Part shown: positions 1-64,000 of the stretch, one piece after another | Layout: each line of letters begins with the position of its first letter | Numbering within the stretch: the first letter of the stretch is position 1 | Source: Saprospiraceae bacterium | GTDB lineage: Bacteria; Bacteroidota; Bacteroidia; Chitinophagales; Saprospiraceae | DNA: 64,000 bases | Direction of reading: 5' to 3' | Assembly (NCBI GenBank): GCA_019187225.1 | Contig: JABAQQ010000010.1 | Coordinates: 1 to 64,000 of the forward strand | Position numbers and translations under genes: made by a program | The notes under the pieces: model-generated | Database searches by the model: none | What the model was told of the DNA's origin: nothing | What the model saw: the letters and a program-made list of their open reading frames with translations, nothing else

Positions 1-60
1 TTGTTTAATCAATTCCTGTTCAACTCCAGGAAGAAAATAAGTCTCTTTTCGTTTCTTCAT
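1..60 (-). CDS. Possible 5' end of a gene running off the window
   Basis: From an ATG at 58-60 the minus strand is open for 20 codons to the first base of the window. The product begins MKKRKETYFLPGVEQELIKQ. Nothing can be said about function. The lysine/arginine-rich start and absence of stops fit a real N-terminus, but 20 codons is too short to be sure. It would be divergent from the CMD/ArsS pair. Confidence 0.3.
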   Translation of the reverse strand, partial: MKKRKETYFLPGVEQELIKQ

Positions 61-242
61 AACTGCGTTTTTTTGATTCGTGAAGATGTGAACTTTTTCA
101 AATCCTTTGACACAGTTATTTGAACACTCCCTTCCGCACAGAATTTGAATTTTATTTGCACATTCAAAAACTGTCGCCGGCATAAACTCATATGCCTGCG
201 GACTGTTTTCAGAGAAACTTTTAAAAGTCTATTTTCTCCACC

Positions 243-581
243 ATGTCAAAAAAGCACTACTTCGACCCGGAAGACCTCAAAAAATTCGGCAACATCGGCG
301 AATGGCAAAAACCGATGGCCGATAAATTTTTCGCCTGGTACGGCGAAGTATTTAAGGAAGGCGCGCTCACCGAAAGGGAAAAATCGCTCATTGCCCTTGC
401 CGTTGCACATACCGTTCAATGCCCTTATTGTATTGATGCATATACGACCGATTGCTTTGCCAAAGGCGCCGACGAACAACAAATGATGGAAGCCGTACAC
501 GTGGCCGCCGCGATCCGCTCCGGCTCGAGCCTCGTGTTTTCCACCCAAATGATGAATCATGCAAAAGAAATGACCATGTAA
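243..581 (+). CDS. Arsenosugar-associated carboxymuconolactone decarboxylase (AhpD-like) protein
   Basis: A 112-residue CMD/AhpD-fold protein. The helical peroxidase-like core carries the CPYC pair at Cys60 and Cys63, preceded by His56 in AVAHTVQC, the usual thiol redox site of this family. Length matches single-domain members. It lies one base upstream of the ArsS-type radical SAM gene. In other bacteria a peroxidase-like protein of this kind accompanies ArsS, so I infer a role in arsenosugar formation or in protecting the radical enzyme, possibly by reducing an arsenical or peroxide. The substrate is not shown by the sequence. The start ATG follows an AT-rich leader of about 180 bases. A generic alkylhydroperoxidase is the alternative. 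Confidence 0.85.
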   Translation: MSKKHYFDPEDLKKFGNIGEWQKPMADKFFAWYGEVFKEGALTEREKSLIALAVAHTVQCPYCIDAYTTDCFAKGADEQQMMEAVHVAAAIRSGSSLVFSTQMMNHAKEMTM

Positions 582-582
582 T

Positions 583-1653
583 ATGGGCGTCCACCAACGA
601 TCAAAATCCCTCGCATCGCGACACAGTGATTTGTCCGATGTATTTTTTCAACTAAAAGTACTGAATGGCACGGAAGTGAGCGATGCGCGTTTCCCCTCTT
701 TTTCTGAAACGATCAGGCAAGCAGGTTTCTCCGGCGGGCGGCTCCGGCCAACACGCATCGAGATCTTCCAGGTCAACGTCGGCAAACTCTGTAACCAGTC
801 CTGCGCCCACTGCCACGTGGATGCAGGACCTGACCGCAGGGAGGAGAATATGTCCCGCGCCACATTCGAACAATGCCTCGACGTGCTCGCCCGCTACGAC
901 ATTCCGACGGTAGACATCACAGGCGGAGCGCCGGAATTGAACCCGCATTTTCGCTGGTTTGTGGAAGAATGCCGCCGCCTCGGCAAACATGTCATGGATC
1001 GCTGCAATCTGACGGTCATTGTCTCGAACAAAAAATACCACGACCTGCCGGAATTTTTTGCCGAGCACCGAGTAGAAATCGTATCCTCCCTACCCCATTA
1101 CTCCGCTCTGCGCACCGATAGCCAGCGCGGCGAAGGTGTGTTCGAGGACAGCATCAAAGCCCTGCAAATGTTGAATGCCGCCGGATATGGCAAAGAAGGC
1201 AGCGGCCTGAAAATCAATTTGGTATATAATCCGACAGGCGCTTTCCTGCCGGGTAATCAGGCATCGCTGGAAGCCGAATTCAAACGCCAACTGAAGCGCA
1301 AATACGACGTGGATTTCAACAACCTGTACGCCATTACAAACATGCCCATCAGCCGCTTCCTTGAATATCTGCTGGAGAGCGGCAACTACGAAAACTATAT
1401 GCAGACGCTGCTCGACGCTTTCAATCCCGGCGCTGTGGCAGGTGTGATGTGCCGCAATACCATTTCGGTCAGTTGGGACGGCTACTTGTACGACTGCGAT
1501 TTCAACCAGATGCTCGACTTGAAAGTGGCGGGCAAAAGCCGCCTTAAAGATTTTGATCTTGCCGCATTGGAAAACCGCGACATCGTTCTGAACCAGCATT
1601 GCTTTGGTTGCACGGCGGGGGCGGGGTCGAGCTGCGGAGGACAGGTGGCTTGA
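583..1653 (+). CDS. arsS: Arsenosugar biosynthesis radical SAM protein ArsS
   Basis: A 356-residue radical SAM enzyme. The iron-sulfur motif CNQSCAHC has Cys70, Cys74 and Cys77 and is followed by HVDAGPDR, typical of the ArsS/radical SAM-Cys-rich family. A second Cys-rich segment lies near the C-terminus (CFGCTAGAGSSCGG). Known ArsS proteins transfer the SAM adenosyl group to methylated arsenic to give the arsenosugar precursor. The ATG is one base after the preceding stop, so the two genes are probably translationally coupled. The N-terminal KSLxxRH stretch resembles the usual ArsS start, which supports the first ATG. No ArsM methyltransferase is seen nearby, so the methylated substrate would have to come from elsewhere. 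Confidence 0.88.
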   Translation: MGVHQRSKSLASRHSDLSDVFFQLKVLNGTEVSDARFPSFSETIRQAGFSGGRLRPTRIEIFQVNVGKLCNQSCAHCHVDAGPDRREENMSRATFEQCLDVLARYDIPTVDITGGAPELNPHFRWFVEECRRLGKHVMDRCNLTVIVSNKKYHDLPEFFAEHRVEIVSSLPHYSALRTDSQRGEGVFEDSIKALQMLNAAGYGKEGSGLKINLVYNPTGAFLPGNQASLEAEFKRQLKRKYDVDFNNLYAITNMPISRFLEYLLESGNYENYMQTLLDAFNPGAVAGVMCRNTISVSWDGYLYDCDFNQMLDLKVAGKSRLKDFDLAALENRDIVLNQHCFGCTAGAGSSCGGQVA

Positions 1654-1686
1654 TTGCGGATTGTGGATTACGGATTGCGGATTTTG
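1654..1686 (+). repeat. Heptamer tandem repeat (ATTGCGG type)
   Basis: Four to five degenerate copies of a 7-base unit (ATTGCGG, ATTGTGG, ATTACGG, ATTGCGG) start at the ArsS stop codon. The same word recurs at 44072-44113. There is no inverted partner here, unlike the hairpin cassettes elsewhere in the window. Confidence 0.7.
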
Positions 1687-1709
1687 TTGCACTGGCAGAT
1701 ATTTGCTGC

Positions 1710-2561
1710 ATGAATGTGTTCAATGCTCCGTTGAGGCGCGCTTCCCGCAGCGAATTTTACCGCGTGGCCGTGTTCATCGGACTGTCCGTTTTTCTGGTAT
1801 TGGCGGTATTTCAGCCGTTTGGCACCTACAATTTTCAACATGCATGGAAATACCCTTTGCTGGCGGGCTATGGGGTAGTGATCGCGCTTTCTGTCATGGC
1901 AGCGTGGGAGATCACCTATTGGCGGTACCGCCACCAGCCACGAAATATTCAATGGACACTTGGCCGCGAGTTCGGTCTGATCGCATTTGTTTTTTGGTTC
2001 TCAGCGTCCATGACCTATGTTTACCAGCACATTGTTTTGGGTGGGAGCATAACAGTGGCTGGCTACTTCTTTTTCATGGCCATCGCTTTGATTACCAGCA
2101 TTTTTCCCCTTGCTATTTTGCTGGTTGTCCGCTATTTGAATGCGAAAAGCAATCTGGAAAAAATTAAGTGGGAGTCTCAGTATCCGGCACAGGACGAATC
2201 GAAGACCATTACCCTGCGTGGAGAAAACAAAAACGAAACCATCACCGTATTGAAACGCGAGTTGTTGTTCCTGCGCAGTGCCGACAACTATGTGGAAATT
2301 TTTCTTCTGAAAAACCAAACCGTACAACGACTCATGCTCCGCATCGCCCTGAGCCGTTTGCCCGCCCAACTCGACGCCGACTTTTTGCAAACCCACCGCT
2401 CGCACATCGTCAATCTGAGCCATCCCCTGCGTTTAGAGGGCAAATTACCTAATTATCAACTGGTGTTTGAAAACGCACCCGCCGGAATTGTCGAACCTGT
2501 ACCAGTGTCGAAAACATTCCTTGCCGCTGTGCGGGCGGCACTGGCGAAAAAACCGCGTTAG
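1710..2561 (+). CDS. Membrane-anchored LytTR-domain transcriptional regulator
   Basis: A protein of about 283 residues. Four predicted membrane helices occupy roughly residues 20-165 and are followed by a LytTR DNA-binding domain over the last 100 residues (ETITVLKRELLFLRSADNYVEIF ... DADFLQTHRSHIVNL, shown here with a gap). LytTR proteins bind DNA through a beta fold. The four-helix membrane version without a receiver domain is common in Bacteroidota and probably senses a membrane signal. I take the ATG at 1710 because the longer frame from 1599 overlaps arsS and the heptamer repeat. It lies 56 bases after arsS. The target genes are unknown. Confidence 0.82.
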   Translation: MNVFNAPLRRASRSEFYRVAVFIGLSVFLVLAVFQPFGTYNFQHAWKYPLLAGYGVVIALSVMAAWEITYWRYRHQPRNIQWTLGREFGLIAFVFWFSASMTYVYQHIVLGGSITVAGYFFFMAIALITSIFPLAILLVVRYLNAKSNLEKIKWESQYPAQDESKTITLRGENKNETITVLKRELLFLRSADNYVEIFLLKNQTVQRLMLRIALSRLPAQLDADFLQTHRSHIVNLSHPLRLEGKLPNYQLVFENAPAGIVEPVPVSKTFLAAVRAALAKKPR

Positions 2562-2732
2562 CACTTGACAGGATTAACGGGATTTGAAATGAGCAGCCAC
2601 TCAATCTCTATTTTTATTCCTGTCGCCCCAAAATCCGCTATTTCGCCCCAGGACCCAAGCCATTTGCCCCAAAAACCGGCGGCGTATCCCTTCCGCTTGC
2701 ATGGCATTTTCCGGCGCCCGCACTTTTGGGGC

Positions 2733-3587
2733 ATGAAAACTGCAACGATAAAAACACTTGCTTTTTACAGCATTTTGATATGCTACCTCCTTCCTCTGCA
2801 CAGCCAGACTACTCTGCGCGGTCGCTTGCTCGACGCCGAAAGCGGGGCCCCCCTTGGCTATGTCAGCGTCGGCATCCTGGGAAGCAGCGCCGGCACGGTG
2901 GCGGGGCCCGACGGACGCTTCGAACTCGACGTCCCGGCTGACGCACCGGATTCGGTGGTTTTTTCCTGTATTGGTTATGAGCGCCGCGCTACGACGCGCC
3001 GCGATCTGGCCACGGCCAATGGCGCCGACATCTTTCTTCAACCTGCTTTTTTGCCGCTCCGGGAAGTGGTCATCAGCCCTTCGGAGGATGCAGTAACAAG
3101 CGTCATGGGAATGGAGAAAACCGGCACAGCGATGGCGGTCAATTTTGCGATCAACGACCGCATCCACCAAAACCTCGGCTCCGAGATCGGGCGGCGGTTC
3201 AAGATCAAAAAAGTCGCACAATTGGAAAAATTCCGGTTTTTCGTGTCGGGGAACAACTTCGACACCGTCCGGTTCCGCATCAACGTGTATGCCCTGGACG
3301 GCGACGAACCGGGCGGCAATTTGTTGAAAGACAATATCATCGTAACATTGCCGGGCCGAAAGAAAGGCTGGGTGGAAGTGGATTTGCTGCCCTACGACGT
3401 GCGCGTGGACGGGCCCGTGGTAGTCGCCGTAGAATGGGTGTATGCCTCGGGGAGAGGCAACCACCTTTCGCTGCCCATCGCCATGCCGCGACCCGGCAGC
3501 AAACATTTTTACAAATTCGGCAGCCAGAACCGTTGGAAAGTCTTCGGGATGATGTCTGCGGCCATGCTGCTACAAATTCGACAATGA
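2733..3587 (+). CDS. Secreted protein with carboxypeptidase-regulatory-like domain
   Basis: A 284-residue exported protein. The signal peptide is MKTATIKTLAFYSILICYLL followed by PLHSQ. A CarboxypepD_reg-like beta-sandwich follows (about residues 25-110; TLRGRLLDAESGAPLGYVSV, GRFELDVP). The remainder is a beta-rich domain without a clear assignment. In Bacteroidota such domains head TonB-dependent receptors or stand alone in periplasmic or surface proteins. There is no plug or barrel here, so it is not a receptor. The ATG at 2733 is chosen because the upstream extension lacks a signal peptide and is proline-rich. Its stop overlaps the next ATG (ATGA), indicating coupling with the DUF2306 gene. 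Confidence 0.75.
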   Translation: MKTATIKTLAFYSILICYLLPLHSQTTLRGRLLDAESGAPLGYVSVGILGSSAGTVAGPDGRFELDVPADAPDSVVFSCIGYERRATTRRDLATANGADIFLQPAFLPLREVVISPSEDAVTSVMGMEKTGTAMAVNFAINDRIHQNLGSEIGRRFKIKKVAQLEKFRFFVSGNNFDTVRFRINVYALDGDEPGGNLLKDNIIVTLPGRKKGWVEVDLLPYDVRVDGPVVVAVEWVYASGRGNHLSLPIAMPRPGSKHFYKFGSQNRWKVFGMMSAAMLLQIRQ

Positions 3588-4207
3588 TCAAAAAAACAAT
3601 TTGGATATTGTTCGGTTTCTTGGCCGTGTCCATCGGATTATATCCGGCCATCTATTTCATAGTAGACCGGAATTTCGGTTTGCTTAGCACTAAAAGCGAA
3701 GCTTTGCTGACCGATTTGTTGTGGAATACCGGTTTTTATACGCACATCATCTTCGGCGGACTGGCAATGCTGACGGGTTGGCTGCAATTCAGCCCGCGCC
3801 TGCGGCGCACCCACTTGTCCCTGCACCGCGGGTTGGGAAAAATATATGTGGTATCGGCCTTGCTGAGCGGATTTGCCGGTATCGGTATCGGCACACAAGC
3901 CACCGGCGGCCTGACGGCGGCGCTGGGCTTCATGTCGCTGGGCATCGTTTGGGTGTACACCACGTTCACGGCGTACCGACACATCCGCGCCGGACGGGTG
4001 ACAGCGCACCAAAAAATGATGACTTACAGTTATGCCGCCTGCTTCGGCGCGGTGATGCTGCGGCTGTGGATGCCTTTGCTGGTGACGCTATCCGGCGATT
4101 TTATCACGGCATACCGTATAGTAGCGTGGTTGTGTTGGGTGCCGAATGTGGGTGTGGCGTGGTGGGTGAACAGGAGAATGCACGATACGAATATGCAACT
4201 TGGGTAA
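3584..4207 (+). CDS. DUF2306-like polytopic membrane protein
   Basis: A 207-residue integral membrane protein with about six hydrophobic helices. Histidines lie next to helix ends (residues near FYTHIIFGG, SLHRGLGKIYV, RHIRAG and AHQKMM), the pattern of DUF2306 proteins, whose histidines are suspected heme or metal ligands. Function is not established. The start ATG overlaps the stop of the upstream gene by the ATGA arrangement, which fixes the start and suggests co-translation. The pair may form a small envelope unit. Confidence 0.7.
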   Translation: MIKKTIWILFGFLAVSIGLYPAIYFIVDRNFGLLSTKSEALLTDLLWNTGFYTHIIFGGLAMLTGWLQFSPRLRRTHLSLHRGLGKIYVVSALLSGFAGIGIGTQATGGLTAALGFMSLGIVWVYTTFTAYRHIRAGRVTAHQKMMTYSYAACFGAVMLRLWMPLLVTLSGDFITAYRIVAWLCWVPNVGVAWWVNRRMHDTNMQLG

Positions 4208-4210
4208 AAT

Positions 4211-5095
4211 CTATTTCTTATACACATATTTCTCCCCATCCCACACCATCACATCGTCCAGATCTAAAACAATATCGTGGACGCCTTTGGTTTTGGAATT
4301 GAGCACTCCAATCCTTTTTCTGGAGCCCTCGTCTTCAGTTCGGGCATATTTTCCGGTGCCAAATCTTATGTCCCAAAGCATACTTCCCCAACGCTCCCAA
4401 TATCTTCCGGATATCTTATCCTTTTTTCCATCTCCGTCCAGGTCAAAATAGATTTTTTTCTCCCGGTCCTCTTCTTTGTCTTTTTCTGTGAAATCCGCGG
4501 ACTTCAATTCTACGATCGCCGGTAAAAGTTGTGTTTCTTTATACTCAACCCGAACCGCCCGGCCATTTTCCAGAATGAACCTTTCCGTCCGTTCGGCCAT
4601 CTCAGTCGTCATTCCCTGAAGATTGGAGATCACTTTTACGCTCGGTTTCCCGTTCCACATTTCAATGAGGGGATCGTCCCAGGACTCGCCAAATTCTTCC
4701 GAAAGACGGAACGTACCGTCTTTTGAATAAGAGCAAAAGAAAAAGGCATTCGGTGATCCATTGCCTCCGCAAGCCCATATGTGCGTGATCAAGGCATCTT
4801 CATAACCATCCTGGTCAAAATCCAGGCTGTCAAACACCTGCATGCAACGCCCGTTTTCCATGTTTTCCGGAATGATCGTATATTTCTTATTGCCCATTTG
4901 TGCATATAATCCCGAAGGAAGTGTGATGGTATTCCCTTCATTAACCGCGTAATAGTTGATTTTCACGGTAGATTTTTGCTCGTTTCCGGCTCCTTCATCT
5001 GCCGGTTTTGTTTTGTCTCTTGATTGGCAACAAAGCCCCAGCATCACTGAAACCGAAATCAGAAGTGTGGAAATGAATGTTGGTTTATTCACCAT
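4211..5095 (-). CDS. Lipoprotein with EF-hand-like DxDxDG segments
   Basis: A 294-residue predicted lipoprotein. The signal peptide ends in the lipobox LGLC with Cys22. Two aspartate-rich loops, FDQDGYEDA and FDLDGDGKKDK, resemble calcium-binding VCBS or EF-hand-like repeats, each followed by a beta stretch. I do not recognise a named family. I chose the ATG at 5095 because the longer frame adds an arginine-rich segment before the signal peptide. It is convergent with the DUF2306 gene, with only three bases between the stops. Likely surface or periplasmic. Confidence 0.7.
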   Translation of the reverse strand: MVNKPTFISTLLISVSVMLGLCCQSRDKTKPADEGAGNEQKSTVKINYYAVNEGNTITLPSGLYAQMGNKKYTIIPENMENGRCMQVFDSLDFDQDGYEDALITHIWACGGNGSPNAFFFCSYSKDGTFRLSEEFGESWDDPLIEMWNGKPSVKVISNLQGMTTEMAERTERFILENGRAVRVEYKETQLLPAIVELKSADFTEKDKEEDREKKIYFDLDGDGKKDKISGRYWERWGSMLWDIRFGTGKYARTEDEGSRKRIGVLNSKTKGVHDIVLDLDDVMVWDGEKYVYKK

Positions 5096-5309
5096 ACTGA
5101 CAAGGTTGTGTAAATAAAATGAAAGCCTTTCTGCCCTCCGGGAGCGGCAGACATAGTGTCCCAAAATTAGTGTCTTTCAGGATAAAAACAACAATCGCCC
5201 GACTGCCCATAGCGCCGGAGACAAATGCAGCCGCTGTTTCGTTCATCATTTTAAAAAATTATGAACTGGGCGTCAGGCATTTTGAGCGGGTATTATTTCG
5301 ACCAAAAAA

Positions 5310-5340
5310 TTTGGCGTTCAGCAAAGTGTGATTATTTTTG
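5310..5340 (+). promoter_or_regulatory. Bacteroidota-type promoter upstream of the LamG protein
   Basis: TTTG at 5310-5313 and TATTTTTG (TAnnTTTG) at 5333-5340 are separated by 19 bases, the consensus spacing for the housekeeping sigma factor of Bacteroidota. Transcription would start near 5347 and leave a leader of about 50 bases. The rest of 5096-5399 shows no gene. Confidence 0.6.
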
Positions 5341-5399
5341 TTTTCAGCATGGCCAAGAGATGGTTATTGCCCGTTATGGAGGTCATTAATTGAATCAGC

Positions 5400-6347
5400 A
5401 TGAAACCGCTCTTAAATCTTCTATTCGTTTTGCTTGCCGTTTCTGGTTTTGGTCAGACAACCATAGATAGCGGGATTGTTGCCTTTTTACCCTTTTGCGG
5501 AGATGCAATTGACCACAGTGGCACTAATAATAATGGTACTGTTTACGGAGGACTAACCTTCGTAGAAGACAGACTTGGAAATCCGAATAGTGCCGCCTAC
5601 TTTGATGGAATAAACGATTTCGTTCAGATCCCCAATTCAATTTCCTTGGACACCCTGACCGATAGTCTGACTTTAGCCTGCTGGTTTTATACAAAGGGTT
5701 ATGATCAAATTTATGCCAGTTTACTGTCAAAATCAATCCATACCCCCGCATTAAGGCAATATTCAATTATTTATGATAAGTATGGAGTAATATCTTTTGG
5801 CCATACAAAGGCTGCAAATCAGGTTTTGGCATTAAATCAATGGTATCACATCGCGATCACATGCAAAGACTCTATAGTTAAATGCTATTTGGACGGGAAT
5901 TTGATTGACACTAACTTCCTGTCAAAGAAAATTGAGCAGACCGATTTTCCTTTGGATATTGGCAGGGATCCTCACATCGCCATAGAATTTCATTACGGTA
6001 TGATAGACGATGTTCGCGTTTACAACAGGGCTCTGTCAAGTGAAGAAGTAAGTGAAGTTTCATCTGCCAACTTTGATTGCAGCACTATTGCAAGCAATGA
6101 ACCTTTAAAATACCGGGATATTAAATTATACCCAAATCCGACGGAAGGTATACTCACCATCGAATCGAAAGATATTTCTCACGATTTATTGATTGAAATG
6201 CATGATATTTTAGGAAAACTGGTGCAAAAAGAGAAACTTGAAAATAACAACAGAACAATCAGTTTAAAAGGATTAAATCCGGGCATTTATTATTTGAAAA
6301 TAGAAACAGATGAAGGATCGGTCAAAAGAAAGATAATAAAAATGTAA
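5400..6347 (+). CDS. LamG-domain secreted protein with T9SS sorting domain
   Basis: A 315-residue exported protein. An N-terminal signal peptide ends near SGFGQ. A concanavalin-like LamG/LamGL domain covers about residues 20-220 (DHSGTNNNGTVYGG, AYFDGINDFVQIPN, DDVRVYNRALSSEEV). The last 80 residues form a type IX secretion C-terminal domain (YPNPTEGILTI ... LNPGIYYLKI). It is therefore probably carried across the outer membrane by the T9SS encoded at 19-25 kb and anchored at the surface. LamG domains bind carbohydrates or proteins; the ligand is unknown. Base composition is more AT-rich than in the neighbours, which may indicate separate acquisition. Confidence 0.88.
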   Translation: MKPLLNLLFVLLAVSGFGQTTIDSGIVAFLPFCGDAIDHSGTNNNGTVYGGLTFVEDRLGNPNSAAYFDGINDFVQIPNSISLDTLTDSLTLACWFYTKGYDQIYASLLSKSIHTPALRQYSIIYDKYGVISFGHTKAANQVLALNQWYHIAITCKDSIVKCYLDGNLIDTNFLSKKIEQTDFPLDIGRDPHIAIEFHYGMIDDVRVYNRALSSEEVSEVSSANFDCSTIASNEPLKYRDIKLYPNPTEGILTIESKDISHDLLIEMHDILGKLVQKEKLENNNRTISLKGLNPGIYYLKIETDEGSVKRKIIKM

Positions 6348-6360
6348 AAACGACTTCCTG

Positions 6361-7554
6361 TTACAACTCCCCCATCGCCCGCTCCAAATCCTCCCACAAC
6401 CATTCCGGGTCTTCCAGACCGATGTAAAACCGCACAAAGGCCCAGGGTATGGGCGGATTACTGCGGCCAGGTACATTGTAAAATCCGATGGTCGGGATGA
6501 TGAGCGACTCGTGGCCGCCCCAGCTCACGGCCATGAGGAAGCGCTCCAGACGGTGCACGAACGTCTCCATTTTCTCCATCGAACCGGTTTTGAATTGCAC
6601 GGAAAACAAACCACCACAGCCGCGCATCTGGCGCCTGGCGAGTTCCAACTGGGGAAAACTGTGGTGAAACGGGTACCAGATGCGCTCCACTTTCGGATGG
6701 TTTTCAAACCTTGAAATCAAGTATTTGGCCGATTCGTCGCTGCGTTGAAGACGCAAGGGCAAGGTGCGCAAGCCGCGGATCATCAGTGCCGCATCGTGCG
6801 GGCCGAGAATGCCGCCGAGGGTCATCAGTTCCGATTCGAAGATTTTTTTCACCATCGCTTTGCTCGCGCACAACACCCCCACCACCACGTCGGAGTGGCC
6901 GTTGAGGTATTTGGTGCCGGAATGCACCATGATATCAATGCCGAATGCAGCGGGGTTTTGGTAGATCGGCGAGCAGTAGGAATTGTCAATGATGGTGACC
7001 AGGCCGTGCCGCTTCGCCAACGCCGCGCAAGCTGCCAGGTCTTGACACTCGAAAGTCATCGTATTGGGGCTTTCTAAGTAGAGCACGCGCGTATTCGGCT
7101 TAATGGCAGCCTCGATGTTACGGGTATCCGTGCCATCCACGAAGGTGTGTTCCACGCCATAGCGGGGCAGGAATTTGGTCAGCAGCGCCGTCGTCCAGGA
7201 GTAAGGCGCTTTCTGGCAAACTATGTGGTCGCCCGCTTGTACATTACCGATCACTGCCGCCGCCACCGCGCCTGCTCCGCTTGAAAACACCAGCGCGTCT
7301 TCCGTGCCTTCGAGTGCGGCGAGTTTTTTCCGTAAAATAGCAACCGTGGGATTATTGCCGCGCGTATAGACGTGGTGTTCCAATTCGTCGGAAAATGCCT
7401 CGCGGAAGGCAGTCAGGTCGGGGAAAACGAAATTGCTCGTCTGGATTACGGGCGGGCTGACGGCATGGAAGTAGCGCTCGCGGTCTTCGCCGAGGTGGGT
7501 GAGGATGTCGCTGAGATTCATTTCTTTTTCTTCTTTTTCGGTACTAAACAACAT
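6361..7554 (-). CDS. Cys/Met metabolism PLP-dependent enzyme (cystathionine lyase/synthase family)
   Basis: A 397-residue fold-type I PLP enzyme. The PLP lysine is in SGTKYLNGHSD, with upstream TRGNNPT, the FSSGAGAVAA cofactor-phosphate region and the IDNSYCSP aspartate that pairs with the pyridine nitrogen. The family makes or cleaves cystathionine or removes sulfur from methionine and cysteine. The sequence does not separate gamma-lyase, beta-lyase and gamma-synthase activities. The start could be 7554 or an internal ATG at 7521 (MNLSDILTHLG), which lacks the charged extension KEEKE. It is followed by the PIN/DUF2281 pair on the same strand, and no sulfur genes are adjacent. Confidence 0.85.
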   Translation of the reverse strand: MLFSTEKEEKEMNLSDILTHLGEDRERYFHAVSPPVIQTSNFVFPDLTAFREAFSDELEHHVYTRGNNPTVAILRKKLAALEGTEDALVFSSGAGAVAAAVIGNVQAGDHIVCQKAPYSWTTALLTKFLPRYGVEHTFVDGTDTRNIEAAIKPNTRVLYLESPNTMTFECQDLAACAALAKRHGLVTIIDNSYCSPIYQNPAAFGIDIMVHSGTKYLNGHSDVVVGVLCASKAMVKKIFESELMTLGGILGPHDAALMIRGLRTLPLRLQRSDESAKYLISRFENHPKVERIWYPFHHSFPQLELARRQMRGCGGLFSVQFKTGSMEKMETFVHRLERFLMAVSWGGHESLIIPTIGFYNVPGRSNPPIPWAFVRFYIGLEDPEWLWEDLERAMGEL

Positions 7555-7560
7555 TCGGCA

Positions 7561-7965
7561 TCAGACCGGGTATAATTGAATCCCAGCAATATATAGGAAG
7601 TCAGCGGTGTTGAAAGTCGCCACCTGCGCAATGTTATGAGCCAGCACAACGGATGCAACTTCTAAGTCATAGACTTTGTTGCCTCGTGGTTTGTAGGTCT
7701 TGAAAAGTTGTTCAAAAATGCGCAGGCTGGCGTCGGAAGAGTAAAGTATTTGTATGTTGTTCAGCGTATCGGACAAAACCTGCTCAATATCCGCTTGAGG
7801 AAAATTGAGCTTAGTCATTACCGCAACACATTCTGCAACATTTTTTGCCGTTGTAAACAGACGGTTATTCGGATTGGTAAATACTTGCACACTCCGGGAA
7901 TGATGTACTGCCGTGCGGTCATAAGCGTAGATAAAAAGATTGGTATCAAGCAGAACGTCAGTCAT
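7561..7965 (-). CDS. PIN-domain ribonuclease, toxin of a VapBC-like pair
   Basis: A 134-residue PIN-domain protein. The first acidic residue is in VLLDTNLFIYA, with further conserved acidic positions in AECVAV and DLEVASVVLAH, and NTADF near the end, which together form the metal site of PIN nucleases. VapC toxins cleave RNA, often initiator tRNA or rRNA; the target here is unknown. I take MTDVLLD at 7965, which overlaps the antitoxin stop by eight bases, the usual coupled order with the antitoxin first. A frame five codons longer exists. Confidence 0.82.
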   Translation of the reverse strand: MTDVLLDTNLFIYAYDRTAVHHSRSVQVFTNPNNRLFTTAKNVAECVAVMTKLNFPQADIEQVLSDTLNNIQILYSSDASLRIFEQLFKTYKPRGNKVYDLEVASVVLAHNIAQVATFNTADFLYIAGIQLYPV

Positions 7966-8176
7966 CGTAAGCAAAATCACGCAGGTTAACGATTTGATTT
8001 ACGACCCCGTTTGAGTCACCTTTGCCAATGAATTTAAAAACAGGCTTGGTTGGTGGCGTTTTAATTGTCTCGTTTTTTTTTGCCAACAGAAACTCTATGA
8101 AATGTAGCACTTCTACCTGCATTTCAGGCGGCAGGATCGCGATGCGCTCGTTGATTTGATAACTAAGATTTGCCAT
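7958..8176 (-). CDS. DUF2281-type antitoxin of the PIN toxin
   Basis: A 72-residue protein with the DUF2281 pattern: an N-terminal helix (ERIAILPPEMQVEVLHFIEF, broken here from a longer helix) followed by a lysine/proline linker and a short C-terminal tail (RDFAYDD) likely to bind the toxin. Such proteins precede PIN toxins and repress their own operon. The overlap with the PIN gene supports a toxin-antitoxin pair. A -7 box lies just upstream at 8196-8203. Confidence 0.78.
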   Translation of the reverse strand: MANLSYQINERIAILPPEMQVEVLHFIEFLLAKKNETIKTPPTKPVFKFIGKGDSNGVVNQIVNLRDFAYDD

Positions 8177-8195
8177 TTCTGTTTATTTATACCAA

Positions 8196-8203
8196 CAAAT
8201 ATA
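8196..8203 (-). promoter_or_regulatory. -7 promoter box for the toxin-antitoxin pair
   Basis: On the minus strand this reads TATATTTG, an exact TAnnTTTG box, about 20 bases before the antitoxin ATG. No clear -33 box was found. Confidence 0.4.
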
Positions 8204-8214
8204 GGGCTTCCCGT

Positions 8215-10386
8215 TCATTTCTTTTTCCTTTTTTTCTGGCCTTTGACCAATTTCATTTCCTTAATTAAATGCCCCGCTCCACCGAATTTATCAATAATGA
8301 ACAGGATATAACGCGTGTCCACCATGATGTTGCGACAGATGGCCGGGTCATAGTTGAGATCGCTCATGGTGCCTTCCCACACCCGGTCGAAATTGAGGCC
8401 GACGAGGTTACCGTTGGCGTCGAGTGCCGGGCTGCCGGAGTTGCCGCCGGTGGTGTGATTGGTAGCGATGAAAGCAACGGGCATCCGGCCTTCCGCATCG
8501 GCGTACTGGCCGTAATTTTTTGATTGCCAGAGGTCAATCAATTTTTTCGGCACGTCGAATTCGTAGTCGCCGGGCACGTATTTTTCCATGATGCCTTCCA
8601 GGTAGGTGCGCTCTTCGTACTCCACTGCATCGCGGGGAGAGTAGTCGTCCACTTTGCCGTAGGTGAGGCGGAGCGTGCTGTTGGCGTCGGGGAAAAAGCG
8701 TTTTTCCTTAAAAACTTCCAATTGGGCGGCCATGTACTGGCGCTGAAGCGTATTGATCTGCGGTTGAAGTTCCTGGAGTTTGGGCTGCACATTGGCGGCA
8801 TAGTTATCCTGGAGTGTTTTCCAGAACACATAAGCCGGGTCGTTTTTGAGTGTTTCTGCGATTTTGGCGGGTTTTTCAGCGAGTAAAGCGGTCATTTTCT
8901 CTTTGCTGGGCAATACGCTATTTTTGAACAAATTGGAAGCCAGACCTGCGTAGCCGCCGTTTTTGTCGGCTGCCATTTTTACAAAAGCGCCTCCCCATTC
9001 CTCGCGCATGTTTTGGCCGAATATTTCCACGATGCCGGCAAATACCGCTTCATCTACTGCCGGGTGATAGTCTTTGTAAAAAGCTTCGAGGCTCGCGGTC
9101 GCTTCTTTTTGTTTGTTGGTAAAAAACGCCTCGCCGTTTTTCTCGAAGGACTCGATCCAGGAATTCAGACCGGAAGCGAGGCCAAGGACCTGGTTGTTCC
9201 GCACACAGGCTTCGAGGTAATAATCGCGTGCCAGCGCATAAGGCTCGATATCTTTATATAGTTGACGCAGGCGCGGCAGCAGGTTGCCGTATTTGTATTT
9301 CCAGTCGGCTTTTTCTTCGATCCGGCGTGTGAATTCGGCTTCGTAATCGCGCTTTTTATCCAAAGCCTTGTATTTGAGCAGGCCCTGCATCTCGCCGAGC
9401 CATTTTTTCCAGGCATTGGCGATGCTGCTTTGGCGGGCGATGTAGGCGATTTTCACCGCCGGGTCTTTGCGCATGAAGCCGTCCATGATCTTCAGGGCGC
9501 GGTCGCGCACGGCGACGCGGGCGGGGTTGAGCACTTCGGCGGTTTGGCGCACGGCCGCTTCGGTGAGGTATTCGTTGGTGGCCCCGGGAAAACCGTACAC
9601 CATCGTGAAGTCGTCCTCATCGGCGCCGTCGAGCGAGATGGCGAGGAATTTTTTGGGGCGGTAGGGAACGTTGCCCGGCGCGTAGGCCGCCGGGTGGTTG
9701 GCCGAATCGGCATACACGCGAAAAACGGAAAAGTCGCCGGTGTGTCGCGGCCACACCCAGTTGTCGGTGTCGGCACCGAATTTGCCGATACTGCTGGGCG
9801 GCGCACCCACGAAACGCACGTCTTTGAAGGTCTGGGTGATAAACAGAAAGTATTGATTGCCATTGTAAAACGGGCGGATCTGAATGTCTTCCCATTTTTC
9901 CTTTTTCGTATTCACCCGTATCTGTGCGAGGTTTTTGTCAACCTGCGCCTGTCGGGTATTTTCGGCCATATTTTCTGTCACACCCATCAGGGCCAGGGCG
10001 GTCACGTCTTCCATACGGCTGATGAACATAGCCGTCACGCCCGGCGCGGGCAATTCGCCGGCGCGGTCTTTGGCCCAATAGCCGTTTTCCACGTAATTAT
10101 TTTCCAAAGAACTGAGTTGCTGGATGGCGTCGAAACCACAGTGGTGGTTGGTCAGCAGTAATCCCTCCGGAGAGATCATTTCGCCCGTACAGCCGCCGTC
10201 GAACTGGCAGATCGCGTCTTTCAGACTCGGATTGACATTGGAAAAAATATCGTCGGCATCGAGTTTGAGGCCGAGCGACTTCATCTCTTTTTCGTTTTGT
10301 TTTTCCAAAAGAAGAGGTACCCACATGCCGCCCTGGGCATGGAGCAGAAATGGCGCGAGGAATAGAAGAACAAATAGTTTTTTCAT
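8215..10386 (-). CDS. S46 family dipeptidyl-peptidase, DPP11-like (Asp/Glu-specific)
   Basis: A 723-residue secreted S46 serine peptidase. A signal peptide ends at HAQ. The histidine is in LLTNHHCGFDA (81/82). The catalytic Ser650 is in GGNSGSP. Eighteen residues later, Arg668 in FDRVWEG sits where DPP11 has Arg673 (after Ser655) and DPP7 has glycine. DPP11 enzymes remove dipeptides with penultimate Asp or Glu in the periplasm, so acidic specificity is inferred. The length is normal for the family. The C-terminus is lysine-rich and no T9SS sorting domain is present, consistent with a periplasmic enzyme feeding amino acid catabolism. A -7 box lies at 10410-10417. Confidence 0.92.
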   Translation of the reverse strand: MKKLFVLLFLAPFLLHAQGGMWVPLLLEKQNEKEMKSLGLKLDADDIFSNVNPSLKDAICQFDGGCTGEMISPEGLLLTNHHCGFDAIQQLSSLENNYVENGYWAKDRAGELPAPGVTAMFISRMEDVTALALMGVTENMAENTRQAQVDKNLAQIRVNTKKEKWEDIQIRPFYNGNQYFLFITQTFKDVRFVGAPPSSIGKFGADTDNWVWPRHTGDFSVFRVYADSANHPAAYAPGNVPYRPKKFLAISLDGADEDDFTMVYGFPGATNEYLTEAAVRQTAEVLNPARVAVRDRALKIMDGFMRKDPAVKIAYIARQSSIANAWKKWLGEMQGLLKYKALDKKRDYEAEFTRRIEEKADWKYKYGNLLPRLRQLYKDIEPYALARDYYLEACVRNNQVLGLASGLNSWIESFEKNGEAFFTNKQKEATASLEAFYKDYHPAVDEAVFAGIVEIFGQNMREEWGGAFVKMAADKNGGYAGLASNLFKNSVLPSKEKMTALLAEKPAKIAETLKNDPAYVFWKTLQDNYAANVQPKLQELQPQINTLQRQYMAAQLEVFKEKRFFPDANSTLRLTYGKVDDYSPRDAVEYEERTYLEGIMEKYVPGDYEFDVPKKLIDLWQSKNYGQYADAEGRMPVAFIATNHTTGGNSGSPALDANGNLVGLNFDRVWEGTMSDLNYDPAICRNIMVDTRYILFIIDKFGGAGHLIKEMKLVKGQKKRKKK

Positions 10387-10409
10387 GAAAATATGTCTGA
10401 ACGGAGGAG

Positions 10410-10417
10410 CAAATTTA
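10410..10417 (-). promoter_or_regulatory. -7 promoter box for the S46 peptidase gene
   Basis: The minus strand reads TAAATTTG, an exact TAnnTTTG box 24 bases before the ATG at 10386. No convincing -33 box was seen. Confidence 0.4.
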
Positions 10418-10440
10418 TTGACCGTCGCTTTACTGTCGCA

Positions 10441-11337
10441 TTAGAAACTAAACCCGACCGATGCCTGAATAACGAAGTTTTTGTCTTTGTCATCGCGGTA
10501 TATGAACGTTCCGTCGCTGACGTTGATCTCGGTTCTGGAAAGGTCGGCTTTGTTGCTCGTAATATCGGCCAAACCATACTGAAGGCGCGCGGAAACGTAG
10601 AGCGAGTTGCTGAGGTAATAGGCGAGACCACCGATCAGGCCATAATCGAGCGTGTTGTACAATTTGCCCTTGTCTTCCGTGTAGTCGAAGTAGGCGCCAA
10701 GCGTCTTGGGTATTTCCACGTTGCGGGAATCCACTTTTGCGATGACCATATCCGCACCTTCACCCGCGCCGGGATCGTCTTTGCGGTAGTTGTGATTGAG
10801 GTTAAAAACCAATTCCGTAGCGCCGGTTTCCGAATTTGTCACGGTATTGCCAAGCGGAACCGTTTCACCCGAATAACGCAAAGATCCGTCGCCCACCGAA
10901 CTGATCAAAAATCCGGCATAACCGCCGGCCGTCAGCTCGAAGCTACCCCAGCGGGCAACAAATGTGAGCGGAATGTCTAAGTGCGAATTGTTGATGTTGA
11001 TAAGATAGCGCGATATACCGGTGCTGAGCGTTTGGCCGCCGGTGTAGCGAAATACGCGGTACGACTCGCCGTCGAACGTATATTTCGCGCCCCGTTTGGA
11101 GTACAAAAATTCAGCGCGGAGGCCGTAGTTGTCTGTAAAGTTGTATCCGAATGTGGCGCCGATGTGGAATCCCGTCACGTTGCCCCAGGATTCCAGTTCT
11201 TTACCGTTGGCATCGGTCTCCGAAGGGCCGGAGATGTTGGCAAAGTTGAGACCGGTTTTGAAGCCGTAGCGGATTTGAGCATTCAGAGAAAAAACAAATG
11301 CAGTAAGGAGGAAAATAAGGGTGTATTTCAGTTTCAT
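10441..11337 (-). CDS. PorT-like outer-membrane beta-barrel protein
   Basis: A 298-residue outer-membrane protein. The signal peptide ends at SLNAQ and is followed by amphipathic strands of the OMP_b-brl_2/PorT type (RYGFKTGLNFANI, HIGATFGYNFTDNYGLRAEF, HLDIPLTFVARWG). It ends in aromatic VGFSF, the expected recognition signal for barrel assembly. PorT family members range from T9SS assembly factors to structural barrels; nothing here assigns it to secretion. It ends 55 bases upstream of the S46 peptidase gene on the same strand. Its own leader appears long and contains the 11360-11489 inverted repeat. Confidence 0.8.
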   Translation of the reverse strand: MKLKYTLIFLLTAFVFSLNAQIRYGFKTGLNFANISGPSETDANGKELESWGNVTGFHIGATFGYNFTDNYGLRAEFLYSKRGAKYTFDGESYRVFRYTGGQTLSTGISRYLININNSHLDIPLTFVARWGSFELTAGGYAGFLISSVGDGSLRYSGETVPLGNTVTNSETGATELVFNLNHNYRKDDPGAGEGADMVIAKVDSRNVEIPKTLGAYFDYTEDKGKLYNTLDYGLIGGLAYYLSNSLYVSARLQYGLADITSNKADLSRTEINVSDGTFIYRDDKDKNFVIQASVGFSF

Positions 11338-11359
11338 AACGAATGGTTTGTGTTCAGAT

Positions 11360-11489
11360 GAGGCTGCCTCATAAGACGGTGATTTGTTTATCTGGTGATT
11401 TGTTTATTTAAAAACAACTCTGGTTATGAGGGTAAACGCAATAAACAAATCCACAATTAAGCAAATAAACAGACTTTTGAGACAGCCTC
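11360..11489. repeat. Long imperfect inverted repeat in a divergent spacer
   Basis: The outer arms GAGGCTGCCTCA and TGAGACAGCCTC enclose TTGTTTAT/ATTTGTTTATTT words facing AATAAACAAAT/AAATAAACA words, giving a hairpin-forming block of about 130 bases. It lies in the leader of the PorT-like gene, between that gene and the divergent paaB promoter. No gene is seen in 11338-11691. Confidence 0.65.
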
Positions 11490-11515
11490 AATTATTTTGT
11501 TTTTGAAAAGAAGGG

Positions 11516-11523
11516 CAAAAGTA
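11516..11523 (-). promoter_or_regulatory. -7 promoter box for the PorT-like gene
   Basis: The minus strand reads TACTTTTG, an exact TAnnTTTG box. Transcription from here would carry the 11360-11489 hairpin in a leader of roughly 170 bases. Confidence 0.4.
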
Positions 11524-11594
11524 TGGCTTTCTGCAACTCTGTGTTCGGTTTAATGCAGAAGGTAGCAAGTTGAAGACCTTGAATGTAAGTTTGT

Positions 11595-11602
11595 TACCTT
11601 TG
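11595..11602 (+). promoter_or_regulatory. -7 promoter box for paaBC
   Basis: TACCTTTG matches TAnnTTTG exactly. A TTG lies at 11570-11572, somewhat further upstream than the usual spacing. The leader to paaB would be about 80 bases. Confidence 0.45.
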
Positions 11603-11691
11603 CGCAGGAAAACGCCTTTTGCAATCATTTTGCTGCTCTTAACCGGCGCTTTTCCACCACTCGCTACTCACTTTCGCTACTCGCATTTTTT

Positions 11692-11970
11692 ATGAAAGAC
11701 TGGCCGCTTTGGGAAGTATTTATCCGCTCGAAACAGGGACTCAGCCACAAACACGTTGGTAGCCTGCACGCCGCAGACGCGCAAATGGCGATTGAAAACG
11801 CCCGCGACGTATACACCCGGCGCAACGAAGGCGTCAGCATCTGGGTTGTCGAATCGGCGCATATCCACGCTTCCACCGAGGATACCGAAGCTTTTTTCGA
11901 CCCCGCCAACGACAAGGTGTACCGCCACCCCACTTTTTACGATCTGCCCGATGCGGTGAAACACATGTAA
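11692..11970 (+). CDS. paaB: 1,2-phenylacetyl-CoA epoxidase subunit PaaB
   Basis: A 92-residue protein collinear with PaaB of other bacteria: WPLWEVFIRSKQGLSHKHVG, SLHAADAQMAIENARD, YTRRNEGVSIWVV and the closing VYRHPTFYDLPDAVKHM. PaaB is the small non-catalytic subunit that bridges PaaA-PaaC heterodimers in the di-iron epoxidase opening the aerobic phenylacetate route. Length is normal. paaC follows after a hairpin spacer, but paaA, which normally lies immediately upstream and holds the di-iron site, is absent, as are paaD and paaE. A -7 box is at 11595-11602. Confidence 0.93.
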   Translation: MKDWPLWEVFIRSKQGLSHKHVGSLHAADAQMAIENARDVYTRRNEGVSIWVVESAHIHASTEDTEAFFDPANDKVYRHPTFYDLPDAVKHM

Positions 11971-11972
11971 AA

Positions 11973-12040
11973 GTGGTTGCGTGTTTGGGTGTTTGAGTGG
12001 TTCAGGTGATTGTCACTCAAACATCCAAACACGCAACCAC
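11973..12040. repeat. 27-base inverted repeat between paaB and paaC
   Basis: The arms 11973-11999 and 12014-12040 are reverse complements with one mismatch and a 14-base loop. The arms are built from GTGTTTGG-like tandem words, and a further CGCAAACACGC word follows. It starts two bases after the paaB stop and lies within the presumed paaBC transcript, so it could act in RNA processing or reduce paaC expression. Confidence 0.85.
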
Positions 12041-12053
12041 GCAAACACGCAAA

Positions 12054-12803
12054 ATGAACGCTCACTTCGATTATCTGCTCCAACTCGGCGACAATACCCT
12101 CATCCTTTCCCAACGCCTCAGCGAATGGTGCGGTCATGGCCCCGTGCTCGAACAGGACATCGCCATGACCAACATCGCCCTCGACCTGCTCGGACAGACG
12201 CGCATGCTGTTGACCTATGCGGGCGAAGTGGAAGGTCAGGGCCGTTCCGAGGACGACCTCGCCTACTTTCGCGATGCCCACCAGTTCCGCAACGTTCTAC
12301 TGGTCGAACAACCCAATGAAGACTGGGCCTACACCATCGTCCGGCAGTTTTTTTTCGACGCCTTCAATTACTTCAACTACCAGGCCCTCCTGAAAAGCCG
12401 CGACGAACGCCTCGCCGCCATTGCTGAAAAATCACTGAAAGAAGTCACCTACCACCTCCGCTACTCTTCCGAATGGGTCGTCCGCCTCGGCGACGGCACA
12501 GAAACGAGCCGCGAAAAAATGCAGGCTGCCGTCAACGACCTCTGGATGTTTACCGGCGAACTCACAACACCCGGCGAAGTGGACCGCCTGATGGCCGAAG
12601 CAGGCATTGCACCGGATTTATTGACCATCAAACCACTGTGGGAAACCAAAGTGTCCACCATTCTCGATGAAGCGACACTGAAAAAACCGGAAAATGACTG
12701 GATGCAAAGCGGCGGCAAATCCGGGCGACACACCGAACACCTCGGCTATATGCTCGCCGAAATGCAGCATTTACAAAGAACCTATCCTGGCAACGAGTGG
12801 TGA
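12054..12803 (+). CDS. paaC: 1,2-phenylacetyl-CoA epoxidase subunit PaaC
   Basis: A 249-residue ferritin-like subunit. The family signatures LGDNTLILSQRLSEWCGHGP, ALDLLGQTRMLLTYAGE, LLVEQPNEDWAYTI, EVTYHLRYSSEW and GGKSGRHTEHLGYMLAEMQ are all present and the length equals the family norm. PaaC is the structural partner of the catalytic PaaA. The ATG at 12054 is chosen because the longer frame reads through the hairpin spacer. It is convergent with the next gene, with three bases between stops. Without paaA, D and E nearby it can work only if they are encoded elsewhere. Confidence 0.93.
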   Translation: MNAHFDYLLQLGDNTLILSQRLSEWCGHGPVLEQDIAMTNIALDLLGQTRMLLTYAGEVEGQGRSEDDLAYFRDAHQFRNVLLVEQPNEDWAYTIVRQFFFDAFNYFNYQALLKSRDERLAAIAEKSLKEVTYHLRYSSEWVVRLGDGTETSREKMQAAVNDLWMFTGELTTPGEVDRLMAEAGIAPDLLTIKPLWETKVSTILDEATLKKPENDWMQSGGKSGRHTEHLGYMLAEMQHLQRTYPGNEW

Positions 12804-12806
12804 TTT

Positions 12807-14525
12807 TCAATGCGGCGTCAGCAAACGTACCGTCACATCTTTGAGAAAAATATCCTGCACGACATTCGTTTCAGCGTAAATGACGAGGTTTCCACTTTCA
12901 AAATCCGCTGGAATTTTGAAATAATACTCGATCAGGTTCCATTCGCCCTTCTTGCAAATGGCATTTTCCATACGGCAAGCCGTGCGTTTGCGGCGCTCGC
13001 CCTGCGTCAGTTCCGTCACCAGCCGCGTATCGAAAGCCCCCCAGCCCGACTTCACTTTTGCCGCGACGCGAAGCCAGTGTTCTTTCCCCGCTTCGTAGCC
13101 TTCCAACGCGCGCACTTTTTTTTCCCAAAACAAACATCTCGCTTGTTTATCCCTGTTAATCAGGCATATAGAGTCCGATGCGAAAGTGCTTTTTACTAAA
13201 AAATCGTCTTCTTTGTCGAGCATTTCATCCGTGTCCAGGAGAGACATGTCGAGCGGCGTCGAATCGGGATTCAGAAAAATCGCCTGGTAATAGCGCCGGT
13301 TCATGTCGTTGAAATGGAGGATGGTGCGGTTGTATTGCCAGATTTGGAACAGGTTGAGATAAATCAAAAAAAGAAAAAGCGCCCACGCCACGAATCGAAA
13401 CCGGCTCCGCAGCATTTTTTCAACCATAATCGCCAGCGGCAACGCCATCACGGGGTAACTCTGTACCAACGCCCGGCAGGAATAACTCGCGCCGTAGCGC
13501 CAGTCCGACCACGCAATAACAATCCAGATATTGAGCACAGCGAAGATCAAAACCGCCTTGCGAAACGGAAACGAACGCATGAAAAACAATCCCGCTACCA
13601 TCAGAATCGCAACCGGCGTGTAAACGAACCAGCCTTTTTCCCACCCGAACAAGACCTGCCAGTGGGGTCGGAAAAACAAAAACTTGGAGCCGACATCGAA
13701 AATCCAGTTTCCCGTTACAGCCTTCCAGTAAATTAATTGAGGCAAAATACCGAGAAAACCGCCGCCCATCGCAGCGCCTAAATAGTGCGGATTTTGTCGA
13801 AAAAACGCCCATTTCGATTGTTTTTCCATCATCCACAACAAAGAGAGCAGTAATAATACCCCCTCGGTCGGTCGCGTTATGCAACACAAACCAATGAGCA
13901 ACCCCAGCGAAAAAGCCAGCGCCAGCGAAGGTTTCTCGTGCCATCGAACGATGAGCCACAACGCCAGCGCATAGGCTGCGAACAAAAACCCGTGCGTCAT
14001 GGCGGAATCCACCACTACGTATTGCGGGTAATTGGTCGCCAGCCCGACCAACAGCAACGTCGCTGCCGACACAGGTTCCGGGAAAAATCGCAGCAAAACC
14101 TTGCGCAGCAACAGTATCCCGGTCAATGCGTACACCCAGGCGCCGAAACAGATTGCCAAAGGATAAGGTGCTGAAAATCCGTCTTGCGCATAGCCCAGCC
14201 AGCCAGCCGCCCAATGCCCCAGGAAGAAAAACGGCGTGTATAAAATGGACAGCCCCGCCAGGTATTTCATGGCAAAATTACCGTTCGGCAGCGCAATGGT
14301 CTGGTACAAATGCCCCGTTGGACGATACTGTTCCAGGATGCCCGGCAGCCATTCCAACCTGGCCAGATCGTGATAAATGAATTTCCCCGGCAGGTACAAA
14401 TAATAGCCGAACGCATCCCAGGTGAGCACATTCGCGCCGGGCGTTTCCCAGTTGATGTAAGCCACCCGCATCGCCGCCAAGGCGAGTGCCACAATCAAAA
14501 CAGCGCCGAGAGAAAAATATCGCAT
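12807..14525 (-). CDS. Polytopic membrane protein, GT-C glycosyltransferase-like
   Basis: A 572-residue protein with about ten to twelve membrane helices over the first 400 residues and a soluble C-terminal domain of about 160 residues. The first periplasmic loop carries acidic residues (NVLTWDAFGYYLYLPGKFIYHDL), as in GT-C/PMT-like enzymes where an Asp is catalytic, and a later helix holds ITRPTEG. I infer a lipid-linked sugar glycosyltransferase, without knowing donor or acceptor. The C-terminal part looks like a beta-sandwich and may bind sugar. It is 25 bases from the LD-carboxypeptidase gene on the same strand. Confidence 0.55.
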   Translation of the reverse strand: MRYFSLGAVLIVALALAAMRVAYINWETPGANVLTWDAFGYYLYLPGKFIYHDLARLEWLPGILEQYRPTGHLYQTIALPNGNFAMKYLAGLSILYTPFFFLGHWAAGWLGYAQDGFSAPYPLAICFGAWVYALTGILLLRKVLLRFFPEPVSAATLLLVGLATNYPQYVVVDSAMTHGFLFAAYALALWLIVRWHEKPSLALAFSLGLLIGLCCITRPTEGVLLLLSLLWMMEKQSKWAFFRQNPHYLGAAMGGGFLGILPQLIYWKAVTGNWIFDVGSKFLFFRPHWQVLFGWEKGWFVYTPVAILMVAGLFFMRSFPFRKAVLIFAVLNIWIVIAWSDWRYGASYSCRALVQSYPVMALPLAIMVEKMLRSRFRFVAWALFLFLIYLNLFQIWQYNRTILHFNDMNRRYYQAIFLNPDSTPLDMSLLDTDEMLDKEDDFLVKSTFASDSICLINRDKQARCLFWEKKVRALEGYEAGKEHWLRVAAKVKSGWGAFDTRLVTELTQGERRKRTACRMENAICKKGEWNLIEYYFKIPADFESGNLVIYAETNVVQDIFLKDVTVRLLTPH

Positions 14526-14550
14526 GAGCGTTTTTGAAGATAAAATGACT

Positions 14551-15600
14551 TTAAATCACGCCGCTTTCCAATAGCGTCAACGTACCTTTTTCCACATTCA
14601 ACGCAGCCTCGATACCGTAAGGGAACGTCGCCTGGTGCGGCACATGACCAAATGGCATACCGTAGATCACCGGGATACCCAATCCGCCCAGGCGGTCGCG
14701 CAAGGTTTCTGCCAGCGCGAGGGAAGGGGTGCCGGGTTTGGGCTGACAATCGAAAAAAACGCCGAGTGCGATGCCTGCCGCCTCCCGCAAATCGGTGGCC
14801 TGAAGCAGTTGGGTCAGCATCCGGTCAATGCGATAGGGTTGTTCGCCCACGTCTTCGATGAATACCAGTTTCTTTTTGAAAGAGGGAAAATACGGCGTGC
14901 CGGTCATCGCGGCCAGCAGGGACAGGTTGCCGCCGGTCAATTTACCCCGCACTTCTCCGGGGGTGATGGCGAAAGGGCGGAATTCTTCCCCCGGAAATTC
15001 TTCTTTTTCTCCCGGTATCCTGATTTCATAATTCAAAACCGGATCGAGAAGTGCCGCGCGGAAGTGTTGTAGCGTGTTCTCCGGAAAATCCGACGCCGCA
15101 ACCGGGCCATGGAACGTTACCAACCCCGTTTTTTGCCGTATGGCTAAGTGCAAAGCCGTCACATCCGAATAGCCGATAAAAGGCTTGGGATTTTTTTTGA
15201 TCAGATCAAAATCAATCATGGGCAACAGGCGGGTGCAGCCATACCCGCCACGAATGCACCACACCGCGTCTACCGCCGGATCGCTGAATGCCTGGTGCAG
15301 ATCGGACAGACGCTGTTCGTCCGTACCGGCGAAGTAGCCATGACGAGCGTACAAGTTCTTACCTTCCCTGACTTTGAAACCCAGCGTTTCAAAATTCCGA
15401 CGGGCATTCACCAGTTTGTCTTCCGTAAACGGCCCTGCCGGGGCAATCAGCGCCACCGTAGCGCCTTCACGCAACCGGTTGGGTTTGAGTGTACGCGTTT
15501 TTATTGCCGGATCGGTAGCAGCCATTTTATTGAATGGTAAGGAAACACCGGCAGCCAGTCCCGCCAGCGCGGCGTGTTTGAAAAAGTGTCGGCGTTGCAT
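14551..15600 (-). CDS. LD-carboxypeptidase (peptidase S66, MccF-like)
   Basis: A 349-residue S66 peptidase. The nucleophile serine is in FIGYSDVTALH after WCIRGGYGCTRLL. The catalytic Glu and His candidates are in VFIEDVGEQPYRIDRML and YGMPFGHVPHQATFPYG. The N-terminus has an RRHFFKHAALAGLAAG signal resembling a twin-arginine peptide, so it is probably exported. S66 enzymes remove the terminal D-Ala from peptidoglycan tetrapeptides during cell-wall recycling; a minority (MccF) cleave antibiotic peptides. The exported location favours cell-wall work. Its 5' side is the hairpin cassette 15608-15710. Confidence 0.88.
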   Translation of the reverse strand: MQRRHFFKHAALAGLAAGVSLPFNKMAATDPAIKTRTLKPNRLREGATVALIAPAGPFTEDKLVNARRNFETLGFKVREGKNLYARHGYFAGTDEQRLSDLHQAFSDPAVDAVWCIRGGYGCTRLLPMIDFDLIKKNPKPFIGYSDVTALHLAIRQKTGLVTFHGPVAASDFPENTLQHFRAALLDPVLNYEIRIPGEKEEFPGEEFRPFAITPGEVRGKLTGGNLSLLAAMTGTPYFPSFKKKLVFIEDVGEQPYRIDRMLTQLLQATDLREAAGIALGVFFDCQPKPGTPSLALAETLRDRLGGLGIPVIYGMPFGHVPHQATFPYGIEAALNVEKGTLTLLESGVI

Positions 15601-15607
15601 AGAAAAA

Positions 15608-15710
15608 CGGTGGACGGTGGAGGGCGGAGGGTAGAGGGTGGAGGGTAGAGGGTAGAGGATGGAAGGTAAATGGCAGATGTCCCTCTACCTTCTACCCTCT
15701 ACCCTCCACC
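15608..15710. repeat. Facing tandem-repeat cassette (GGTGGAGGGTAGAGGG type)
   Basis: Purine-rich tandem words (GGTGGA, GGGTAGA) at about 15608-15667 face their reverse complement (CCCTCTACCTTCTACCC and on) at 15680-15710. The resulting imperfect stem is about 30 bases. It lies between two minus-strand genes. The same words recur at 50671-50750. Confidence 0.8.
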
Positions 15711-15715
15711 TTTTT

Positions 15716-16852
15716 TCAAATTTTAATATAAATCTTCCTCGCATACAGCCACCGGCAGATCAGCCAGCAGATCAACATATAAATTATGGCAAACAGGAAC
15801 GAACTGAATTCCGCCCCTTCGATGGGGCGGAAAAAAGTGTCGTAAATCCAACTTCGGGCATCCGTTTCGTTTTCACCCGATCCCCACGTGATGCTGCCCA
15901 GACTGATGATCAGCGCTTCGGAAAGGATATAAGCGAACAAAGGATTGGCGCCAAAGGCCAGGAAAAAACCCGGTCCGTTGCGCCAGCCCCGAATGTCTAT
16001 CAACCAGACGCTGACCGCCAGCAGCACCATCGAAATGCCACCTGCGTAGAGTACGTACGAACTCGACCAGATCTTTTTGTTGATGGGGAAAAACATATCC
16101 CAGGCCAAACCGGCAAATCCAACAATGAGCCCCAAGACAAGCAAGTCGCGCACAAGCAGATCTTTTGAACCAGCTCGACGGCTCATGATCTCTCCGCTCA
16201 ACCAACCCATTAGTACCGTCACAACCGAGGGCAGAGTACTCAGCACGCCTTCCGGATCGAAGGGGATGCGTACCCCCGGCGCGACGGTTTCCTTGTACAG
16301 GTGCGCTTCTCCGAAGAGCCACGCATCAAGCCTCAAAATCGCGCTGCCTTCGGCGCTGTATGGATCGCCCGGCATGCCAAACCAATAGAGCAAGCCCCAA
16401 TACAGCAGCAAAATCACCGCTGCAACCAATTCCACCGACCGGCGCGGCAGTGTCAGTACCAGTACCGAGGCGATGCCGTAGCCCAATGCCAGGCGCTGCG
16501 GCACACCCATGATGCGCCAGGTATCCCAGTTCTCCCAGAGAAAAGGGAAATTATTGAGTATCAATCCGATAAAAAAGAGCAATACGGTTCGGCGCAGGAT
16601 TTTTTTGCCTGCTGCGGGCGACCATTGGCGCTCGAATTTGGCAAATGAAAACCACATGGAAACGCCGATGATGAACATGAACGACGGAAACACCAGGTCG
16701 GTCGGCGTGCATCCATGCCACAGGGCATGGCGCAACGGCGCGTAAACATACGCCCAGTCGCCGGCCGTGTTCACAATGATCATGAAAGCGATGGTAATGC
16801 CGCGATAAAAATCAACGGAGAGATAGCGGGGCGAGGCAGTAGTGTCAGGCAT
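15716..16852 (-). CDS. NagX-like heparan-alpha-glucosaminide acetyltransferase family protein (copy 1)
   Basis: A 378-residue membrane acyltransferase with about ten helices. The N-terminal signature RYLSVDFYRGITIAFMIIVN, then HGCTPTDLVFPSFMFIIGVSMWFSF, is typical of HGSNAT/NagX proteins (DUF5009 type), which acetylate amino sugars using cytoplasmic acetyl-CoA across the membrane. In Bacteroidota they usually accompany glycan use or envelope sugar modification. It is closely related to the adjacent 16942-18186 gene along its whole length, so the two arose by tandem duplication. The substrate is unknown. Confidence 0.82.
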   Translation of the reverse strand: MPDTTASPRYLSVDFYRGITIAFMIIVNTAGDWAYVYAPLRHALWHGCTPTDLVFPSFMFIIGVSMWFSFAKFERQWSPAAGKKILRRTVLLFFIGLILNNFPFLWENWDTWRIMGVPQRLALGYGIASVLVLTLPRRSVELVAAVILLLYWGLLYWFGMPGDPYSAEGSAILRLDAWLFGEAHLYKETVAPGVRIPFDPEGVLSTLPSVVTVLMGWLSGEIMSRRAGSKDLLVRDLLVLGLIVGFAGLAWDMFFPINKKIWSSSYVLYAGGISMVLLAVSVWLIDIRGWRNGPGFFLAFGANPLFAYILSEALIISLGSITWGSGENETDARSWIYDTFFRPIEGAEFSSFLFAIIYMLICWLICRWLYARKIYIKI

Positions 16853-16941
16853 TTTCTAAATAAATTTGTGCCGCGAAAAGTAGCGGTTTTGCCTGTTTCT
16901 ACTCCAATGGAAAATATAAAATTCCTTCTTTTTCGGTTTCT

Positions 16942-18186
16942 TCAGATTTTGATAAAAATCTTCCGCGCGTAAAGCCAGCGACAAACCAACCAGCACATCA
17001 ACATATAGGTAAGGGCAAACAGGAGGGAACTGAACTCGCCACTGCCAAAGGACTTAAAGAAATGTGCATAGAACCACTCATAAGCATCACTTTCGCCCCA
17101 TGGAATACTGAAAGCGGCTTGTTCCAGCCCCTCTGAGAAGATAAAGGCAAACAAAGGATTTGCACCAAAAACAAGGAAAAAATTGGTTCCCAAACGCCAT
17201 TTTTGAACATCTATGAGCCAGATACAAGCGGACAGCATGATCATCGAAATCCCGCCTGCATACAATACATAAGAACTTGTCCACAGTTTTTTGCTGACCG
17301 GGAAGAACATACCCCATAAGAGACCCGCTAAGCCACAAACAACGCCAAACAGCAGCAGATCGCGCAAAAGGAGACCTTTCCTCCCGGAGTGTTGCGACAA
17401 AAGGGCTCCGCTCAGCCAGCCCAGTACTACAGTCACAATAGATGGTAATACTCCCAGTAAACCTTCCGAATCGAAATGAAAACCGTTGCCATGCCAGAAA
17501 TAATCGTCGCCGAAAAGCCAATGGTCAATGTGCAGCGCCGCATTCACCTCGACACCATAAATCCAACGGTCGAGTCGCAACATGGCGTTCGTGTCGATGC
17601 CGTAGGGATCCCCTCCCGGCACTACAAACCAGTTTAATATTCCCCAGTATGAGAACAAAATAGCAGCTGAAACGATTATCAAAGCACGTCGCGGCAACGT
17701 CAACGCCAATATTGCAGCGAATCCGTAGCTTAAAGCGATTCGTTGCAATATTCCCATGATACGCCAATGATCGAGATTCTTCCAATACAATGGAAACTTG
17801 TTCAACAGTACGCCAATAAAAAAAATCAATAGCACGCGTTTCAGTATTTTCCACCCCGCTTCCGGCGACCACCGCCGCTCATACTTGGCGAATGAGAACC
17901 ACATGGATACGCCGACAAGAAAGATGAACGACGGAAAAACCACATCGGCTAAAGTGCAACCAAACCAAACTGCATGTTCCAGTGGATCGTATACATGGTC
18001 CAAGGTGCCGGGCGAGTTCACGACGATCATAAAAGCCACTACGATCCCTCGAAAGAAATCAATGGACAGGTAGCGGACGGAGCCTTGTGCCGCAGACGGT
18101 TTTTCCGAACTGTGAATTTGCACGTCGCTGGTTTCAGGACGGAAAGTTATTTTTGCAGGCAATATTTTTTCCTTATCCAAAGCCAT
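16942..18186 (-). CDS. NagX-like heparan-alpha-glucosaminide acetyltransferase family protein (copy 2)
   Basis: A 414-residue paralogue of the downstream gene with the same signatures (RYLSIDFFRGIVVAFMIVVN, FGCTLADVVFPSFIFLVGVSMWFSF) and an identical C-terminal pattern (MLMCWLVCRWLYARKIFIKI versus MLICWLICRWLYARKIYIKI). It has an extra N-terminal segment of about 35 residues before the first helix and a small insertion after about residue 190 (DRWIYGVEVNAALHID). The gap to copy 1 is 89 bases, so they are probably co-transcribed. Divergent loops suggest different acceptors. It is divergent from the Smr gene, with about 40 bases between starts. Confidence 0.82.
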   Translation of the reverse strand: MALDKEKILPAKITFRPETSDVQIHSSEKPSAAQGSVRYLSIDFFRGIVVAFMIVVNSPGTLDHVYDPLEHAVWFGCTLADVVFPSFIFLVGVSMWFSFAKYERRWSPEAGWKILKRVLLIFFIGVLLNKFPLYWKNLDHWRIMGILQRIALSYGFAAILALTLPRRALIIVSAAILFSYWGILNWFVVPGGDPYGIDTNAMLRLDRWIYGVEVNAALHIDHWLFGDDYFWHGNGFHFDSEGLLGVLPSIVTVVLGWLSGALLSQHSGRKGLLLRDLLLFGVVCGLAGLLWGMFFPVSKKLWTSSYVLYAGGISMIMLSACIWLIDVQKWRLGTNFFLVFGANPLFAFIFSEGLEQAAFSIPWGESDAYEWFYAHFFKSFGSGEFSSLLFALTYMLMCWLVCRWLYARKIFIKI

Positions 18187-18225
18187 TTCAGTACTGCTGA
18201 TCAGCAGGGTTAAACAGAGAATATC

Positions 18226-19275
18226 ATGCTCTACGCAATTGGCACTAAAGTGCGTTTTCGCTATACGGGAGAGCGTGGCGTCATCACGGCGCTGCTCGAC
18301 GAAGGTATGATGCAGGTACGACTCGACAGCGACCCGGATTTGGAAATACCTGCTTTTGAAGAGGATTTGATACGAGACGTGGATGCGGAACCCGTGTCGT
18401 CAGGGGCAAAGTTTGTGCCAGCCAGACAGGAAAAACAACCCGAACCGCCACCGCGCAGAAAACTGAACGCACAATACCACATCCTCAAACCCAAGGGCCT
18501 GCAACTCGCATTCGAGCCGATGCCCGGCCGCGACGGAACCGTGACGCGCTACAAGGCCTGGCTCATCAACGATACTTCGTATGAATTTTTGTTCGAATTC
18601 GATCTTTTTACAGCCAGCCGCGATGTGATCGTTGTGGATGAAAAAATTCCGGCCACCACGGCTTTGGAATTAGGCGACCTGTTGTACGATGACCTGAACG
18701 ACTCGCTCGAAGTCGCCGTCACTATCCGGCGCATAACCACCGAAGGGCCGGATGTGCCGTTGAAAAATACTTTTAAAATCCGCCCCAAGCAATTTTTCAA
18801 CAACGCCCAGACCGTACCGATACTAAACCTCCTGGCGCACCATTTTCTGCTTTTCGATTCTTTTGAAGGCGAAAAAGAAAATGAAGCGGAAGATCTGAAA
18901 AACTACACGAAACAGAAAGTCCGCCAGCCGAAATCAGATCGCAGTTCTTTTTCTTCCCCCTATAATATTTACAATGTGGAAGAATTCGCCAGTTTCAATC
19001 CTGAGATTGACCTGCACATCGAGAACCTGATCAATGGTCATGCCCGGCTTGACAAGGGCGAGATACTTCGGATCCAAATGCTTCATTTCCAGCGCTTTCT
19101 GGACAAAGCCATCCGGCTTGGCGCGCCGCGTATTTTTGTCATCCACGGCGTGGGAGAAGGAAAACTCCGCGAGGCCATTGCCAACCGATTGCGTGAAAAT
19201 CCGCATGTGGCCAAATTTAAAAACGAATATCACCACAAGTACGGTTATGGCGCTACGGAGGTGGTCTTTCGTTGA
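18226..19275 (+). CDS. DUF2027 and Smr-domain protein
   Basis: A 349-residue protein. An N-terminal DUF2027-type region includes an SH3-like start (IGTKVRFRYTGERGVITALLDEGMMQV, part) and a central beta domain. The C-terminal Smr domain covers about residues 260-349, with the DLHIENL motif and FVIHGVGEGKLR. Smr domains are MutS2-like nicking nucleases; in Bacteroidota the DUF2027-Smr fusion is widespread and its role is unsettled (DNA repair or RNA surveillance). The normal conserved Asp-x-His and HGxG elements are intact. It is convergent with the gld cluster across a bidirectional hairpin. Confidence 0.85.
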   Translation: MLYAIGTKVRFRYTGERGVITALLDEGMMQVRLDSDPDLEIPAFEEDLIRDVDAEPVSSGAKFVPARQEKQPEPPPRRKLNAQYHILKPKGLQLAFEPMPGRDGTVTRYKAWLINDTSYEFLFEFDLFTASRDVIVVDEKIPATTALELGDLLYDDLNDSLEVAVTIRRITTEGPDVPLKNTFKIRPKQFFNNAQTVPILNLLAHHFLLFDSFEGEKENEAEDLKNYTKQKVRQPKSDRSSFSSPYNIYNVEEFASFNPEIDLHIENLINGHARLDKGEILRIQMLHFQRFLDKAIRLGAPRIFVIHGVGEGKLREAIANRLRENPHVAKFKNEYHHKYGYGATEVVFR

Positions 19276-19326
19276 GATGTAAGCCGGAAGTTCGTTCCGG
19301 CGGCACTTCGCCGTCATGTTTAAATT

Positions 19327-19361
19327 CAAAGGGCCTGACCGTAAACCGGTCAAGCCCTTTG
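19327..19361. terminator. Bidirectional hairpin between the Smr gene and gldN
   Basis: The stems CAAAGGGCCTGACCG (19327-19341) and CGGTCAAGCCCTTTG (19347-19361) pair with one mismatch across a 5-base loop, between two converging genes. It lacks a long T tract, but its position fits a shared terminator. Confidence 0.7.
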
Positions 19362-19394
19362 CATTTGTTCATAGTGTCCGGCAATGCGCCGTGC

Positions 19395-20279
19395 TCAATA
19401 TTGCCATAGGTCGTGCTCGAAGTTGAAAATCTCATTCTTGATCTTCTCGGACTCCATCAGCAGGTCAACGCCCTGGAGGTATTGTTCCAGTTTGCGGTCA
19501 TACACGTTCGACTCTTTGTAGATGTAGCTGGCGAAATAGCGCATCTCGAAGAGGTCTTCCCAGGAAATGGTCGCATTGGTATTGCCACCCATCGTGAACA
19601 CACGGTGGCGGGCGAACAATTCGCGGGCATGCGGGTAGTACACCCAGAACATCGGCTTTTCAAAACGGAAATTGCCTTCGTTGTCTTTAACGTCAATCAG
19701 AGGAGCGATGCCGAGGATACGCACCTGAAGCGTGGAAGTTTCTTTGTCGAAAAACCAAACCTCTTTGAGACGGAAGCGTTTGACGTCCTCCCAGTTGATA
19801 TCGTTGCGAACGATCTGTACTTTCTCTTCGTACGTTTCCGGGTCGAAAGTAACCACCGTGTCGGTTTTGGACAACATGGACAACACATCGTCGGTGCTCA
19901 TGCGCTTGTTGAATTTATCCGTTCCGTCAATGGCATACACCGGCAGGTCGCCTTTGGTGGCGGCGTCGGCAAGCAGTTTGAAGAACGGTTCTTCCGGATA
20001 AGCGAACGGAAGGTTCATTTTTTCGCGCACATCAATGATGCGCCAGATACGTTTTTCCCAGAAGATATCGCTTTCGCGCACAGGCTGGTACGTCAACACG
20101 CGGCGCTGCTGCATGATGTCTTTTTTCACCACTTCATCGAGCGGAGCGTCGCTGGGCTCCTCGGTGGTGACTTCCTCGGTGTTCACTTCGATTTCTTCGG
20201 GATCTTGCGCGAGCAACATGGTTCCGGAAAAGAAGAACATGAGCAGGCACAGGCAAGTCCATTTAATAAAGGTTTGCAT
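19395..20279 (-). CDS. gldN: Type IX secretion/gliding protein GldN
   Basis: A 294-residue exported protein. The signal peptide ends near LLAQ. An acidic linker (EEIEVNTEEVTTEE) is followed by the GldN/PorN core: WEKRIWRIIDVREKMNLPF, FFKLLADAATKGDLPVYA and VWFFDKETSTLQVRILGIAPL (all interrupted here). GldN forms a periplasmic ring complex with lipoprotein GldK at the outer membrane and is needed for T9SS export and gliding. The ATG at 20279 is used because it begins the signal peptide. It is last in the gldK-L-M-N order, and a hairpin cassette separates it from gldM. Confidence 0.93.
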   Translation of the reverse strand: MQTFIKWTCLCLLMFFFSGTMLLAQDPEEIEVNTEEVTTEEPSDAPLDEVVKKDIMQQRRVLTYQPVRESDIFWEKRIWRIIDVREKMNLPFAYPEEPFFKLLADAATKGDLPVYAIDGTDKFNKRMSTDDVLSMLSKTDTVVTFDPETYEEKVQIVRNDINWEDVKRFRLKEVWFFDKETSTLQVRILGIAPLIDVKDNEGNFRFEKPMFWVYYPHARELFARHRVFTMGGNTNATISWEDLFEMRYFASYIYKESNVYDRKLEQYLQGVDLLMESEKIKNEIFNFEHDLWQY

Positions 20280-20334
20280 GACTCGCAGAGGTGGGTTGAT
20301 TAGCAATGATTGTGTTTAGCAATTCGCCGGTAAA

Positions 20335-20422
20335 GTTTAATTCGTCAAACTGGTTGAATTCGTTGATTCCGTAAATGTAAAACGGCGGATTCGACAAATT
20401 CAACCAGTTTAACTGATTTAAC
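20335..20422. repeat. Facing inverted repeat between gldM and gldN
   Basis: The arms 20335-20371 and 20386-20422 (37 bases each) are reverse complements with about seven mismatches; the core AAACTGGTTGAATT pairs perfectly. It lies inside the gldLMN transcript, six bases after the gldM stop. Confidence 0.8.
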
Positions 20423-20427
20423 TATAT

Positions 20428-21951
20428 TTACTTGATCTTGAATGCCAGACCGCCGATGTTACGTGCAGCGGCGTCGCCCGGGCATTTGCATTTGATATCG
20501 TCGAAGAAATAGGTGTCGCCGGGTTTGGCTTTGTTCACAAGTTCCGCTACTTCACTATTGAAGCGTTTGCCGCCATTCTGACGACCAATCGGGTCCTGAC
20601 GCTTGGGCAGGTATGTGAATTCGTAACCGACCACTTCGCAGCGGGCGTCGAAGTCGAAACTTTCGAGTACGCCGTCCACGAATGATTGGGCTTTGAATTC
20701 GCCGTTACCCATTTGTTTGCTCTTGTGCTTGGCGCCCAGCATCGGCACCGGGTCGGGGATACGCTTGACGCGGTACTTGAATGTTTGGGACACGCCGGGA
20801 GCGGCAACTGTGATGGATGCGTCGTTGGTGGGCGTATTTGCCGTCACGATGTAATGGCCGCCGCCCTTATTGCTAAGGTTCACCAGGTTGCCCGATACTT
20901 TCAGGTCGTTGGATGAAACGCCGGCAGCTGAAACGGAGATCGGGTTTTCAACGCCGATGTAGAACACGTTCATTTTATCCAACTGAACGGCAACGGAACG
21001 CTGGCCGACTTCATATTTGAACTCTTTGCTGTAGTTCTTCATTTCGCCGGTGAGCGGGTTTTTCACGTTGATGCTGACGTTGAAGGATTTTTCACCCAAA
21101 CCGCTGGCAGTCGTTTCCCAGTGTGCAAGTCCTTCTTTCACAGGCAGCGAACTGCCGTTGACGGAGATGCTCACGTTGTCGGCTTTGGTGCTGAATGCGC
21201 TCAGGAAGATGTCCGCAGAGTATTTTTCACCCTGGATCACGTAACTTTTTTCAGCCGAAACAGCCGGTTGGAAAGCGTCGAATTTGATGTCGATCTTTCC
21301 CATTTGTTCAGCAGCCCAGTTGATGATAGCCGAAGCGGAGCTTTTGGCGTCGGATTGCATTTTACCCACGATCGGGAAAACGGCAGCCACGGGCATCTGT
21401 TTGAATTTGAACTCTGCCCAGGTTTTCATATCCGTGCCCGGAGGCAGTTGTTCGATTTCAAGCGGGAGTGCTTTCGCGATTTCCGGGTTGTTGTCGGTAA
21501 GTACCAGCAATTTTTCCCGCGTTTCTTTTATTTTCGCTTCAATTTCGTTGCCAAGCCCTTCATTAATGAAGAGGTTGGTGGTAACGTCTTTGTTGCGGAT
21601 GTCCTGCGGAATGTCCGGATTTTCTTTCGACGGACCTTTGGCGATTTCGAACAATTTTGTTCGGATACCGTCCATATACGAAACGAACTCATCGGCAATG
21701 CGTTGGGCTTCCTTCGCTTTGTTTGCCAACTCGTCGTTTTTCGGACTCGGGTAAGCTTTTGCCTGCTCGTTGATGCCGTTGATCATCGCTTCGTTGTTCC
21801 GCTGGACGATCTCGCGGCTGTTCTTCATACCCTTGTCGAGCGAGAAGAAAGCATTCATTACCTCGGCAGACACGTTAAGAGCGAGCAGTGCGGTCAACAC
21901 CAGATACATGAGGTTGATCATCAGTTGCCGCGGCTCCTTTGGTATAGACAT
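20428..21951 (-). CDS. gldM: Type IX secretion motor protein GldM
   Basis: A 507-residue inner-membrane protein. A single N-terminal membrane helix (about residues 11-32, NLMYLVLTALLALNVSAEVM) carries a buried glutamate. A long periplasmic part has four beta/helical domains ending in RNIGGLAFKIK. With GldL it forms the proton-driven GldLM motor, in which five GldL subunits surround a GldM dimer and GldM rotation reaches the GldKN ring. Length equals the family norm. It begins 128 bases after gldL, with a hairpin cassette in the spacer. Confidence 0.95.
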   Translation of the reverse strand: MSIPKEPRQLMINLMYLVLTALLALNVSAEVMNAFFSLDKGMKNSREIVQRNNEAMINGINEQAKAYPSPKNDELANKAKEAQRIADEFVSYMDGIRTKLFEIAKGPSKENPDIPQDIRNKDVTTNLFINEGLGNEIEAKIKETREKLLVLTDNNPEIAKALPLEIEQLPPGTDMKTWAEFKFKQMPVAAVFPIVGKMQSDAKSSASAIINWAAEQMGKIDIKFDAFQPAVSAEKSYVIQGEKYSADIFLSAFSTKADNVSISVNGSSLPVKEGLAHWETTASGLGEKSFNVSINVKNPLTGEMKNYSKEFKYEVGQRSVAVQLDKMNVFYIGVENPISVSAAGVSSNDLKVSGNLVNLSNKGGGHYIVTANTPTNDASITVAAPGVSQTFKYRVKRIPDPVPMLGAKHKSKQMGNGEFKAQSFVDGVLESFDFDARCEVVGYEFTYLPKRQDPIGRQNGGKRFNSEVAELVNKAKPGDTYFFDDIKCKCPGDAAARNIGGLAFKIK

Positions 21952-21979
21952 GAGTCTTTACTTATTTTGATTGTGAATG

Positions 21980-22077
21980 TTGTTGGTTATCGGTTGTCGG
22001 TTATTAGTTATTGGTTGCCTGTCTGTTTTATTGCTAAAAACCAGCAAGCAACCAATAACCAAATAACTAATAACCAA
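21980..22077. repeat. Facing tandem-repeat cassette between gldL and gldM (GGTTATTGG type)
   Basis: GGTTATCGGTTGTCGGTTAT-like octamers on the left face CAAGCAACCAATAACC-like octamers on the right. The arms pair well except for an 8-base unit present only in the right arm. The word GGTTATTGG is shared with the cassette upstream of dprA. Confidence 0.8.
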
Positions 22078-22078
22078 A

Positions 22079-22672
22079 TTACTGGCGGCCGATATTGGCC
22101 ATTGCAGCCAGCATATTGCCGTACACAGTGTTGAGAGAGCCGAGGTTTTTGTTCAGGGCAGTCAACTGATCTTTGTAAGCTTTCACATCTTCTGCCGACT
22201 TGGCCATGTCAGACATTGCCTCGTTCATTTTCGTGTAGAAGTTGCTCATGCTCTTGATCTGATCCGAAGTACCGGAGAAATCAACTTCCTGAAGCGATTT
22301 CAGTGCAGCCATGCTTTTCGACATGGATTGCAGTTCGGTCAACATACCGCCCAGTTGGCGCTCCACCACGTCGCCGTGCAGCGGCGCCACTTCGGGCATC
22401 GCATTCGTCGGGCCTGCGGTCAGCGGCTGGAGGTGTGCGTGATAGTCATCGAGGCCAGGGTACAGTTTGTGCCAGTAGTAATCCGGTTCCGGGCCGATAA
22501 TACCGAGGAAGAGGAAGATGATGGCTTCGGTAGTAAGACCGATAATGAGCAATTCAGAAGCGTACGGAAAACTTTCCAGTTTGAACAAAGCGCCGATAAG
22601 AACGATGGCAGCACCGACGCCGATAGCCAGGTTTTTGAAGTACTTGAAAGACTTGGTCTTGACGAAACTCAT
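22079..22672 (-). CDS. gldL: Type IX secretion motor protein GldL
   Basis: A 197-residue inner-membrane protein. Two hydrophobic helices (about residues 14-34 and 39-61) are followed by a cytoplasmic helical domain with coiled-coil character (KSMAALKSLQEVDFSGT and further). Acidic GALFKLESFPYASELL between the helices includes the glutamate implicated in proton flow in GldL. It forms the stator of the GldLM motor that powers T9SS secretion and gliding. Length is slightly shorter than some homologues, in the coiled-coil end. A -7 box at 22749-22756 suggests that gldLMN can be transcribed independently of gldK. Confidence 0.94.
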   Translation of the reverse strand: MSFVKTKSFKYFKNLAIGVGAAIVLIGALFKLESFPYASELLIIGLTTEAIIFLFLGIIGPEPDYYWHKLYPGLDDYHAHLQPLTAGPTNAMPEVAPLHGDVVERQLGGMLTELQSMSKSMAALKSLQEVDFSGTSDQIKSMSNFYTKMNEAMSDMAKSAEDVKAYKDQLTALNKNLGSLNTVYGNMLAAMANIGRQ

Positions 22673-22748
22673 TGTTTTTAAACTTTTTTAGCAGTTTACG
22701 AAAGGTTAATCCTTGAATTTTAAAAAAGAGTTTTGGCGAAAAACGACG

Positions 22749-22756
22749 CAAAAGTA
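22749..22756 (-). promoter_or_regulatory. -7 promoter box for gldLMN
   Basis: The minus strand reads TACTTTTG, an exact TAnnTTTG box about 77 bases before the gldL ATG and downstream of gldK. Confidence 0.4.
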
Positions 22757-22930
22757 GCAATCGCCTGAAAACTTATCCGATGAAAACTTCGGGCAATATG
22801 TGAACTTCTTTCGCATAATGTCCGCTGTTAGCAAACAAACGAAAGGTGAAGCTCAATTTTCCCTGCTTGTGAGATATGTTCTGGAATAAATGAGAGGGAC
22901 GAAGTTGCTGTCGCATAAGTATTTGAAAAA

Positions 22931-23000
22931 CAAAGGGCAAAACGCAAGAAACGCTCAAAAATTATGTAATGGCGAATTTTTTCCTGCCTTTTGCCCTTTG
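22931..23000. repeat. 12-base inverted repeat between gldK and gldL
   Basis: CAAAGGGCAAAA (22931-22942) and TTTTGCCCTTTG (22989-23000) are exact reverse complements 46 bases apart, just after the gldK stop. This may be an attenuator or terminator separating gldK from gldLMN. Nothing else is seen in the 342-base spacer apart from the -7 box. Confidence 0.6.
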
Positions 23001-23014
23001 ATATGCCCTCGTGA

Positions 23015-24265
23015 TTAGAAGTCGTTGATAGAACGACCAAGGAAAGTAAGCACGCTGCGGAAGCCAATATAGCACTTGGTGGTATCCTGGTATTCCCACG
23101 AACGGTTGCCGGTTTGCAGGAAGAACGCTACGTCTTTCCACGAACCGCCGCGAATTACTTTGCGCTTATCAGTCGGAGAATCTTCTTCTTTCGCGTCGTA
23201 GCGAATGTCGGGGTTCAGGTCGTGCACGAAGGAATATGCATTCTCATAGTATGCCGTTTCCGTCCATTCGGATACGTTGCCCGCCATGCAGTAAAGGCCG
23301 TAGTCGTTGGGGTAGTAGGCGTCGGCTTTAACTGTGTAAAGGCCGCCATCTTCGGGATAGTTACCGCGCCCCGGCTTGAAGTTAGCCAAAAGACAGCCTT
23401 TGGCATTGCGGGTATAATAAGCACCCCAGGGATACGGAGCTTCGGCCCGACCGCCACGAGCGGCATATTCCCATTCGTGCTCGGTCGGCAGGCGGAAGTC
23501 TTCGGTATTGACTTCGCTCTCGGAATACATATCCCATACTTTGCTGCGCCAGTAGCAGAAAGCTTTTGCCATTTTCCAGTTGACGCCCACTACGGGGTAG
23601 TCGTCGAACGCGGGGTGCCAGAAGTAGTTCCGCGTCATGGGTTCATTGTACGAATAAGCGTAGTCGCGTATCCAGCACAAAGTGTCGGGATATACTTTGA
23701 TTTTTTCTTTGTGAATGTGACTGGTGCGGTTGCTGTTGCGATCGTGCGCTGCACGCTGCCAGTCGTACCACTGATACTCGAAGACGAGCTTGCTCACGTC
23801 AATCTCTTTGCGTCCGGAGAAGCGTTCGTTGCCCTGGTAGTACAGGTCTTCAAGGGCGCCGTCTTCGTCCTCATCCCATGTGATTTCCTGTTCCCAATCA
23901 ATCATTTGTTTTTCACCTTCGCCTTCATCCTCGATGAAGTGCTGCAAAGCTTCGTGCGCCAATGAGTCGGAAACCCATTTGACGAACTGGCGATACTCAT
24001 TGTTGGTAATTTCGGTATCGTCCATAAAGAAGCCCTGGATCGAGATGGACTTTGGACGCGACACCAATTGTCTGCTGAGGTCTTCATCGCCGGTACCGAT
24101 GTGAAGCGTACCGGACGGCACGTACACCATGCCATAAGGGTTGATCCCTTTCCAACTCGGGCGATCCGTGACGCCGAGGAGTTGGCCGCTTTCCTTACGG
24201 CCACAGGAAGCGGCCAGTGCCGCAAGGAAGAGTAAAAGCAGAAGTGAATTCTGTAGTTTTTTCAT
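23015..24265 (-). CDS. gldK: Type IX secretion/gliding lipoprotein GldK
   Basis: A 416-residue lipoprotein. The signal peptide ends in lipobox LAASC. It contains a formylglycine-generating-enzyme-like (SUMF1) fold with FFMDDTEITNNEYRQFVKW, YPVVGVNWKMAKAFCYWRS, RLPTEHEWEYAARGG, YCMAGNVSEWTE and RKVIRGGSWKD. GldK/PorK forms the outer-membrane ring with GldN; the FGE fold is structural there rather than enzymatic. The ATG at 24265 gives the lipoprotein signal. A TATCTTTA sequence, one mismatch from a -7 box, lies about 50 bases upstream (24313-24320). porP is next upstream on the same strand. Confidence 0.95.
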   Translation of the reverse strand: MKKLQNSLLLLLFLAALAASCGRKESGQLLGVTDRPSWKGINPYGMVYVPSGTLHIGTGDEDLSRQLVSRPKSISIQGFFMDDTEITNNEYRQFVKWVSDSLAHEALQHFIEDEGEGEKQMIDWEQEITWDEDEDGALEDLYYQGNERFSGRKEIDVSKLVFEYQWYDWQRAAHDRNSNRTSHIHKEKIKVYPDTLCWIRDYAYSYNEPMTRNYFWHPAFDDYPVVGVNWKMAKAFCYWRSKVWDMYSESEVNTEDFRLPTEHEWEYAARGGRAEAPYPWGAYYTRNAKGCLLANFKPGRGNYPEDGGLYTVKADAYYPNDYGLYCMAGNVSEWTETAYYENAYSFVHDLNPDIRYDAKEEDSPTDKRKVIRGGSWKDVAFFLQTGNRSWEYQDTTKCYIGFRSVLTFLGRSINDF

Positions 24266-24534
24266 GTTAACACCCGTGTTATCCAACTTAAATGTTCGGT
24301 TTGGAAAAGTGGTCGTAAAGATAGAGAGATTAAATTTCTTGGAACAAGCAATTCCAAATAAAATTGGTCAACTGTTGTTTTTCGATGCTGACAAACGATT
24401 ATTTAACTTCTTCTGGTATCGTACCTTAATATTTTAACGCACGCCAACAAGCCGAATTTTCATCGCCGCCAACGAATATTTTTCGCATTGCGCCGCTACG
24501 GTTCGCAAATTCAGTGCCGAAACATTTTTTTGTT

Positions 24535-25506
24535 TCACAGGAAACGGGGGTTGTAAATGATGGGTGGCAGCTTGCCTGCGCCAATTGGTTTGTTGAGACT
24601 GTACCGTAGAAGCAGTTCGTGACTGCCCCGGTTGGCGGAATTGAGAGGAGAAAGCGGAATATCGTATGAGTAACCCAAAGAAGTTTTATCATTCAGCCTC
24701 AAACCCGCCAGTATTACAGCCGCATCGCGGTCACTCGCGCCAAAGCCCCTAAACGAAGCGCCCGCAAATATATTTTCATTCCATTGTAAAACTGAAGAAA
24801 TCTCCACCTGAGTTTCAACAAAATCTGTTTTGGCCACCGCAGAAGGGCGGATAGAAAGGTGATCGCCAACGTCGAACGCATACGCGGCGGTGAAAAAATA
24901 GTGTTGAACCGGCTCGATTTTCAGGGCGTCATCACCGCTGACACTCAAAACGGGTGCGAAGGCTGGTTGCATGGAAGCACCCACCTGGAATTTTTTTATC
25001 TGCAAAAAAATTCCCGCCTCCAACAATGGCGTTCCCGCGTTGACTTTGCCCTCGGGCAAAAACTGGTCGTTGTGATTGAATCCTGCCGGTTCGTACACGC
25101 CATCGGGAGCCCGGAGTTTGGTACCGTCGAGCGAATATTGCATGTAGCCTGCGCTGAAACCGGCGGAAAGCAATGCCGAGCGGCCCAATTCCAATTGGTA
25201 ATTATAACTCAGCAATGCCGAAGTGACCCGGTGGGCTCCGATAATATCGTTCTCAACCTTCAGCCCTACCCCGCTGCTGATGACGAACAGCGGCAGGTGC
25301 GCATTGAAATGCACCGTAGCAGGCGCTCCTTCCAGGTTCGACCACTGCTGCCGGTACATGCCATTGGCGACCAGGGTATTATCCAACCCTGCATACGCCG
25401 GATTGTAAGAATAAGGATTTAGCATGTACAGGCTGTACTGCGGGAACTGCTGGGCCGACAAGCCAAGGGCATACCATAATAATATAGGTGTAAAGTAGCG
25501 TTTCAT
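24535..25506 (-). CDS. PorP/SprF-family type IX secretion membrane protein
   Basis: A 323-residue outer-membrane protein. The signal peptide ends at LSAQQ. The family start FPQYSLYMLNPYSYNPAYAG is diagnostic of PorP/SprF, followed by beta strands (WSNLEGAPATVHFNAHLPL, LLSYNYQLELG, TSLGYSYDIPLSPL) and a terminal RGSHELLLRYSL. PorP links secretion substrates or PorE to the T9SS rings, and SprF is required for SprB adhesin export. Its place directly upstream of gldKLMN matches the conserved T9SS order, favouring the core PorP role over an SprB-linked paralogue. Confidence 0.9.
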   Translation of the reverse strand: MKRYFTPILLWYALGLSAQQFPQYSLYMLNPYSYNPAYAGLDNTLVANGMYRQQWSNLEGAPATVHFNAHLPLFVISSGVGLKVENDIIGAHRVTSALLSYNYQLELGRSALLSAGFSAGYMQYSLDGTKLRAPDGVYEPAGFNHNDQFLPEGKVNAGTPLLEAGIFLQIKKFQVGASMQPAFAPVLSVSGDDALKIEPVQHYFFTAAYAFDVGDHLSIRPSAVAKTDFVETQVEISSVLQWNENIFAGASFRGFGASDRDAAVILAGLRLNDKTSLGYSYDIPLSPLNSANRGSHELLLRYSLNKPIGAGKLPPIIYNPRFL

Positions 25507-25546
25507 GCCTATACCGGTTTTAGGACTGGGTGAAAGTACGACTTTT

Positions 25547-27595
25547 TTATTCCGGTTGCACCATTTGGCGAAATTCGCTCAAATCCGACACAGGCCGCTG
25601 ACAGGCGAAATCTCTGCAAACGTAGATCAAGGCGTCGGCGTTTCCTGATTTTTCGGCGAGCAGTGGTATGGATTCTTCCGGCACCCGGCTGGCGGCCACG
25701 ACCTTGTTCGGCAAAAACATTCGTTGAATCGCCAACGCCTTTTCTTCTGCGTTGTCGCCAATGACGGCAATTTCGTGCATGGGATAAACTTCGTTCATCA
25801 TCGCTGTCGCCCATCGCTCGAAAGACAGGGGATATCGCTCCACCGATTCGCGCATTTTCAACGGCATTTCAGAACCGGTAGCGCGCCACTCCCGCCGGTC
25901 GAGCAGTATTCCAAGGCGTTGCAGATTGTGCGCCATGGTGCTGTTGCCCGAAGGCGTAGCGTTATCGTACAGGTCTTTTTTGCGCAAAACAATGTCCGAC
26001 TGGCGGATATCAGTATAAAAGAACAGACCGCTTTCACGGTCGTAAAAATAACTCAAAACGACGTCCGCATATTTCCCCGCAATTTGCAAATACCTGACAT
26101 TAAAGGTGATTTGATACAGGTCGGTGAGCGCTGCGATAAAAAAGGCGTAATCTTCCAGAAAAGCTTCTTTCTGCGAAGCCGAATGTTTCAGCGTCGCGGA
26201 AGTTTCATCAGCATAATGACTCAACAGATATTCCACATTGCGAACGGCGGCTACGCGATAATCTTCCCTTCCCAGGGCGGTGAAAGCGGCAGCATGGGCC
26301 GAAGCCATCAACGCATTCCAACTGAGCAGGATTTTGTTGTCTAAACCCGGCCATATCCGTTTTGACCGCACTTCGAAGAGTTTTTCACGGCAGACCCCGA
26401 GGCGTTGCCGGAGCAATTCCAGCTCCATGTCGTTCGCAGATGCAAATGCCTCAAAGGAGGAGGGTCTCCACAGGATGTTTTTTTCTTCCCAGTTGCCTTC
26501 CTCTGTAACGCCGTAAAAAGCGCAAAACAACGGCGCCTCTTCCTTTAAAACTGCATTGATTTCGGCTTTGTCCCAAACGTAGAATTTCCCCTCCACACCT
26601 TCCGAATCGGCATCCTGTGCAGCATAAAACCCGCCATCGGGATGGGTCATTTCCCGGCGGACGTATTCAAGGGTTTCTTCGATGGTTTCTTTGTAAAGGG
26701 CTTTGCCGGTCAGTTTGTATGCCTCGGAAAGTGCGATCACAAGCAGCGCATTGTCGTACAGCATTTTTTCAAAATGCGGCACCAGCCAAGCGCGGTCGGT
26801 GGCATAGCGGGCGAATCCTCCCCCTATTTGATCGTATATGCCGCCGCCAATCATCTTGTCGAGCGAAAGCAACGCGTGTTCGAGCGCTTCGGGGTGAGCG
26901 GTGAAAAAGTGGTAATTCAGCAAATACTGGATCGCCATGGTAGACGGGAACTTGGGTGCGCCGCCGAAGCCCCCTTCCACCCGGTCAAACTGCTCGCGCA
27001 TCCGGTAAAAAATGGATTCGAGAAGGGAGGTTTTGAAAGTTTCGGGGCCGGAAAGTTTCAAGGATTCAAGGTTGGAAAACTTTTGAATAAAAATATCGTC
27101 GTTTCTGGAAATATGGGCCAGTAGTTTTTCTGCCTGGTCGAGGGCTACGTCCCGCTTCGTCTCCCAAATATTGGATATGTGTTGGAGCAACTGGAGCCAC
27201 GACGGACGATTAAAGGCTGGCCGGGGCGGGAAATAGGTTCCGGCATAAAAGGGTTTGCCATCGGGTGTGAGGAAACAATTGAGCGGCCATCCACCCCCGC
27301 CGGTAAGTATCTGGCAGGCTTCCATATAAATCGCATCCACATCGGGGCGCTCTTCCCGGTCTACCTTGATGTTGATGAAATTTTCATTCATGAACATGGC
27401 AATATCCTCATTCTCAAACGATTCGCGTTCCATCACATGGCACCAGTGACAAGTGGAATAGCCGATGCTGACCAGGATAGGCTTTTGTTCGGCCCGCGCC
27501 CGCTCAAAGGCTTCGGGCCGCCAGGCATACCAGTCTACAGGATTGCTGGCATGCTGAAGAAGGTAGGGGGATGTTTCGTGTTGGAGGTAATTCAT
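25547..27595 (-). CDS. YyaL-type thioredoxin-domain protein (DUF255, SSP411 family)
   Basis: A 682-residue cytoplasmic protein. The N-terminal DUF255 thioredoxin-like domain has CHWC with Cys49 and Cys52 ([16 protein letters not shown]) and [13 protein letters not shown]. It is followed by an (alpha/alpha)6 barrel like that of N-acylglucosamine epimerases ([29 protein letters not shown], in part; [28 protein letters not shown]). Homologues include human SPATA20. The biochemical activity is not known. Length is normal. It is followed by the porP gene 40 bases away and preceded by an intergenic repeat. Confidence 0.9.
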
Positions 27596-27597
27596 AT

Positions 27598-27683
27598 CAC
27601 GGTGGACGGTTTACCCGCCGTAGTTTTAACGAAGGCGGGTGGACGGTAGATGGTAGACGGTAGATGATAGATGGTGGACGGTC
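27598..27683. repeat. Dispersed intergenic element, copy A
   Basis: It begins GGTGGACGGTTTACCCGCC, then a short loop, then GAAGGCGGGTGGACGGT, and continues with GGTAGATGGTAGACGG words. ACCCGCC and GGCGGGT pair as a hairpin. The reverse complement of the same element occurs at 52211-52262, in front of the helicase gene. Confidence 0.75.
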
Positions 27684-27692
27684 GTATGTCGC

Positions 27693-28319
27693 TCATTCCA
27701 TCACACCTTGTCGTTTCATTTTATAATAATGTACTCCTGCTCCGAATACCCAGCCTTCCTTGCCCGATTGGGTGCGGATTTTCACCCAGTGGTCGGTCAC
27801 TTTTTCATAGCCGAGGCTGATCTCCTGGGTCCAATCGGTCTTTTTATTAAGAAAAATCACGGGTTCGTACAATTTAAGTTTTGCAATGGATTCTCCTTTC
27901 AAACCGGGTTCTTTCCGGACTTTCAGACCGTCAATGGTGACATAAAGCGTCGAGTTGTTGGAAGCCGGAGGAGGGGAGGACGCAGCCTTCGCGCCGGGTT
28001 GATCGGACAGCGCAGGCCGGGCGGATTTGACGCCGGGAGATGCCGTGGAGACGGAAGGTGCAGGTGTTGAACCGGCTGTGGGCGCCGGAGCAGGGCTTTT
28101 TGTATTGACCGGTGGCGATTGCACAGGTTGTTGTGGTACAGGTTGTTGTACCACGATTGTATCGCGCCGGACCGGGCGGTCTTCCTGATCATCGTCGCCG
28201 GATTCGCGACCATGACGCACAAGATCAGCGCGCTCGGACGAGCATTTCGAGATCGCCCACAGTGCCACGCAGCCGAAAAAGACCAGGATGATAAGCGTCT
28301 CAATTTTGGGAATCTTCAT
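27693..28319 (-). CDS. Membrane-anchored bacterial SH3-domain protein
   Basis: A 208-residue protein. An N-terminal membrane helix (residues 8-24, TLIILVFFGCVALWAIS) is followed by a charged segment and a 90-residue proline/alanine/serine-rich linker. A C-terminal SH3_3 domain (about 125-200) shows LYVTIDGLKVRKEPGLKG and IRTQSGKEGWVFGAGV. Such SH3 domains bind peptidoglycan peptides or other wall ligands, and the linker length would allow it to cross part of the periplasm. There is no catalytic domain. It lies next to the YyaL gene on the same strand with the repeat element between them. Confidence 0.78.
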   Translation of the reverse strand: MKIPKIETLIILVFFGCVALWAISKCSSERADLVRHGRESGDDDQEDRPVRRDTIVVQQPVPQQPVQSPPVNTKSPAPAPTAGSTPAPSVSTASPGVKSARPALSDQPGAKAASSPPPASNNSTLYVTIDGLKVRKEPGLKGESIAKLKLYEPVIFLNKKTDWTQEISLGYEKVTDHWVKIRTQSGKEGWVFGAGVHYYKMKRQGVME

Positions 28320-28480
28320 TTTGTATGTTGATTTGTTGATACCGTTGTTTGATTATTTGATGCAATATGATTCGCTCCCAATTTTTGCAACCGTCATATA
28401 AATTTGGTATTATTCCTGTTTTGATGCGTACAAATTCGGGTTATCGAGGATATCTTTGCTATTTTTCCGGCCAAAAATAC

Positions 28481-28920
28481 TTGGTTATTGGTTATTGGTT
28501 ATTGGTTGTTGGTTATTGGTTATTGGTTGTTGGTTATTGGTGGTTGGTTATTGGTGATTGGTGATTGGTGATTGGTGGTTGGTGGTTGGTAGCGAATGTT
28601 TATAAAAGTGCATCAATTACGGATAAAAAAACTGGGGGCTGGCGTTGTTCAAAATTCTGTGTCAATTCCTTTGGCGTACTTATATTAAAATATTGATAAT
28701 CAATATCTTAAAAAAGTTTGAACACAGATTTTTGAACACCCTCTGGGGGCTACTCAAAAATATGTGTAAAATTCATAAAATTAAAATATTCAAGTAGTTT
28801 ATAATCATTTTTTTAAATAAAGGAACAACGAACAAAACACAATATTTTGAACAGTCCCGGAACCAATAACCAGGAACCAACAACCAATCACCAACAACCA
28901 ATCACCAACAACCAATAACC
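28481..28920. repeat. Nested inverted-repeat region upstream of dprA
   Basis: The left arm, about 110 bases of GGTTATTG/GGTTGTTG octamers (28481-28590), faces a right arm of AACCAATAACC-like octamers (28861-28920). Between them is 265 bases of AT-rich DNA with an inner inverted repeat (28647-28665 with 28718-28737, GTTCAAAA and CTGTGT cores) and a palindrome ATATTGATaATCAATAT (28690-28706). CTGGGGGCT occurs twice. No gene is seen in 28320-28927. Confidence 0.8.
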
Positions 28921-28927
28921 ATTATCA

Positions 28928-30034
28928 ATGCCCGACAGCCTTCAGCATCAAATCGCGCTCACACTCGTTCCGCAGGTAGGACCTGTAACGGCCAAAGTGC
29001 TCGTCAGTTACTGCGGCAGCGCGGAAGCTGTATTCCGTGCTTCGAAGCGGGAATTGATCAAAATTCCAGGCGTCGGACCGATTACAGCCGATTGTCTGCT
29101 TTCATCCGTCCCCCTTCAATCAGCCGAACGCGAACTGGATTTTCTCGAACGTCACGACGTGAAAGCGCTTTTTTACACCCACGAACGATACCCTGCCCGA
29201 CTCAGGCAATGCCACGATTGTCCTCCGATGATCTATTTCAAAGGGTCGTCGGTCGAGCTCCTGACCGAACGGCGCATTGTCGCCATCGTCGGCACCCGCC
29301 AACCCACCGAGTATGGAAAGATGCTCTGCGAAGAGATCGTGGAAGGACTAAAGGCATACAACGCAGTGGTGGTGAGCGGCCTGGCTTTTGGTATTGACAT
29401 CGCCGCGCACCGAAAAGCCTGCGCACTCGATGTGCCGAATATCGGCGTTTTAGGGCACGGGTTGAGCCATATCTATCCCAGCCAGCACCGCAGCATTGCC
29501 CTCAAAATGCTCGAAAACGGCGGTTTGGTTACCGAATATACCCACGACACCAAGCCCGATCGCGAACATTTTCCCATGCGCAACCGCATCATCGCCGGCC
29601 TTTGCGATGCACTGGTGGTAGTGGAAACAGCTGTCTCCGGCGGCTCCATGATCTCCGCCGAACTGGCTAATCAGTATGAACGCGATATTTTTGCCATACC
29701 GGGACGCGCGCATGATCTAAAAAGCGCCGGCTGCAACCTGCTCATTAAAAAAGAGCAGGCCAAACTCGCCGAATCGGCCGCCGATATCGCCGCCGCCCTG
29801 CGTTGGGACGAAATGGACAAACAAAAACCGGTACAAACTCAACTTTTCCCCGACCTTAATCCCGCCGAAACCAGTTTGCTCAACATCATCCGCGAACAAC
29901 CTGAGATCCCGATTGACCAACTCACTCAGGTTGCGCAACTGGCACCCGGCGAATTGGCATCGCTGATCTTAGGACTTGAATTTAAAGGAGTTATCCGTAC
30001 ACTGCCCGGCAAACGGTACATGGTGTCTGCCTGA
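28928..30034 (+). CDS. dprA: DNA processing protein DprA
   Basis: A 368-residue DprA. An N-terminal helix-hairpin-helix part (LVPQVGPVTAKVLVSYCG, IPGVGPITADCLL) is followed by a Rossmann-type core: VAIVGTRQPTEYG, VVSGLAFGIDIAAHRKA, VLGHGLSHIYPSQHRSIA, SGGSMISAELA and FAIPGRAHDLKSAGCNLLI. A C-terminal winged helix covers about 310-366. DprA binds incoming single-stranded DNA and loads RecA during transformation. All core motifs are intact. No other competence gene is nearby. The ATG follows the right arm of the octamer cassette by eight bases, so that arm lies in the leader. Confidence 0.95.
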   Translation: MPDSLQHQIALTLVPQVGPVTAKVLVSYCGSAEAVFRASKRELIKIPGVGPITADCLLSSVPLQSAERELDFLERHDVKALFYTHERYPARLRQCHDCPPMIYFKGSSVELLTERRIVAIVGTRQPTEYGKMLCEEIVEGLKAYNAVVVSGLAFGIDIAAHRKACALDVPNIGVLGHGLSHIYPSQHRSIALKMLENGGLVTEYTHDTKPDREHFPMRNRIIAGLCDALVVVETAVSGGSMISAELANQYERDIFAIPGRAHDLKSAGCNLLIKKEQAKLAESAADIAAALRWDEMDKQKPVQTQLFPDLNPAETSLLNIIREQPEIPIDQLTQVAQLAPGELASLILGLEFKGVIRTLPGKRYMVSA

Positions 30035-30129
30035 AGTATTCCGATAAGAAAACCGGCGTATTCGGGATAATTACAAAATTGCACAAGTGACCATCGTTTT
30101 TTATCTGCTGTACTTTGAGAATTATTACT

Positions 30130-31260
30130 GTGAAACCACTGTTTATGCTCCCGCTCCTCCTGCTTTTTGCTTTTCAACAAACAGGAGAACAAACGACAAA
30201 CCGAACTTTTGGCGACAAGCCCAAAAACATCATCCTCATGATTGGCGACGGCATGGGGCTGACCCAGATCACAGCCGGATTGTATTCCAACGGCAACAGC
30301 CTTTATCTGGAAAAATTTCCGATAACGGGGCTGATAACCACGCACTCTGCCAAAAACATCGTAACCGATTCGGGCGCCGGCGCGACGGCTTTCGCCTGCG
30401 GCTGTAAAACTTTCAACGGTGCCGTCGGGGTTTGCAAAGACAAAACACCGTGCCTGACCATCCTCGAACAGGCTGAACAACAGGGCCTCGCAACCGGCCT
30501 CGTCACCACGTCGAGCGTTACCCATGCCACACCTGCCTCTTTCATCGCCCACGTCCCCGATCGCTCCAACATGGAGGCCATCGCCACTTTTTTTCTGCAA
30601 ACGGACATAGACCTGTTCATCGGTGGCGGCATGAAGTATTTCACGCAACGGATCAGCGATCAGCGCAACTTAGTAGAAGAACTCTCTGCCAAAGGGGTCG
30701 CCGTCTCCGATTTTTCGAAGAAAAAACTGTGCGACGCCTCTCCCGCCCCTGAACGGCCTTTTGGCTGGTTTTCCGCCATGGAAGAACCTGAAAGCGCCGA
30801 AAAAGGTCGCGATTACCTGCCGCTGGCCGGGAAAATGGCGCCCGATTTTTTGAAAAAACGCAGTGCAAAAGGTTTTTTTCTGATGATCGAAGGCGCTCAG
30901 ATTGACTGGGCTTGTCATGCTAAAAATGCCCCTTCGGCCGTCCGCGAAATGCTCGATTTCGACGCGGCCATCGGCGAAGCATTAAAATTCGCCGAAGCCG
31001 ATGGCCAAACACTCGTCATCGTAACAGCCGATCACGAGACCGGCGGCTTTGCACTCGAACAAGGCGGTGCGAGAGACAGCCTCGACATGGAATTCAATAC
31101 GGCGGGCCATACCGCATCGCTCGTGCCGGTATTCGCTTATGGCCCTGGCGCGAAGCAGTTTGGCGGGGTATACGACAATACGGATATCCATGTGAAAATG
31201 AGAGAATTGTTTGGGTTTCCGGCTAATGACATGGAAAGCAGCCGGTCTTTGAAAAACTGA
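30130..31260 (+). CDS. Alkaline phosphatase family protein
   Basis: A secreted alkaline phosphatase of about 376 residues. A signal peptide (KPLFMLPLLLLFAFQQ) is followed by IILMIGDGMGLTQITA with the metal-binding Asp. The nucleophile serine is in TDSGAGATAFACG, with THATPASFIAH, LMIEGAQIDWACHA and IVTADHETGGF completing the metal ligands. It releases phosphate from esters in the periplasm or at the surface. Start choice: a TTG at 30115 falls in the promoter-like sequence TACTTTG, so I prefer the GTG at 30130; the ATG at 30145 is also possible. The protein is shorter than E. coli PhoA. Confidence 0.88.
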   Translation: MKPLFMLPLLLLFAFQQTGEQTTNRTFGDKPKNIILMIGDGMGLTQITAGLYSNGNSLYLEKFPITGLITTHSAKNIVTDSGAGATAFACGCKTFNGAVGVCKDKTPCLTILEQAEQQGLATGLVTTSSVTHATPASFIAHVPDRSNMEAIATFFLQTDIDLFIGGGMKYFTQRISDQRNLVEELSAKGVAVSDFSKKKLCDASPAPERPFGWFSAMEEPESAEKGRDYLPLAGKMAPDFLKKRSAKGFFLMIEGAQIDWACHAKNAPSAVREMLDFDAAIGEALKFAEADGQTLVIVTADHETGGFALEQGGARDSLDMEFNTAGHTASLVPVFAYGPGAKQFGGVYDNTDIHVKMRELFGFPANDMESSRSLKN

Positions 31261-31356
31261 ACCCGCCTTTCCTTTCGGCCTGTCTGAAAAAGATGGTACA
31301 GAAGCCATGTGCGGTCGTAAGACCCGCGCACGGCAAAAAACACCCTACAAAAACAA

Positions 31357-31390
31357 AAGACAGAAGGCCCGCAACCGGGCCTCCTGTCTT
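31357..31390. terminator. Rho-independent-type hairpin after the phosphatase gene
   Basis: Fifteen-base arms (31357-31371 and 31376-31390; AGACAG and GGCCCG cores, one mismatch) enclose the loop CAAC. The T-rich side is stronger on the minus strand (TTTTGTTTTTG), so it may work in both directions. Confidence 0.7.
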
Positions 31391-31422
31391 CGTCTTTACC
31401 AAAAGATATGTCGGGATGATAA

Positions 31423-31692
31423 ATTTTTCAGAAAAATGCGCACCTTTCCGGCGCTAATTGTGGTGAGGAGACCAGCCCTACCCCCCAGACGGACTGGTCC
31501 CTCGCCCACGGGTTCAAGACCGCATTCGGCCTTAAATCTTATGGAAACTTTGATTCCACCATTCGTTTCCTCGAATCATCCGGTCAGAAATTTTCCGGCG
31601 ACCCGCCGCGCATCAGCGCACTTCTGGTAAGACAACTACTGTGCCAATTGGCCGGACCATCCCACTCGCCCAACACATATTTTCCACAGTAA
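31423..31692 (+). pseudogene. Possible gene remnant without a start codon
   Basis: From 31423 the frame is open for 89 codons to TAA at 31690-31692, with no ATG, GTG or TTG near the start and two stops immediately before. The central part reads like protein (DWSLAHGFKTAFGLKSYGNF, then TIRFLESSG) and third positions are GC-rich, as in local genes. I do not recognise a family. It may be a 3' fragment or chance. The rest of 31261-31907 holds the terminator and the htpG leader. Confidence 0.25.
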
Positions 31693-31907
31693 TTTTTTTG
31701 ACAGTCAGAAATTGACGCCACTTAAAAGTTTGTTTTTCAAATACTTAGAACAAACTTTGCGCCAAGAAAGACAATTTGGCAGTTGCATTCCGGCTGGCAC
31801 ACGCTTTGAAACCGCTATGAGTTGCGACAACGAATTTCTTCAAATTACCCTTGTTTTAGTACGCCGCACTTTATACTCCATACCTTCAACTTCAAACGCT
31901 GAACAAT

Positions 31908-33779
31908 ATGCAAACCGGTACCATTTCCGTCCAGACCGAAAACATTTTCCCCATCATTAAAAAGTTCCTCTACTCCGATCACGAGATTTTTCTGCGCGAA
32001 CTCGTGTCGAACGCCGTGGACGCCACCACCAAACTCCAGGTGCTGGCCAACCGGGGGGAAGTGAAAGGTGAGATCGGCGACACCACCATCGAGGTCATTC
32101 TGAACGAGGCCGACAAACAATTGATCATCCGCGACAAAGGCATCGGCATGACCGAAGAGGAGGTGCTGAAATACCTCAATCAAATCGCTTTTTCAAGTGC
32201 CGCCGAATTTCTGGAAAAACACAAGGACAGCACCATCATCGGCAATTTCGGCCTCGGCTTTTACTCGGCATTTATGGTGGCCGATAAAGTGGAGGTCGTG
32301 ACCAAATCCTGGCAAAAAGGCGCCAAAGCCGTGCGCTGGACCTGCGAGGGCAACCCCGAATTCAGCATCGAACAGGTGAAAAAGGCCGATCGCGGCACCG
32401 ACGTGATCCTGCACATCAATGAGGAAAACAAGGATTTCCTCAACAAACCCCGCATCGAAGGCCTGCTCGAAAAATACTGCAAATTCCTGCCCGTGCCGAT
32501 CCAGTTCGGGACAAAAAAAGAATACCCTCAGCCCACCGACTCATCAGTGGAGGAAACGGCGGAACCGCGGGAGGTACCCAACATCATCAACGAAACGCGC
32601 CCGATCTGGAAACGCCAGCCGCTCGATTTGAAAGACGAGGACTACCTCAAATTCTACCGCGAACTCTACCCCATGTCGCCGGAACCAATGTTCTGGATAC
32701 ACCTGAACATTGACTACCCTTTCAATCTGACGGGCGTGTTGTATTTCCCCAAACTCGGCAATGCGATGGAGGTGACCCGCAACAAGATCCACCTTTACTG
32801 CAACCAGGTGTACGTGACCGACGACGTGCGCGATATCGTGCCGGAATGGCTGCTCCTGCTACATGGCGTGATTGACTCGCCCGACATCCCGCTCAACGTG
32901 TCGCGCTCTTACCTGCAAAGCGACGCCAACGTCAAAAAGATCAGCGAATACATCACCAAAAAGGTCGCCGACAAACTTCACGACCTGTTCAAAAACGATC
33001 GCCCCGCCTTCGAGCAAAAATGGCGCGACCTGGGCGTTTTCGTCAAATACGGGGCGATTTCGGACAAAAAATTCGAAGAGCGCGCCATGAATTTCACCCT
33101 CGTCCAAAACGCAAAAGGCGAATCCTTCCTGCTCGACGAATACAAGGACCAGATCAAAACCAACCAGACCGACAAACACGGCAAGGTCGTCGTTATTTAC
33201 ACGAACGACCCGGACAGCCATCACGGCCCCATCGCTGCCGCCCAAAGCCGGGGCTACGACGTGCTGCGGCTCGACACCGTACTCGATAACCACTGGATGC
33301 AGCACCTCGAATACCGCTCCGAGCTCGGTCTCGTCTTCGTGCGCGTGGACTCCGACACTACCGATAATCTGGTGCAAAAGGACGAAAAACGCGAATCCGT
33401 CCTCTCGGAAAAGGAACAGGAGGACGTGAAAAAACTGTTCGAAGCAGTCGTGAAAAACCAACCCGGCGCATCGGTCACGCTCTCTCCACTGTCGCCCGAC
33501 GACCAGCCGGTACTCATCACCAAACCCGAATTTATGCGCCGCATGAAGGAAATGCAGTCGTTGCACGGCATGGGCGCATTCGGCGACTTTCCCGATTCTT
33601 ACAACGTCGTGGTGAACACTAACCACCCGCTTATCGCACAGAAACTCCTGAAGATCAGTGAGGAAAGCGAGCGAAACGGGCTTTCGCAGTACCTCGTCCA
33701 TCTTGCCCTGCTCCAGCAGGGAATGCTGCGCGGCGAGGCGCTGACGGGGTTCGTGACGGCAACCCTGGGGAAACTGTGA
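31908..33779 (+). CDS. htpG: Molecular chaperone HtpG (Hsp90)
   Basis: A 623-residue Hsp90. The N-terminal GHKL ATPase domain has LRELVSNAVDA (Asn/Asp for ATP), IRDKGIGMTEEEV, and IGNFGLGFYSAFMVADKV (part). The middle domain includes GVLYFPKLGNAMEVTRNKIH (part), YCNQVYVTD and DIPLNVSRSYLQ. A C-terminal dimerisation domain with LVHLALLQQGML completes it. It is an ATP-dependent chaperone in the cytoplasm. Length is normal. A long AT-rich leader precedes it, with TGACAGTCA and TGAC words at about 31699-31719 that might be a heat-shock site, though this is speculative. A hairpin follows the stop. Confidence 0.96.
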   Translation: MQTGTISVQTENIFPIIKKFLYSDHEIFLRELVSNAVDATTKLQVLANRGEVKGEIGDTTIEVILNEADKQLIIRDKGIGMTEEEVLKYLNQIAFSSAAEFLEKHKDSTIIGNFGLGFYSAFMVADKVEVVTKSWQKGAKAVRWTCEGNPEFSIEQVKKADRGTDVILHINEENKDFLNKPRIEGLLEKYCKFLPVPIQFGTKKEYPQPTDSSVEETAEPREVPNIINETRPIWKRQPLDLKDEDYLKFYRELYPMSPEPMFWIHLNIDYPFNLTGVLYFPKLGNAMEVTRNKIHLYCNQVYVTDDVRDIVPEWLLLLHGVIDSPDIPLNVSRSYLQSDANVKKISEYITKKVADKLHDLFKNDRPAFEQKWRDLGVFVKYGAISDKKFEERAMNFTLVQNAKGESFLLDEYKDQIKTNQTDKHGKVVVIYTNDPDSHHGPIAAAQSRGYDVLRLDTVLDNHWMQHLEYRSELGLVFVRVDSDTTDNLVQKDEKRESVLSEKEQEDVKKLFEAVVKNQPGASVTLSPLSPDDQPVLITKPEFMRRMKEMQSLHGMGAFGDFPDSYNVVVNTNHPLIAQKLLKISEESERNGLSQYLVHLALLQQGMLRGEALTGFVTATLGKL

Positions 33780-33794
33780 CGGCGAGGGTTGGTA

Positions 33795-33812
33795 CGCGGC
33801 CTTCAGGCCGCG
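33795..33812. terminator. Hairpin after htpG
   Basis: CGCGGCCT and AGGCCGCG pair across a two-base loop, 15 bases after the htpG stop. No T tract follows, so termination is only likely. Confidence 0.55.
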
Positions 33813-33947
33813 CTACCGGCCACGGGTAAACAAGAACGCCACCCCAAGATGTGGGATGGCGCGTCTCGAGTGCGATAAAAAGTGCTTTGTAGAGAGCACT
33901 TGCTGAACAGGAGGGGGAAGAGCTCTTTGTCTTCCATCAATAAAGCG

Positions 33948-33961
33948 TGCTCTGAAGAGCA
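33948..33961 (-). terminator. Hairpin downstream of the cysteine-rich protein gene (copy 1)
   Basis: TGCTCT and AGAGCA pair across two bases. On the minus strand the hairpin is followed by CGCTTTATT. It lies 37 bases beyond the stop of the 33999-34478 gene. Confidence 0.4.
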
Positions 33962-33998
33962 TTCAGGAGATGATATGCGGGCGGGGGCCCAGCGGAGA

Positions 33999-34478
33999 TC
34001 AGATTACTTCGGTGTGGGGAAGGAAATTGATTCTTATAAATGCGCCGCAGTCTTCCATCAGGTGCAAACCGGCGGGCAACGCTTTGATTTTCAGGCCGAG
34101 CGTTGTCGCTATCCCGGCAGGTATAGGGCAAGGTTCGGGCATTTCTAGTATGCCGTGGCGGAAATGCCGGCGCATGAGGTTGGCGCAGAGCCACTCGCGG
34201 CGGAAAAGCAGGGCAGCACCTTTTCCATTGTCCGATGCAGCAAAAAAAGCCCTGGCATGGCTGCAACTCGAGCGTCTGAGGACGGCGAAAGGATGATCGT
34301 TTTTCGCGACGATTTTGCAAATACCGTTGCCACCGCAGTTGGAACTGGGCGAACCGAACATGACTTCGCATTGAAAAAACATCGTCTCTGTCCGTGCCTT
34401 TTCCGTGTAGGAAGGAATTTGCAGGGAGGAGGACCATTGAGCCGCAGCAGTGATGATATTGTTGAAACCTGATTCCAT
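33999..34478 (-). CDS. Cysteine-rich protein of unknown family, module copy 1
   Basis: A 159-residue protein without signal peptide or membrane helix. The core CEVMFGSPSSNCGGNGICK gives a C-x10-C-x5-C motif (Cys37, 48, 54), followed by Cys72, Cys98 (REWLCAN), Cys117 (PCPIP) and Cys144. The end has LGLKIKALPAGL and FIRINF. The paralogue at 44182-44649 has cysteines at 38, 49, 55, 72, 98 and 117, so spacing is conserved almost exactly. Six fixed cysteines in a presumably cytoplasmic protein suggest a metal site, though disulfides cannot be excluded. It follows a 37-codon micro-ORF by 43 bases. I do not recognise the family. Confidence 0.75.
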   Translation of the reverse strand: MESGFNNIITAAAQWSSSLQIPSYTEKARTETMFFQCEVMFGSPSSNCGGNGICKIVAKNDHPFAVLRRSSCSHARAFFAASDNGKGAALLFRREWLCANLMRRHFRHGILEMPEPCPIPAGIATTLGLKIKALPAGLHLMEDCGAFIRINFLPHTEVI

Positions 34479-34521
34479 GGCGTGGAATTCCTGATATTGA
34501 AAAATCTGGCGTGTCGGTGAT

Positions 34522-34635
34522 TTAAGCGCCGTTTAAGTCAACTATAATGATATTGCCATCTGCGTCCTGGCACGTTGCTGATTCTCCAGTGAGCAGCAAT
34601 AAAATCCAACTGGCGGGTAAAATCCAATTAAGCAT
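34522..34635 (-). CDS. Micro-ORF (37 codons), module copy 1
   Basis: ATG at 34633-34635 and TAA at 34522-34524. The product starts MLNWILPASWILLLLTG, hydrophobic like a signal or membrane segment, then ESATCQDADG and ends NIIIVDLNGA. The second module has a micro-ORF at the same place ending NITGLDLIGA, so N-I-x3-D-L-x-G-A is shared. An exact -7 box at 34662-34669 would start transcription about 20 bases before the ATG. It precedes the cysteine-rich gene by 43 bases. Candidate secreted peptide, RiPP-like precursor or leader peptide; function is inferred only from position. Confidence 0.5.
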   Translation of the reverse strand: MLNWILPASWILLLLTGESATCQDADGNIIIVDLNGA

Positions 34636-34661
34636 AACCTTGAAAGTTTAATTAACTGGCT

Positions 34662-34669
34662 CAAAGGTA
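34662..34669 (-). promoter_or_regulatory. -7 promoter box for micro-ORF and cysteine-rich gene, copy 1
   Basis: The minus strand reads TACCTTTG. It lies between the terminator of the 516-residue gene and the micro-ORF, so the two parts of the module are probably transcribed separately. Confidence 0.5.
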
Positions 34670-34835
34670 TCCTCAGGCCAAGGGGACGACTTAGGACAGA
34701 AAACATGCCTTCATCGCCCGGTTATTTTCAGCACTTTCAAAGGGTTTTCTTTTTTTGGGTGTTGATTTTCAATTATTTGCAAAAACAAAAATTTACCCTC
34801 GTTTCAAATAGCGATCATTTTCCCCTTAAAAAAGA

Positions 34836-34868
34836 ACGTCCCACAGGCATAAAAAGCCTGTGGGACGT
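34836..34868 (-). terminator. Rho-independent terminator of the 516-residue protein gene, copy 1
   Basis: A perfect 13-base stem (ACGTCCCACAGGC with its complement) and 7-base loop are followed on the minus strand by TTCTTTTTT. It is 38 bases after the stop at 34907. Confidence 0.88.
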
Positions 34869-34906
34869 GATAAAAATCGGAAATCATGTGGTGTAACAAT
34901 GCCGTC

Positions 34907-36457
34907 TCAGGAGGCAAGAGGACGCAGCCGCTCACGTCGCGACGATTCTTTGGTCAAGGTGCCGACGGTGATTTGCCATAACGTCTCGTAGGGTATGATC
35001 TCGATTTCATATGTTTGGTTAGCCACTTCCATCGGCACGGAGCAGAGCATTTCATACAATTTTTGGGTATGTCGCGACACACGTTCGCGGTGGAACGAAT
35101 AGGCGGGGATCTGCAGCAGCATCTTGATAAAACAATTGCTTCGGAATGTGTCATTCTGTTTGAGATAGCGGCTACAGTATTTTTCAATACTTTCCATCCG
35201 GTCAATTGACTGCTGGTAGTCGCGGTCGGCAAGTGCGTACAATATCTGAACGATGAGTATGGGAATGTTCATGCCGCGTTTGTCTTTTGAAAACACGGGA
35301 GTTTCGTTGAGAAATTTGCTGAGTTTAAATTTGGCGTTGCGCTGAGAAACCAGACTTTCCGCCGGCAGTTTGCCGATTTTAATCAGGAAATGAACATATG
35401 CATGATAAATTTTCCACATTTCGGTGATTTGAAACGATTGGTTTTCGAAGCGTGGATTATTCATCACCCGATCCAGCACTTGTGTGGCTGCCTCATAATG
35501 GGCAGTATGCATAGCCAGCAAAAAAGACAATTCCTGAAGTTTGAACCAGTTAAAAGACCCCGAATCCACCAGATTCTGGCAGCGTATAATGATGTTTTGC
35601 CCTTTTTCAAGTTCCCGGAGCCGCAGGTAGCAAGTAATAAGATTGTAATAAAAAACCTGCAGGGCGAATCCGCTGTCGTAGTCTTTTTTGTCAAAAAACT
35701 GAACGGCTTCTTCACACAATCGCGCCGTGGTCACATAATCATTGACGCTGCTATATGCAAAAACCTGAATAAGACGGCCAAAGAGTTGGACTTTGAAGGA
35801 AGTGCATTTTTCCAGATAAGGTTTCGCTATGGCATAATATACTTTGGCCTGTTCCGACACCTCCATCTTGGTAGCCTTGTTGTTGACATAATGAATGATC
35901 AGTTCGGTATACAAGTCTTCCACCTGATTTTCCATGTGCCAGATTTCCTGAAAATGATGGAGTTGCTCACGGGTGTTTTCATATTTTTTCAAATCACCGG
36001 CATGTGTACTGTAATGAATCCGCAAGACGCGCAAAATATCGCAAGTGATATCCGTGAATTCATATCGAATGGTATGACGCAGCAATTTTTCCAAAGCATC
36101 CATACCCGATACCTTGGCATTACGCATGACGAGGATCATGGCTGCTGCCCACTTTTTGTAACACTCCAGGTACGCCCTCTGCCGGTCAGAAAACCCCGGC
36201 TCCTTAAAATCGAGCAGGAAGACCGAATCGAGCATCCGGTCTTTCAGTTTGTTTTTGAGATTGGGCAGTTTCGAGGCGTCGTCGCCGCTGTCCAAAATCC
36301 ACGACAGTGCTTCGTCATCGGAACGCACCCGCTGGCTTACGAGCGCGTCGTACAGCTGTTGCATTTTTGAATCGGGTTCCAGGATGATATCGAGGATACC
36401 GCTGGTTTTGAGTTTGGTTTTGTTGAGCAGATTGGCCAGTTCAATCAAATCTCTCAT
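34907..36457 (-). CDS. 516-residue helical-repeat protein of unknown family, module copy 1
   Basis: A 516-residue soluble protein that looks almost wholly alpha-helical, with TPR-like spacing of aromatic and small residues (YYNLITCYLRLRELEKGQ, NWFKLQELSFLLAMHTAHYE). No signal peptide, membrane helix or catalytic motif is visible. It starts MRDLIELANLLNKTKLK and ends with EIEIIPYETLWQITVGTL followed by an arginine-rich tail. The protein at 45156-46706 is also exactly 516 residues from the matching Met and similar throughout. A scaffold or peptide-sensing role like that of TPR regulators is possible, but this is inference. It ends in a strong terminator before the micro-ORF. Confidence 0.8.
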   Translation of the reverse strand: MRDLIELANLLNKTKLKTSGILDIILEPDSKMQQLYDALVSQRVRSDDEALSWILDSGDDASKLPNLKNKLKDRMLDSVFLLDFKEPGFSDRQRAYLECYKKWAAAMILVMRNAKVSGMDALEKLLRHTIRYEFTDITCDILRVLRIHYSTHAGDLKKYENTREQLHHFQEIWHMENQVEDLYTELIIHYVNNKATKMEVSEQAKVYYAIAKPYLEKCTSFKVQLFGRLIQVFAYSSVNDYVTTARLCEEAVQFFDKKDYDSGFALQVFYYNLITCYLRLRELEKGQNIIIRCQNLVDSGSFNWFKLQELSFLLAMHTAHYEAATQVLDRVMNNPRFENQSFQITEMWKIYHAYVHFLIKIGKLPAESLVSQRNAKFKLSKFLNETPVFSKDKRGMNIPILIVQILYALADRDYQQSIDRMESIEKYCSRYLKQNDTFRSNCFIKMLLQIPAYSFHRERVSRHTQKLYEMLCSVPMEVANQTYEIEIIPYETLWQITVGTLTKESSRRERLRPLAS

Positions 36458-36858
36458 AGCGGGATTCTTTCAGGTCAGTGGTAGTCGGATGTGGCTTCTT
36501 TTTTGAATAACGACAAAACGCCATCCATTTGCCGCTCAGCGGCAGAATGTTGGAAACGATGATTAAACCCCGGAAAGTGTAAAGGGTGTGTTCAGATATA
36601 CTCCCGACCGAAGGCAGGCGAGCAGCGGATTACAATTTCGGATATAAATGTAGTCCTGTAACGGTAATTGGAAGACTTTTTTGGGAGAGAAAAATTTTGA
36701 GAACGTAAAAAACCGACTTGAATCCAACATAAAACGACACGTCGCCGCCCCGTGAAAGGGCAACGACGTGTCCATAATCTGAAGTGTGTTTTGAGAACCC
36801 GGATTAGAGCGCCCCGGCTCGGGCCGGGGCGCTTCTTCATGCGTGTTCAGATATCGGA
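36458..36858. other. Gene-free spacer with two hairpins
   Basis: No coding frame is convincing. It holds a palindrome TGCCGCTcAGCGGCA (36530-36544), a 9-base stem (36736-36744 with 36764-36772, GACACGTCG) and the terminator at 36808-36833. The leader of the 516-residue gene lies at its left end. Confidence 0.5.
36808..36833 (-). terminator. GC-rich hairpin after the giant cargo gene
   Basis: AGCGCCCCGGC and GCCGGGGCGCT pair perfectly over 11 bases with a 4-base loop, 25 bases beyond the stop of the 36859-43395 gene. No T tract follows. Confidence 0.65.
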
Positions 36859-39800
36859 TTACTTCAAAAGAATCATTTTACGGGTGGCCGATTCATTGGC
36901 CGTTTCGAGTTTGTAATAAAGCAAGCCATTGGTTTTCAATGTGCTTCGATCGAGCATTACGGCGTTGTAACCTTTCGCGAAGTCGCCCGTTTGGATGTGG
37001 AGCAAACGGCCCGATTCGTCGAATACGCTCAGCGTAGCCTCGGCCGCCTCCGGCAGGTGGAAACCGACGGTGGTTTTATTGACGAAGGGGTTGGGCTGGT
37101 TTTGGTACAATTCGAATCCGACTCCGGTAACGGTTGGTCCTTGCTGGCCGTTGAAACGGAAAGCAACGTCCATGTTGGTCATCGCGCCGTCATTCAGGTC
37201 CTGATAAGCTTCGGCGCGGGTGATCCGGCTGGACACCGTGAGCATTTCACTGAGTTTGCCGGCTCTTCTGGCTTTGAATTTGATGCTGAACTCTGCCTGT
37301 GCGCCATCCGGGCCGGGTGCATTCCAACTGGTGGTAAGCGCCTGGTCGTCGGGGAACAAGGCAAAATTCTCCGCTTTCATGTCGTCGCCCGGCTGGATAT
37401 CCATGACTTTCAAGTCGTTGAAATTCAGTGTAAACTGGTAACCGGCGATTTTTTCGGCGGCATTGAAGGTTACAGTGACTTCCTCTCCGGTTTTCAAAGT
37501 TTTATCTTCCACATCGAACAGGAGCGTGCCTACCGAGCGGTCTTCGGAACCCATCAGCGAATTGGCGATTGCAGAGTTGTTCACGTCTCCGACTTTTATG
37601 GCCATAAAGTCTTCGGCCATAGCGCTTCCGTTGATGCCTGCTACCGATTTTGTTTCGGGGAAGGCGGTCTGGAAAGGATTATCCGGGTGGGGGAAAGTAA
37701 ATCCTTTGTCCACGAAACGCCATGAAGTGTTGTTGGGCAGTTCATCGTGAATACCGAGGATGAGTTTGCGCAATTCGACCACGTCGTAGGTAGTGATGGA
37801 ACCCGACCGGTTGGCATCGGCGGCGATCATTTTGAACGGCGAATCGAAGGGTTGAAGACCAAGTATGTGTTTGGAGATCAGCACCAGGTCGTAGGTCGAG
37901 ACGCCATTCAACGGGTTGTCGTCCTTCGTCGGGGTAAGGGTATAGTTCGAATTCACGGGCACCGAACTGTTGAAATGGAATTGCCCCGCATCGTCGGTCA
38001 TGCCGAAATGATTGAAGGTGGCCCCCCCTGGATCCTGGCCGCTGAGTTCGACATCGCATTCTTCCAGTCCGTCGCCCGACTCTGTTTTCAATGCCCCCGC
38101 AACGGTAGTCGTACTGCCGATGTTGCAATTGTTGAAATTGTCCTGAATCTGGATGGTGGTCTCGCAATAGGAAGCATTTCCTGCCAGGTCCATCGCCCAC
38201 AGTTCCACGGGTTGGTTGCCGAGGTCGTTGCCGCAATTGAAAGTCAGTTGCGTATTCGGCAGGCCGCTGGCATCCACCGGGAAGGTTGTGCCATCCGCCG
38301 CCCGGCGGATCGCGAACGAGAGCAGATCCTCCGGAGTGCAGTTGTCCTGAGCGTGCAGCAGGAAATCGCTGGCAAAGATCATGATCATACCAGTCTGCAT
38401 AATATTGACGCTCAGCCCATTGATGCAGATCACCGAAGGCGCTTTGCAATCCTTGACGACAAAGTTGTATTCGCAAACGGTCTCGTTGCCGCAACCGTCG
38501 CTCACGATCCATTTGATCTTGTGCGTCCCGTAAGGAAGTTCCGGCACTGTGAACACGGAGGGCGACTGCAGGGTGTTCCACCGTACGGCAGCGGTCATAT
38601 TGGTGCCATCCACTTTCGTTTCGATGGCGAAGCGGTATTTCTGCCCCAGGGGCACATTGCGCTCGTCGAAGGCGCGTGGCGTGCCGCCGGCGAAATTCTG
38701 GGTGTTCGCATTGTTGAACAGTACCGTGTTCGCATCGGGCGGATTGGTACTGCTGATCACCGTTTCCATGCTGCCGTTTTGATCCAGGTCGAGGAACAGC
38801 AGGTAACGAATGCTGATATTAGCGCCCGAGCACAGATCAGTAGCCGAAATATTCAGGTCAACCGGCGCTTCGCACAGGTCGTGCGACTGCGTCATCGGGT
38901 CGAGCCAGTAAGTCTCATTCCACAATTGATTGTCGTTGGTCGTCAGATCGCAAAACTCCACGGGGCTGGGCGGACAAAGCACGATGGGCTTGTCGGTGTC
39001 TATCACTTTAATGATCTGTTTGTACTGGTAACAATTGGCGTTCGCATCCCAGTACATACTGTAGTTCGTCGCCGTCGGGTCGGTCGGCAGCACTTTCACC
39101 ACTGTCGGCGCCCAGGGAGCGGGTGTGCCGGGCGCAGATACAATGGGGCCTGGCAGGTTGTCAGCACTGGTAAGATTGGCATTGGGATTCGGATTCGGCA
39201 CATTGATGCAGTCTGCTTGCGGAAGATAGGTACACCAGTTGATGATCTTCCAGGTGCGCTCTATCTTATAACAGGCATCCGGCACGACGGTATATATCTG
39301 ATCTTCGTACGAAATACCGAGCAGCTCGCAATCCTCTCCGAAAATTTGAGGCTGACCGAATATGCCGCTTCCATCGCACTGCGTGATCACTACATCGTTG
39401 GGGAATTTGATGTAATAGTCCTGATCGTACGTCACAACGATGGTTTGGTTGCATTGAGAGACGGCTCCCTTACAATCGTATACTTTAAATGTCCGCGTGA
39501 TGGTTCCTTTGTTGCATACGCTGTCGAATTTGGAATAATTCGCCGTGTGGGTGAGTCCTTTTTGTCCCTGGTACATCTTAGTGGAATCGAGGCAACAATT
39601 GTCGTACACCGATGGCTTGCCATAAGCCCATAAAGAGGGATCGAAGTTTTCGCAGGAAACCGTAACGTTGAGCGGTGGCTCGCAGATGGGTTTGAGTTTG
39701 TCCTGAACCTCCACCTCGATCATGCACTCATTGAATACGGGTGTGCCGTCGGGTAAAAGGCTGATGCTGCCGTCGGGGTTCAATTGGTAAACCCGCAGGG

Positions 39801-42800
39801 TGACAAACTGGTTGGTCCCGGCTTCTCCGCAATAAAACTTAATGGTATCGTCTTCGATGGTGGCTCGTTTGAATTCGGTCACTGCATCGGGGATGTTGTC
39901 GCTGCAATTGGGTGCGCCGTTCACCGGATTCAGGCTTTGAATAAACGGCGTGTAAGGCGTAGTGCGGCGAACCATCAACTTGATGTTGTTGCAGTTGTCG
40001 TACGAACCGGCATCGAACGAAGTAGCAGGTACATACGTTACGCCTGCAAATTCGCAGCCGTTCGGGTTCGACAGGTAACAGTCATTGGGATCGTCGGGGC
40101 CAAGTGATACTACTGTGTATTCCTGGCATATCGCATTGGGTGGCGAGAAATCGCATATCTTCAGCGTAAACGAACAGGTACCGGTATTGCCGCAATCGTC
40201 CGTAGCGGTATAAACCACTGCGTGCGTTCCAACCGGCAGGCAGGCCGTGGAGCCGAATACAGCCAGGGTATCGGACAAAGCCGGGTTGTTGCCGGGGAAC
40301 GATTCAACGCTGCCATTCAACAGGATGACATTTTGAATATTCTGTGTGGCAGGGTCCACTACTGTGATCTCCGCTTTGACGCTGTTGATGCGCGAACACA
40401 GATCGGAGACGATCACGTCGGGCAAATTCACCGAGCCGCAGCAGGAATAGGGGTCTGTTGTCGCGGTAATATTGGCCGGGCATTCAATTTCCGGCCCTGC
40501 ATCGTCGCGCACCTGAATAATTTGAAGGTATTCAACGCTTTCGCTGGTACACACATCAATCACAGTCCAGGTACGGCGGATGTTGTACGAACCGTCGCAT
40601 ATTTTGATGATGTAGTCGTCGTAAGTCCAGTTGAGAGAAGCCGTGCTGACCGGGAGACCAAATACATAGGGGAAACCCTGAAAGTCATGGCTTTCCAACC
40701 AATCGGGCGAAGGGTATTCACCGGAACAATCAAATCCGGGCAGGTCCAGATAGTCGTAGTTCGGCGGGAAATTCACGTCGGCAAGTGTGGGCCTCAGCAG
40801 GTAGATCGGTTGGATACAGGTAGCCGTATTGCCGCTTGCATCCTTCGCCATCCAGCGCCGGCTGATGATGCTGAGCAAGCCGGAAGCGCAATCCTGAGGC
40901 GTCGTTTGATCGGTGTAGCTCAGCGTCACGTCGCTGCAGGCGTCGAGCAGGCTCGCCGGAACATGCCATGAATTCAGGCCGTTTGGAGTCAGTGGCGGGG
41001 CGGTCAGACCATTGGGGAAGCCTGCGGTAAAGTTGCCTGTCACGTTGAAATAAAGCTCCGCAATTTCGATTTTGGAAATGTCGCCTCCCGCGTTTACGTC
41101 GGAAATCCGGATTTTCCAGGTACCGTTCACCTGTTGGCCGTCGTATGTGCTCAAAGAGCCCGCGCCGAAGGGTATCTGGATGTTTTTATCGGTGGTAAAA
41201 AACGGACAGGTCGCCGTGTTGGAGCCTTCGTCGTCGAAGCGGGCAAAAACCGGGTCGCCGCCGCATCCGCTCACCTGGTTCCAGGTATTCACGATGATGC
41301 CGGAGGGACTTTCCACCTGGATGCGCAGGTTGCCAAAAAAGGCGTCGCCGGTGACTTTGACGCGGATATCCACGTCGTTGACCGTGGAACCCGACGGCAA
41401 CGACACCGGTATGTCAAACACCCGGGTCTGAAAATCAACCACATTCTGGGGCAGATCCTGCGCGCCATAACGAACGAAAGCGGAGGTCGCCTGCACGAAA
41501 GCCGGATCAGTCGGGTAATTGCCCGGCAGGGTGACAGGGGTACAGTCCAGATTGGGCGGGAGGTTGTCCTGCACTTTGATGTCGCCAAAACACTTGTTCC
41601 CCGTAGAAGGATCGGTCACGCGCACACGGTAGGTTTTACCGAGATCGGCGGCACTCAAGACAGCTGGCACCCAGGGGCCATTGCCGAAAGGCGGCACTTT
41701 GTCCAGTTCCACCACATAATCGTCGTAACAACTGTACGGCCCGCCCTCCAGTACCTGGTCGGCATTCAGCGTTATCTCACATTCAGGGCCTAAGGCAATG
41801 AATACCAAGTCATTACACACAAGAGTGTTGATATTGTTGGAGAACTCGACTACTGTCACTTTAAAGGAGCAAGCGGCACTGTTGCCCGCTGCATCGGTGC
41901 AGAGGTAAGTATTTACCGTTTCGCCGATAGGGAATTCTGAACCCGGCGGAAGGCCGCCCATGAGCAGCGCCGTATTGGTACCGATGGCCTCGTATTTGAC
42001 ATAGCCGTTGTATGCCCGGCTTTGGAAAGTTGTTCCGAAGGGATAGGTTTTGCCTGCACCTGGATTGGAAGAAACGCGCAGTTTGCCGTCGTCATATTGC
42101 CGCGATACGCTCACGCCGTTGCCGGTGTAATTGACAGGGGCGCCGATGGTGCTGGTCAGGTAAATACCTTTCGATTCGCCCGGCGCCAGCGTGATGCCAT
42201 AACCCGGAATGGGAGTGCCGGAAGCCGGGCCAGCGGAAACCACATCGAGCGATCCGGCCATTGTCCAGGCGGCGGGATCATTCTCGTTACCCTGCCAGGT
42301 AGAGGCTGCCGTTGTGTAGTAAACCTGGACAGGCCAGTTGCCAGCATCAATGGAAGGGCCAAATTCGGTGAGTGTTATGGTCGTAAAACCGAGGTTTTTC
42401 ACGTCGAACATGATCCCCGCACTGCCATTGTCGAAGTCAATGGGGTGGGCAACTTCGCCGGGCACGGTCAGGCCGGAGTTGTCGGTACAAGTCACATTAT
42501 AGGAATATTGTTTGGTACACTGCCCGGGATCGAGGTTGATGGTGATATCGCCGGGACAGGAAATAGCCGGTGGGGTATTGTCAATCACTACGATGTTTTG
42601 CACTGCAGAAGCGACTGTGGCGCCGCCGCAGGGGTCGGTGAGTTCCCACAATACCACGTTATTGCCCTTGGGAACAGTGAGCGTCACAAATGCGCCCGGT
42701 GGCGCCTGCTTGGAAGCGCCGCCGTTGATCTTGTATTTTAAAAGGTATGAGGCATCGCAGCCTCCCGGTGAAAAAGTCGGGATGGGGGTGTTCACATCTG

Positions 42801-43395
42801 CAAAAGGCGTGATGGCATTCGGTCCGGTGTAAGCGGTGATGGCTGGCGGCGCCGTAAGCGCGCACACGTTTTTCGCCACCTGAGTGACAGTGGCCGTCCA
42901 CCCTGCTGCCGGGTTGGAGCCATCGGAGCGAAAAAGAAAGGTCAGGGCTTCCTCGGTATTAGAGCCGACGGCAGCCGAGCCCATATTGGCCGTTATGATG
43001 CCCGGGCTGATGGTTTGCCAGTTACCCGCCGGGAAGCCGGATATCGTGGCGCCCTGTGGGCCGACGACCTGGTTGACTCCAACCGTAGCGCTATTATAAA
43101 TGTAGAGCGCATCCCAGCCCGGTTCCAGTTTGAACGAACTGAAATTGACCCGAATGCGGTGGGTGGCGGGGTTGGACGGCGCGAAAGTGGCGTGCGCGTC
43201 GGCGTTGTTGTTGTAATTGCCCGCCGGACCTCCGTTATCGTAAAAATTAAAAAAACAGACGGAAGGCGGGAAAATGGTGAACGGGCTGCCGGCAGTAGCG
43301 CCGTTCGCAGCCATGTTCACGTTCGTTTGCGCAATCAGTTGTGTGCAGACGAATATGAACCCGATAACCGGGACAAGAAGATGTATCTTTTTCAT
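36859..43395 (-). CDS. Giant T9SS cargo: CUB, HYR, P-domain, dockerin, cohesin-like and sorting domains
   Basis: A 2178-residue exported protein. After the signal peptide (ends LIAQ) come a CUB-like domain (about 30-150; PGWDALYIYNS), HYR-type repeats with DNTPPAISCPGDI and similar motifs, a proprotein-convertase P-domain (about 635-785; GTWKIRISDV), further Cys-paired HYR-like repeats, a prealbumin-like segment, a type I dockerin pair (about 1827-1887; STYDLVLISKHILGL, TTYDVVELRKLILGI), a cohesin-like beta domain (about 1945-2080) and a type A T9SS sorting domain (PNPF ... GLLYYKLET, ending MILLK). It is probably a surface adhesin or matrix protein. The ATG at 43395 starts the signal peptide. 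It lies between the two copies of the unknown module. Confidence 0.9.
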   Translation of the reverse strand: MKKIHLLVPVIGFIFVCTQLIAQTNVNMAANGATAGSPFTIFPPSVCFFNFYDNGGPAGNYNNNADAHATFAPSNPATHRIRVNFSSFKLEPGWDALYIYNSATVGVNQVVGPQGATISGFPAGNWQTISPGIITANMGSAAVGSNTEEALTFLFRSDGSNPAAGWTATVTQVAKNVCALTAPPAITAYTGPNAITPFADVNTPIPTFSPGGCDASYLLKYKINGGASKQAPPGAFVTLTVPKGNNVVLWELTDPCGGATVASAVQNIVVIDNTPPAISCPGDITINLDPGQCTKQYSYNVTCTDNSGLTVPGEVAHPIDFDNGSAGIMFDVKNLGFTTITLTEFGPSIDAGNWPVQVYYTTAASTWQGNENDPAAWTMAGSLDVVSAGPASGTPIPGYGITLAPGESKGIYLTSTIGAPVNYTGNGVSVSRQYDDGKLRVSSNPGAGKTYPFGTTFQSRAYNGYVKYEAIGTNTALLMGGLPPGSEFPIGETVNTYLCTDAAGNSAACSFKVTVVEFSNNINTLVCNDLVFIALGPECEITLNADQVLEGGPYSCYDDYVVELDKVPPFGNGPWVPAVLSAADLGKTYRVRVTDPSTGNKCFGDIKVQDNLPPNLDCTPVTLPGNYPTDPAFVQATSAFVRYGAQDLPQNVVDFQTRVFDIPVSLPSGSTVNDVDIRVKVTGDAFFGNLRIQVESPSGIIVNTWNQVSGCGGDPVFARFDDEGSNTATCPFFTTDKNIQIPFGAGSLSTYDGQQVNGTWKIRISDVNAGGDISKIEIAELYFNVTGNFTAGFPNGLTAPPLTPNGLNSWHVPASLLDACSDVTLSYTDQTTPQDCASGLLSIISRRWMAKDASGNTATCIQPIYLLRPTLADVNFPPNYDYLDLPGFDCSGEYPSPDWLESHDFQGFPYVFGLPVSTASLNWTYDDYIIKICDGSYNIRRTWTVIDVCTSESVEYLQIIQVRDDAGPEIECPANITATTDPYSCCGSVNLPDVIVSDLCSRINSVKAEITVVDPATQNIQNVILLNGSVESFPGNNPALSDTLAVFGSTACLPVGTHAVVYTATDDCGNTGTCSFTLKICDFSPPNAICQEYTVVSLGPDDPNDCYLSNPNGCEFAGVTYVPATSFDAGSYDNCNNIKLMVRRTTPYTPFIQSLNPVNGAPNCSDNIPDAVTEFKRATIEDDTIKFYCGEAGTNQFVTLRVYQLNPDGSISLLPDGTPVFNECMIEVEVQDKLKPICEPPLNVTVSCENFDPSLWAYGKPSVYDNCCLDSTKMYQGQKGLTHTANYSKFDSVCNKGTITRTFKVYDCKGAVSQCNQTIVVTYDQDYYIKFPNDVVITQCDGSGIFGQPQIFGEDCELLGISYEDQIYTVVPDACYKIERTWKIINWCTYLPQADCINVPNPNPNANLTSADNLPGPIVSAPGTPAPWAPTVVKVLPTDPTATNYSMYWDANANCYQYKQIIKVIDTDKPIVLCPPSPVEFCDLTTNDNQLWNETYWLDPMTQSHDLCEAPVDLNISATDLCSGANISIRYLLFLDLDQNGSMETVISSTNPPDANTVLFNNANTQNFAGGTPRAFDERNVPLGQKYRFAIETKVDGTNMTAAVRWNTLQSPSVFTVPELPYGTHKIKWIVSDGCGNETVCEYNFVVKDCKAPSVICINGLSVNIMQTGMIMIFASDFLLHAQDNCTPEDLLSFAIRRAADGTTFPVDASGLPNTQLTFNCGNDLGNQPVELWAMDLAGNASYCETTIQIQDNFNNCNIGSTTTVAGALKTESGDGLEECDVELSGQDPGGATFNHFGMTDDAGQFHFNSSVPVNSNYTLTPTKDDNPLNGVSTYDLVLISKHILGLQPFDSPFKMIAADANRSGSITTYDVVELRKLILGIHDELPNNTSWRFVDKGFTFPHPDNPFQTAFPETKSVAGINGSAMAEDFMAIKVGDVNNSAIANSLMGSEDRSVGTLLFDVEDKTLKTGEEVTVTFNAAEKIAGYQFTLNFNDLKVMDIQPGDDMKAENFALFPDDQALTTSWNAPGPDGAQAEFSIKFKARRAGKLSEMLTVSSRITRAEAYQDLNDGAMTNMDVAFRFNGQQGPTVTGVGFELYQNQPNPFVNKTTVGFHLPEAAEATLSVFDESGRLLHIQTGDFAKGYNAVMLDRSTLKTNGLLYYKLETANESATRKMILLK

Positions 43396-43555
43396 GAAGC
43401 AATTTTTTTGAACCGGGAAATTCAAAAGAGATAAATGAACACGTTGGACGACGCCCCTCTCGGTTGAGCGGCATCGGATGGGTTAAGATATTGTCAGTAT
43501 TCAGGGTAACTTCAGAAATTGCGGCCAGGACACCCTTAAACGGGCGCATCGTCCA

Positions 43556-43975
43556 TCAATTGACCAACATGACACGGGCTTCTTCGTGCAAAGCCCGCAA
43601 CACAACTTTTGAGGTAAAGGAGGCTTCTTTGGTGTAACCAAGCGTTGCGGCAGCCGGCAATGCATTTTCGAGTGACTTGGCCAGGGTTTCGCCCCTGTCG
43701 ATCTCATACACGATGGCTTTGTAATAAGCCACACGGCGCAATGCGTTGTCGTGAAGTGGTGTACCGGGCGTATAGCCTGGCATTTGCTGGTTGAGTTGCT
43801 GTACGTGATTGACGAGCAAGCCTCTGGCCTCGTCTACGGGTTTCCAGTTGTAAGGTTGAGTTTCAGTTTGCGGCATTTGTGCCAGCGCCGGGGTTGCGTT
43901 CAGGAAGAGGCAGCCCAGCAGGAAAAGCAACGGGAGGAGCGAAAATGCACCGCCGCATTTGGTAGTTCCTTTCAT
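43556..43975 (-). CDS. Small secreted protein of unknown function
   Basis: A 139-residue exported protein. The signal peptide has a hydrophobic core FSLLPLLFLLGCLFL and ends at ALAQ. The mature part is helical with conserved-looking NHVQQLNQQMPGYTPGTPLHDNAL (part), YKAIVYEIDRGETLAKSLENA (part) and TSKVVLRALHEEARVML (part). I recognise no family. The ATG at 43975 is used because the longer frame places 20 polar residues before the signal. It lies between the giant cargo gene and the cysteine-rich gene of module copy 2, all on the minus strand, so it may be expressed with either. Confidence 0.65.
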   Translation of the reverse strand: MKGTTKCGGAFSLLPLLFLLGCLFLNATPALAQMPQTETQPYNWKPVDEARGLLVNHVQQLNQQMPGYTPGTPLHDNALRRVAYYKAIVYEIDRGETLAKSLENALPAAATLGYTKEASFTSKVVLRALHEEARVMLVN

Positions 43976-44071
43976 TGTTGTACGAACTTTAAATGAGTTA
44001 GAAGAATGTTGAAAATCAACTTCTTCCGCCACCAAAGGAAGGCCGGAGAAGTCCGGGGGATGGATTATGAT

Positions 44072-44113
44072 GATTGTAGATTGTAGATTGTAGATTGCGG
44101 ATTGCGGATTGGG
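44072..44113 (-). repeat. Heptamer tandem repeat (GATTGTA/GATTGCG type)
   Basis: Six consecutive 7-base units read on the plus strand: three GATTGTA, two GATTGCG and one GATTGGG. It is related to the repeat at 1654-1686. No inverted partner is nearby. Confidence 0.8.
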
Positions 44114-44181
44114 GGAGCGATTGAAAAAAAACGAGGAGACGACCGGCTCGCTCAGGTAAGTCGCCCCCTCGTGGAAGCGGA

Positions 44182-44649
44182 TTAAAATTTTCTGAAATCA
44201 ATTCGGAAGTACCCGTCGAGTTGTTCCACCGGGTAAAGACCGGTAGGGAGAGCATCGAACTTTAAACCCAAAGCGACGGCGATGCTTTTCGGTATCCGGC
44301 ACGGCGACTGCATGCGCAGCACCCCATTTCGGAATTGTTTGCGCAAAATGTTGATGCACAAAAACTCCCGTGGCATCAGCAGCGCTGCCGCTGCGCCGTC
44401 GTCGAGGCTGACGAACAATGCCGTCGCGCTGCTGCAAGTCTGTTTGCCCTGGCTGGCACTGATTCCGTCGTTCGCGTTGAGTTTGCAGATACCCGTACCC
44501 CGACAACCCAGGTTGGGCGACCCGAACACTACGTCGCAACTCAGCGACCGGGGTGTTTTTGTGCCCGTTTGCCCACGCAACAGCGTAGATTTGAGTAGTT
44601 CATGCCGTTTGACGGCAGCATATGCCGGTGCGTTCATGGTACGTTCCAT
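44182..44649 (-). CDS. Cysteine-rich protein of unknown family, module copy 2
   Basis: A 155-residue paralogue of the 33999-34478 product. It shares CDVVFGSPNLGCRGTGICK (C-x10-C-x5-C), Cys72, LCINILRKQFRNG with Cys98, PCRIP with Cys117, and LGLKFDALPTGL, FRIDF. No export signal is present. I chose ATG 44649 (MERTMNAPAY) because it places the cysteines at 38, 49, 55, 72, 98 and 117, almost identical to copy 1. An ATG at 44730 would add 27 polar residues rich in Thr and His with no counterpart in copy 1. It lies 105 bases after the 19-codon micro-ORF. Confidence 0.75.
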   Translation of the reverse strand: MERTMNAPAYAAVKRHELLKSTLLRGQTGTKTPRSLSCDVVFGSPNLGCRGTGICKLNANDGISASQGKQTCSSATALFVSLDDGAAAALLMPREFLCINILRKQFRNGVLRMQSPCRIPKSIAVALGLKFDALPTGLYPVEQLDGYFRIDFRKF

Positions 44650-44754
44650 ATTGAAAATGCGAAGCGTGTTATGATGAGTGGTTGGATGCGTGCTGGTAGG
44701 GTTATTAGGGGGCATTAGGGTCATTGACATTAATGACGATTGATGATCCCGTTT

Positions 44755-44814
44755 TTATGCTCCGATCAGGTCGAGACCGGTGATATTTGCCGAGGTGTAG
44801 ATTTCTTTTTTCAT
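44755..44814 (-). CDS. Micro-ORF (19 codons), module copy 2
   Basis: ATG at 44812-44814 and TAA at 44755-44757 encode MKKEIYTSANITGLDLIGA. The last ten residues correspond to the end of the copy 1 micro-ORF (NITGLDLIGA versus NIIIVDLNGA), and both lie between the terminator of the 516-residue gene and the cysteine-rich gene. Unlike copy 1 it lacks a hydrophobic N-terminus. A near-match to a -7 box (GACCTTTG, 44852-44859) lies about 38 bases upstream, inside a perfect inverted repeat that ends next to the ATG. It could be a peptide precursor or regulatory leader peptide. Confidence 0.45.
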   Translation of the reverse strand: MKKEIYTSANITGLDLIGA

Positions 44815-44874
44815 GACTGCTTACGAGCGTTTTTTTGAACTTTTGATGGGTCAAAGGTCAGCCCGTAAGCAGTC
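44815..44874. promoter_or_regulatory. 11-base inverted repeat around the copy 2 micro-ORF promoter
   Basis: GACTGCTTACG (44815-44825) and CGTAAGCAGTC (44864-44874) are exact reverse complements, 38 bases apart. They flank the near -7 box GACCTTTG (44852-44859, minus strand), and the inner arm touches the micro-ORF start codon. This could be an operator or an RNA hairpin that hides the start. Confidence 0.5.
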
Positions 44875-45080
44875 CCGGCTAAGGACAGCAATACGCCCCC
44901 GCAAGTCCGGCAGTTTTTCCGGAATGTTTGCGAGTTTTCATTATTAGTTGTTGATTATCAATTTTTTATAAAAAAAGAGGAACGCATTAAAATGACCTTA
45001 AATGGCCATTTCGGGCCTGATGACGCACTGTCGTCTGGCTGACAGGAAGGGGAAAAGACGGGTGAATAAGGCATTAAAAA

Positions 45081-45113
45081 AGCCCTCCCGGATCCGACGG
45101 ATCCGGGAGGGCT
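45081..45113 (-). terminator. Rho-independent terminator of the 516-residue protein gene, copy 2
   Basis: A perfect 16-base inverted repeat (AGCCCTCCCGGATCCG with its complement) with one central base is followed on the minus strand by TTTTTTAATG. It lies 42 bases after the stop at 45156, matching the copy 1 arrangement. Confidence 0.9.
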
Positions 45114-45155
45114 TACAAAGGAAGCGGGCGCTTCCGGGGTGGATAGGGGAAAGAA

Positions 45156-46706
45156 TTATGCTTCCTTTGGCGCCGCCGTCTTTTTCACTTTGTGAATTTT
45201 CAAATCGAGCGCTGCGACCGTGATTTCCCACAGAGTTTCGTAGGGAATGATCTCTACTTCGTGCGCCTGCCGCGCCGCTTCGAGGGGCACATCGGAAAGC
45301 ATTTTAAAATATCGTTCCGTTTTGCGGGCGACAGCTTCGCGGTGGAACGAGGCGAGGGGGATTTGCAGCAGCATTTTGATAAAGCAATTGCTCCGATAGG
45401 TATCGTTGTCGCGGAGGTAGCGGCTGCAATATTTTTCGATGCCTTCGATGCGGTCGGCGGTCTGATCGTAGTTTTTGTCGGCGAGTGAGTGCAGGATCTG
45501 AACGATCAGGATGGAAATATTCATGCCGCGTTTGTCCTTAGAGAACAGCGGAATCTCATTGAGGAAGCGGGCGATCTTAAATCTGGAGATTTTCGCCGAA
45601 ACGATGCCGGGCGGGATTTTTCCGATCTTGATGAGAAAATAAAGGTAGGCCTGGTAGATTTTCCACATTTCTGTGATCTGAATGGCCTTTTCTTCAAAGC
45701 GCGGGTAATTCACCACTTTTTCGTAAAGCCAGTATGCCTCTTCGTAGCGTCCGCTGTGCATGGCGAGCAGGAAGAACAGTTCCTGAAGTTTGAACCAGTT
45801 GAAAGAGCCCTCCTCGAAGTAATAACTGCAACGGTTGATGACCGATTGTCCTTTCTCAAATTCGCGCAATTGGAGGTAGCATACGATCAGATTGTAGTAA
45901 AACACCTGTAGTGGCAGTCCGCTATCGAATTCCTTCTGATCGAAAAAGCGGATGGCGTCTTCACACAGGCGTGCGGTGTTCACGTAGTCGTTCTCGCCGT
46001 TATAGATCATCATCTCCACCAGGCGGCCAAACAAATGCAATTTGAACGACGAGCATTCGGCCATGAAAGGCGCCAGTTCGGTGTAGTACTTTCTGGCCTG
46101 TTCCACTACTTCTAATTGCGTGGATTTACTGTTGGTGAACTGTATCATCAGTTCGGAGTAGTGCTGCTCCGCCTTGTTCTCCATCATCCAGATATGCTCG
46201 AAGTGATTATATTGTTCCCGTACCGTCTCGTATTTTTTAAAATCTCCGTCCACGACGCTGTATTGCAGGCGCAGTACACGCAGGATATCGAGGGTCAGTT
46301 CTGTGAATTCGAAGTGGATGGTGTGTCGCAGCAGGCGTTCCAGTTGGTCAATGCCGATCGTTTTTGCGTTGCGGCTGAGCAAGGTCATGACGGTCGCCCA
46401 TTTTTTGTAACACTCGAAATACGCTTTTTGGCGGCTGGAAAAGTTGGCTTCTTTGAAATGCAGGAGAAAAAACGAGTCGAGCAGGCGCTCTTTCAGTTTG
46501 CTTTTCACGGTGGCGAGCGTAGCCGCGCCTGCCTGACCGTTGCCGAATACTTTCACGGCGTCTTCGTCCGATTGGACCTCTTTTTCGGAAATGGCATTGA
46601 ATAGCTGTTCCATTTTGGAATCCGGTTCAACGATCCATTTCATCACACCGTTTCCCTTCAATTTAGTTTTCTCCAGTAAACCAACAAGTTCGACCAGGTC
46701 GCGCAT
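45156..46706 (-). CDS. 516-residue helical-repeat protein of unknown family, module copy 2
   Basis: A paralogue of the 34907-36457 product with collinear similarity along the entire length: MRDLVELVGLLEKTKLKGNG, VEPDSKMEQLF, FECYKKWATVM, NWFKLQELFFLLAMHSG, FSKDKRGMNISILIVQIL, EKYCSRYLRDNDTYRSNCF and EVEIIPYETLWEITVAAL. It is alpha-helical and TPR-like, with no catalytic motif. From the Met that aligns with copy 1 (46706) it has exactly 516 residues; upstream ATGs at 46736 and 46793 would add 10 or 29 residues. A -7 box lies at 46938-46945. A lysine-rich tail replaces the arginine-rich tail of copy 1. Confidence 0.8.
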   Translation of the reverse strand: MRDLVELVGLLEKTKLKGNGVMKWIVEPDSKMEQLFNAISEKEVQSDEDAVKVFGNGQAGAATLATVKSKLKERLLDSFFLLHFKEANFSSRQKAYFECYKKWATVMTLLSRNAKTIGIDQLERLLRHTIHFEFTELTLDILRVLRLQYSVVDGDFKKYETVREQYNHFEHIWMMENKAEQHYSELMIQFTNSKSTQLEVVEQARKYYTELAPFMAECSSFKLHLFGRLVEMMIYNGENDYVNTARLCEDAIRFFDQKEFDSGLPLQVFYYNLIVCYLQLREFEKGQSVINRCSYYFEEGSFNWFKLQELFFLLAMHSGRYEEAYWLYEKVVNYPRFEEKAIQITEMWKIYQAYLYFLIKIGKIPPGIVSAKISRFKIARFLNEIPLFSKDKRGMNISILIVQILHSLADKNYDQTADRIEGIEKYCSRYLRDNDTYRSNCFIKMLLQIPLASFHREAVARKTERYFKMLSDVPLEAARQAHEVEIIPYETLWEITVAALDLKIHKVKKTAAPKEA

Positions 46707-46937
46707 GTGCAAATTATTGTTTGTTGATAAATTCATATGTGTTATCAACTGGGTTTGGGCAATAAAACACAGAAGGTTCCCTGCGCGAACCATGCACGGG
46801 AATAACCTTTAGAAGCGGCTTGAAATCGGTATGGAGGAAGGGAGAAATGAGAATGCCCCGGTATTTAAGGCACTCTCTCATGAGCGAGGGAGAAAAGGCG
46901 GGATTAAAGGATGCTCGACGGATTAACAGAAACTCCA

Positions 46938-46945
46938 CAAAGGTA
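46938..46945 (-). promoter_or_regulatory. -7 promoter box for the copy 2 516-residue protein gene
   Basis: The minus strand reads TACCTTTG, an exact box. The leader would be about 200 bases, unusually long for this window. Confidence 0.4.
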
Positions 46946-47017
46946 GAATTTCTTTAATAAGTGAAAACACTTGTTTTAATGAGAGGGAAAAAGTTGCTTT
47001 AATAGCAAAAACTGTAC

Positions 47018-47605
47018 CTAATACGTCGCCACTAATCCCTTCAATTCTTCCAGGTATTGTTGCTTCACCGGTTCGCGCAGTAATTTGTTCGTGCGGGTGT
47101 GGAATTGATGAGCGGTAAGAAAACTGACCTGCAGGCGATTCCAGTCCTGCTCGTCGTGGATGATGTGATACTCTTTTAACTCTTCAAACAACGAATCGCC
47201 GATTCGGTAAAAATCGTCACGTCCGAGATAATCGAGGTCGGCATCGCAGATGATCTCTTCGAGCAAATTTTTAGGTGACTGCGGGATTTTGGTCGCCATG
47301 ATCATCCCGCAGATCGTCTTGATGTCCTGTGCGGAATACCCGAAACCGGGCAGCGCATCCTGGGCGATCAGGCACCCTTCGTGTTCGTGTCCGGCGTGTT
47401 TATCTTTGACAAAACCCGCGTCGTGAAACAAGGCCGCCGTTTTTACCAATACCAATTCGCGGCCATTCACGCCTTCGCCGGCGGATATTTCCTTCGCCAT
47501 TTTCAGCACGTCGAGCGTGTGATGCAATCCGTGATAATAGAGCTTGTCGGACAGCTCATCGCGGAGTTTGGAAAGAATATATTGTTTGGCAGCGCGGTAA
47601 TCCAT
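47018..47605 (-). CDS. HD-domain phosphohydrolase
   Basis: A 195-residue HD-superfamily protein. The metal-binding pattern is H...HD...D: YHGLHHTLDVL (His25/28/29), LFHDAGF (His61-Asp62), HEHEGCLIA and ICDADLDYLG. Such small HD proteins hydrolyse nucleotides or cyclic nucleotides, but the substrate is not evident and no partner domain is fused. It starts at MDYRAAKQYIL, and no other gene is close enough to be in an operon. It lies downstream of the module copy 2 region on the same strand. Confidence 0.82.
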   Translation of the reverse strand: MDYRAAKQYILSKLRDELSDKLYYHGLHHTLDVLKMAKEISAGEGVNGRELVLVKTAALFHDAGFVKDKHAGHEHEGCLIAQDALPGFGYSAQDIKTICGMIMATKIPQSPKNLLEEIICDADLDYLGRDDFYRIGDSLFEELKEYHIIHDEQDWNRLQVSFLTAHQFHTRTNKLLREPVKQQYLEELKGLVATY

Positions 47606-47928
47606 GCGAGCGGTTTCGGTGTTCAGATGAACGCCACTTGGCGGGTGTTTGTTGGACGGCTAACAGCGTAAAAATCCATATTTTTCACAAAATACAAGGC
47701 AGCGAGAAAAATATTTTGCCCAACGTGCCAATTTTGTGCCGCTTTGGCGGTCGGAACCCCCGAAAGACGTTACTTTTAAGCCGCATGTTGGGAACAAAAG
47801 TGTCTTAAGTTTGTCCAATAACGAGAGGTCTGATAAGCAGCGGCAACCAAAGCGGCGGCTTGCGCTACGGTTCCTTTGACAAACGGAAATAAAAATCACT
47901 CTTAATATTCATTAAACAAAACCAAACC
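47606..47928. other. Gene-free spacer between divergent genes
   Basis: The spacer separates the divergent HD and DUF937 genes. I see no reading frame, strong hairpin or exact -7 box here. Confidence 0.4.
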
Positions 47929-48561
47929 ATGGATTTAATGCAAATGCTACAAGGCCAGCTCGACGACAATGTGCTCGGCCAGTTAAGCGAACAAATCGGC
48001 GCCAGCCCCGAACAAACGGCTACGGCTGCCAACGGCATTTTCGCCTCGCTGCTGGGTGGGCTTGCCAACAACGCTTCGTCCGAGGATGGCCTTTCATCAC
48101 TCCTCGGCGCGCTCGATCGCAACCACGATGGCAGTGTGTTGGATGATCTTGGCGGGCTGGTCGGCGGGCTGCTGCAAAGCGGCGGTCAGGGCAACGGCGC
48201 CACCAACGGCCTCGGGATCCTTGGTCACATACTGGGCGGCCAGCAGGAAACGGTTGCGCAACAGGTGAGTCAATCATCGGGTCTGAACATGGGGCAGGTG
48301 ATGAAATTACTCCCCGTGCTGGCACCCATCGTCATGGGCGTGCTGGGTCGCGCCAAAAATCAGGGCGGACTCGACCTGGGCAACTTAGCCAGCATCCTGA
48401 TGGGATCGGCGCAAAGCGGCGCCCAGCAAAGCGGCATGGGCGATTTGATCGGGTCGGTGCTGGGCGGCGTGTTGGGAGGCGGACAGCAACAATCGCAACA
48501 ACAGCAGGGCGGCGGTTTATTGGGCGGCCTGCTGGGTAAAATTCTGGGCGGAGGAAGGTAA
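47929..48561 (+). CDS. DUF937 family protein
   Basis: A 210-residue DUF937 protein. It begins MDLMQMLQGQLDDNVLGQLS, with helix pairs typical of the family (GASPEQTATAANGIFASLLGGLA, part; SQSSGLNMGQVMKLLPVLAPIVMGVLG, part). The remainder is rich in glycine and glutamine, with LLGGLLGKILGGGR at the end. A YidB-like fold is known for the family, but the function is not. The Gly/Gln-rich C-terminal half suggests low-complexity assembly. It is cytoplasmic, with no signal peptide. An ATTGAGAT tandem repeat follows the stop. Confidence 0.82.
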   Translation: MDLMQMLQGQLDDNVLGQLSEQIGASPEQTATAANGIFASLLGGLANNASSEDGLSSLLGALDRNHDGSVLDDLGGLVGGLLQSGGQGNGATNGLGILGHILGGQQETVAQQVSQSSGLNMGQVMKLLPVLAPIVMGVLGRAKNQGGLDLGNLASILMGSAQSGAQQSGMGDLIGSVLGGVLGGGQQQSQQQQGGGLLGGLLGKILGGGR

Positions 48562-48565
48562 CATC

Positions 48566-48590
48566 AGGATATTGAGATATTGAGATATTG
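48566..48590 (+). repeat. Octamer tandem repeat (ATTGAGAT)
   Basis: About three copies of an 8-base unit, GATATTGA repeated, lie directly after the DUF937 stop. It resembles one arm of the facing cassettes but has no inverted partner. Confidence 0.6.
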
Positions 48591-48718
48591 ACTGGCGGAT
48601 GCTCCGGATATGGGCATCCGCCTTTTGTTTTCGTAAAAATCACCTGTTGTCTGTAATGCCTTGATTGTTATATCTCGCGCTGCCAGGTCTTCAGCATGGC
48701 CCCCGGGATAGAATTACA

Positions 48719-48815
48719 TGAGTCACCCCGAATTTTGTAACAAAACAGATACGTTTAGTTTTTGTAACTATACAGGTAGGGGCATTTATATTGTTACACA
48801 ATTCGGGGTGACTCA
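48719..48815. repeat. 24-base terminal inverted repeats around 49 bases (MITE-like)
   Basis: The left arm 48719-48742 (TGAGTCACCCCGAATTTTGT and on) and the right arm 48792-48815 are reverse complements with one mismatch. The centre has no reading frame. No clear target-site duplication was found. It could be a small mobile element or a stable RNA hairpin. The rest of 48562-48972 is gene-free. Confidence 0.75.
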
Positions 48816-48937
48816 CGTTACGCACGCTGATGCTGAAAACCTGGCGGCGCGAGGTATAGCTGACGTTTGCCATTGTATTTTGTCGTCTGCGGCCATTTTT
48901 TGCATCTATTATTAAGAGAAGAAGTTTGGCGGGTCGC

Positions 48938-48945
48938 TACCTTTG
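48938..48945 (+). promoter_or_regulatory. -7 promoter box for the DUF6029 gene
   Basis: TACCTTTG, an exact TAnnTTTG box 28 bases before the ATG at 48973. Confidence 0.5.
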
Positions 48946-48972
48946 CCGCAACTTATTTTGGAACAACAGCGC

Positions 48973-50670
48973 ATGAAGCATCTTTTTACCCTGACCTTTT
49001 TTATTGCCTTCGGATTTGGACTGAATGCCCAAAACACCGCCCGCATCACCGGCAATCTTCAGACGAACGGCAACTTTTTTATCCGCGACTCCGCTATCGG
49101 CGCCGCCAACCTGCCTCAATACGACAACCAGAAATTCGGCGCGGAAAGCTGGCTTGCGCTCAATTATTCGAATTGGGGATTCGACATCGGCGTCCGTTTC
49201 GACCTGTTCAACAATTCCAACCTGCTGAATCCCACCGGCTCGTTCACCGACGAAGGTATCGGTCGCTGGTATGTGCATAAAAAAATTGACAAATTCGATC
49301 TCTCCGGTGGATATCTCTACGACCAGATCGGGTCGGGCATCATTTTCCGTGCATATGAAGAGCGCACGCTGATGATTGACAATGCGCTGAAAGGAGTGAA
49401 AGTCGGCTACGAATTCAACGACAACTGGAAGGTCAAAGCATTCACCGGACGGCAAAAACGGCAGTTCGATACCTATGGCTCGGTCGTTCGCGGTGGCGCC
49501 GTGGAAGGTTTTATCAAACCCGATTCCGCAAAAAATTTCACCCTCGCGCCCGGCGCAGGTGTTGTGGCGCGCACCTACGACAAAGAAACGGTGGATCGGG
49601 TAGTCAGTGAGATGAGCTCCTACCTCTACGAAACGGACCGTACCGGCGTCCAGTATAATACTTACGCCATGACGTTGTACAACACACTCACGCTGGGTGA
49701 TTTTTCCTGGTATGTAGAAGGCGCATATAAAACCAAAGACGCCATTTTTAATGAATTCCGGGAGCACGCAGCACTCGTCGGCAGTGATACGATCATCATC
49801 CCCGGCACCCTGGTAAACACCGATGGATACATCGCCTATACCAGCATCGCTTATGCCACAAAAGGACTGGGCATCACCCTTGAAGGCAAATACACCGAAA
49901 ATTTCCGCTTTCGCACCGACCCCAACCAGATCGGCGTACAGGGACAAATCAATTTCCTGCCGCCCATTGCCCGCCAAAACACCTTCCGCTTGCCCGCACG
50001 TTTTGCACCCAATACGCAGGAACTCGGCGAGCAAGGGCTTCAACTCGATGTGCGCTATGCCCTGAACAAAAAAATCTCGCTGGGTCTCAATGTTTCCGAC
50101 ATTTACAACCTCGACGGCCAGGAACTCTACCGCGAAATCGCGCCCGAATTCACCTTCAAAAAAGACCGCAAGTGGCAAGCTTTACTGGGCTTGCAATTCC
50201 TCAAATATAATATAGGTGTGTACCAACTCAAACCTGATCCGGAAGACACCGACGACACTCTCCCCTGGATCAAAAAAGGACAGGAAAACTACGTGGATGC
50301 TTTCACGCCTTATGCCGAATACCTGTATAAATTCACCCCGCGCAAATCGCTCCGCGTCGAAGCGCAGTACCTGTGGACCGACGACGAATTCGGTTCCTGG
50401 GTGAATGCCCTGGTCGAATTCGGCTGGGCGCCCCACTGGCTGATCTATGCTTCGGATATGTATAAAATTTCACACGACAATGCAGACCCGGAAAAAACCA
50501 AATACGACGGGTTGCATTATCCGAGTGTCGGCGTGGTGTATACGCACAAGGCCAACCGTTTTTCACTGGCATTCGTCAAACAGGTGGAAGGCATCAACTG
50601 CGCAGGCGGTATTTGCCGCCTCGAACCGACCTTCAGCGGTGTGCGTTTGAATGTCAGTTCGTCATTTTAA
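48973..50670 (+). CDS. DUF6029 outer-membrane beta-barrel protein
   Basis: A 565-residue exported protein. The signal peptide ends at LNAQ. Strands with the DUF6029 features follow: ARITGNLQTNGNFFIRDS, ESWLALNYSNWGFDIGVRF, VSGGYLYDQIGSGIIFRAYEER-like text at about 105-125, and NALKGVKVGYEF. It ends with the aromatic strand GVRLNVSSSF. The family is a large porin-like barrel frequent in Bacteroidota, and its cargo is unknown. The ATG at 48973 opens the signal peptide. The Omp28-like lipoprotein gene follows after a hairpin cassette, an arrangement that suggests joint expression. Confidence 0.88.
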   Translation: MKHLFTLTFFIAFGFGLNAQNTARITGNLQTNGNFFIRDSAIGAANLPQYDNQKFGAESWLALNYSNWGFDIGVRFDLFNNSNLLNPTGSFTDEGIGRWYVHKKIDKFDLSGGYLYDQIGSGIIFRAYEERTLMIDNALKGVKVGYEFNDNWKVKAFTGRQKRQFDTYGSVVRGGAVEGFIKPDSAKNFTLAPGAGVVARTYDKETVDRVVSEMSSYLYETDRTGVQYNTYAMTLYNTLTLGDFSWYVEGAYKTKDAIFNEFREHAALVGSDTIIIPGTLVNTDGYIAYTSIAYATKGLGITLEGKYTENFRFRTDPNQIGVQGQINFLPPIARQNTFRLPARFAPNTQELGEQGLQLDVRYALNKKISLGLNVSDIYNLDGQELYREIAPEFTFKKDRKWQALLGLQFLKYNIGVYQLKPDPEDTDDTLPWIKKGQENYVDAFTPYAEYLYKFTPRKSLRVEAQYLWTDDEFGSWVNALVEFGWAPHWLIYASDMYKISHDNADPEKTKYDGLHYPSVGVVYTHKANRFSLAFVKQVEGINCAGGICRLEPTFSGVRLNVSSSF

Positions 50671-50750
50671 TGGTGGAGGGTGGAGGGTTTAAGGTGGAGG
50701 TTTGGCCAATTATATTTTCACCCTTTACCCTCCACCCTCTACCCTCCACC
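50671..50750. repeat. Facing tandem-repeat cassette between the DUF6029 and Omp28 genes
   Basis: GGTGGAGGGTGGAGGG words (50671-50700) face CCCTCCACCCTCTACCC words (50721-50750) across a 20-base AT-rich loop. It begins right after the DUF6029 stop. The words match the cassette at 15608-15710. Confidence 0.85.
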
Positions 50751-50771
50751 TTCAATATCAACGCGTTAAAC

Positions 50772-51611
50772 ATGAAACACAAATTGCTCCTACCGCTCTT
50801 CGCAGCAACCGCAGTATTGTCCTGCAAAGAAGTACCCATCAACATCCCCGCCCCTGCGTCGGGACCGGACCCTTGCGTCAGCTACCGCAAAGTGCTGATT
50901 GAAGAACTCACAGGTGTGCGTTGCCCCAACTGCCCGGACGGAACGGCTCAACTCGTAGCACTCGGCAGCCAGTTAGGCGACACCATCGTCGTCGTGAGCA
51001 TCCATGCCGCCCCCGGCTATGACTTGCCTTACCCGGAAAGTCAGTACGATTTTCGCACGGCCGACGGCACGGCAATGGCCAATTTTATCGGGCTGGCGTC
51101 TTTCTACCCGACAGCCGCCATCAACCGCCGCATTGTGCCGCCCGAAACGGAGCCCTATCTGCCCCGCTCCATCTGGAAGGGCATCGCTGACGAGGAGAAG
51201 AAAGAACTTCCAGGTGTCTGTATTGACCTGGAAACGGCCTTCGACGCCGCCAACCGCAGCCTGAACATCAGCGTAACGCTGACACCCAGGCTCAACCTTT
51301 CCGGCGAACACCGGCTCACGGTGCTGATCACGCAGGACAGCATTCAAGACGTTCAGAAAAAAGGGCTTGACAAAATACCCGACTACATCCACCGCCACGT
51401 GCTGCGCGATGTGCTCACCGCCCCTACCGGCGATATCGTGAGCAGCGCCGACGGCGGACTATCTCCCCTGGCGACGGTGGAAAAAACATTCAGTTATACC
51501 CTGCCGGCAGGCTGGAATGAAAAACACTGCAGTATCGTGGCCTTCGTGCACCACGGCACAACGCCGGATAAGGAAGTGCTACAGGTGGAGGAAAAGCACG
51601 TGATAGAGTGA
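50772..51611 (+). CDS. Omp28-related thioredoxin-fold lipoprotein
   Basis: A 279-residue lipoprotein. The signal MKHKLLLPLFAATAVLSC places a lipidated Cys at 18. An Omp28-like domain follows with VLIEELTGVRCPNCPDGTAQ, where CPNC is a thioredoxin-type redox pair, and FYPTAAINRR resembling the cis-proline loop. The second half is a beta domain (TPRLNLSGEHRLTVLITQDSIQ, part; HRHVLRDVLTAPTGDIV). Omp28 proteins are surface or periplasmic in Bacteroidota and sit beside barrel genes such as DUF6029. I infer that it works with the preceding barrel, perhaps keeping thiols reduced. Confidence 0.85.
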   Translation: MKHKLLLPLFAATAVLSCKEVPINIPAPASGPDPCVSYRKVLIEELTGVRCPNCPDGTAQLVALGSQLGDTIVVVSIHAAPGYDLPYPESQYDFRTADGTAMANFIGLASFYPTAAINRRIVPPETEPYLPRSIWKGIADEEKKELPGVCIDLETAFDAANRSLNISVTLTPRLNLSGEHRLTVLITQDSIQDVQKKGLDKIPDYIHRHVLRDVLTAPTGDIVSSADGGLSPLATVEKTFSYTLPAGWNEKHCSIVAFVHHGTTPDKEVLQVEEKHVIE

Positions 51612-51634
51612 AAATAGGGAAGAAAAATTGGAAT

Positions 51635-51667
51635 GCGGGTTTGTCCGGTGGGGCCGGGCAAACCCGC
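51635..51667. terminator. Bidirectional terminator after the Omp28 gene
   Basis: GCGGGTTTGTCCGG and CCGGGCAAACCCGC pair with one mismatch across a short loop. On the plus strand it is followed by GTTTTATTTTATATTT. It lies between converging genes. Confidence 0.85.
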
Positions 51668-51670
51668 GTT

Positions 51671-52066
51671 TTATTTTATATTTACAAAAAGGAAGGAGAC
51701 AAAATTCAGCACAGCAGACTTGGTTTCTTGGTCGTCTTTTTTGTCGTACACAAACACCAGCAAATGGTAGCCCAAGCCGAAAATCTTTTGTTTTGCGTCC
51801 TTAAACGGGCAGGAGGACTGCGGCTGTTTGATAGAAGTAACTTTGATGTCGGTCTGAATGGTTGCCCCCGGCAGGTCAATTCCGCTCGCCGAATTGCCAA
51901 TTTCTACCTCGTACGCTTCCGCTAAATGCCGTTTGAATTTGTGTTCAATAATGGTTCCCACCGCTTTACCATCCGTCACACCAAACAGTTCGGGAATCGA
52001 GGAGGTTGCTTCACAGAAAGCCCGCGCTTCATCTACAAGTTTTTCAATCGTTAGATTCAGTTTCAT
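51671..52066 (-). pseudogene. PD-(D/E)XK restriction-endonuclease-like fragment
   Basis: A 131-residue protein. SGIDLP then TIQTDIKVTSIKQP gives the D...DIK catalytic pattern of PD-(D/E)XK nucleases, followed by QSSCPFKDAKQKIFGLGYHL, and GTIIEHKFKRHL upstream supplies the Glu. This block resembles the catalytic part of type II restriction enzymes, which are normally about twice as long. The product stops soon after (NFVSFLFVNIK), and no methyltransferase gene is adjacent. I therefore read it as a truncated remnant, although a small solitary nuclease is possible. It lies between the Omp28 terminator and the UvrD helicase gene. Confidence 0.55.
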
Positions 52067-52210
52067 ATTTTGATTTTTCCGGCGTGAAGTTGATCCTTTT
52101 TGCTATTTTTCATTTGAAATAAAAATAATTTTCCAAACATTTTATTTAAAAATCCGTCTCACATCTGCGAACTTTCTACCTTCGCGGGGAAAGCATAGCA
52201 GTAGCAATCC

Positions 52211-52262
52211 GCCACCGTCCACCCGCCTTCGCTGGGGCTTCGGCGGGTAAACCGTCCACCGT
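52211..52262. repeat. Dispersed intergenic element, copy B
   Basis: It is the reverse complement of the element at 27598-27683: CCACCGTCCACCCGCCTTCG, a loop, then CGGCGGGTAAACCGTCCACC. It ends at the base before the helicase ATG, so it forms the leader and ribosome-binding region of that gene. Confidence 0.75.
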
Positions 52263-54629
52263 ATGGCAAATTTTCTCGACGAACTCAACGACGTACAACG
52301 CGCCGCCGTCACCACGACGGAAGGCCCGGTACTCGTCATCGCGGGCCCCGGTTCGGGTAAGACGCGCGTACTGACCTACCGCATCGCCCACCTGCTGCAG
52401 AGCGGCGTGGCGCCCTGGGAGATCCTCACGCTGACCTTTACCAACAAAGCTGCCCGCGAGATGAAAGAGCGCATCGAAAAAGTAGTGGGGCCGAAAGCGC
52501 AGCAGGTTTGGGCGGGCACTTTTCACTCCATTTTTGCCCGCATTCTGCGCACCGAAGCGGCTAAGATCGGCTACCCTTCGTCATTCTCCATATACGACAC
52601 CGACGATACGATGAGCGTGCTGCGGGCCATCATCAAGGAGATGAACCTCGACCCCAACGCCTACAACGCCTCGGCCATTCGCTCACGCATCTCATTGGCC
52701 AAGAGCAATTTAATCTCTCCGAAAGCCTATCGCGAAAACGCCGAAATGATGGAGCAGGATCGCGCTGCCCGGCGGCCCTACATCGTTGATATTTACGAAA
52801 AATACATGGCGCGTTGCTACCGCTCCGGCGCGATGGACTTCGACGACCTGTTGTTCCAGCTCTACCGCCTTTTCCGCGACAACCCGGACAATGTGCTGGA
52901 AAAATACCAGAAAAAATTCCGCTATATCCACGTGGACGAGTTCCAGGACACCAACTTCCTGCAATACGCCATCCTGCGCCGCCTGGTCAAATATCCCGGC
53001 AGTCCGGAGAATGTGTTCGTGGTGGGCGACGACGCGCAGAGCATCTACGCTTTCCGCGGAGCGACAATTGACAACATCCTCGATTTTGAAAAAGACTACC
53101 CGAACCTCAAAACTTTCAAACTCGAACAAAACTACCGCAGCACCCACCACATCGTGTCGGCAGCGAACGAAGTGATCTCGTACAACCGCCGCCAGTTGAA
53201 CAAAACGATCTGGACAGATAAGGAGGACCGCCACAAGATCAAACTGCTCAAGTGTCTCACCGACGACGAGGAAGGCCGCCGCGTGGCCGACCTGATCCTG
53301 GAACAAAAACACCGCCACCACCTGCCCAACTCCGAGATCGCCATCCTCTATCGCACCAACGCGCAAAGCCGCAAATTCGAGGAACACCTGCGCCGGCTCA
53401 ACCTACCCTACCGCGTGTTCGGCGGCATGTCGTTCTATCAGCGCAAAGAGGTCAAAGACTTCGTCGCCTACCTGCGCCTGGCCGTCAACCCCCGCGACGA
53501 AGAAGCCCTGCGCCGCGTCATCAATTTCCCTACCCGCGGCATCAGTGACGCGACAGTGGACAAACTCAGCGCCCTTGCCGATGCTTCCGGCACGACCATG
53601 TGGGAGGCCATGCCCGACCCACGCCTCGACGTGACCGACCGCGCCAAAAAGTCCATGGCCATGTTCCGCAGCATGGTGCAGGACTGGCAAAAACGCGCTA
53701 CCGCTGAATCCGCCTACCGCCTCGCCGCCGAAATTCTGAAAAAATCGGGCCTGCTCGACCTGCTCAAAGGCGACACCAGTCCCGAAGGCATCGGCCGCCT
53801 CGAAAACGTGAACGCCGTGCTCGACGCCATTTCCGAATTTACGGACTCTGCTGCCACGCCTGTTGAACTGGAAACTGCCCCTGCTACTGCTACTACCCCT
53901 GCTACTGCTACTGCCCCTGCTACTGCTACTGCCCCTGCTACTGCTACTGCTACTGACCACTCTCTCGCCGCCTACCTCCAAACCATTACCCTGCTCACCG
54001 ACGCCGATGAAAAAAATGACAACGGCGATCACATCACCCTCATGAGCGTACACTCGGCGAAAGGGCTGGAGTACAAAAGCATCTTTGTGACGGGACTGGA
54101 AGAAAACCTGTTCCCTTCCTTCATGGCGCTGGAAGAACCCAACGGACTGGATGAGGAGCGCCGGCTGTTCTACGTCGCCGTGACACGGGCGAAGGAGTTT
54201 CTGACGCTCACCTATGCGCAAAACCGCTACCGCTTCGGCCAGATCCGCGTGAGCGAGCCCTCGCGTTTTCTGGACGAGATCAGCGGGCAGCACTACGAAT
54301 TGCTGGGCGGATTTGGTTCAGCGCGCGCCACGACGCCAGGTCGGCAGGAAGTGCAACCCCGCGCCAGCGTAAGCGGTAATTTCACCAACCCGCGACTGCG
54401 GGCGATGCAAAAAACCGCAGCGCCCGTCGCCATCCCCGCCGATTTCAAGGCATCGCCGGTGGAGGATATTGTGCCCGGCGCACGAGTATTGCATCTTAAA
54501 TTCGGAGAAGGAAAAATCGTGAGCGTGGAAGGCCCCAAAGACAATAAAGTGGCGACCATCCAATTTAAAAACGACGATATGCCGGAGCGCAGGATTGTGC
54601 TGAAGTTTGCGAAGTTGCAGGTGGTGTGA
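52263..54629 (+). CDS. UvrD/PcrA-type superfamily I DNA helicase
   Basis: A 788-residue 3'-5' helicase. Motifs: Q motif LNDVQRAAV, Walker A AGPGSGKT (27-34), TFTNKAAREMKER, Walker B VDEFQDTN (about 224-231), GDDAQSIYAFRGA, FKLEQNYRST, and near the end MSVHSAKGLEYKSIFVTGL and RRLFYVAVTRAKEFLTL. It unwinds DNA in repair and replication restart. Residues about 538-565 are a low-complexity PATATA insertion encoded by an 18-base tandem repeat. The C-terminus has the tudor-like part (GARVLHLKFGEGKIVSVEG, with MPERRIVLKF) typical of PcrA. The start follows repeat element B directly. Confidence 0.95.
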   Translation: MANFLDELNDVQRAAVTTTEGPVLVIAGPGSGKTRVLTYRIAHLLQSGVAPWEILTLTFTNKAAREMKERIEKVVGPKAQQVWAGTFHSIFARILRTEAAKIGYPSSFSIYDTDDTMSVLRAIIKEMNLDPNAYNASAIRSRISLAKSNLISPKAYRENAEMMEQDRAARRPYIVDIYEKYMARCYRSGAMDFDDLLFQLYRLFRDNPDNVLEKYQKKFRYIHVDEFQDTNFLQYAILRRLVKYPGSPENVFVVGDDAQSIYAFRGATIDNILDFEKDYPNLKTFKLEQNYRSTHHIVSAANEVISYNRRQLNKTIWTDKEDRHKIKLLKCLTDDEEGRRVADLILEQKHRHHLPNSEIAILYRTNAQSRKFEEHLRRLNLPYRVFGGMSFYQRKEVKDFVAYLRLAVNPRDEEALRRVINFPTRGISDATVDKLSALADASGTTMWEAMPDPRLDVTDRAKKSMAMFRSMVQDWQKRATAESAYRLAAEILKKSGLLDLLKGDTSPEGIGRLENVNAVLDAISEFTDSAATPVELETAPATATTPATATAPATATAPATATATDHSLAAYLQTITLLTDADEKNDNGDHITLMSVHSAKGLEYKSIFVTGLEENLFPSFMALEEPNGLDEERRLFYVAVTRAKEFLTLTYAQNRYRFGQIRVSEPSRFLDEISGQHYELLGGFGSARATTPGRQEVQPRASVSGNFTNPRLRAMQKTAAPVAIPADFKASPVEDIVPGARVLHLKFGEGKIVSVEGPKDNKVATIQFKNDDMPERRIVLKFAKLQVV
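53876..53953 (+). repeat. 18-base in-frame tandem repeat inside the helicase gene
   Basis: About four copies of a unit like CCTGCTACTGCTACTGCC encode repeated Pro-Ala-Thr-Ala-Thr-Ala. The unit length is a multiple of three, so copy-number change would lengthen or shorten a linker without shifting the frame. Confidence 0.85.
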
Positions 54630-54644
54630 GCGAAATCTCAAATT

Positions 54645-55304
54645 TTACCTTCTTCCCGGCGTATAGACATGCAAACTAATAGCGGATGTGCCGTAGGGAT
54701 TGCCAACGGCATGATAAGCCATGTCATCATCGATATAGGCTATGCCCGGGCTTTGCAAGGTGCTCACCGAAATCAGCCGCTGCGGCCCATGGGTGGTGTA
54801 TCTTTTTTCCCGGAGTCTTCCTTTGAGAACCTTAAAGACACATCCTCCGGCCGGATGGCCGTGAATATTGGAAAATGTTCCCGGTTTCCAGTGGATCAAC
54901 ACCACCTTGAGCAAAGCATTGTGCAGGAGGACATGCCGGGTCTCGGGGTTTTGTACAAACCGCATTACCTCTGATGAATCAATAGCCTGCAATTCTTTCA
55001 GGATAGGGATAAATTGCGCAGCGGAATGCGTGCCGCCTGTTTTAAGGAGAGTACGGTACAGATCGAAGCATACCCTGGTCAAGTCCGGAATACCTCCATG
55101 CGCTATTTCGGCCACGGCTTCATCCGTCAGCAAACCGTTTGGCGTGCCATCCCATTCCCATGCTGCCGGAATAAGAGGTTCCGGGAATTTCAGATCAAAA
55201 GAAGAAGAAAGGAAGCCGGACGAGCGGTCACTATAATGCCGGAATCCGCGGCTTCCAATTGCAGTGTTGGTTTCAGGGTAAGGGTGATAAGAGAGCGTTT
55301 TCAT
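54645..55304 (-). CDS. Cysteine dioxygenase-like cupin protein
   Basis: A 219-residue protein of the cysteine dioxygenase type. The iron-binding histidines are in WKPGTFSNIHGHPAGGCVFK (HxH), with a third probably in MAYHAVGNP. Known homologues oxidise cysteine to cysteine sulfinate, while related cupins act on 3-mercaptopropionate. There is an N-terminal extension of about 90 residues rich in aromatic residues that is not part of the cupin barrel. The ATG at 55304 (MKTLSYHPYP) is preferred to 55331. The AraC regulator gene upstream is on the same strand and may control it. Confidence 0.8.
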   Translation of the reverse strand: MKTLSYHPYPETNTAIGSRGFRHYSDRSSGFLSSSFDLKFPEPLIPAAWEWDGTPNGLLTDEAVAEIAHGGIPDLTRVCFDLYRTLLKTGGTHSAAQFIPILKELQAIDSSEVMRFVQNPETRHVLLHNALLKVVLIHWKPGTFSNIHGHPAGGCVFKVLKGRLREKRYTTHGPQRLISVSTLQSPGIAYIDDDMAYHAVGNPYGTSAISLHVYTPGRR

Positions 55305-55405
55305 AATTCCTTCATCTTTAATGTGCTGCAAAGATGAGGGTGTACAACGCCCGGCAATTTTGTCTAAAAGCTCATTTAATATACAAAATGGCTCAAAATC
55401 AAAAA

Positions 55406-56275
55406 TCAGTTGATCACGACCGATTTCTTATAGTCGGAGGGGCTCGTTCCCATGATGCTTTTGAAAGCCCGGCTGAAATGCGACAGGTCTTCGAATCCGG
55501 ATTCTAGGGCAATCTGTGAAAAAATCAGGTTGGAATTGGCAATGAGGTGAGCGGCATGATGAACACGCCGTTTGAGCAGCCACTTTCCCGGTGATTCATT
55601 GAAATGTTGCTGAAAATCCCTTTTGAATGTTGACAGACTTCTGTGTGTCAGTTCTGCATAATCCTCGAGTTTGAGATTGAAACAGAAGTTTTTTTCCATT
55701 ATATGCGCCAGGGAGGGTCTTCCCGTACTTGCCAGGTTGTTGAAATAAGATGCCAGCATCGGATCGCTGTTCATCAAAGTCATCAACAACTCTTTTAGTT
55801 TAAGGAGCAGGATATGGTCCGGCGGGCGGTCCTTGCCCCTGAAGTAATTGAGCATTGAATGGAAGAACCCTTCCAGGTAATTGGATGGCTGCACTTTTGC
55901 AGCCGTAAATTCCATAAATTCTTTTGAATTGTTTAATCTGAGGACCGTTTGAGTTCTTACCTCTTCGTAGGTTTCTTTTATCAGTTCATCCGAAATGAAA
56001 AATCCCAGCATGCAATATTCATCGTCGAAATACTGATGAATAATTTCCGCTCCTTTTTTCAGGTAAAGCGTTTGTCCGGGCACCAGCGTCCACTCGGCAT
56101 TGACGGTTTTGTAGGTTTTTTTACCGCTCAGCACGTATACCAGATAATCATTCCGGGAGAAAATACCAATCTGTTCGGCATCAATCGGGCAGGTATATTC
56201 AAGACAGACAGTCTCTCTGTATTCGAAGCGGTTGAAGTTTAGATTTTCCTTTACGATTTTGTAAAAATTCAGCAT
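55406..56275 (-). CDS. AraC-family transcriptional regulator
   Basis: A 289-residue regulator. The N-terminal cupin-like sensor (about 1-150; ExsA-type pattern CLEYTCPIDAEQIGIF, LVYVLSGKKTYKT, PGQTLYLKKGAEII) is followed by two helix-turn-helix motifs at the C-terminus (LEDYAELTHRSLSTFKRDFQ, IALESGFEDLSHFSRAFK, GTSPSDYKK). It activates or represses nearby genes on binding an unknown ligand. The cysteine-dioxygenase-like gene lies 102 bases downstream in the same direction and is the most likely target. Confidence 0.9.
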   Translation of the reverse strand: MLNFYKIVKENLNFNRFEYRETVCLEYTCPIDAEQIGIFSRNDYLVYVLSGKKTYKTVNAEWTLVPGQTLYLKKGAEIIHQYFDDEYCMLGFFISDELIKETYEEVRTQTVLRLNNSKEFMEFTAAKVQPSNYLEGFFHSMLNYFRGKDRPPDHILLLKLKELLMTLMNSDPMLASYFNNLASTGRPSLAHIMEKNFCFNLKLEDYAELTHRSLSTFKRDFQQHFNESPGKWLLKRRVHHAAHLIANSNLIFSQIALESGFEDLSHFSRAFKSIMGTSPSDYKKSVVIN

Positions 56276-56532
56276 GGTAAATGAAATTTAGCTCCAACAA
56301 TTCACCCGGGATAAGCAGATATTCCGGGAGAAAAAGAAAACCGGGTGTTAAGTGGCAGAACGGAAATCTTTTCCGTCCAGGTGATTCATTATCAAAATGT
56401 TGCAGAGAAAATTGCGGTTATTAATTTTGTCCGCACACTTGAGATAAATGATTTGCAAAAACACAAGTTATCGCGATTTTTTGCAAATAACGGAGAAAAG
56501 TCATTGTTACCCTTCGGGGCGAACACATTTTT

Positions 56533-56690
56533 TACATTTGGGGAAAAGACAAAGCGGAGTATCTGGACGGCCGGGCGCGGTTCACGCACGTCTGGCTCCT
56601 GCAGGCAGGTGGTGGCCGGAAGATGCCGCGCATTCTGGGTTAAGACCACCGCCCGGCGGGTTATCTGAACAGGCACAGCGCTGGTAGGCT
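56533..56690 (+). ncRNA. Candidate structured RNA
   Basis: A TACATTTG box at 56533-56540 precedes a GC-rich stretch without a convincing protein. The helix GCCGGGCG (56570-56577) with CGCCCGGC (56650-56657) directly encloses GTGGT (56609-56613) with ACCAC (56645-56649), leaving a hairpin of about 30 bases and a 31-base bulge on the 5' side. I checked for SRP, RNase P, tmRNA and 6S signatures and found none. It lies in the 450-base spacer between the AraC gene and rlmN. Confidence 0.3.
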
Positions 56691-56725
56691 AAAAGTACAT
56701 CGAAAGTCGAAAATCTCCAGTAAAT

Positions 56726-57769
56726 TCATCCTTTATTCGCCAACTGCCCGCACGCCGCATCTATATCCTTTCCCCGGCTGCGGCGTACCGTCACCGTCAC
56801 ACCTTCTTTGGCTAAGTAAGCGGCGAAGGCATTCAGCCGGTTTTCATCCGATTTTTCAAATACAGCGCCATCTATGGGGTTGTACTCGATGATGTTGACG
56901 CGCACGGGGAATTTGCGGCGGCAGAGCTGCACGAGTTGAGCAGCGTCGTCGGGGCCGTCGTTGAAGCGCTCGAAGGCGATGTATTCGTAGGAGATGCGGT
57001 TTTTCGTTTTCCGGTAAAAATATTCCAGCGCTTCCATCAGCGCGGCGAGGTGGTTCGTCTCGTTGATGGGCATGATCTCGTTGCGCTTGCGGTCGTCGGC
57101 GGCGTGGAGGCTGAGGGCGAGGTTGGATCGGAAGCCGTCGTCGGCTAATTTCCGTATCATCTTGGCGATGCCCGCCGTGCTGACGGTGATGCGCCGGGCG
57201 GCCATGCCGAGTCCGAGCGGCGGCGGCGCCGTGAGCCGGGCGATGCTTTCCATGGTGTTGGCGTAGTTGAGCAGGGGTTCGCCCATGCCCATGTACACGA
57301 CGTTGGTGAGCGGGCGACCGAACGATTCGAGGCATTGGCGATTCACGCCCGCGACCTGGTCGAAAATCTCGGCTGCTTCGAGGTTGCGCTTGCGGCCCAT
57401 GCGTCCGGTAGCGCAGAAAGCGCAGGTAAGGCTGCAACCGACCTGAGTGCTCACACAAACGGTATAGCGTTCATCCTCCGGCACAGGGATCAGCACGCTT
57501 TCGATGCGGTGGCCGTCGTGGGTGATCCAGCGCGTTTTGATGGTGCCGTCGCTGCTGTGCTGGGTTTTGTCTTCAAAAAGCGTGTGGAGGGTGTAATTTT
57601 CTTTCAGCCTGTTTCTCAACTCTTTGGAGAGGTTCGTCATGGCGTCGAGGTCGGTGACCGCTTTGGCCCAGAGCCATTCGTAGAGTTGGCGGGCACGAAA
57701 ACGCGGCTCGCCCCAGGCCGCGAGTGCGGCTTCGAGTTCGGGGAGGGAAAGGGAGCGGAGGTCGGCCAT
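56726..57769 (-). CDS. rlmN: 23S rRNA (adenine-2503-C2)-methyltransferase RlmN
   Basis: A 347-residue radical SAM methyltransferase. The cluster motif CSLTCAFC has Cys112, 116 and 119. The catalytic pair is Cys105 (YTVCVSTQVG) and Cys340 (DIDAACGQL), matching Cys118 and Cys355 of the E. coli enzyme. GMGEPLLNY, ITVSTAGI, LALSLHA and VRRSRGKDIDAACG are family signatures. It methylates C2 of A2503 in 23S rRNA and A37 in some tRNAs. I take the ATG at 57769 (MADLRSLSLPE), as the longer frame from 57832 reads through the facing repeat cassette upstream. Confidence 0.95.
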   Translation of the reverse strand: MADLRSLSLPELEAALAAWGEPRFRARQLYEWLWAKAVTDLDAMTNLSKELRNRLKENYTLHTLFEDKTQHSSDGTIKTRWITHDGHRIESVLIPVPEDERYTVCVSTQVGCSLTCAFCATGRMGRKRNLEAAEIFDQVAGVNRQCLESFGRPLTNVVYMGMGEPLLNYANTMESIARLTAPPPLGLGMAARRITVSTAGIAKMIRKLADDGFRSNLALSLHAADDRKRNEIMPINETNHLAALMEALEYFYRKTKNRISYEYIAFERFNDGPDDAAQLVQLCRRKFPVRVNIIEYNPIDGAVFEKSDENRLNAFAAYLAKEGVTVTVRRSRGKDIDAACGQLANKG

Positions 57770-57776
57770 GAAGGAG

Positions 57777-57859
57777 GTTTGAAGGTTCGAAAGTTTGACG
57801 GTTTGACGGTTTGGGGTTATCATACCTTTCAAACCTTCTAACTCTCAAACCTTCAAACC
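57777..57859. repeat. Facing tandem-repeat cassette between rlmN and the PUR-alpha-like gene
   Basis: GGTTTGAAGGTTCGAAAGTT (start of the left arm, 57777-57807) faces TCAAACCTTCTAACTCTCAA (start of the right arm, 57829-57859). The 31-base arms pair with about five mismatches around a 21-base loop. Confidence 0.85.
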
Positions 57860-57866
57860 ATAAAAA

Positions 57867-57902
57867 AAGCGACGCCTCACGCTTTCGCGCAAGGCTTCGC
57901 TT
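57867..57902 (-). terminator. Rho-independent terminator of the PUR-alpha-like gene
   Basis: AAGCGACGCCT and AGGCTTCGCTT pair with one mismatch. On the minus strand a run of seven T follows. It lies 30 bases after the stop at 57932. Confidence 0.85.
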
Positions 57903-57931
57903 TCAGATTTATTGTTGCGAATTAAAGTGGA

Positions 57932-58606
57932 TTACCACTTCACGTCGTCTTCGTCTTCGGTATCTTCGTCTTTCTTCTTGCGCGATTTTTTCACTTCGCG
58001 TTCTTCCTCATCAGATTCCTCTTCTGTTGCGCGGTCTTCGATCTCTTCGTTTTCCTCGTCGCGGAATTCATCGTCTTCCGCATCGCGGTTCTGCGCTTCC
58101 CATTCAGCCTGGCGGCGATCGAATTCTTCGTAGTCGAAGTCGGGCATCAGGTCCGTCTTCACGTGATTCACCACCTCGTTCAGCGAAGCGACAAAACGGT
58201 TAAAATCTTCTTTGTAGAGGAAAATTTTGTGGCGCTTGTAGCCATAGCCGTCTTCGCGGCGGGTACTTTCCGTGATGGTGATGAAGTAATCGTTGCCCCT
58301 CGTTTTTTTCACATCGAGGAAGTAAGTGCGGCGTTTGCCGGCGCGGACGCGCTTGGAAAACACGCTTTCTTCCATTTCGCGTTCGCCGCGATCGCGAAAA
58401 TCGCCCCGGTCGCGGAAGCCGCCTCTGTCTCTGTCTCTGAAATCGCCCCGGTCGCGGAAGCCGCCTCTGTCGCGGTGATCTCCTCCCCGGTCACGGTTGT
58501 CGCGGTTGTAGCCCCGGTCCCGATCATAGCCCCTGTCGCGGTTGTCGCCACGGTCTCTATCCCGAAAATCCCGGTTGTCTCTCCTTTTGAAATGCCCGTA
58601 TTCCAC
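57932..58606 (-). CDS. PUR-alpha-like nucleic-acid-binding protein (DUF3276) with RG-rich N-terminus
   Basis: A protein of about 224 residues. The N-terminal 80 residues are Arg/Gly/Asp repeats (DRGGFRDRGDFRDR), as in RNA-binding RGG regions. The central PUR/DUF3276 domain (about 80-150) has VFSKRVRAGKRRTYFLDVKK and DYFITITESTRR. The C-terminal tail is strongly acidic and ends DEDDVKW. Bacterial PUR proteins bind single-stranded DNA or RNA. The frame can be extended to a TTG at 58654, but that TTG lies in the -7 box TACCTTTG, so the GTG at 58606 (MEYGHFKRRDNRDF) is more likely. A 32-base direct repeat encodes part of the RG region. Confidence 0.85.
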   Translation of the reverse strand: MEYGHFKRRDNRDFRDRDRGDNRDRGYDRDRGYNRDNRDRGGDHRDRGGFRDRGDFRDRDRGGFRDRGDFRDRGEREMEESVFSKRVRAGKRRTYFLDVKKTRGNDYFITITESTRREDGYGYKRHKIFLYKEDFNRFVASLNEVVNHVKTDLMPDFDYEEFDRRQAEWEAQNRDAEDDEFRDEENEEIEDRATEEESDEEEREVKKSRKKKDEDTEDEDDVKW

Positions 58607-58651
58607 CTGTCTGAAAATGTTTAGTGAATAAAGTTGGTGAACAATTGCGAG

Positions 58652-58659
58652 CAAAGGTA
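58652..58659 (-). promoter_or_regulatory. -7 promoter box for the PUR-alpha-like gene
   Basis: The minus strand reads TACCTTTG, an exact box, 46 bases before the GTG start at 58606. Confidence 0.5.
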
Positions 58660-58884
58660 GATTTTCCGCTGAAACATCCGCGATTTTTGAAAGAAATTAT
58701 AAGTGGATTCAAAAATACGGGACCACATCATCATGCGAGGCAACGACCTCGACCGGGCTTTTAATATCACCTCATCGTGTGATACCGGGCTTCCTCCGGC
58801 CGCCTGCAACTTTGCACCCGAAACGATATATCTCTGATCAATCCGGTGAAAACAATTTTCCAAACCATTTTTTTACTGATTCCG

Positions 58885-59865
58885 ATGAAAAAAGCTATGA
58901 AAATCCTCGGCTACCTCCTCGGTAGCGCAGTCCTGCTTTTGGCCGCCTGCCTTGCGTACTTCCATTTCAAAGGCATACCCGACTACCAATACGACCCGCC
59001 TGCCGCCGTGCTCCACCTGCAGGTTCCGCGCGACAGCGCCCGGGTGGCAAGGGGGGCAAAAATTGCTACCATGCACTGTATGGAGTGCCACGCCGGACCC
59101 GACGGCAAACTCGTCGGCAAACCAATGAATGATCTTCCACCTATGTTCGGGCAACTCCACACCTTGAATATTACGCGGGATTCTATGCACGGTATCGGCG
59201 CCTGGACGGACGGCGAGCTCTATTATTTCCTTCGCACCGGTATCCACAAAGACGGGCACTGGTCGCCGCCATTCATGCCCAAATACTCGCTCATGGCCGA
59301 CGAAGATCTCCAATCGGTTATTGCCTGGTTGCGCTCCGACGATCCGCGCATCGCGCCCGACAGTCGCGAATACCCGCCCAACGAATACAACTTGTTCGTG
59401 AAAACCCTGGCCAATACCCTGTTCGGTCCGCCGCCATTTCCGGAAAAACCGCTTGTGATACCCAATCCGGCGGACAAGATCGCCTTCGGCAAATACGTCG
59501 CCGACGACCTGAGCAATTGTTACATATGCCATTCAGCCGATTTGCTAAAAGTGAACAGCCTGGAGCCCGAAAAAAGCTTCGGTTACTACGGCGGCGGCAC
59601 CCCTATGCGCAATGACGCAGGGGAAACGGTGACTTCGGCCAATATCACGATGGACCCCGAAACAGGTATCGGCAAGTGGACGGAAGAACAATTTATTCAG
59701 GCTGTGCGTTTTGCCAAAAAACCCGACGGCAGTATGCTCTCCCGCCCGATGGGGCCCCATTCCATGCTGACGGACGAGGAAGTAAGTGCCATTTTCGCTT
59801 ATTTGAAAACCGTGCCTGTGATCAAAAATCCGGTGCAACGGTACCAGGCAAGCGTTGGGAAATAG
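58885..59865 (+). CDS. Membrane-anchored di-heme cytochrome c
   Basis: A 326-residue exported cytochrome c. An N-terminal hydrophobic helix (ILGYLLGSAVLLLAACLAYF, part of 7-27) probably remains as an anchor. Two heme c motifs are present, CMECH (65-69) and CYICH (212-216), each followed by candidate Met ligands (PFMPKYSLM; LSRPMGPHSML). Domain 1 covers about 55-155 and domain 2 about 195-320. The architecture resembles di-heme electron carriers attached to oxidases or dehydrogenases, but the partner is not encoded here. The ATG at 58885 is chosen over the GTG at 58846. Confidence 0.88.
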   Translation: MKKAMKILGYLLGSAVLLLAACLAYFHFKGIPDYQYDPPAAVLHLQVPRDSARVARGAKIATMHCMECHAGPDGKLVGKPMNDLPPMFGQLHTLNITRDSMHGIGAWTDGELYYFLRTGIHKDGHWSPPFMPKYSLMADEDLQSVIAWLRSDDPRIAPDSREYPPNEYNLFVKTLANTLFGPPPFPEKPLVIPNPADKIAFGKYVADDLSNCYICHSADLLKVNSLEPEKSFGYYGGGTPMRNDAGETVTSANITMDPETGIGKWTEEQFIQAVRFAKKPDGSMLSRPMGPHSMLTDEEVSAIFAYLKTVPVIKNPVQRYQASVGK

Positions 59866-59885
59866 ATTTCAGTGCCGAATTTCGA

Positions 59886-59924
59886 GCGTGTTCACATAAG
59901 CGCATCGCACTTATGTGAACACGC
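59886..59924. terminator. Bidirectional terminator between cytochrome c and SDR genes
   Basis: GCGTGTTCACATAAG and CTTATGTGAACACGC pair perfectly over 15 bases with a 9-base loop. The right arm contains the stop codon and last codons of the 59911-60564 gene on the minus strand. Confidence 0.85.
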
Positions 59925-60564
59925 GCCGGATTTCCTGTACTTTCCATATCCGCTCATCTTCTGTCCGATTTTCCACGGCCATCAGCAGTGTCTGAAGCAT
60001 TTGCGGTAGCGTCACCAAACCCAGATCAAGCGCTTTCGCTCGTGTGAAAGGAATGAATTCCAGTACTTTATATACCGGCCATAGCAGCACCGGCCACCAA
60101 TGTCCCGGCCCCAGTACATACCAGGGACGGATAAAGGTGTGCGGAATTCCCGTTGCCCGCACTGCCTGCTCCCCCATCGCCCGCACCCTTTGGTAATCAC
60201 GCATGATACGCGTCGGCGTTTGGGATACGCTGACATAAATAAAATGCGCCACGCCAGCCCTTTTAGCCGCTTCGGCTGAAGCTAGTACTGATTTCAAATC
60301 AATGTCATAGAATTGCCTGCGCTTTCGTGGCGAAGGACGCGACACGCCGAGCAGCTGAACAAAAGTGCAACCTGCGGGTATTTTTTTTACAAAAGTAGAA
60401 GGCTCGAAGGGGTTGGCTGTGACGGTCTCACAACCAAACGGCGCCTTGCTTTCAGAACCGGCGCGTACGAGTGCAATGACACGATGCTTCCTTTTCAACA
60501 ACAGCGAGATCAGGCGTCTGCCCATGTATCCAGTTCCACCGGTAATAAAAATCGTTTGTTCCAT
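59911..60564 (-). CDS. NAD(P)-binding atypical SDR protein
   Basis: A 217-residue Rossmann-fold protein. The dinucleotide motif is ITGGTGYMGRRLI near the N-terminus, with VIALVRAGSE following for the adenine side. FIYVSVSQT, DYQRVRAMGEQAV and HTFIRPWYVLGP correspond to the atypical SDR (NmrA/complex I subunit-like) pattern, in which the classical YxxxK site is not clear. It may be a regulator or an oxidoreductase for quinone or polar compounds. The ATG at 60564 is preferred because GGTG should lie near the N-terminus. It is divergent from the glucosaminidase gene. Confidence 0.78.
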   Translation of the reverse strand: MEQTIFITGGTGYMGRRLISLLLKRKHRVIALVRAGSESKAPFGCETVTANPFEPSTFVKKIPAGCTFVQLLGVSRPSPRKRRQFYDIDLKSVLASAEAAKRAGVAHFIYVSVSQTPTRIMRDYQRVRAMGEQAVRATGIPHTFIRPWYVLGPGHWWPVLLWPVYKVLEFIPFTRAKALDLGLVTLPQMLQTLLMAVENRTEDERIWKVQEIRRVFT

Positions 60565-60697
60565 TGAGTTTTGGCCGGCTTTATCCGACAGTACAAATGT
60601 CCGGCGTTGCATTGTGCGCAGGCAAGTTCAAACATTGTTCAAAAAATGTTCAGCCCTATCTTTTTCTTTGCCTGAAACTAAACCAATCATCCTCACT

Positions 60698-61303
60698 ATG
60701 AAGCCCAACGATTTCGTTTCCGCCTATCTCCCCTACGCGATGGAAACCCAGGCCGCCACCGGTATCAGCGCAGCGGCCATCCTGGCCCAGGCCGCTCTCG
60801 AGAGCGGTTGGGGCGAAAAAGCCCCCGGCAATATGTTTTTTGGCGTAAAAGACCCCGACAAGGGCAAGACAGGCAAAGGCCAGTTGATCGTCACCACCGA
60901 ATACCTCAGGAGTCCCAATGCACACCATCTTTTCCCGGAAGTCATCTCCGTGGTCTGGAGCGACAAGTACAAAAAGTATAAATACACCGTGCGCGACTGG
61001 TTCCGCAAATTTGACACGCCGGCGGGCAGTTTTCTCGAACACGCCCAATTGTTCATGAAAAATCCACGGTACGCCCAGGCCATCGCCAAGGGCAGCGACC
61101 CGGAACAGTTTTTCCGCGAAGTGCAAAAAGCCGGATATGCCACTGCGCCCAATTATGCCGATGTCCTGATCGCTGTGGTGCGTACGATTCAACGCAATAT
61201 GCCGAGCGAATTTGAAAGCGCGGCGGCTGGTGAAGGCTCCGCCGAACTTCCCGGCGAGGATGAATTGTGGCAATACCTGCCTTCGCATCACAACGAAGAT
61301 TAA
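60698..61303 (+). CDS. Glucosaminidase (FlgJ/LytG-like peptidoglycan hydrolase)
   Basis: A 201-residue glucosaminidase domain protein. The catalytic Glu is in AILAQAALESGWGE, and GNMFFGVK and YATAPNYADVLIAVV are typical family motifs. It cleaves beta-1,4 bonds after GlcNAc in peptidoglycan. No signal peptide or wall-binding domain is visible, so export would need another route, or the enzyme acts from within a larger complex or phage-like setting. The ATG at 60698 is the only sensible start; the longer frame overlaps the divergent SDR. The GNAT gene follows after eight bases, suggesting co-transcription. Confidence 0.85.
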   Translation: MKPNDFVSAYLPYAMETQAATGISAAAILAQAALESGWGEKAPGNMFFGVKDPDKGKTGKGQLIVTTEYLRSPNAHHLFPEVISVVWSDKYKKYKYTVRDWFRKFDTPAGSFLEHAQLFMKNPRYAQAIAKGSDPEQFFREVQKAGYATAPNYADVLIAVVRTIQRNMPSEFESAAAGEGSAELPGEDELWQYLPSHHNED

Positions 61304-61311
61304 AATGAACG

Positions 61312-61875
61312 ATGCCATTCTTTCATTTCAAACCGCTTTGTGCAGACACTTGGCCTGACCTGGAGAATCTTTTCGGCGCGAAAGGCGCCTGTGGCGGTTG
61401 TTGGTGCATGACCTGGCGCTTGTCGTCGAGGGATTACGAGCGGAAGAAAGGCGAAGGCAACCGCGAGCTGATGCACCAATTGGTCGAAAGCGGCCAACCG
61501 CTCGGCATCATCGCTTATTCCGGCAATGAGCCGGTGGGCTGGTGCTCCGTTTCGCCACGCGATTCGCTGGTGCGGCTGGAAAATTCGCGACTCCTGCGCA
61601 GACCCGACGATGTGCCCGTTTGGAGTATTACCTGCTTTTTTGTCAAAAAAGAGTATCGCCGCAAAGGGTTGACAGTGAAATTAATACAAGCGGCGACGGA
61701 TTATGCATTCTCCCACGGCGCGCCCGCTGTGGAGGCCTACCCCATGATCGCGAAAAAGGAGACCGTGCCGGAAGTATTCGCGTTTATAGGTTTCGCGAAG
61801 TCATTCGAAAAAGCGGGATTTCAGGTGCTGAAGCAGCCTTCGGATACCCGGTTGATCATGCGGTTATCGAGGTAA
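61312..61875 (+). CDS. GNAT family N-acetyltransferase
   Basis: A 187-residue acetyltransferase. The N-terminal CGGCWCMTWRL is a Cys/Trp motif of a recognised GNAT subfamily, and the acetyl-CoA-binding segment is SITCFFVKKEYRRKGLTVKLI (part). The conserved AVEAYPM and FAFIGFAKSFEKAGFQ follow. The substrate is unknown. The three cysteines near residues 27-32 could bind metal or be redox-active. It is eight bases after the glucosaminidase gene and upstream of the SRPBCC gene on the same strand, so the three may form a transcript. Confidence 0.85.
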   Translation: MPFFHFKPLCADTWPDLENLFGAKGACGGCWCMTWRLSSRDYERKKGEGNRELMHQLVESGQPLGIIAYSGNEPVGWCSVSPRDSLVRLENSRLLRRPDDVPVWSITCFFVKKEYRRKGLTVKLIQAATDYAFSHGAPAVEAYPMIAKKETVPEVFAFIGFAKSFEKAGFQVLKQPSDTRLIMRLSR

Positions 61876-62005
61876 AGCCACAGGATATTTGCGGAAAAGG
61901 TAATTGATATACAATTTCAATTATTTCGTCTAACTTTTGACCTTAAACAAACAAATTGTTTTTTTATTTGGCGCATATTTGCTCAACTCAACTATCGCTG
62001 CCATG

Positions 62006-62506
62006 ATGTCCCACTACGATTGGAGCAGGTTCCTGCTCCGGGTAAACATCAATACGGAACCGCAAAAAATCTACGATGCCTGGACGACACAGGCGGGTTT
62101 GGAAAGTTGGTTTCTACGTCAGGCCGAATTCACCCGTACTGACGGAGTTTTGCGGGCCAAGACGGAACACTTTGGCAAAGGAGATGCTTACGAATGGCGC
62201 TGGTACGGTTATCATGACGACGTGGTCGAGCGGCGTAAAGTGCTTGAAGTCAACGGGTGCGACCTGTTGTCGTTTGCATTTTCCGGCGACTGCATCGTCA
62301 CTGTGCGCGTTACGGAAGAAGCGGGCGAATCACTCTGCATACTGGAACAAAGCGGTATTCAGTCCGATGAGCAATCGCGTATCCATTATTACCACGGTTG
62401 CTCCCTCGGCTGGACGTTTTACCTCGCTAATCTGAAATCCATACTCGAAGGCGGCCTCGATCTGCGCAATAAAAATCTCCGCCTGCCCAACGTCATCAAT
62501 GCATGA
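62006..62506 (+). CDS. SRPBCC/AHSA1-like START-domain protein
   Basis: A 166-residue helix-grip protein. It starts MSHYDWSRFLLRVNINTEP, with the AHSA1/SRPBCC pattern QKIYDAWTTQAGLESWFL and a C-terminal helix HGCSLGWTFYLANLKSILEG (part) after beta strands. SRPBCC proteins bind hydrophobic ligands, and AHSA1-like members are often annotated as Hsp90 co-chaperone relatives, but in bacteria the ligand is usually unknown. A longer frame from 61937 adds a hydrophobic stretch. ATGs at 62003 and 62006 are equivalent. Confidence 0.8.
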   Translation: MSHYDWSRFLLRVNINTEPQKIYDAWTTQAGLESWFLRQAEFTRTDGVLRAKTEHFGKGDAYEWRWYGYHDDVVERRKVLEVNGCDLLSFAFSGDCIVTVRVTEEAGESLCILEQSGIQSDEQSRIHYYHGCSLGWTFYLANLKSILEGGLDLRNKNLRLPNVINA

Positions 62507-62836
62507 AGTACGTTCTGCCTGAGGCCATTGCCGTGCTCTCCGTACTCCTGCCGTACTTGACGGCCCGTACCGACATTGGGTGACATAAGTAACGCACTAC
62601 TTGGCGCACATCGCTCAGATCGCCCGTGTAATGTCAAAACAATACGAGGGAGCAGCCGGGCCATGGATAAAGTATCCCGGGACATTGGGCCGGTGATTTT
62701 TTGCCTCTTGTTTGCCAAATCTCCACAAACTTGTTCGCCGTTAGCAAAGGACAACCTACTTTCGCTCGCTTTTTTAGCCGAGGGGGAATCACAACCGCCT
62801 GCCCTTTACTTGTTTTATCCAAATCAGTACTTTCCA
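62507..62836. other. Gene-free spacer before the metalloprotease
   Basis: Several CGTAC words and short GC-rich palindromes occur, but there is no convincing reading frame, promoter box or long hairpin. Confidence 0.35.
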
Positions 62837-64000
62837 ATGCTTAAAAAACTAATCTTTTCTCTGTTGTCGCTTTTCTGTGTGTTTGCATTGAATGCCCAGG
62901 TCTTGTGGTCTGAAATTCCGGAAAACACCATCCTCCAGAAAGGCGAACGCCGCATTGTACCGCAGGTATACCGCACCGTTCGCCTCGATCAGACACTGCT
63001 ACAGCCGCTGCTTGCCGCAGCGCCGGAGCGTTTCACCCAGGCGGCAGCCAAAGGCAACGATTTGCCCATACTGACGCTCCCCATGCCCGACGGCAGCACG
63101 AGCCGTTTTCGCCTGACCGAGTCGCCGGTAATGGCGCCCGAATTGCAGGCGCAATTCCCGGATATCCGTTGTTATACAGGCCAGGGTATTGATGATCCGA
63201 CGGCAAAGGTCAAATGCGACCTTACGCCGCACGGATTTCACGCCATGATCATTTCCGCGTTACACAGCAGTGTATTCATTGACCCTTACAGCCAGGGCGA
63301 TACGGAAAACTATGTTGTCTATTTTAAAAAAGATTACCTGAAAAAAAGCGACGATGCGCCGTTCGTATGCGCAACACCCGACGAAGACTGGCAGGAAATC
63401 CCGACCGGCGACGCTGCTCCGAAAGCACAGGGCGATTGCCAGATACGCCGTTACCGCCTGGCGCTGGCCTGTACGGGCGAATACGCTGTTTTTCACGGCG
63501 GCACCACCGTCCTGGCTTTGGCAGCCATGAACACGACGATGAACCGCGTGAACGGCGTTTATGAAAACGACTTCGCCATCACGATGCAGCTCATCGCCAA
63601 CAATACCCAGATCATTTACCTGAATGGCGGTTCCGACCCTTACAGCAATGGAAATGCGAGCAGCATGCTCACTGAGAATCAATCGAACGTTACCAACGTC
63701 ATCGGTTCGGCAAATTTCGATATCGGACACGTGTTCGGCACCAACAGCGGCGGCGTGGCCGGGTTGAGCGTTGTTTGTTCCAACAACAGCAAAGCGCGCG
63801 GCGTCACAGGCTCCGGCGCCCCCATCGGCGATCCCTTCGATATTGACTACGTGGCGCACGAAATGGGGCACCAATTCGGCGGACCGCACTCCTTCAACGG
63901 CAATGCGGGTTCCTGCAATGGCAACGGCAGCGCTAACAATGCCGTCGAACCGGGCAGCGGTACCACTATTATGGCCTATGCCGGCATCTGCGGTGCCCAG
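62837..64000 (+). CDS. Secreted reprolysin-type metalloprotease (3' end outside the window)
   Basis: 388 codons are open to the end of the window. The signal peptide ends at ALNAQ. A propeptide-like region (about 25-190) is followed by a metzincin catalytic domain with HEMGHQFGGPH (341-351), the HExxHxxGxxH zinc motif, and a Met-turn candidate IMAYAGICG. Reprolysin (M12B) enzymes of this type in Bacteroidota usually end in T9SS sorting domains, so surface or extracellular export by the T9SS is expected, but that end is not visible. The ATG at 62837 opens the signal peptide. Confidence 0.9.
   Translation, partial: MLKKLIFSLLSLFCVFALNAQVLWSEIPENTILQKGERRIVPQVYRTVRLDQTLLQPLLAAAPERFTQAAAKGNDLPILTLPMPDGSTSRFRLTESPVMAPELQAQFPDIRCYTGQGIDDPTAKVKCDLTPHGFHAMIISALHSSVFIDPYSQGDTENYVVYFKKDYLKKSDDAPFVCATPDEDWQEIPTGDAAPKAQGDCQIRRYRLALACTGEYAVFHGGTTVLALAAMNTTMNRVNGVYENDFAITMQLIANNTQIIYLNGGSDPYSNGNASSMLTENQSNVTNVIGSANFDIGHVFGTNSGGVAGLSVVCSNNSKARGVTGSGAPIGDPFDIDYVAHEMGHQFGGPHSFNGNAGSCNGNGSANNAVEPGSGTTIMAYAGICGAQ

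Follow-up and report, generated by a model that had tools for sequence, protein, structure and literature searches.

Two gene modules of a Saprospiraceae bacterium pair a putative TPR-like peptide receptor with a candidate signal-peptide gene

The window, that is, the whole stretch of DNA that we analysed, comprises 64,000 nucleotides from a Saprospiraceae bacterium (contig JABAQQ010000010.1). Its minus strand carries the same gene order twice: a gene for a protein of 516 amino acids (f516), a stem resembling an intrinsic terminator, a micro-ORF, and a gene for a cysteine-rich protein. This duplication had been described in a first-pass annotation made from the sequence alone, and we confirmed it. 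The features are:

34910..36457 (stop 34907-34909), minus strand: f516 copy 1, a 516-aa ORF for a putative TPR-like peptide receptor (family alignment; fold predicted for its paralogue, copy 2)
34836..34868, minus strand: stem resembling an intrinsic terminator, after f516 copy 1 (13 pairs, 9 of them GC, and a T run)
34661..34698, minus strand: promoter-like element TGTCC-N28-TTTGA before peptide gene 1 (motif match)
34522..34635, minus strand: micro-ORF 1, encoding a 37-aa putative signal-peptide precursor with a hydrophobic leader and the C-terminal core IIIVDLNGA (ORF and motif)
33999..34478, minus strand: cysteine-rich protein copy 1, an optional partner of 159 aa (ORF)
45156..46706, minus strand: f516 copy 2, encoding 516 aa when read from the conserved start; putative TPR-like peptide receptor (ORF, alignment, AlphaFold2 model)
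45080..45114, minus strand: stem resembling an intrinsic terminator, after f516 copy 2 (16 pairs, 11 of them GC, and a T run)
44851..44887, minus strand: promoter-like element TGTCC-N27-TTTGA before peptide gene 2 (motif match)
44815..44874, minus strand: inverted repeat of module 2 (arms 44861-44874 and 44815-44828; 14 nt, 93%)
44755..44814, minus strand: micro-ORF 2, encoding a 19-aa putative signal-peptide precursor with the C-terminal core ITGLDLIGA (ORF and motif)
44182..44649, minus strand: cysteine-rich protein copy 2, 155 aa (ORF; AlphaFold2 model; an alternative start at 44730 gives 182 aa)
36859..43425, minus strand: HYR-domain protein of 2188 aa, encoded between the two modules and bearing a type IX sorting tail; it may be an output (domain search; neighbour statistics)

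The lengths and spacings in the first-pass annotation also held. Both f516 proteins have 516 residues, where copy 2 is taken to start at the ATG at 46706 on the basis of its alignment with relatives; the longest ORF of copy 2 has 545. The terminator-like stems lie 38 bases (copy 1) and 41 bases (copy 2) after the f516 stops. Terminator-like sites as a class are not in excess in the window (21, against 17.5 in shuffled sequences), and both f516 stems rank among its three longest. The micro-ORF between f516 and the cysteine-rich gene is present in both modules, with 37 and 19 codons for amino acids, and the cysteine-rich proteins have 159 and 155 residues, the latter counted from an internal ATG at 44649 (182 from the first ATG). 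As claimed, the copies have diverged: the f516 proteins are 58-60% identical, and the cores of the cysteine-rich proteins are 48% identical over 119 residues. The genome encodes a third f516 on contig C21 and a third cysteine-rich protein on contig C35, apart from each other. Between cysteine-rich copy 2 and the giant protein there is also a 159-aa ORF (43556-44035) with a stretch that resembles a signal peptide by eye; a search of Pfam and NCBIfam gave no significant match for it.

We found f516 in 80 of 100 Saprospiraceae genomes with a single-sequence query; the highest number of matching places per genome was ten, including one fragment. With an alignment as the query, it matched 77 of 198 genomes of the order and 23 of 296 genomes of the phylum. 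The cysteine-rich family matched 27 of the 100 Saprospiraceae genomes with an alignment query (13 with a single sequence). An f516 gene lies within 5 kb of 29 of 53 places with the cysteine-rich gene and within 2 kb of 25; at the other 24, no f516 was seen up to 5 kb away in the sequence searched, and some of these places are near a contig end. The first-pass annotation had treated the cysteine-rich gene as part of a fixed module, and this is unsupported. f516 often occurs without the cysteine-rich gene, and the cysteine-rich gene without f516, which are outcomes that the annotation itself had named as counting against its proposal. We therefore exclude the cysteine-rich gene from the core of the module; the micro-ORF stays in. 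The linkage between the cysteine-rich gene and f516 is real but optional.

The gene that directly follows a recognised peptide gene encodes the cysteine-rich protein in at least 27 of 79 cases (a lower bound, as an overlapping frame was chosen for window copy 1). AlphaFold2 models copy 2 of this protein as a small alpha/beta structure (pLDDT 85.8), and a structure search with the model gave no clear fold match. The family shares the motif GxPxxxCxGxGIC, with two invariant cysteines and a third in at least 90% of 36 sequences. ORFs of at least 1000 aa lie within 2.5 kb of 17 of the 53 cysteine-rich places, compared to 11% of random positions, and equally near 17 of 48 f516 genes at loci that lack the cysteine-rich gene. 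Six of these giants were scanned and carry HYR, SdrD_B, SpaA, pAdhesive_15, beta-helix, SprB or type IX tail domains. We take the cysteine-rich protein to be an optional output or accessory. The third cysteine-rich gene of the genome (contig C35, 6136-6585 of locus L077) has neither f516 nor a recognised micro-ORF in the stretch read. At another locus (L090, 8844-9302), a family member near a second cysteine-rich gene has an N-terminus that looks by eye like a signal peptide and an altered motif, GCFGTGPCRM.

The micro-ORFs were recognised from common C-terminal endings of small ORFs, initially in the DNA before cysteine-rich genes, then in 40 fetched stretches and the window, and in 78 loci; the regular expressions for these endings were composed after examples had been inspected. 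Of 6552 small ORFs lying at most 1.5 kb from f516, 62 match the strict expression, S1 (51 different peptides, as repeats were kept), compared to 3 of 18083 farther off in the same loci. Furthermore, 61 of the 62 are on the same strand as the nearest f516. S2 describes acidic ends, such as IVIIDLDEL, and takes in loci from another family of the order; 16 of its 18 cases are upstream of and divergent to f516, and the other two are a single ORF in L096 that was counted for two genes. An S1 or S2 match lies within 1.5 kb of 75 of 158 f516 genes, compared to 0-6 in 12 shuffles. The third class, S3, which ends in YIIDRGEEN and occurs in one family elsewhere in the phylum, came from motif-free clustering of the C-termini at the 83 remaining loci. 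With this class added and an ATG start required, 73 of the 158 genes have a strict-motif ORF within 900 bp (0-2 in 20 shuffles), and the remaining 85 have none that we recognised within that distance. The 158 genes are a non-redundant subset of 217 instances (some genomes behind L057-L096 recur in L097-L174), and each gene was counted even where tandem f516 genes may share one peptide. Relative to f516, the micro-ORF may be downstream, upstream or divergent, with different genes behind it. The micro-ORF is a recurrent partner of f516 in Saprospiraceae, and also in further families of the same order and in a single family from another part of the phylum.

The 79 peptide ORFs encode a median of 35 aa (range 15-56). 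Their C-terminal 9-10 residues or so are strongly conserved and their leaders are divergent. For example, the ending ITGLDLIGA is constant in five loci that differ in codons and leaders. At the Asp and Gly positions, several different codons occur among the 52 S1 peptides; Asp itself is set by the expression. L266 has four separate mini-ORFs with identical last 13 residues, and L270 has one ORF with three core repeats. By a simple hydropathy score, 6 of 52 S1, 9 of 17 S2 and 0 of 10 S3 precursors have a hydrophobic stretch in the leader (15 of 79 in total; 7 S1, no S2 and 4 S3 precursors, or 11 of 79, were too short to score), and signal-like leaders occur in window copy 1, L113 and L164. In the precursors of L149, L157 and L243, VKGG directly precedes the core, and a GG site there was seen only in these three, of which L149 and L157 are closely related. 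C39-peptidase domains were found in 5 of 6 genomes searched, and the genome under study has two C39-domain ORFs (741 and 794 aa). From their sequences, the GG sites and C39 domains suggest cleavage at the core and export.

If micro-ORF and f516 form a pair, then related receptors should have related peptides. We built a FastTree phylogeny of the 158 receptors and labelled 96 rows by peptide type. Five changes suffice to explain these labels, which include 15 acidic-type labels added by hand (14 from a listed set and L243), some of which may be chance because the broad motif gives 10.7 divergent ORFs per shuffle; the automatic acidic label of L096 (down_same) is probably chance. Receptor identity correlates with peptide similarity (r = 0.571; the maximum of 2000 permutations was 0.155). 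Thus, peptide types follow the receptor tree, as expected of a pair. Because neighbouring genes are co-inherited, this correlation is not proof of binding, which we infer. In the 12-row clade with window copy 2, 8 rows (such as L099, L100, L108, L115 and L128) have no recognised peptide, and no cysteine-rich gene was found at these 8 loci; they are either orphan receptors or have peptides outside the motif.

The DNA upstream of otherwise dissimilar S1 peptide genes has a common promoter-like element, TGTC(C/T), 27-28 bases, TTTGA. (TAnnTTTG is the -7 element of Bacteroidota.) The exact TGTCC form precedes 26 of 52 S1 ORFs, with a spacing of 27 (21 cases), 28 (4) or 20 bases (1), and is 26-48 bases from the ATG in 25 of the 26 (123 in the other); it precedes none of the 27 S2 and S3 ORFs. 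Furthermore, 13 of 27 ORFs with TGTC(C/T)-N27/28-TTTGA have an inverted repeat (arms of at least 7 bases, ending at most 12 bases from the ATG), compared to 3% in base shuffles. In window copy 2, one arm is inside the spacer of the element and the other is directly before the peptide's ATG; the search before the ATG of copy 1 found none. Judging from the sequence, the repeat might act as an operator or form a hairpin in the RNA. An inverted repeat reads TGACTTCG..CGAAGTCA upstream of the peptide ORFs of L063 and L144 and TGACCTCGC..GCGAGGTCA in L116, L123, L125, L134 and L137, a paired change that alters both arms.

The AlphaFold2 model of f516 copy 2 predicts a helical superhelix, with a fold like that of TPR peptide receptors; its best solved structural matches are Rap structures. 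The N-terminus of the model has helices at 31-40, 47-54 and 58-81, the structural alignment with DNA-bound AimR begins at residue 5, and a domain search gave no profile match for a helix-turn-helix, the N-terminal domain of those RRNPP receptors that are transcription factors. The first-pass annotation had drawn an analogy to peptide sensing, and the recurrent micro-ORF and this predicted fold support that part of its proposal.

The likeness to Rap-Phr of Bacillus (Rap of pLS20 with Phr*, RapI, RapF and others) lies in the predicted superhelix and in the small peptide gene near the receptor gene. However, f516 has no detectable sequence similarity to the pLS20 Rap (hhalign probability 0.1%) and belongs to a Gram-negative phylum, its peptide core is about 9-10 hydrophobic and acidic residues, and the position of its peptide gene varies (upstream, downstream or divergent). 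Similarly, f516 lacks sequence similarity to AimR of the AimR-AimP arbitrium system of SPbeta-like phages (0.3%), and copy 2 had no tblastn match in a phage collection (E up to 1e-5). Rgg-SHP of streptococci also places a short hydrophobic peptide, with a core rich in Ile and Val, beside a cytosolic regulator, but the f516 peptide core holds Asp and f516 has no HTH profile match. GG-leader peptides exported by C39-peptidase ABC transporters resemble the three VKGG precursors, and the genome under study has the two C39-domain ORFs; a GG site before the core was seen in no other f516-associated precursor.

The available part of the RRNPP_detector paper (PMC10075063) describes a propeptide of 10-100 aa that adjoins the gene for a receptor of about 250-500 aa with TPR profile matches, and secretion of the propeptide by Sec, or by PptAB for SHP. 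The f516 set agrees in propeptide size and in having receptor and propeptide genes adjoining (the 73 of 158 within 900 bp). It differs in receptor length (496-533 aa in the 79 members kept, mostly just above 500), in TPR profile recognition (with an E-value cutoff of 0.01, each of five TPR families matches a single one of the 79), and in homology to known receptors (SPbeta AimR, pLS20 Rap and PDB sequences, the last with no match). RRNPP systems are placed in Firmicutes or Gram-positives in the available parts of PMC10075063 and PMC13220807, which treat quorum sensing by peptides and cytosolic receptors as Gram-positive. Among the matches listed by a literature search that left out most subscription papers and all bioRxiv preprints, we recognised no description of cytosolic peptide receptors in Bacteroidota. 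Together, f516 and the micro-ORF look like a large undescribed family that resembles a peptide signal and its receptor.

We consider it likely that each module is a peptide-signalling unit in which f516 responds to the micro-ORF peptide and acts on the peptide's promoter. The micro-ORF would encode a precursor about 15-56 residues long, and the 9-10 residues at its C-terminal end would be the active peptide. After cleavage, export and re-entry, the peptide would be held in the groove of f516, a cytosolic TPR-like superhelix, as in Rap, AimR and NprR. Binding would change the regulatory activity of f516 on the promoter (TGTCC-N27-TTTGA, partly with the inverted repeat), presumably through DNA contact, and the responsive genes would be the peptide gene and those behind it, including the cysteine-rich gene where present and perhaps neighbouring giant surface proteins. 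Support for this proposal comes from the linkage, the conserved C-terminus, the match between peptide types and the receptor tree, the promoter-like element of one class, and the predicted fold.

Alternatively, the peptide might stay inside the cell and regulate f516 as a small-protein ligand or off-switch, in which case cells would not signal to each other through it. Most precursors do lack a hydrophobic leader by our simple score, but we think this unlikely, given the GG site exactly before the core in three precursors, the signal-like leaders in three others, and the divergence of leaders around a fixed C-terminus, as if the core were released. A modified or antimicrobial product (a RiPP or bacteriocin), with f516 and the cysteine-rich protein serving in maturation or immunity, seems more doubtful still. 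A GG leader and a C39 exporter would be typical of a bacteriocin, and the cysteine-rich gene directly follows the peptide gene in at least the 27 cases given above. However, in usual RiPP precursors the leader is conserved rather than the core, which is the opposite of what we see; also, the cores are short and contain acidic residues, many genomes with f516 lack the cysteine-rich gene, and the model of the latter has no recognisable fold match.

The micro-ORF might instead be a leader peptide or RNA-level attenuator of the downstream gene, unrelated to f516. The inverted repeats that end beside the start codon and the terminator upstream in the window would fit this, but we find it very improbable because the micro-ORF varies in position and in the genes behind it, because codons change synonymously while the residues stay, and because cores are repeated in L266 and L270. 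Finally, small ORFs are abundant, our motif was chosen by eye from inspected examples, and 85 of 158 genes lack a strict match, so the association could be chance or an annotation artefact. We give this almost no credence: the same expressions are rare away from f516 and in shuffles, and the third peptide class arose without any motif.

If the signalling proposal is correct, then peptide sensing by cytosolic receptors extends to a major Gram-negative phylum, with receptor matches in most of the Saprospiraceae genomes sampled, and there is a handle on coordination in these surface-protein-rich bacteria. The predicted peptide sequences can be directly synthesised and tested. More broadly, Bacteroidota may have their own large family of multi-channel peptide signalling, in which a genome encodes as many as about ten paralogous cytosolic receptors and many of these have their own peptide, with export at least partly by C39 transporters and control of surface adhesins. 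Relative to the RRNPP systems of Firmicutes, this family would be either of independent origin or highly diverged; we hold this view tentatively, as a possibility that falls a little short of probable.

Some f516 loci lie on contigs with unexpected labels, namely Nitrosomonas (L167) and Thermoanaerobaculia (L172), and L150 (labelled Kordia) and L151 (labelled Saprospiraceae) have identical f516 and micro-ORF coordinates; these contigs are perhaps mis-binned. In the genome under study, the third f516 (6393-7886 of L076, on contig C21) has a divergent micro-ORF of the acidic type (8104-8235), with a hydrophobic leader and the ending IIVDDVNL.
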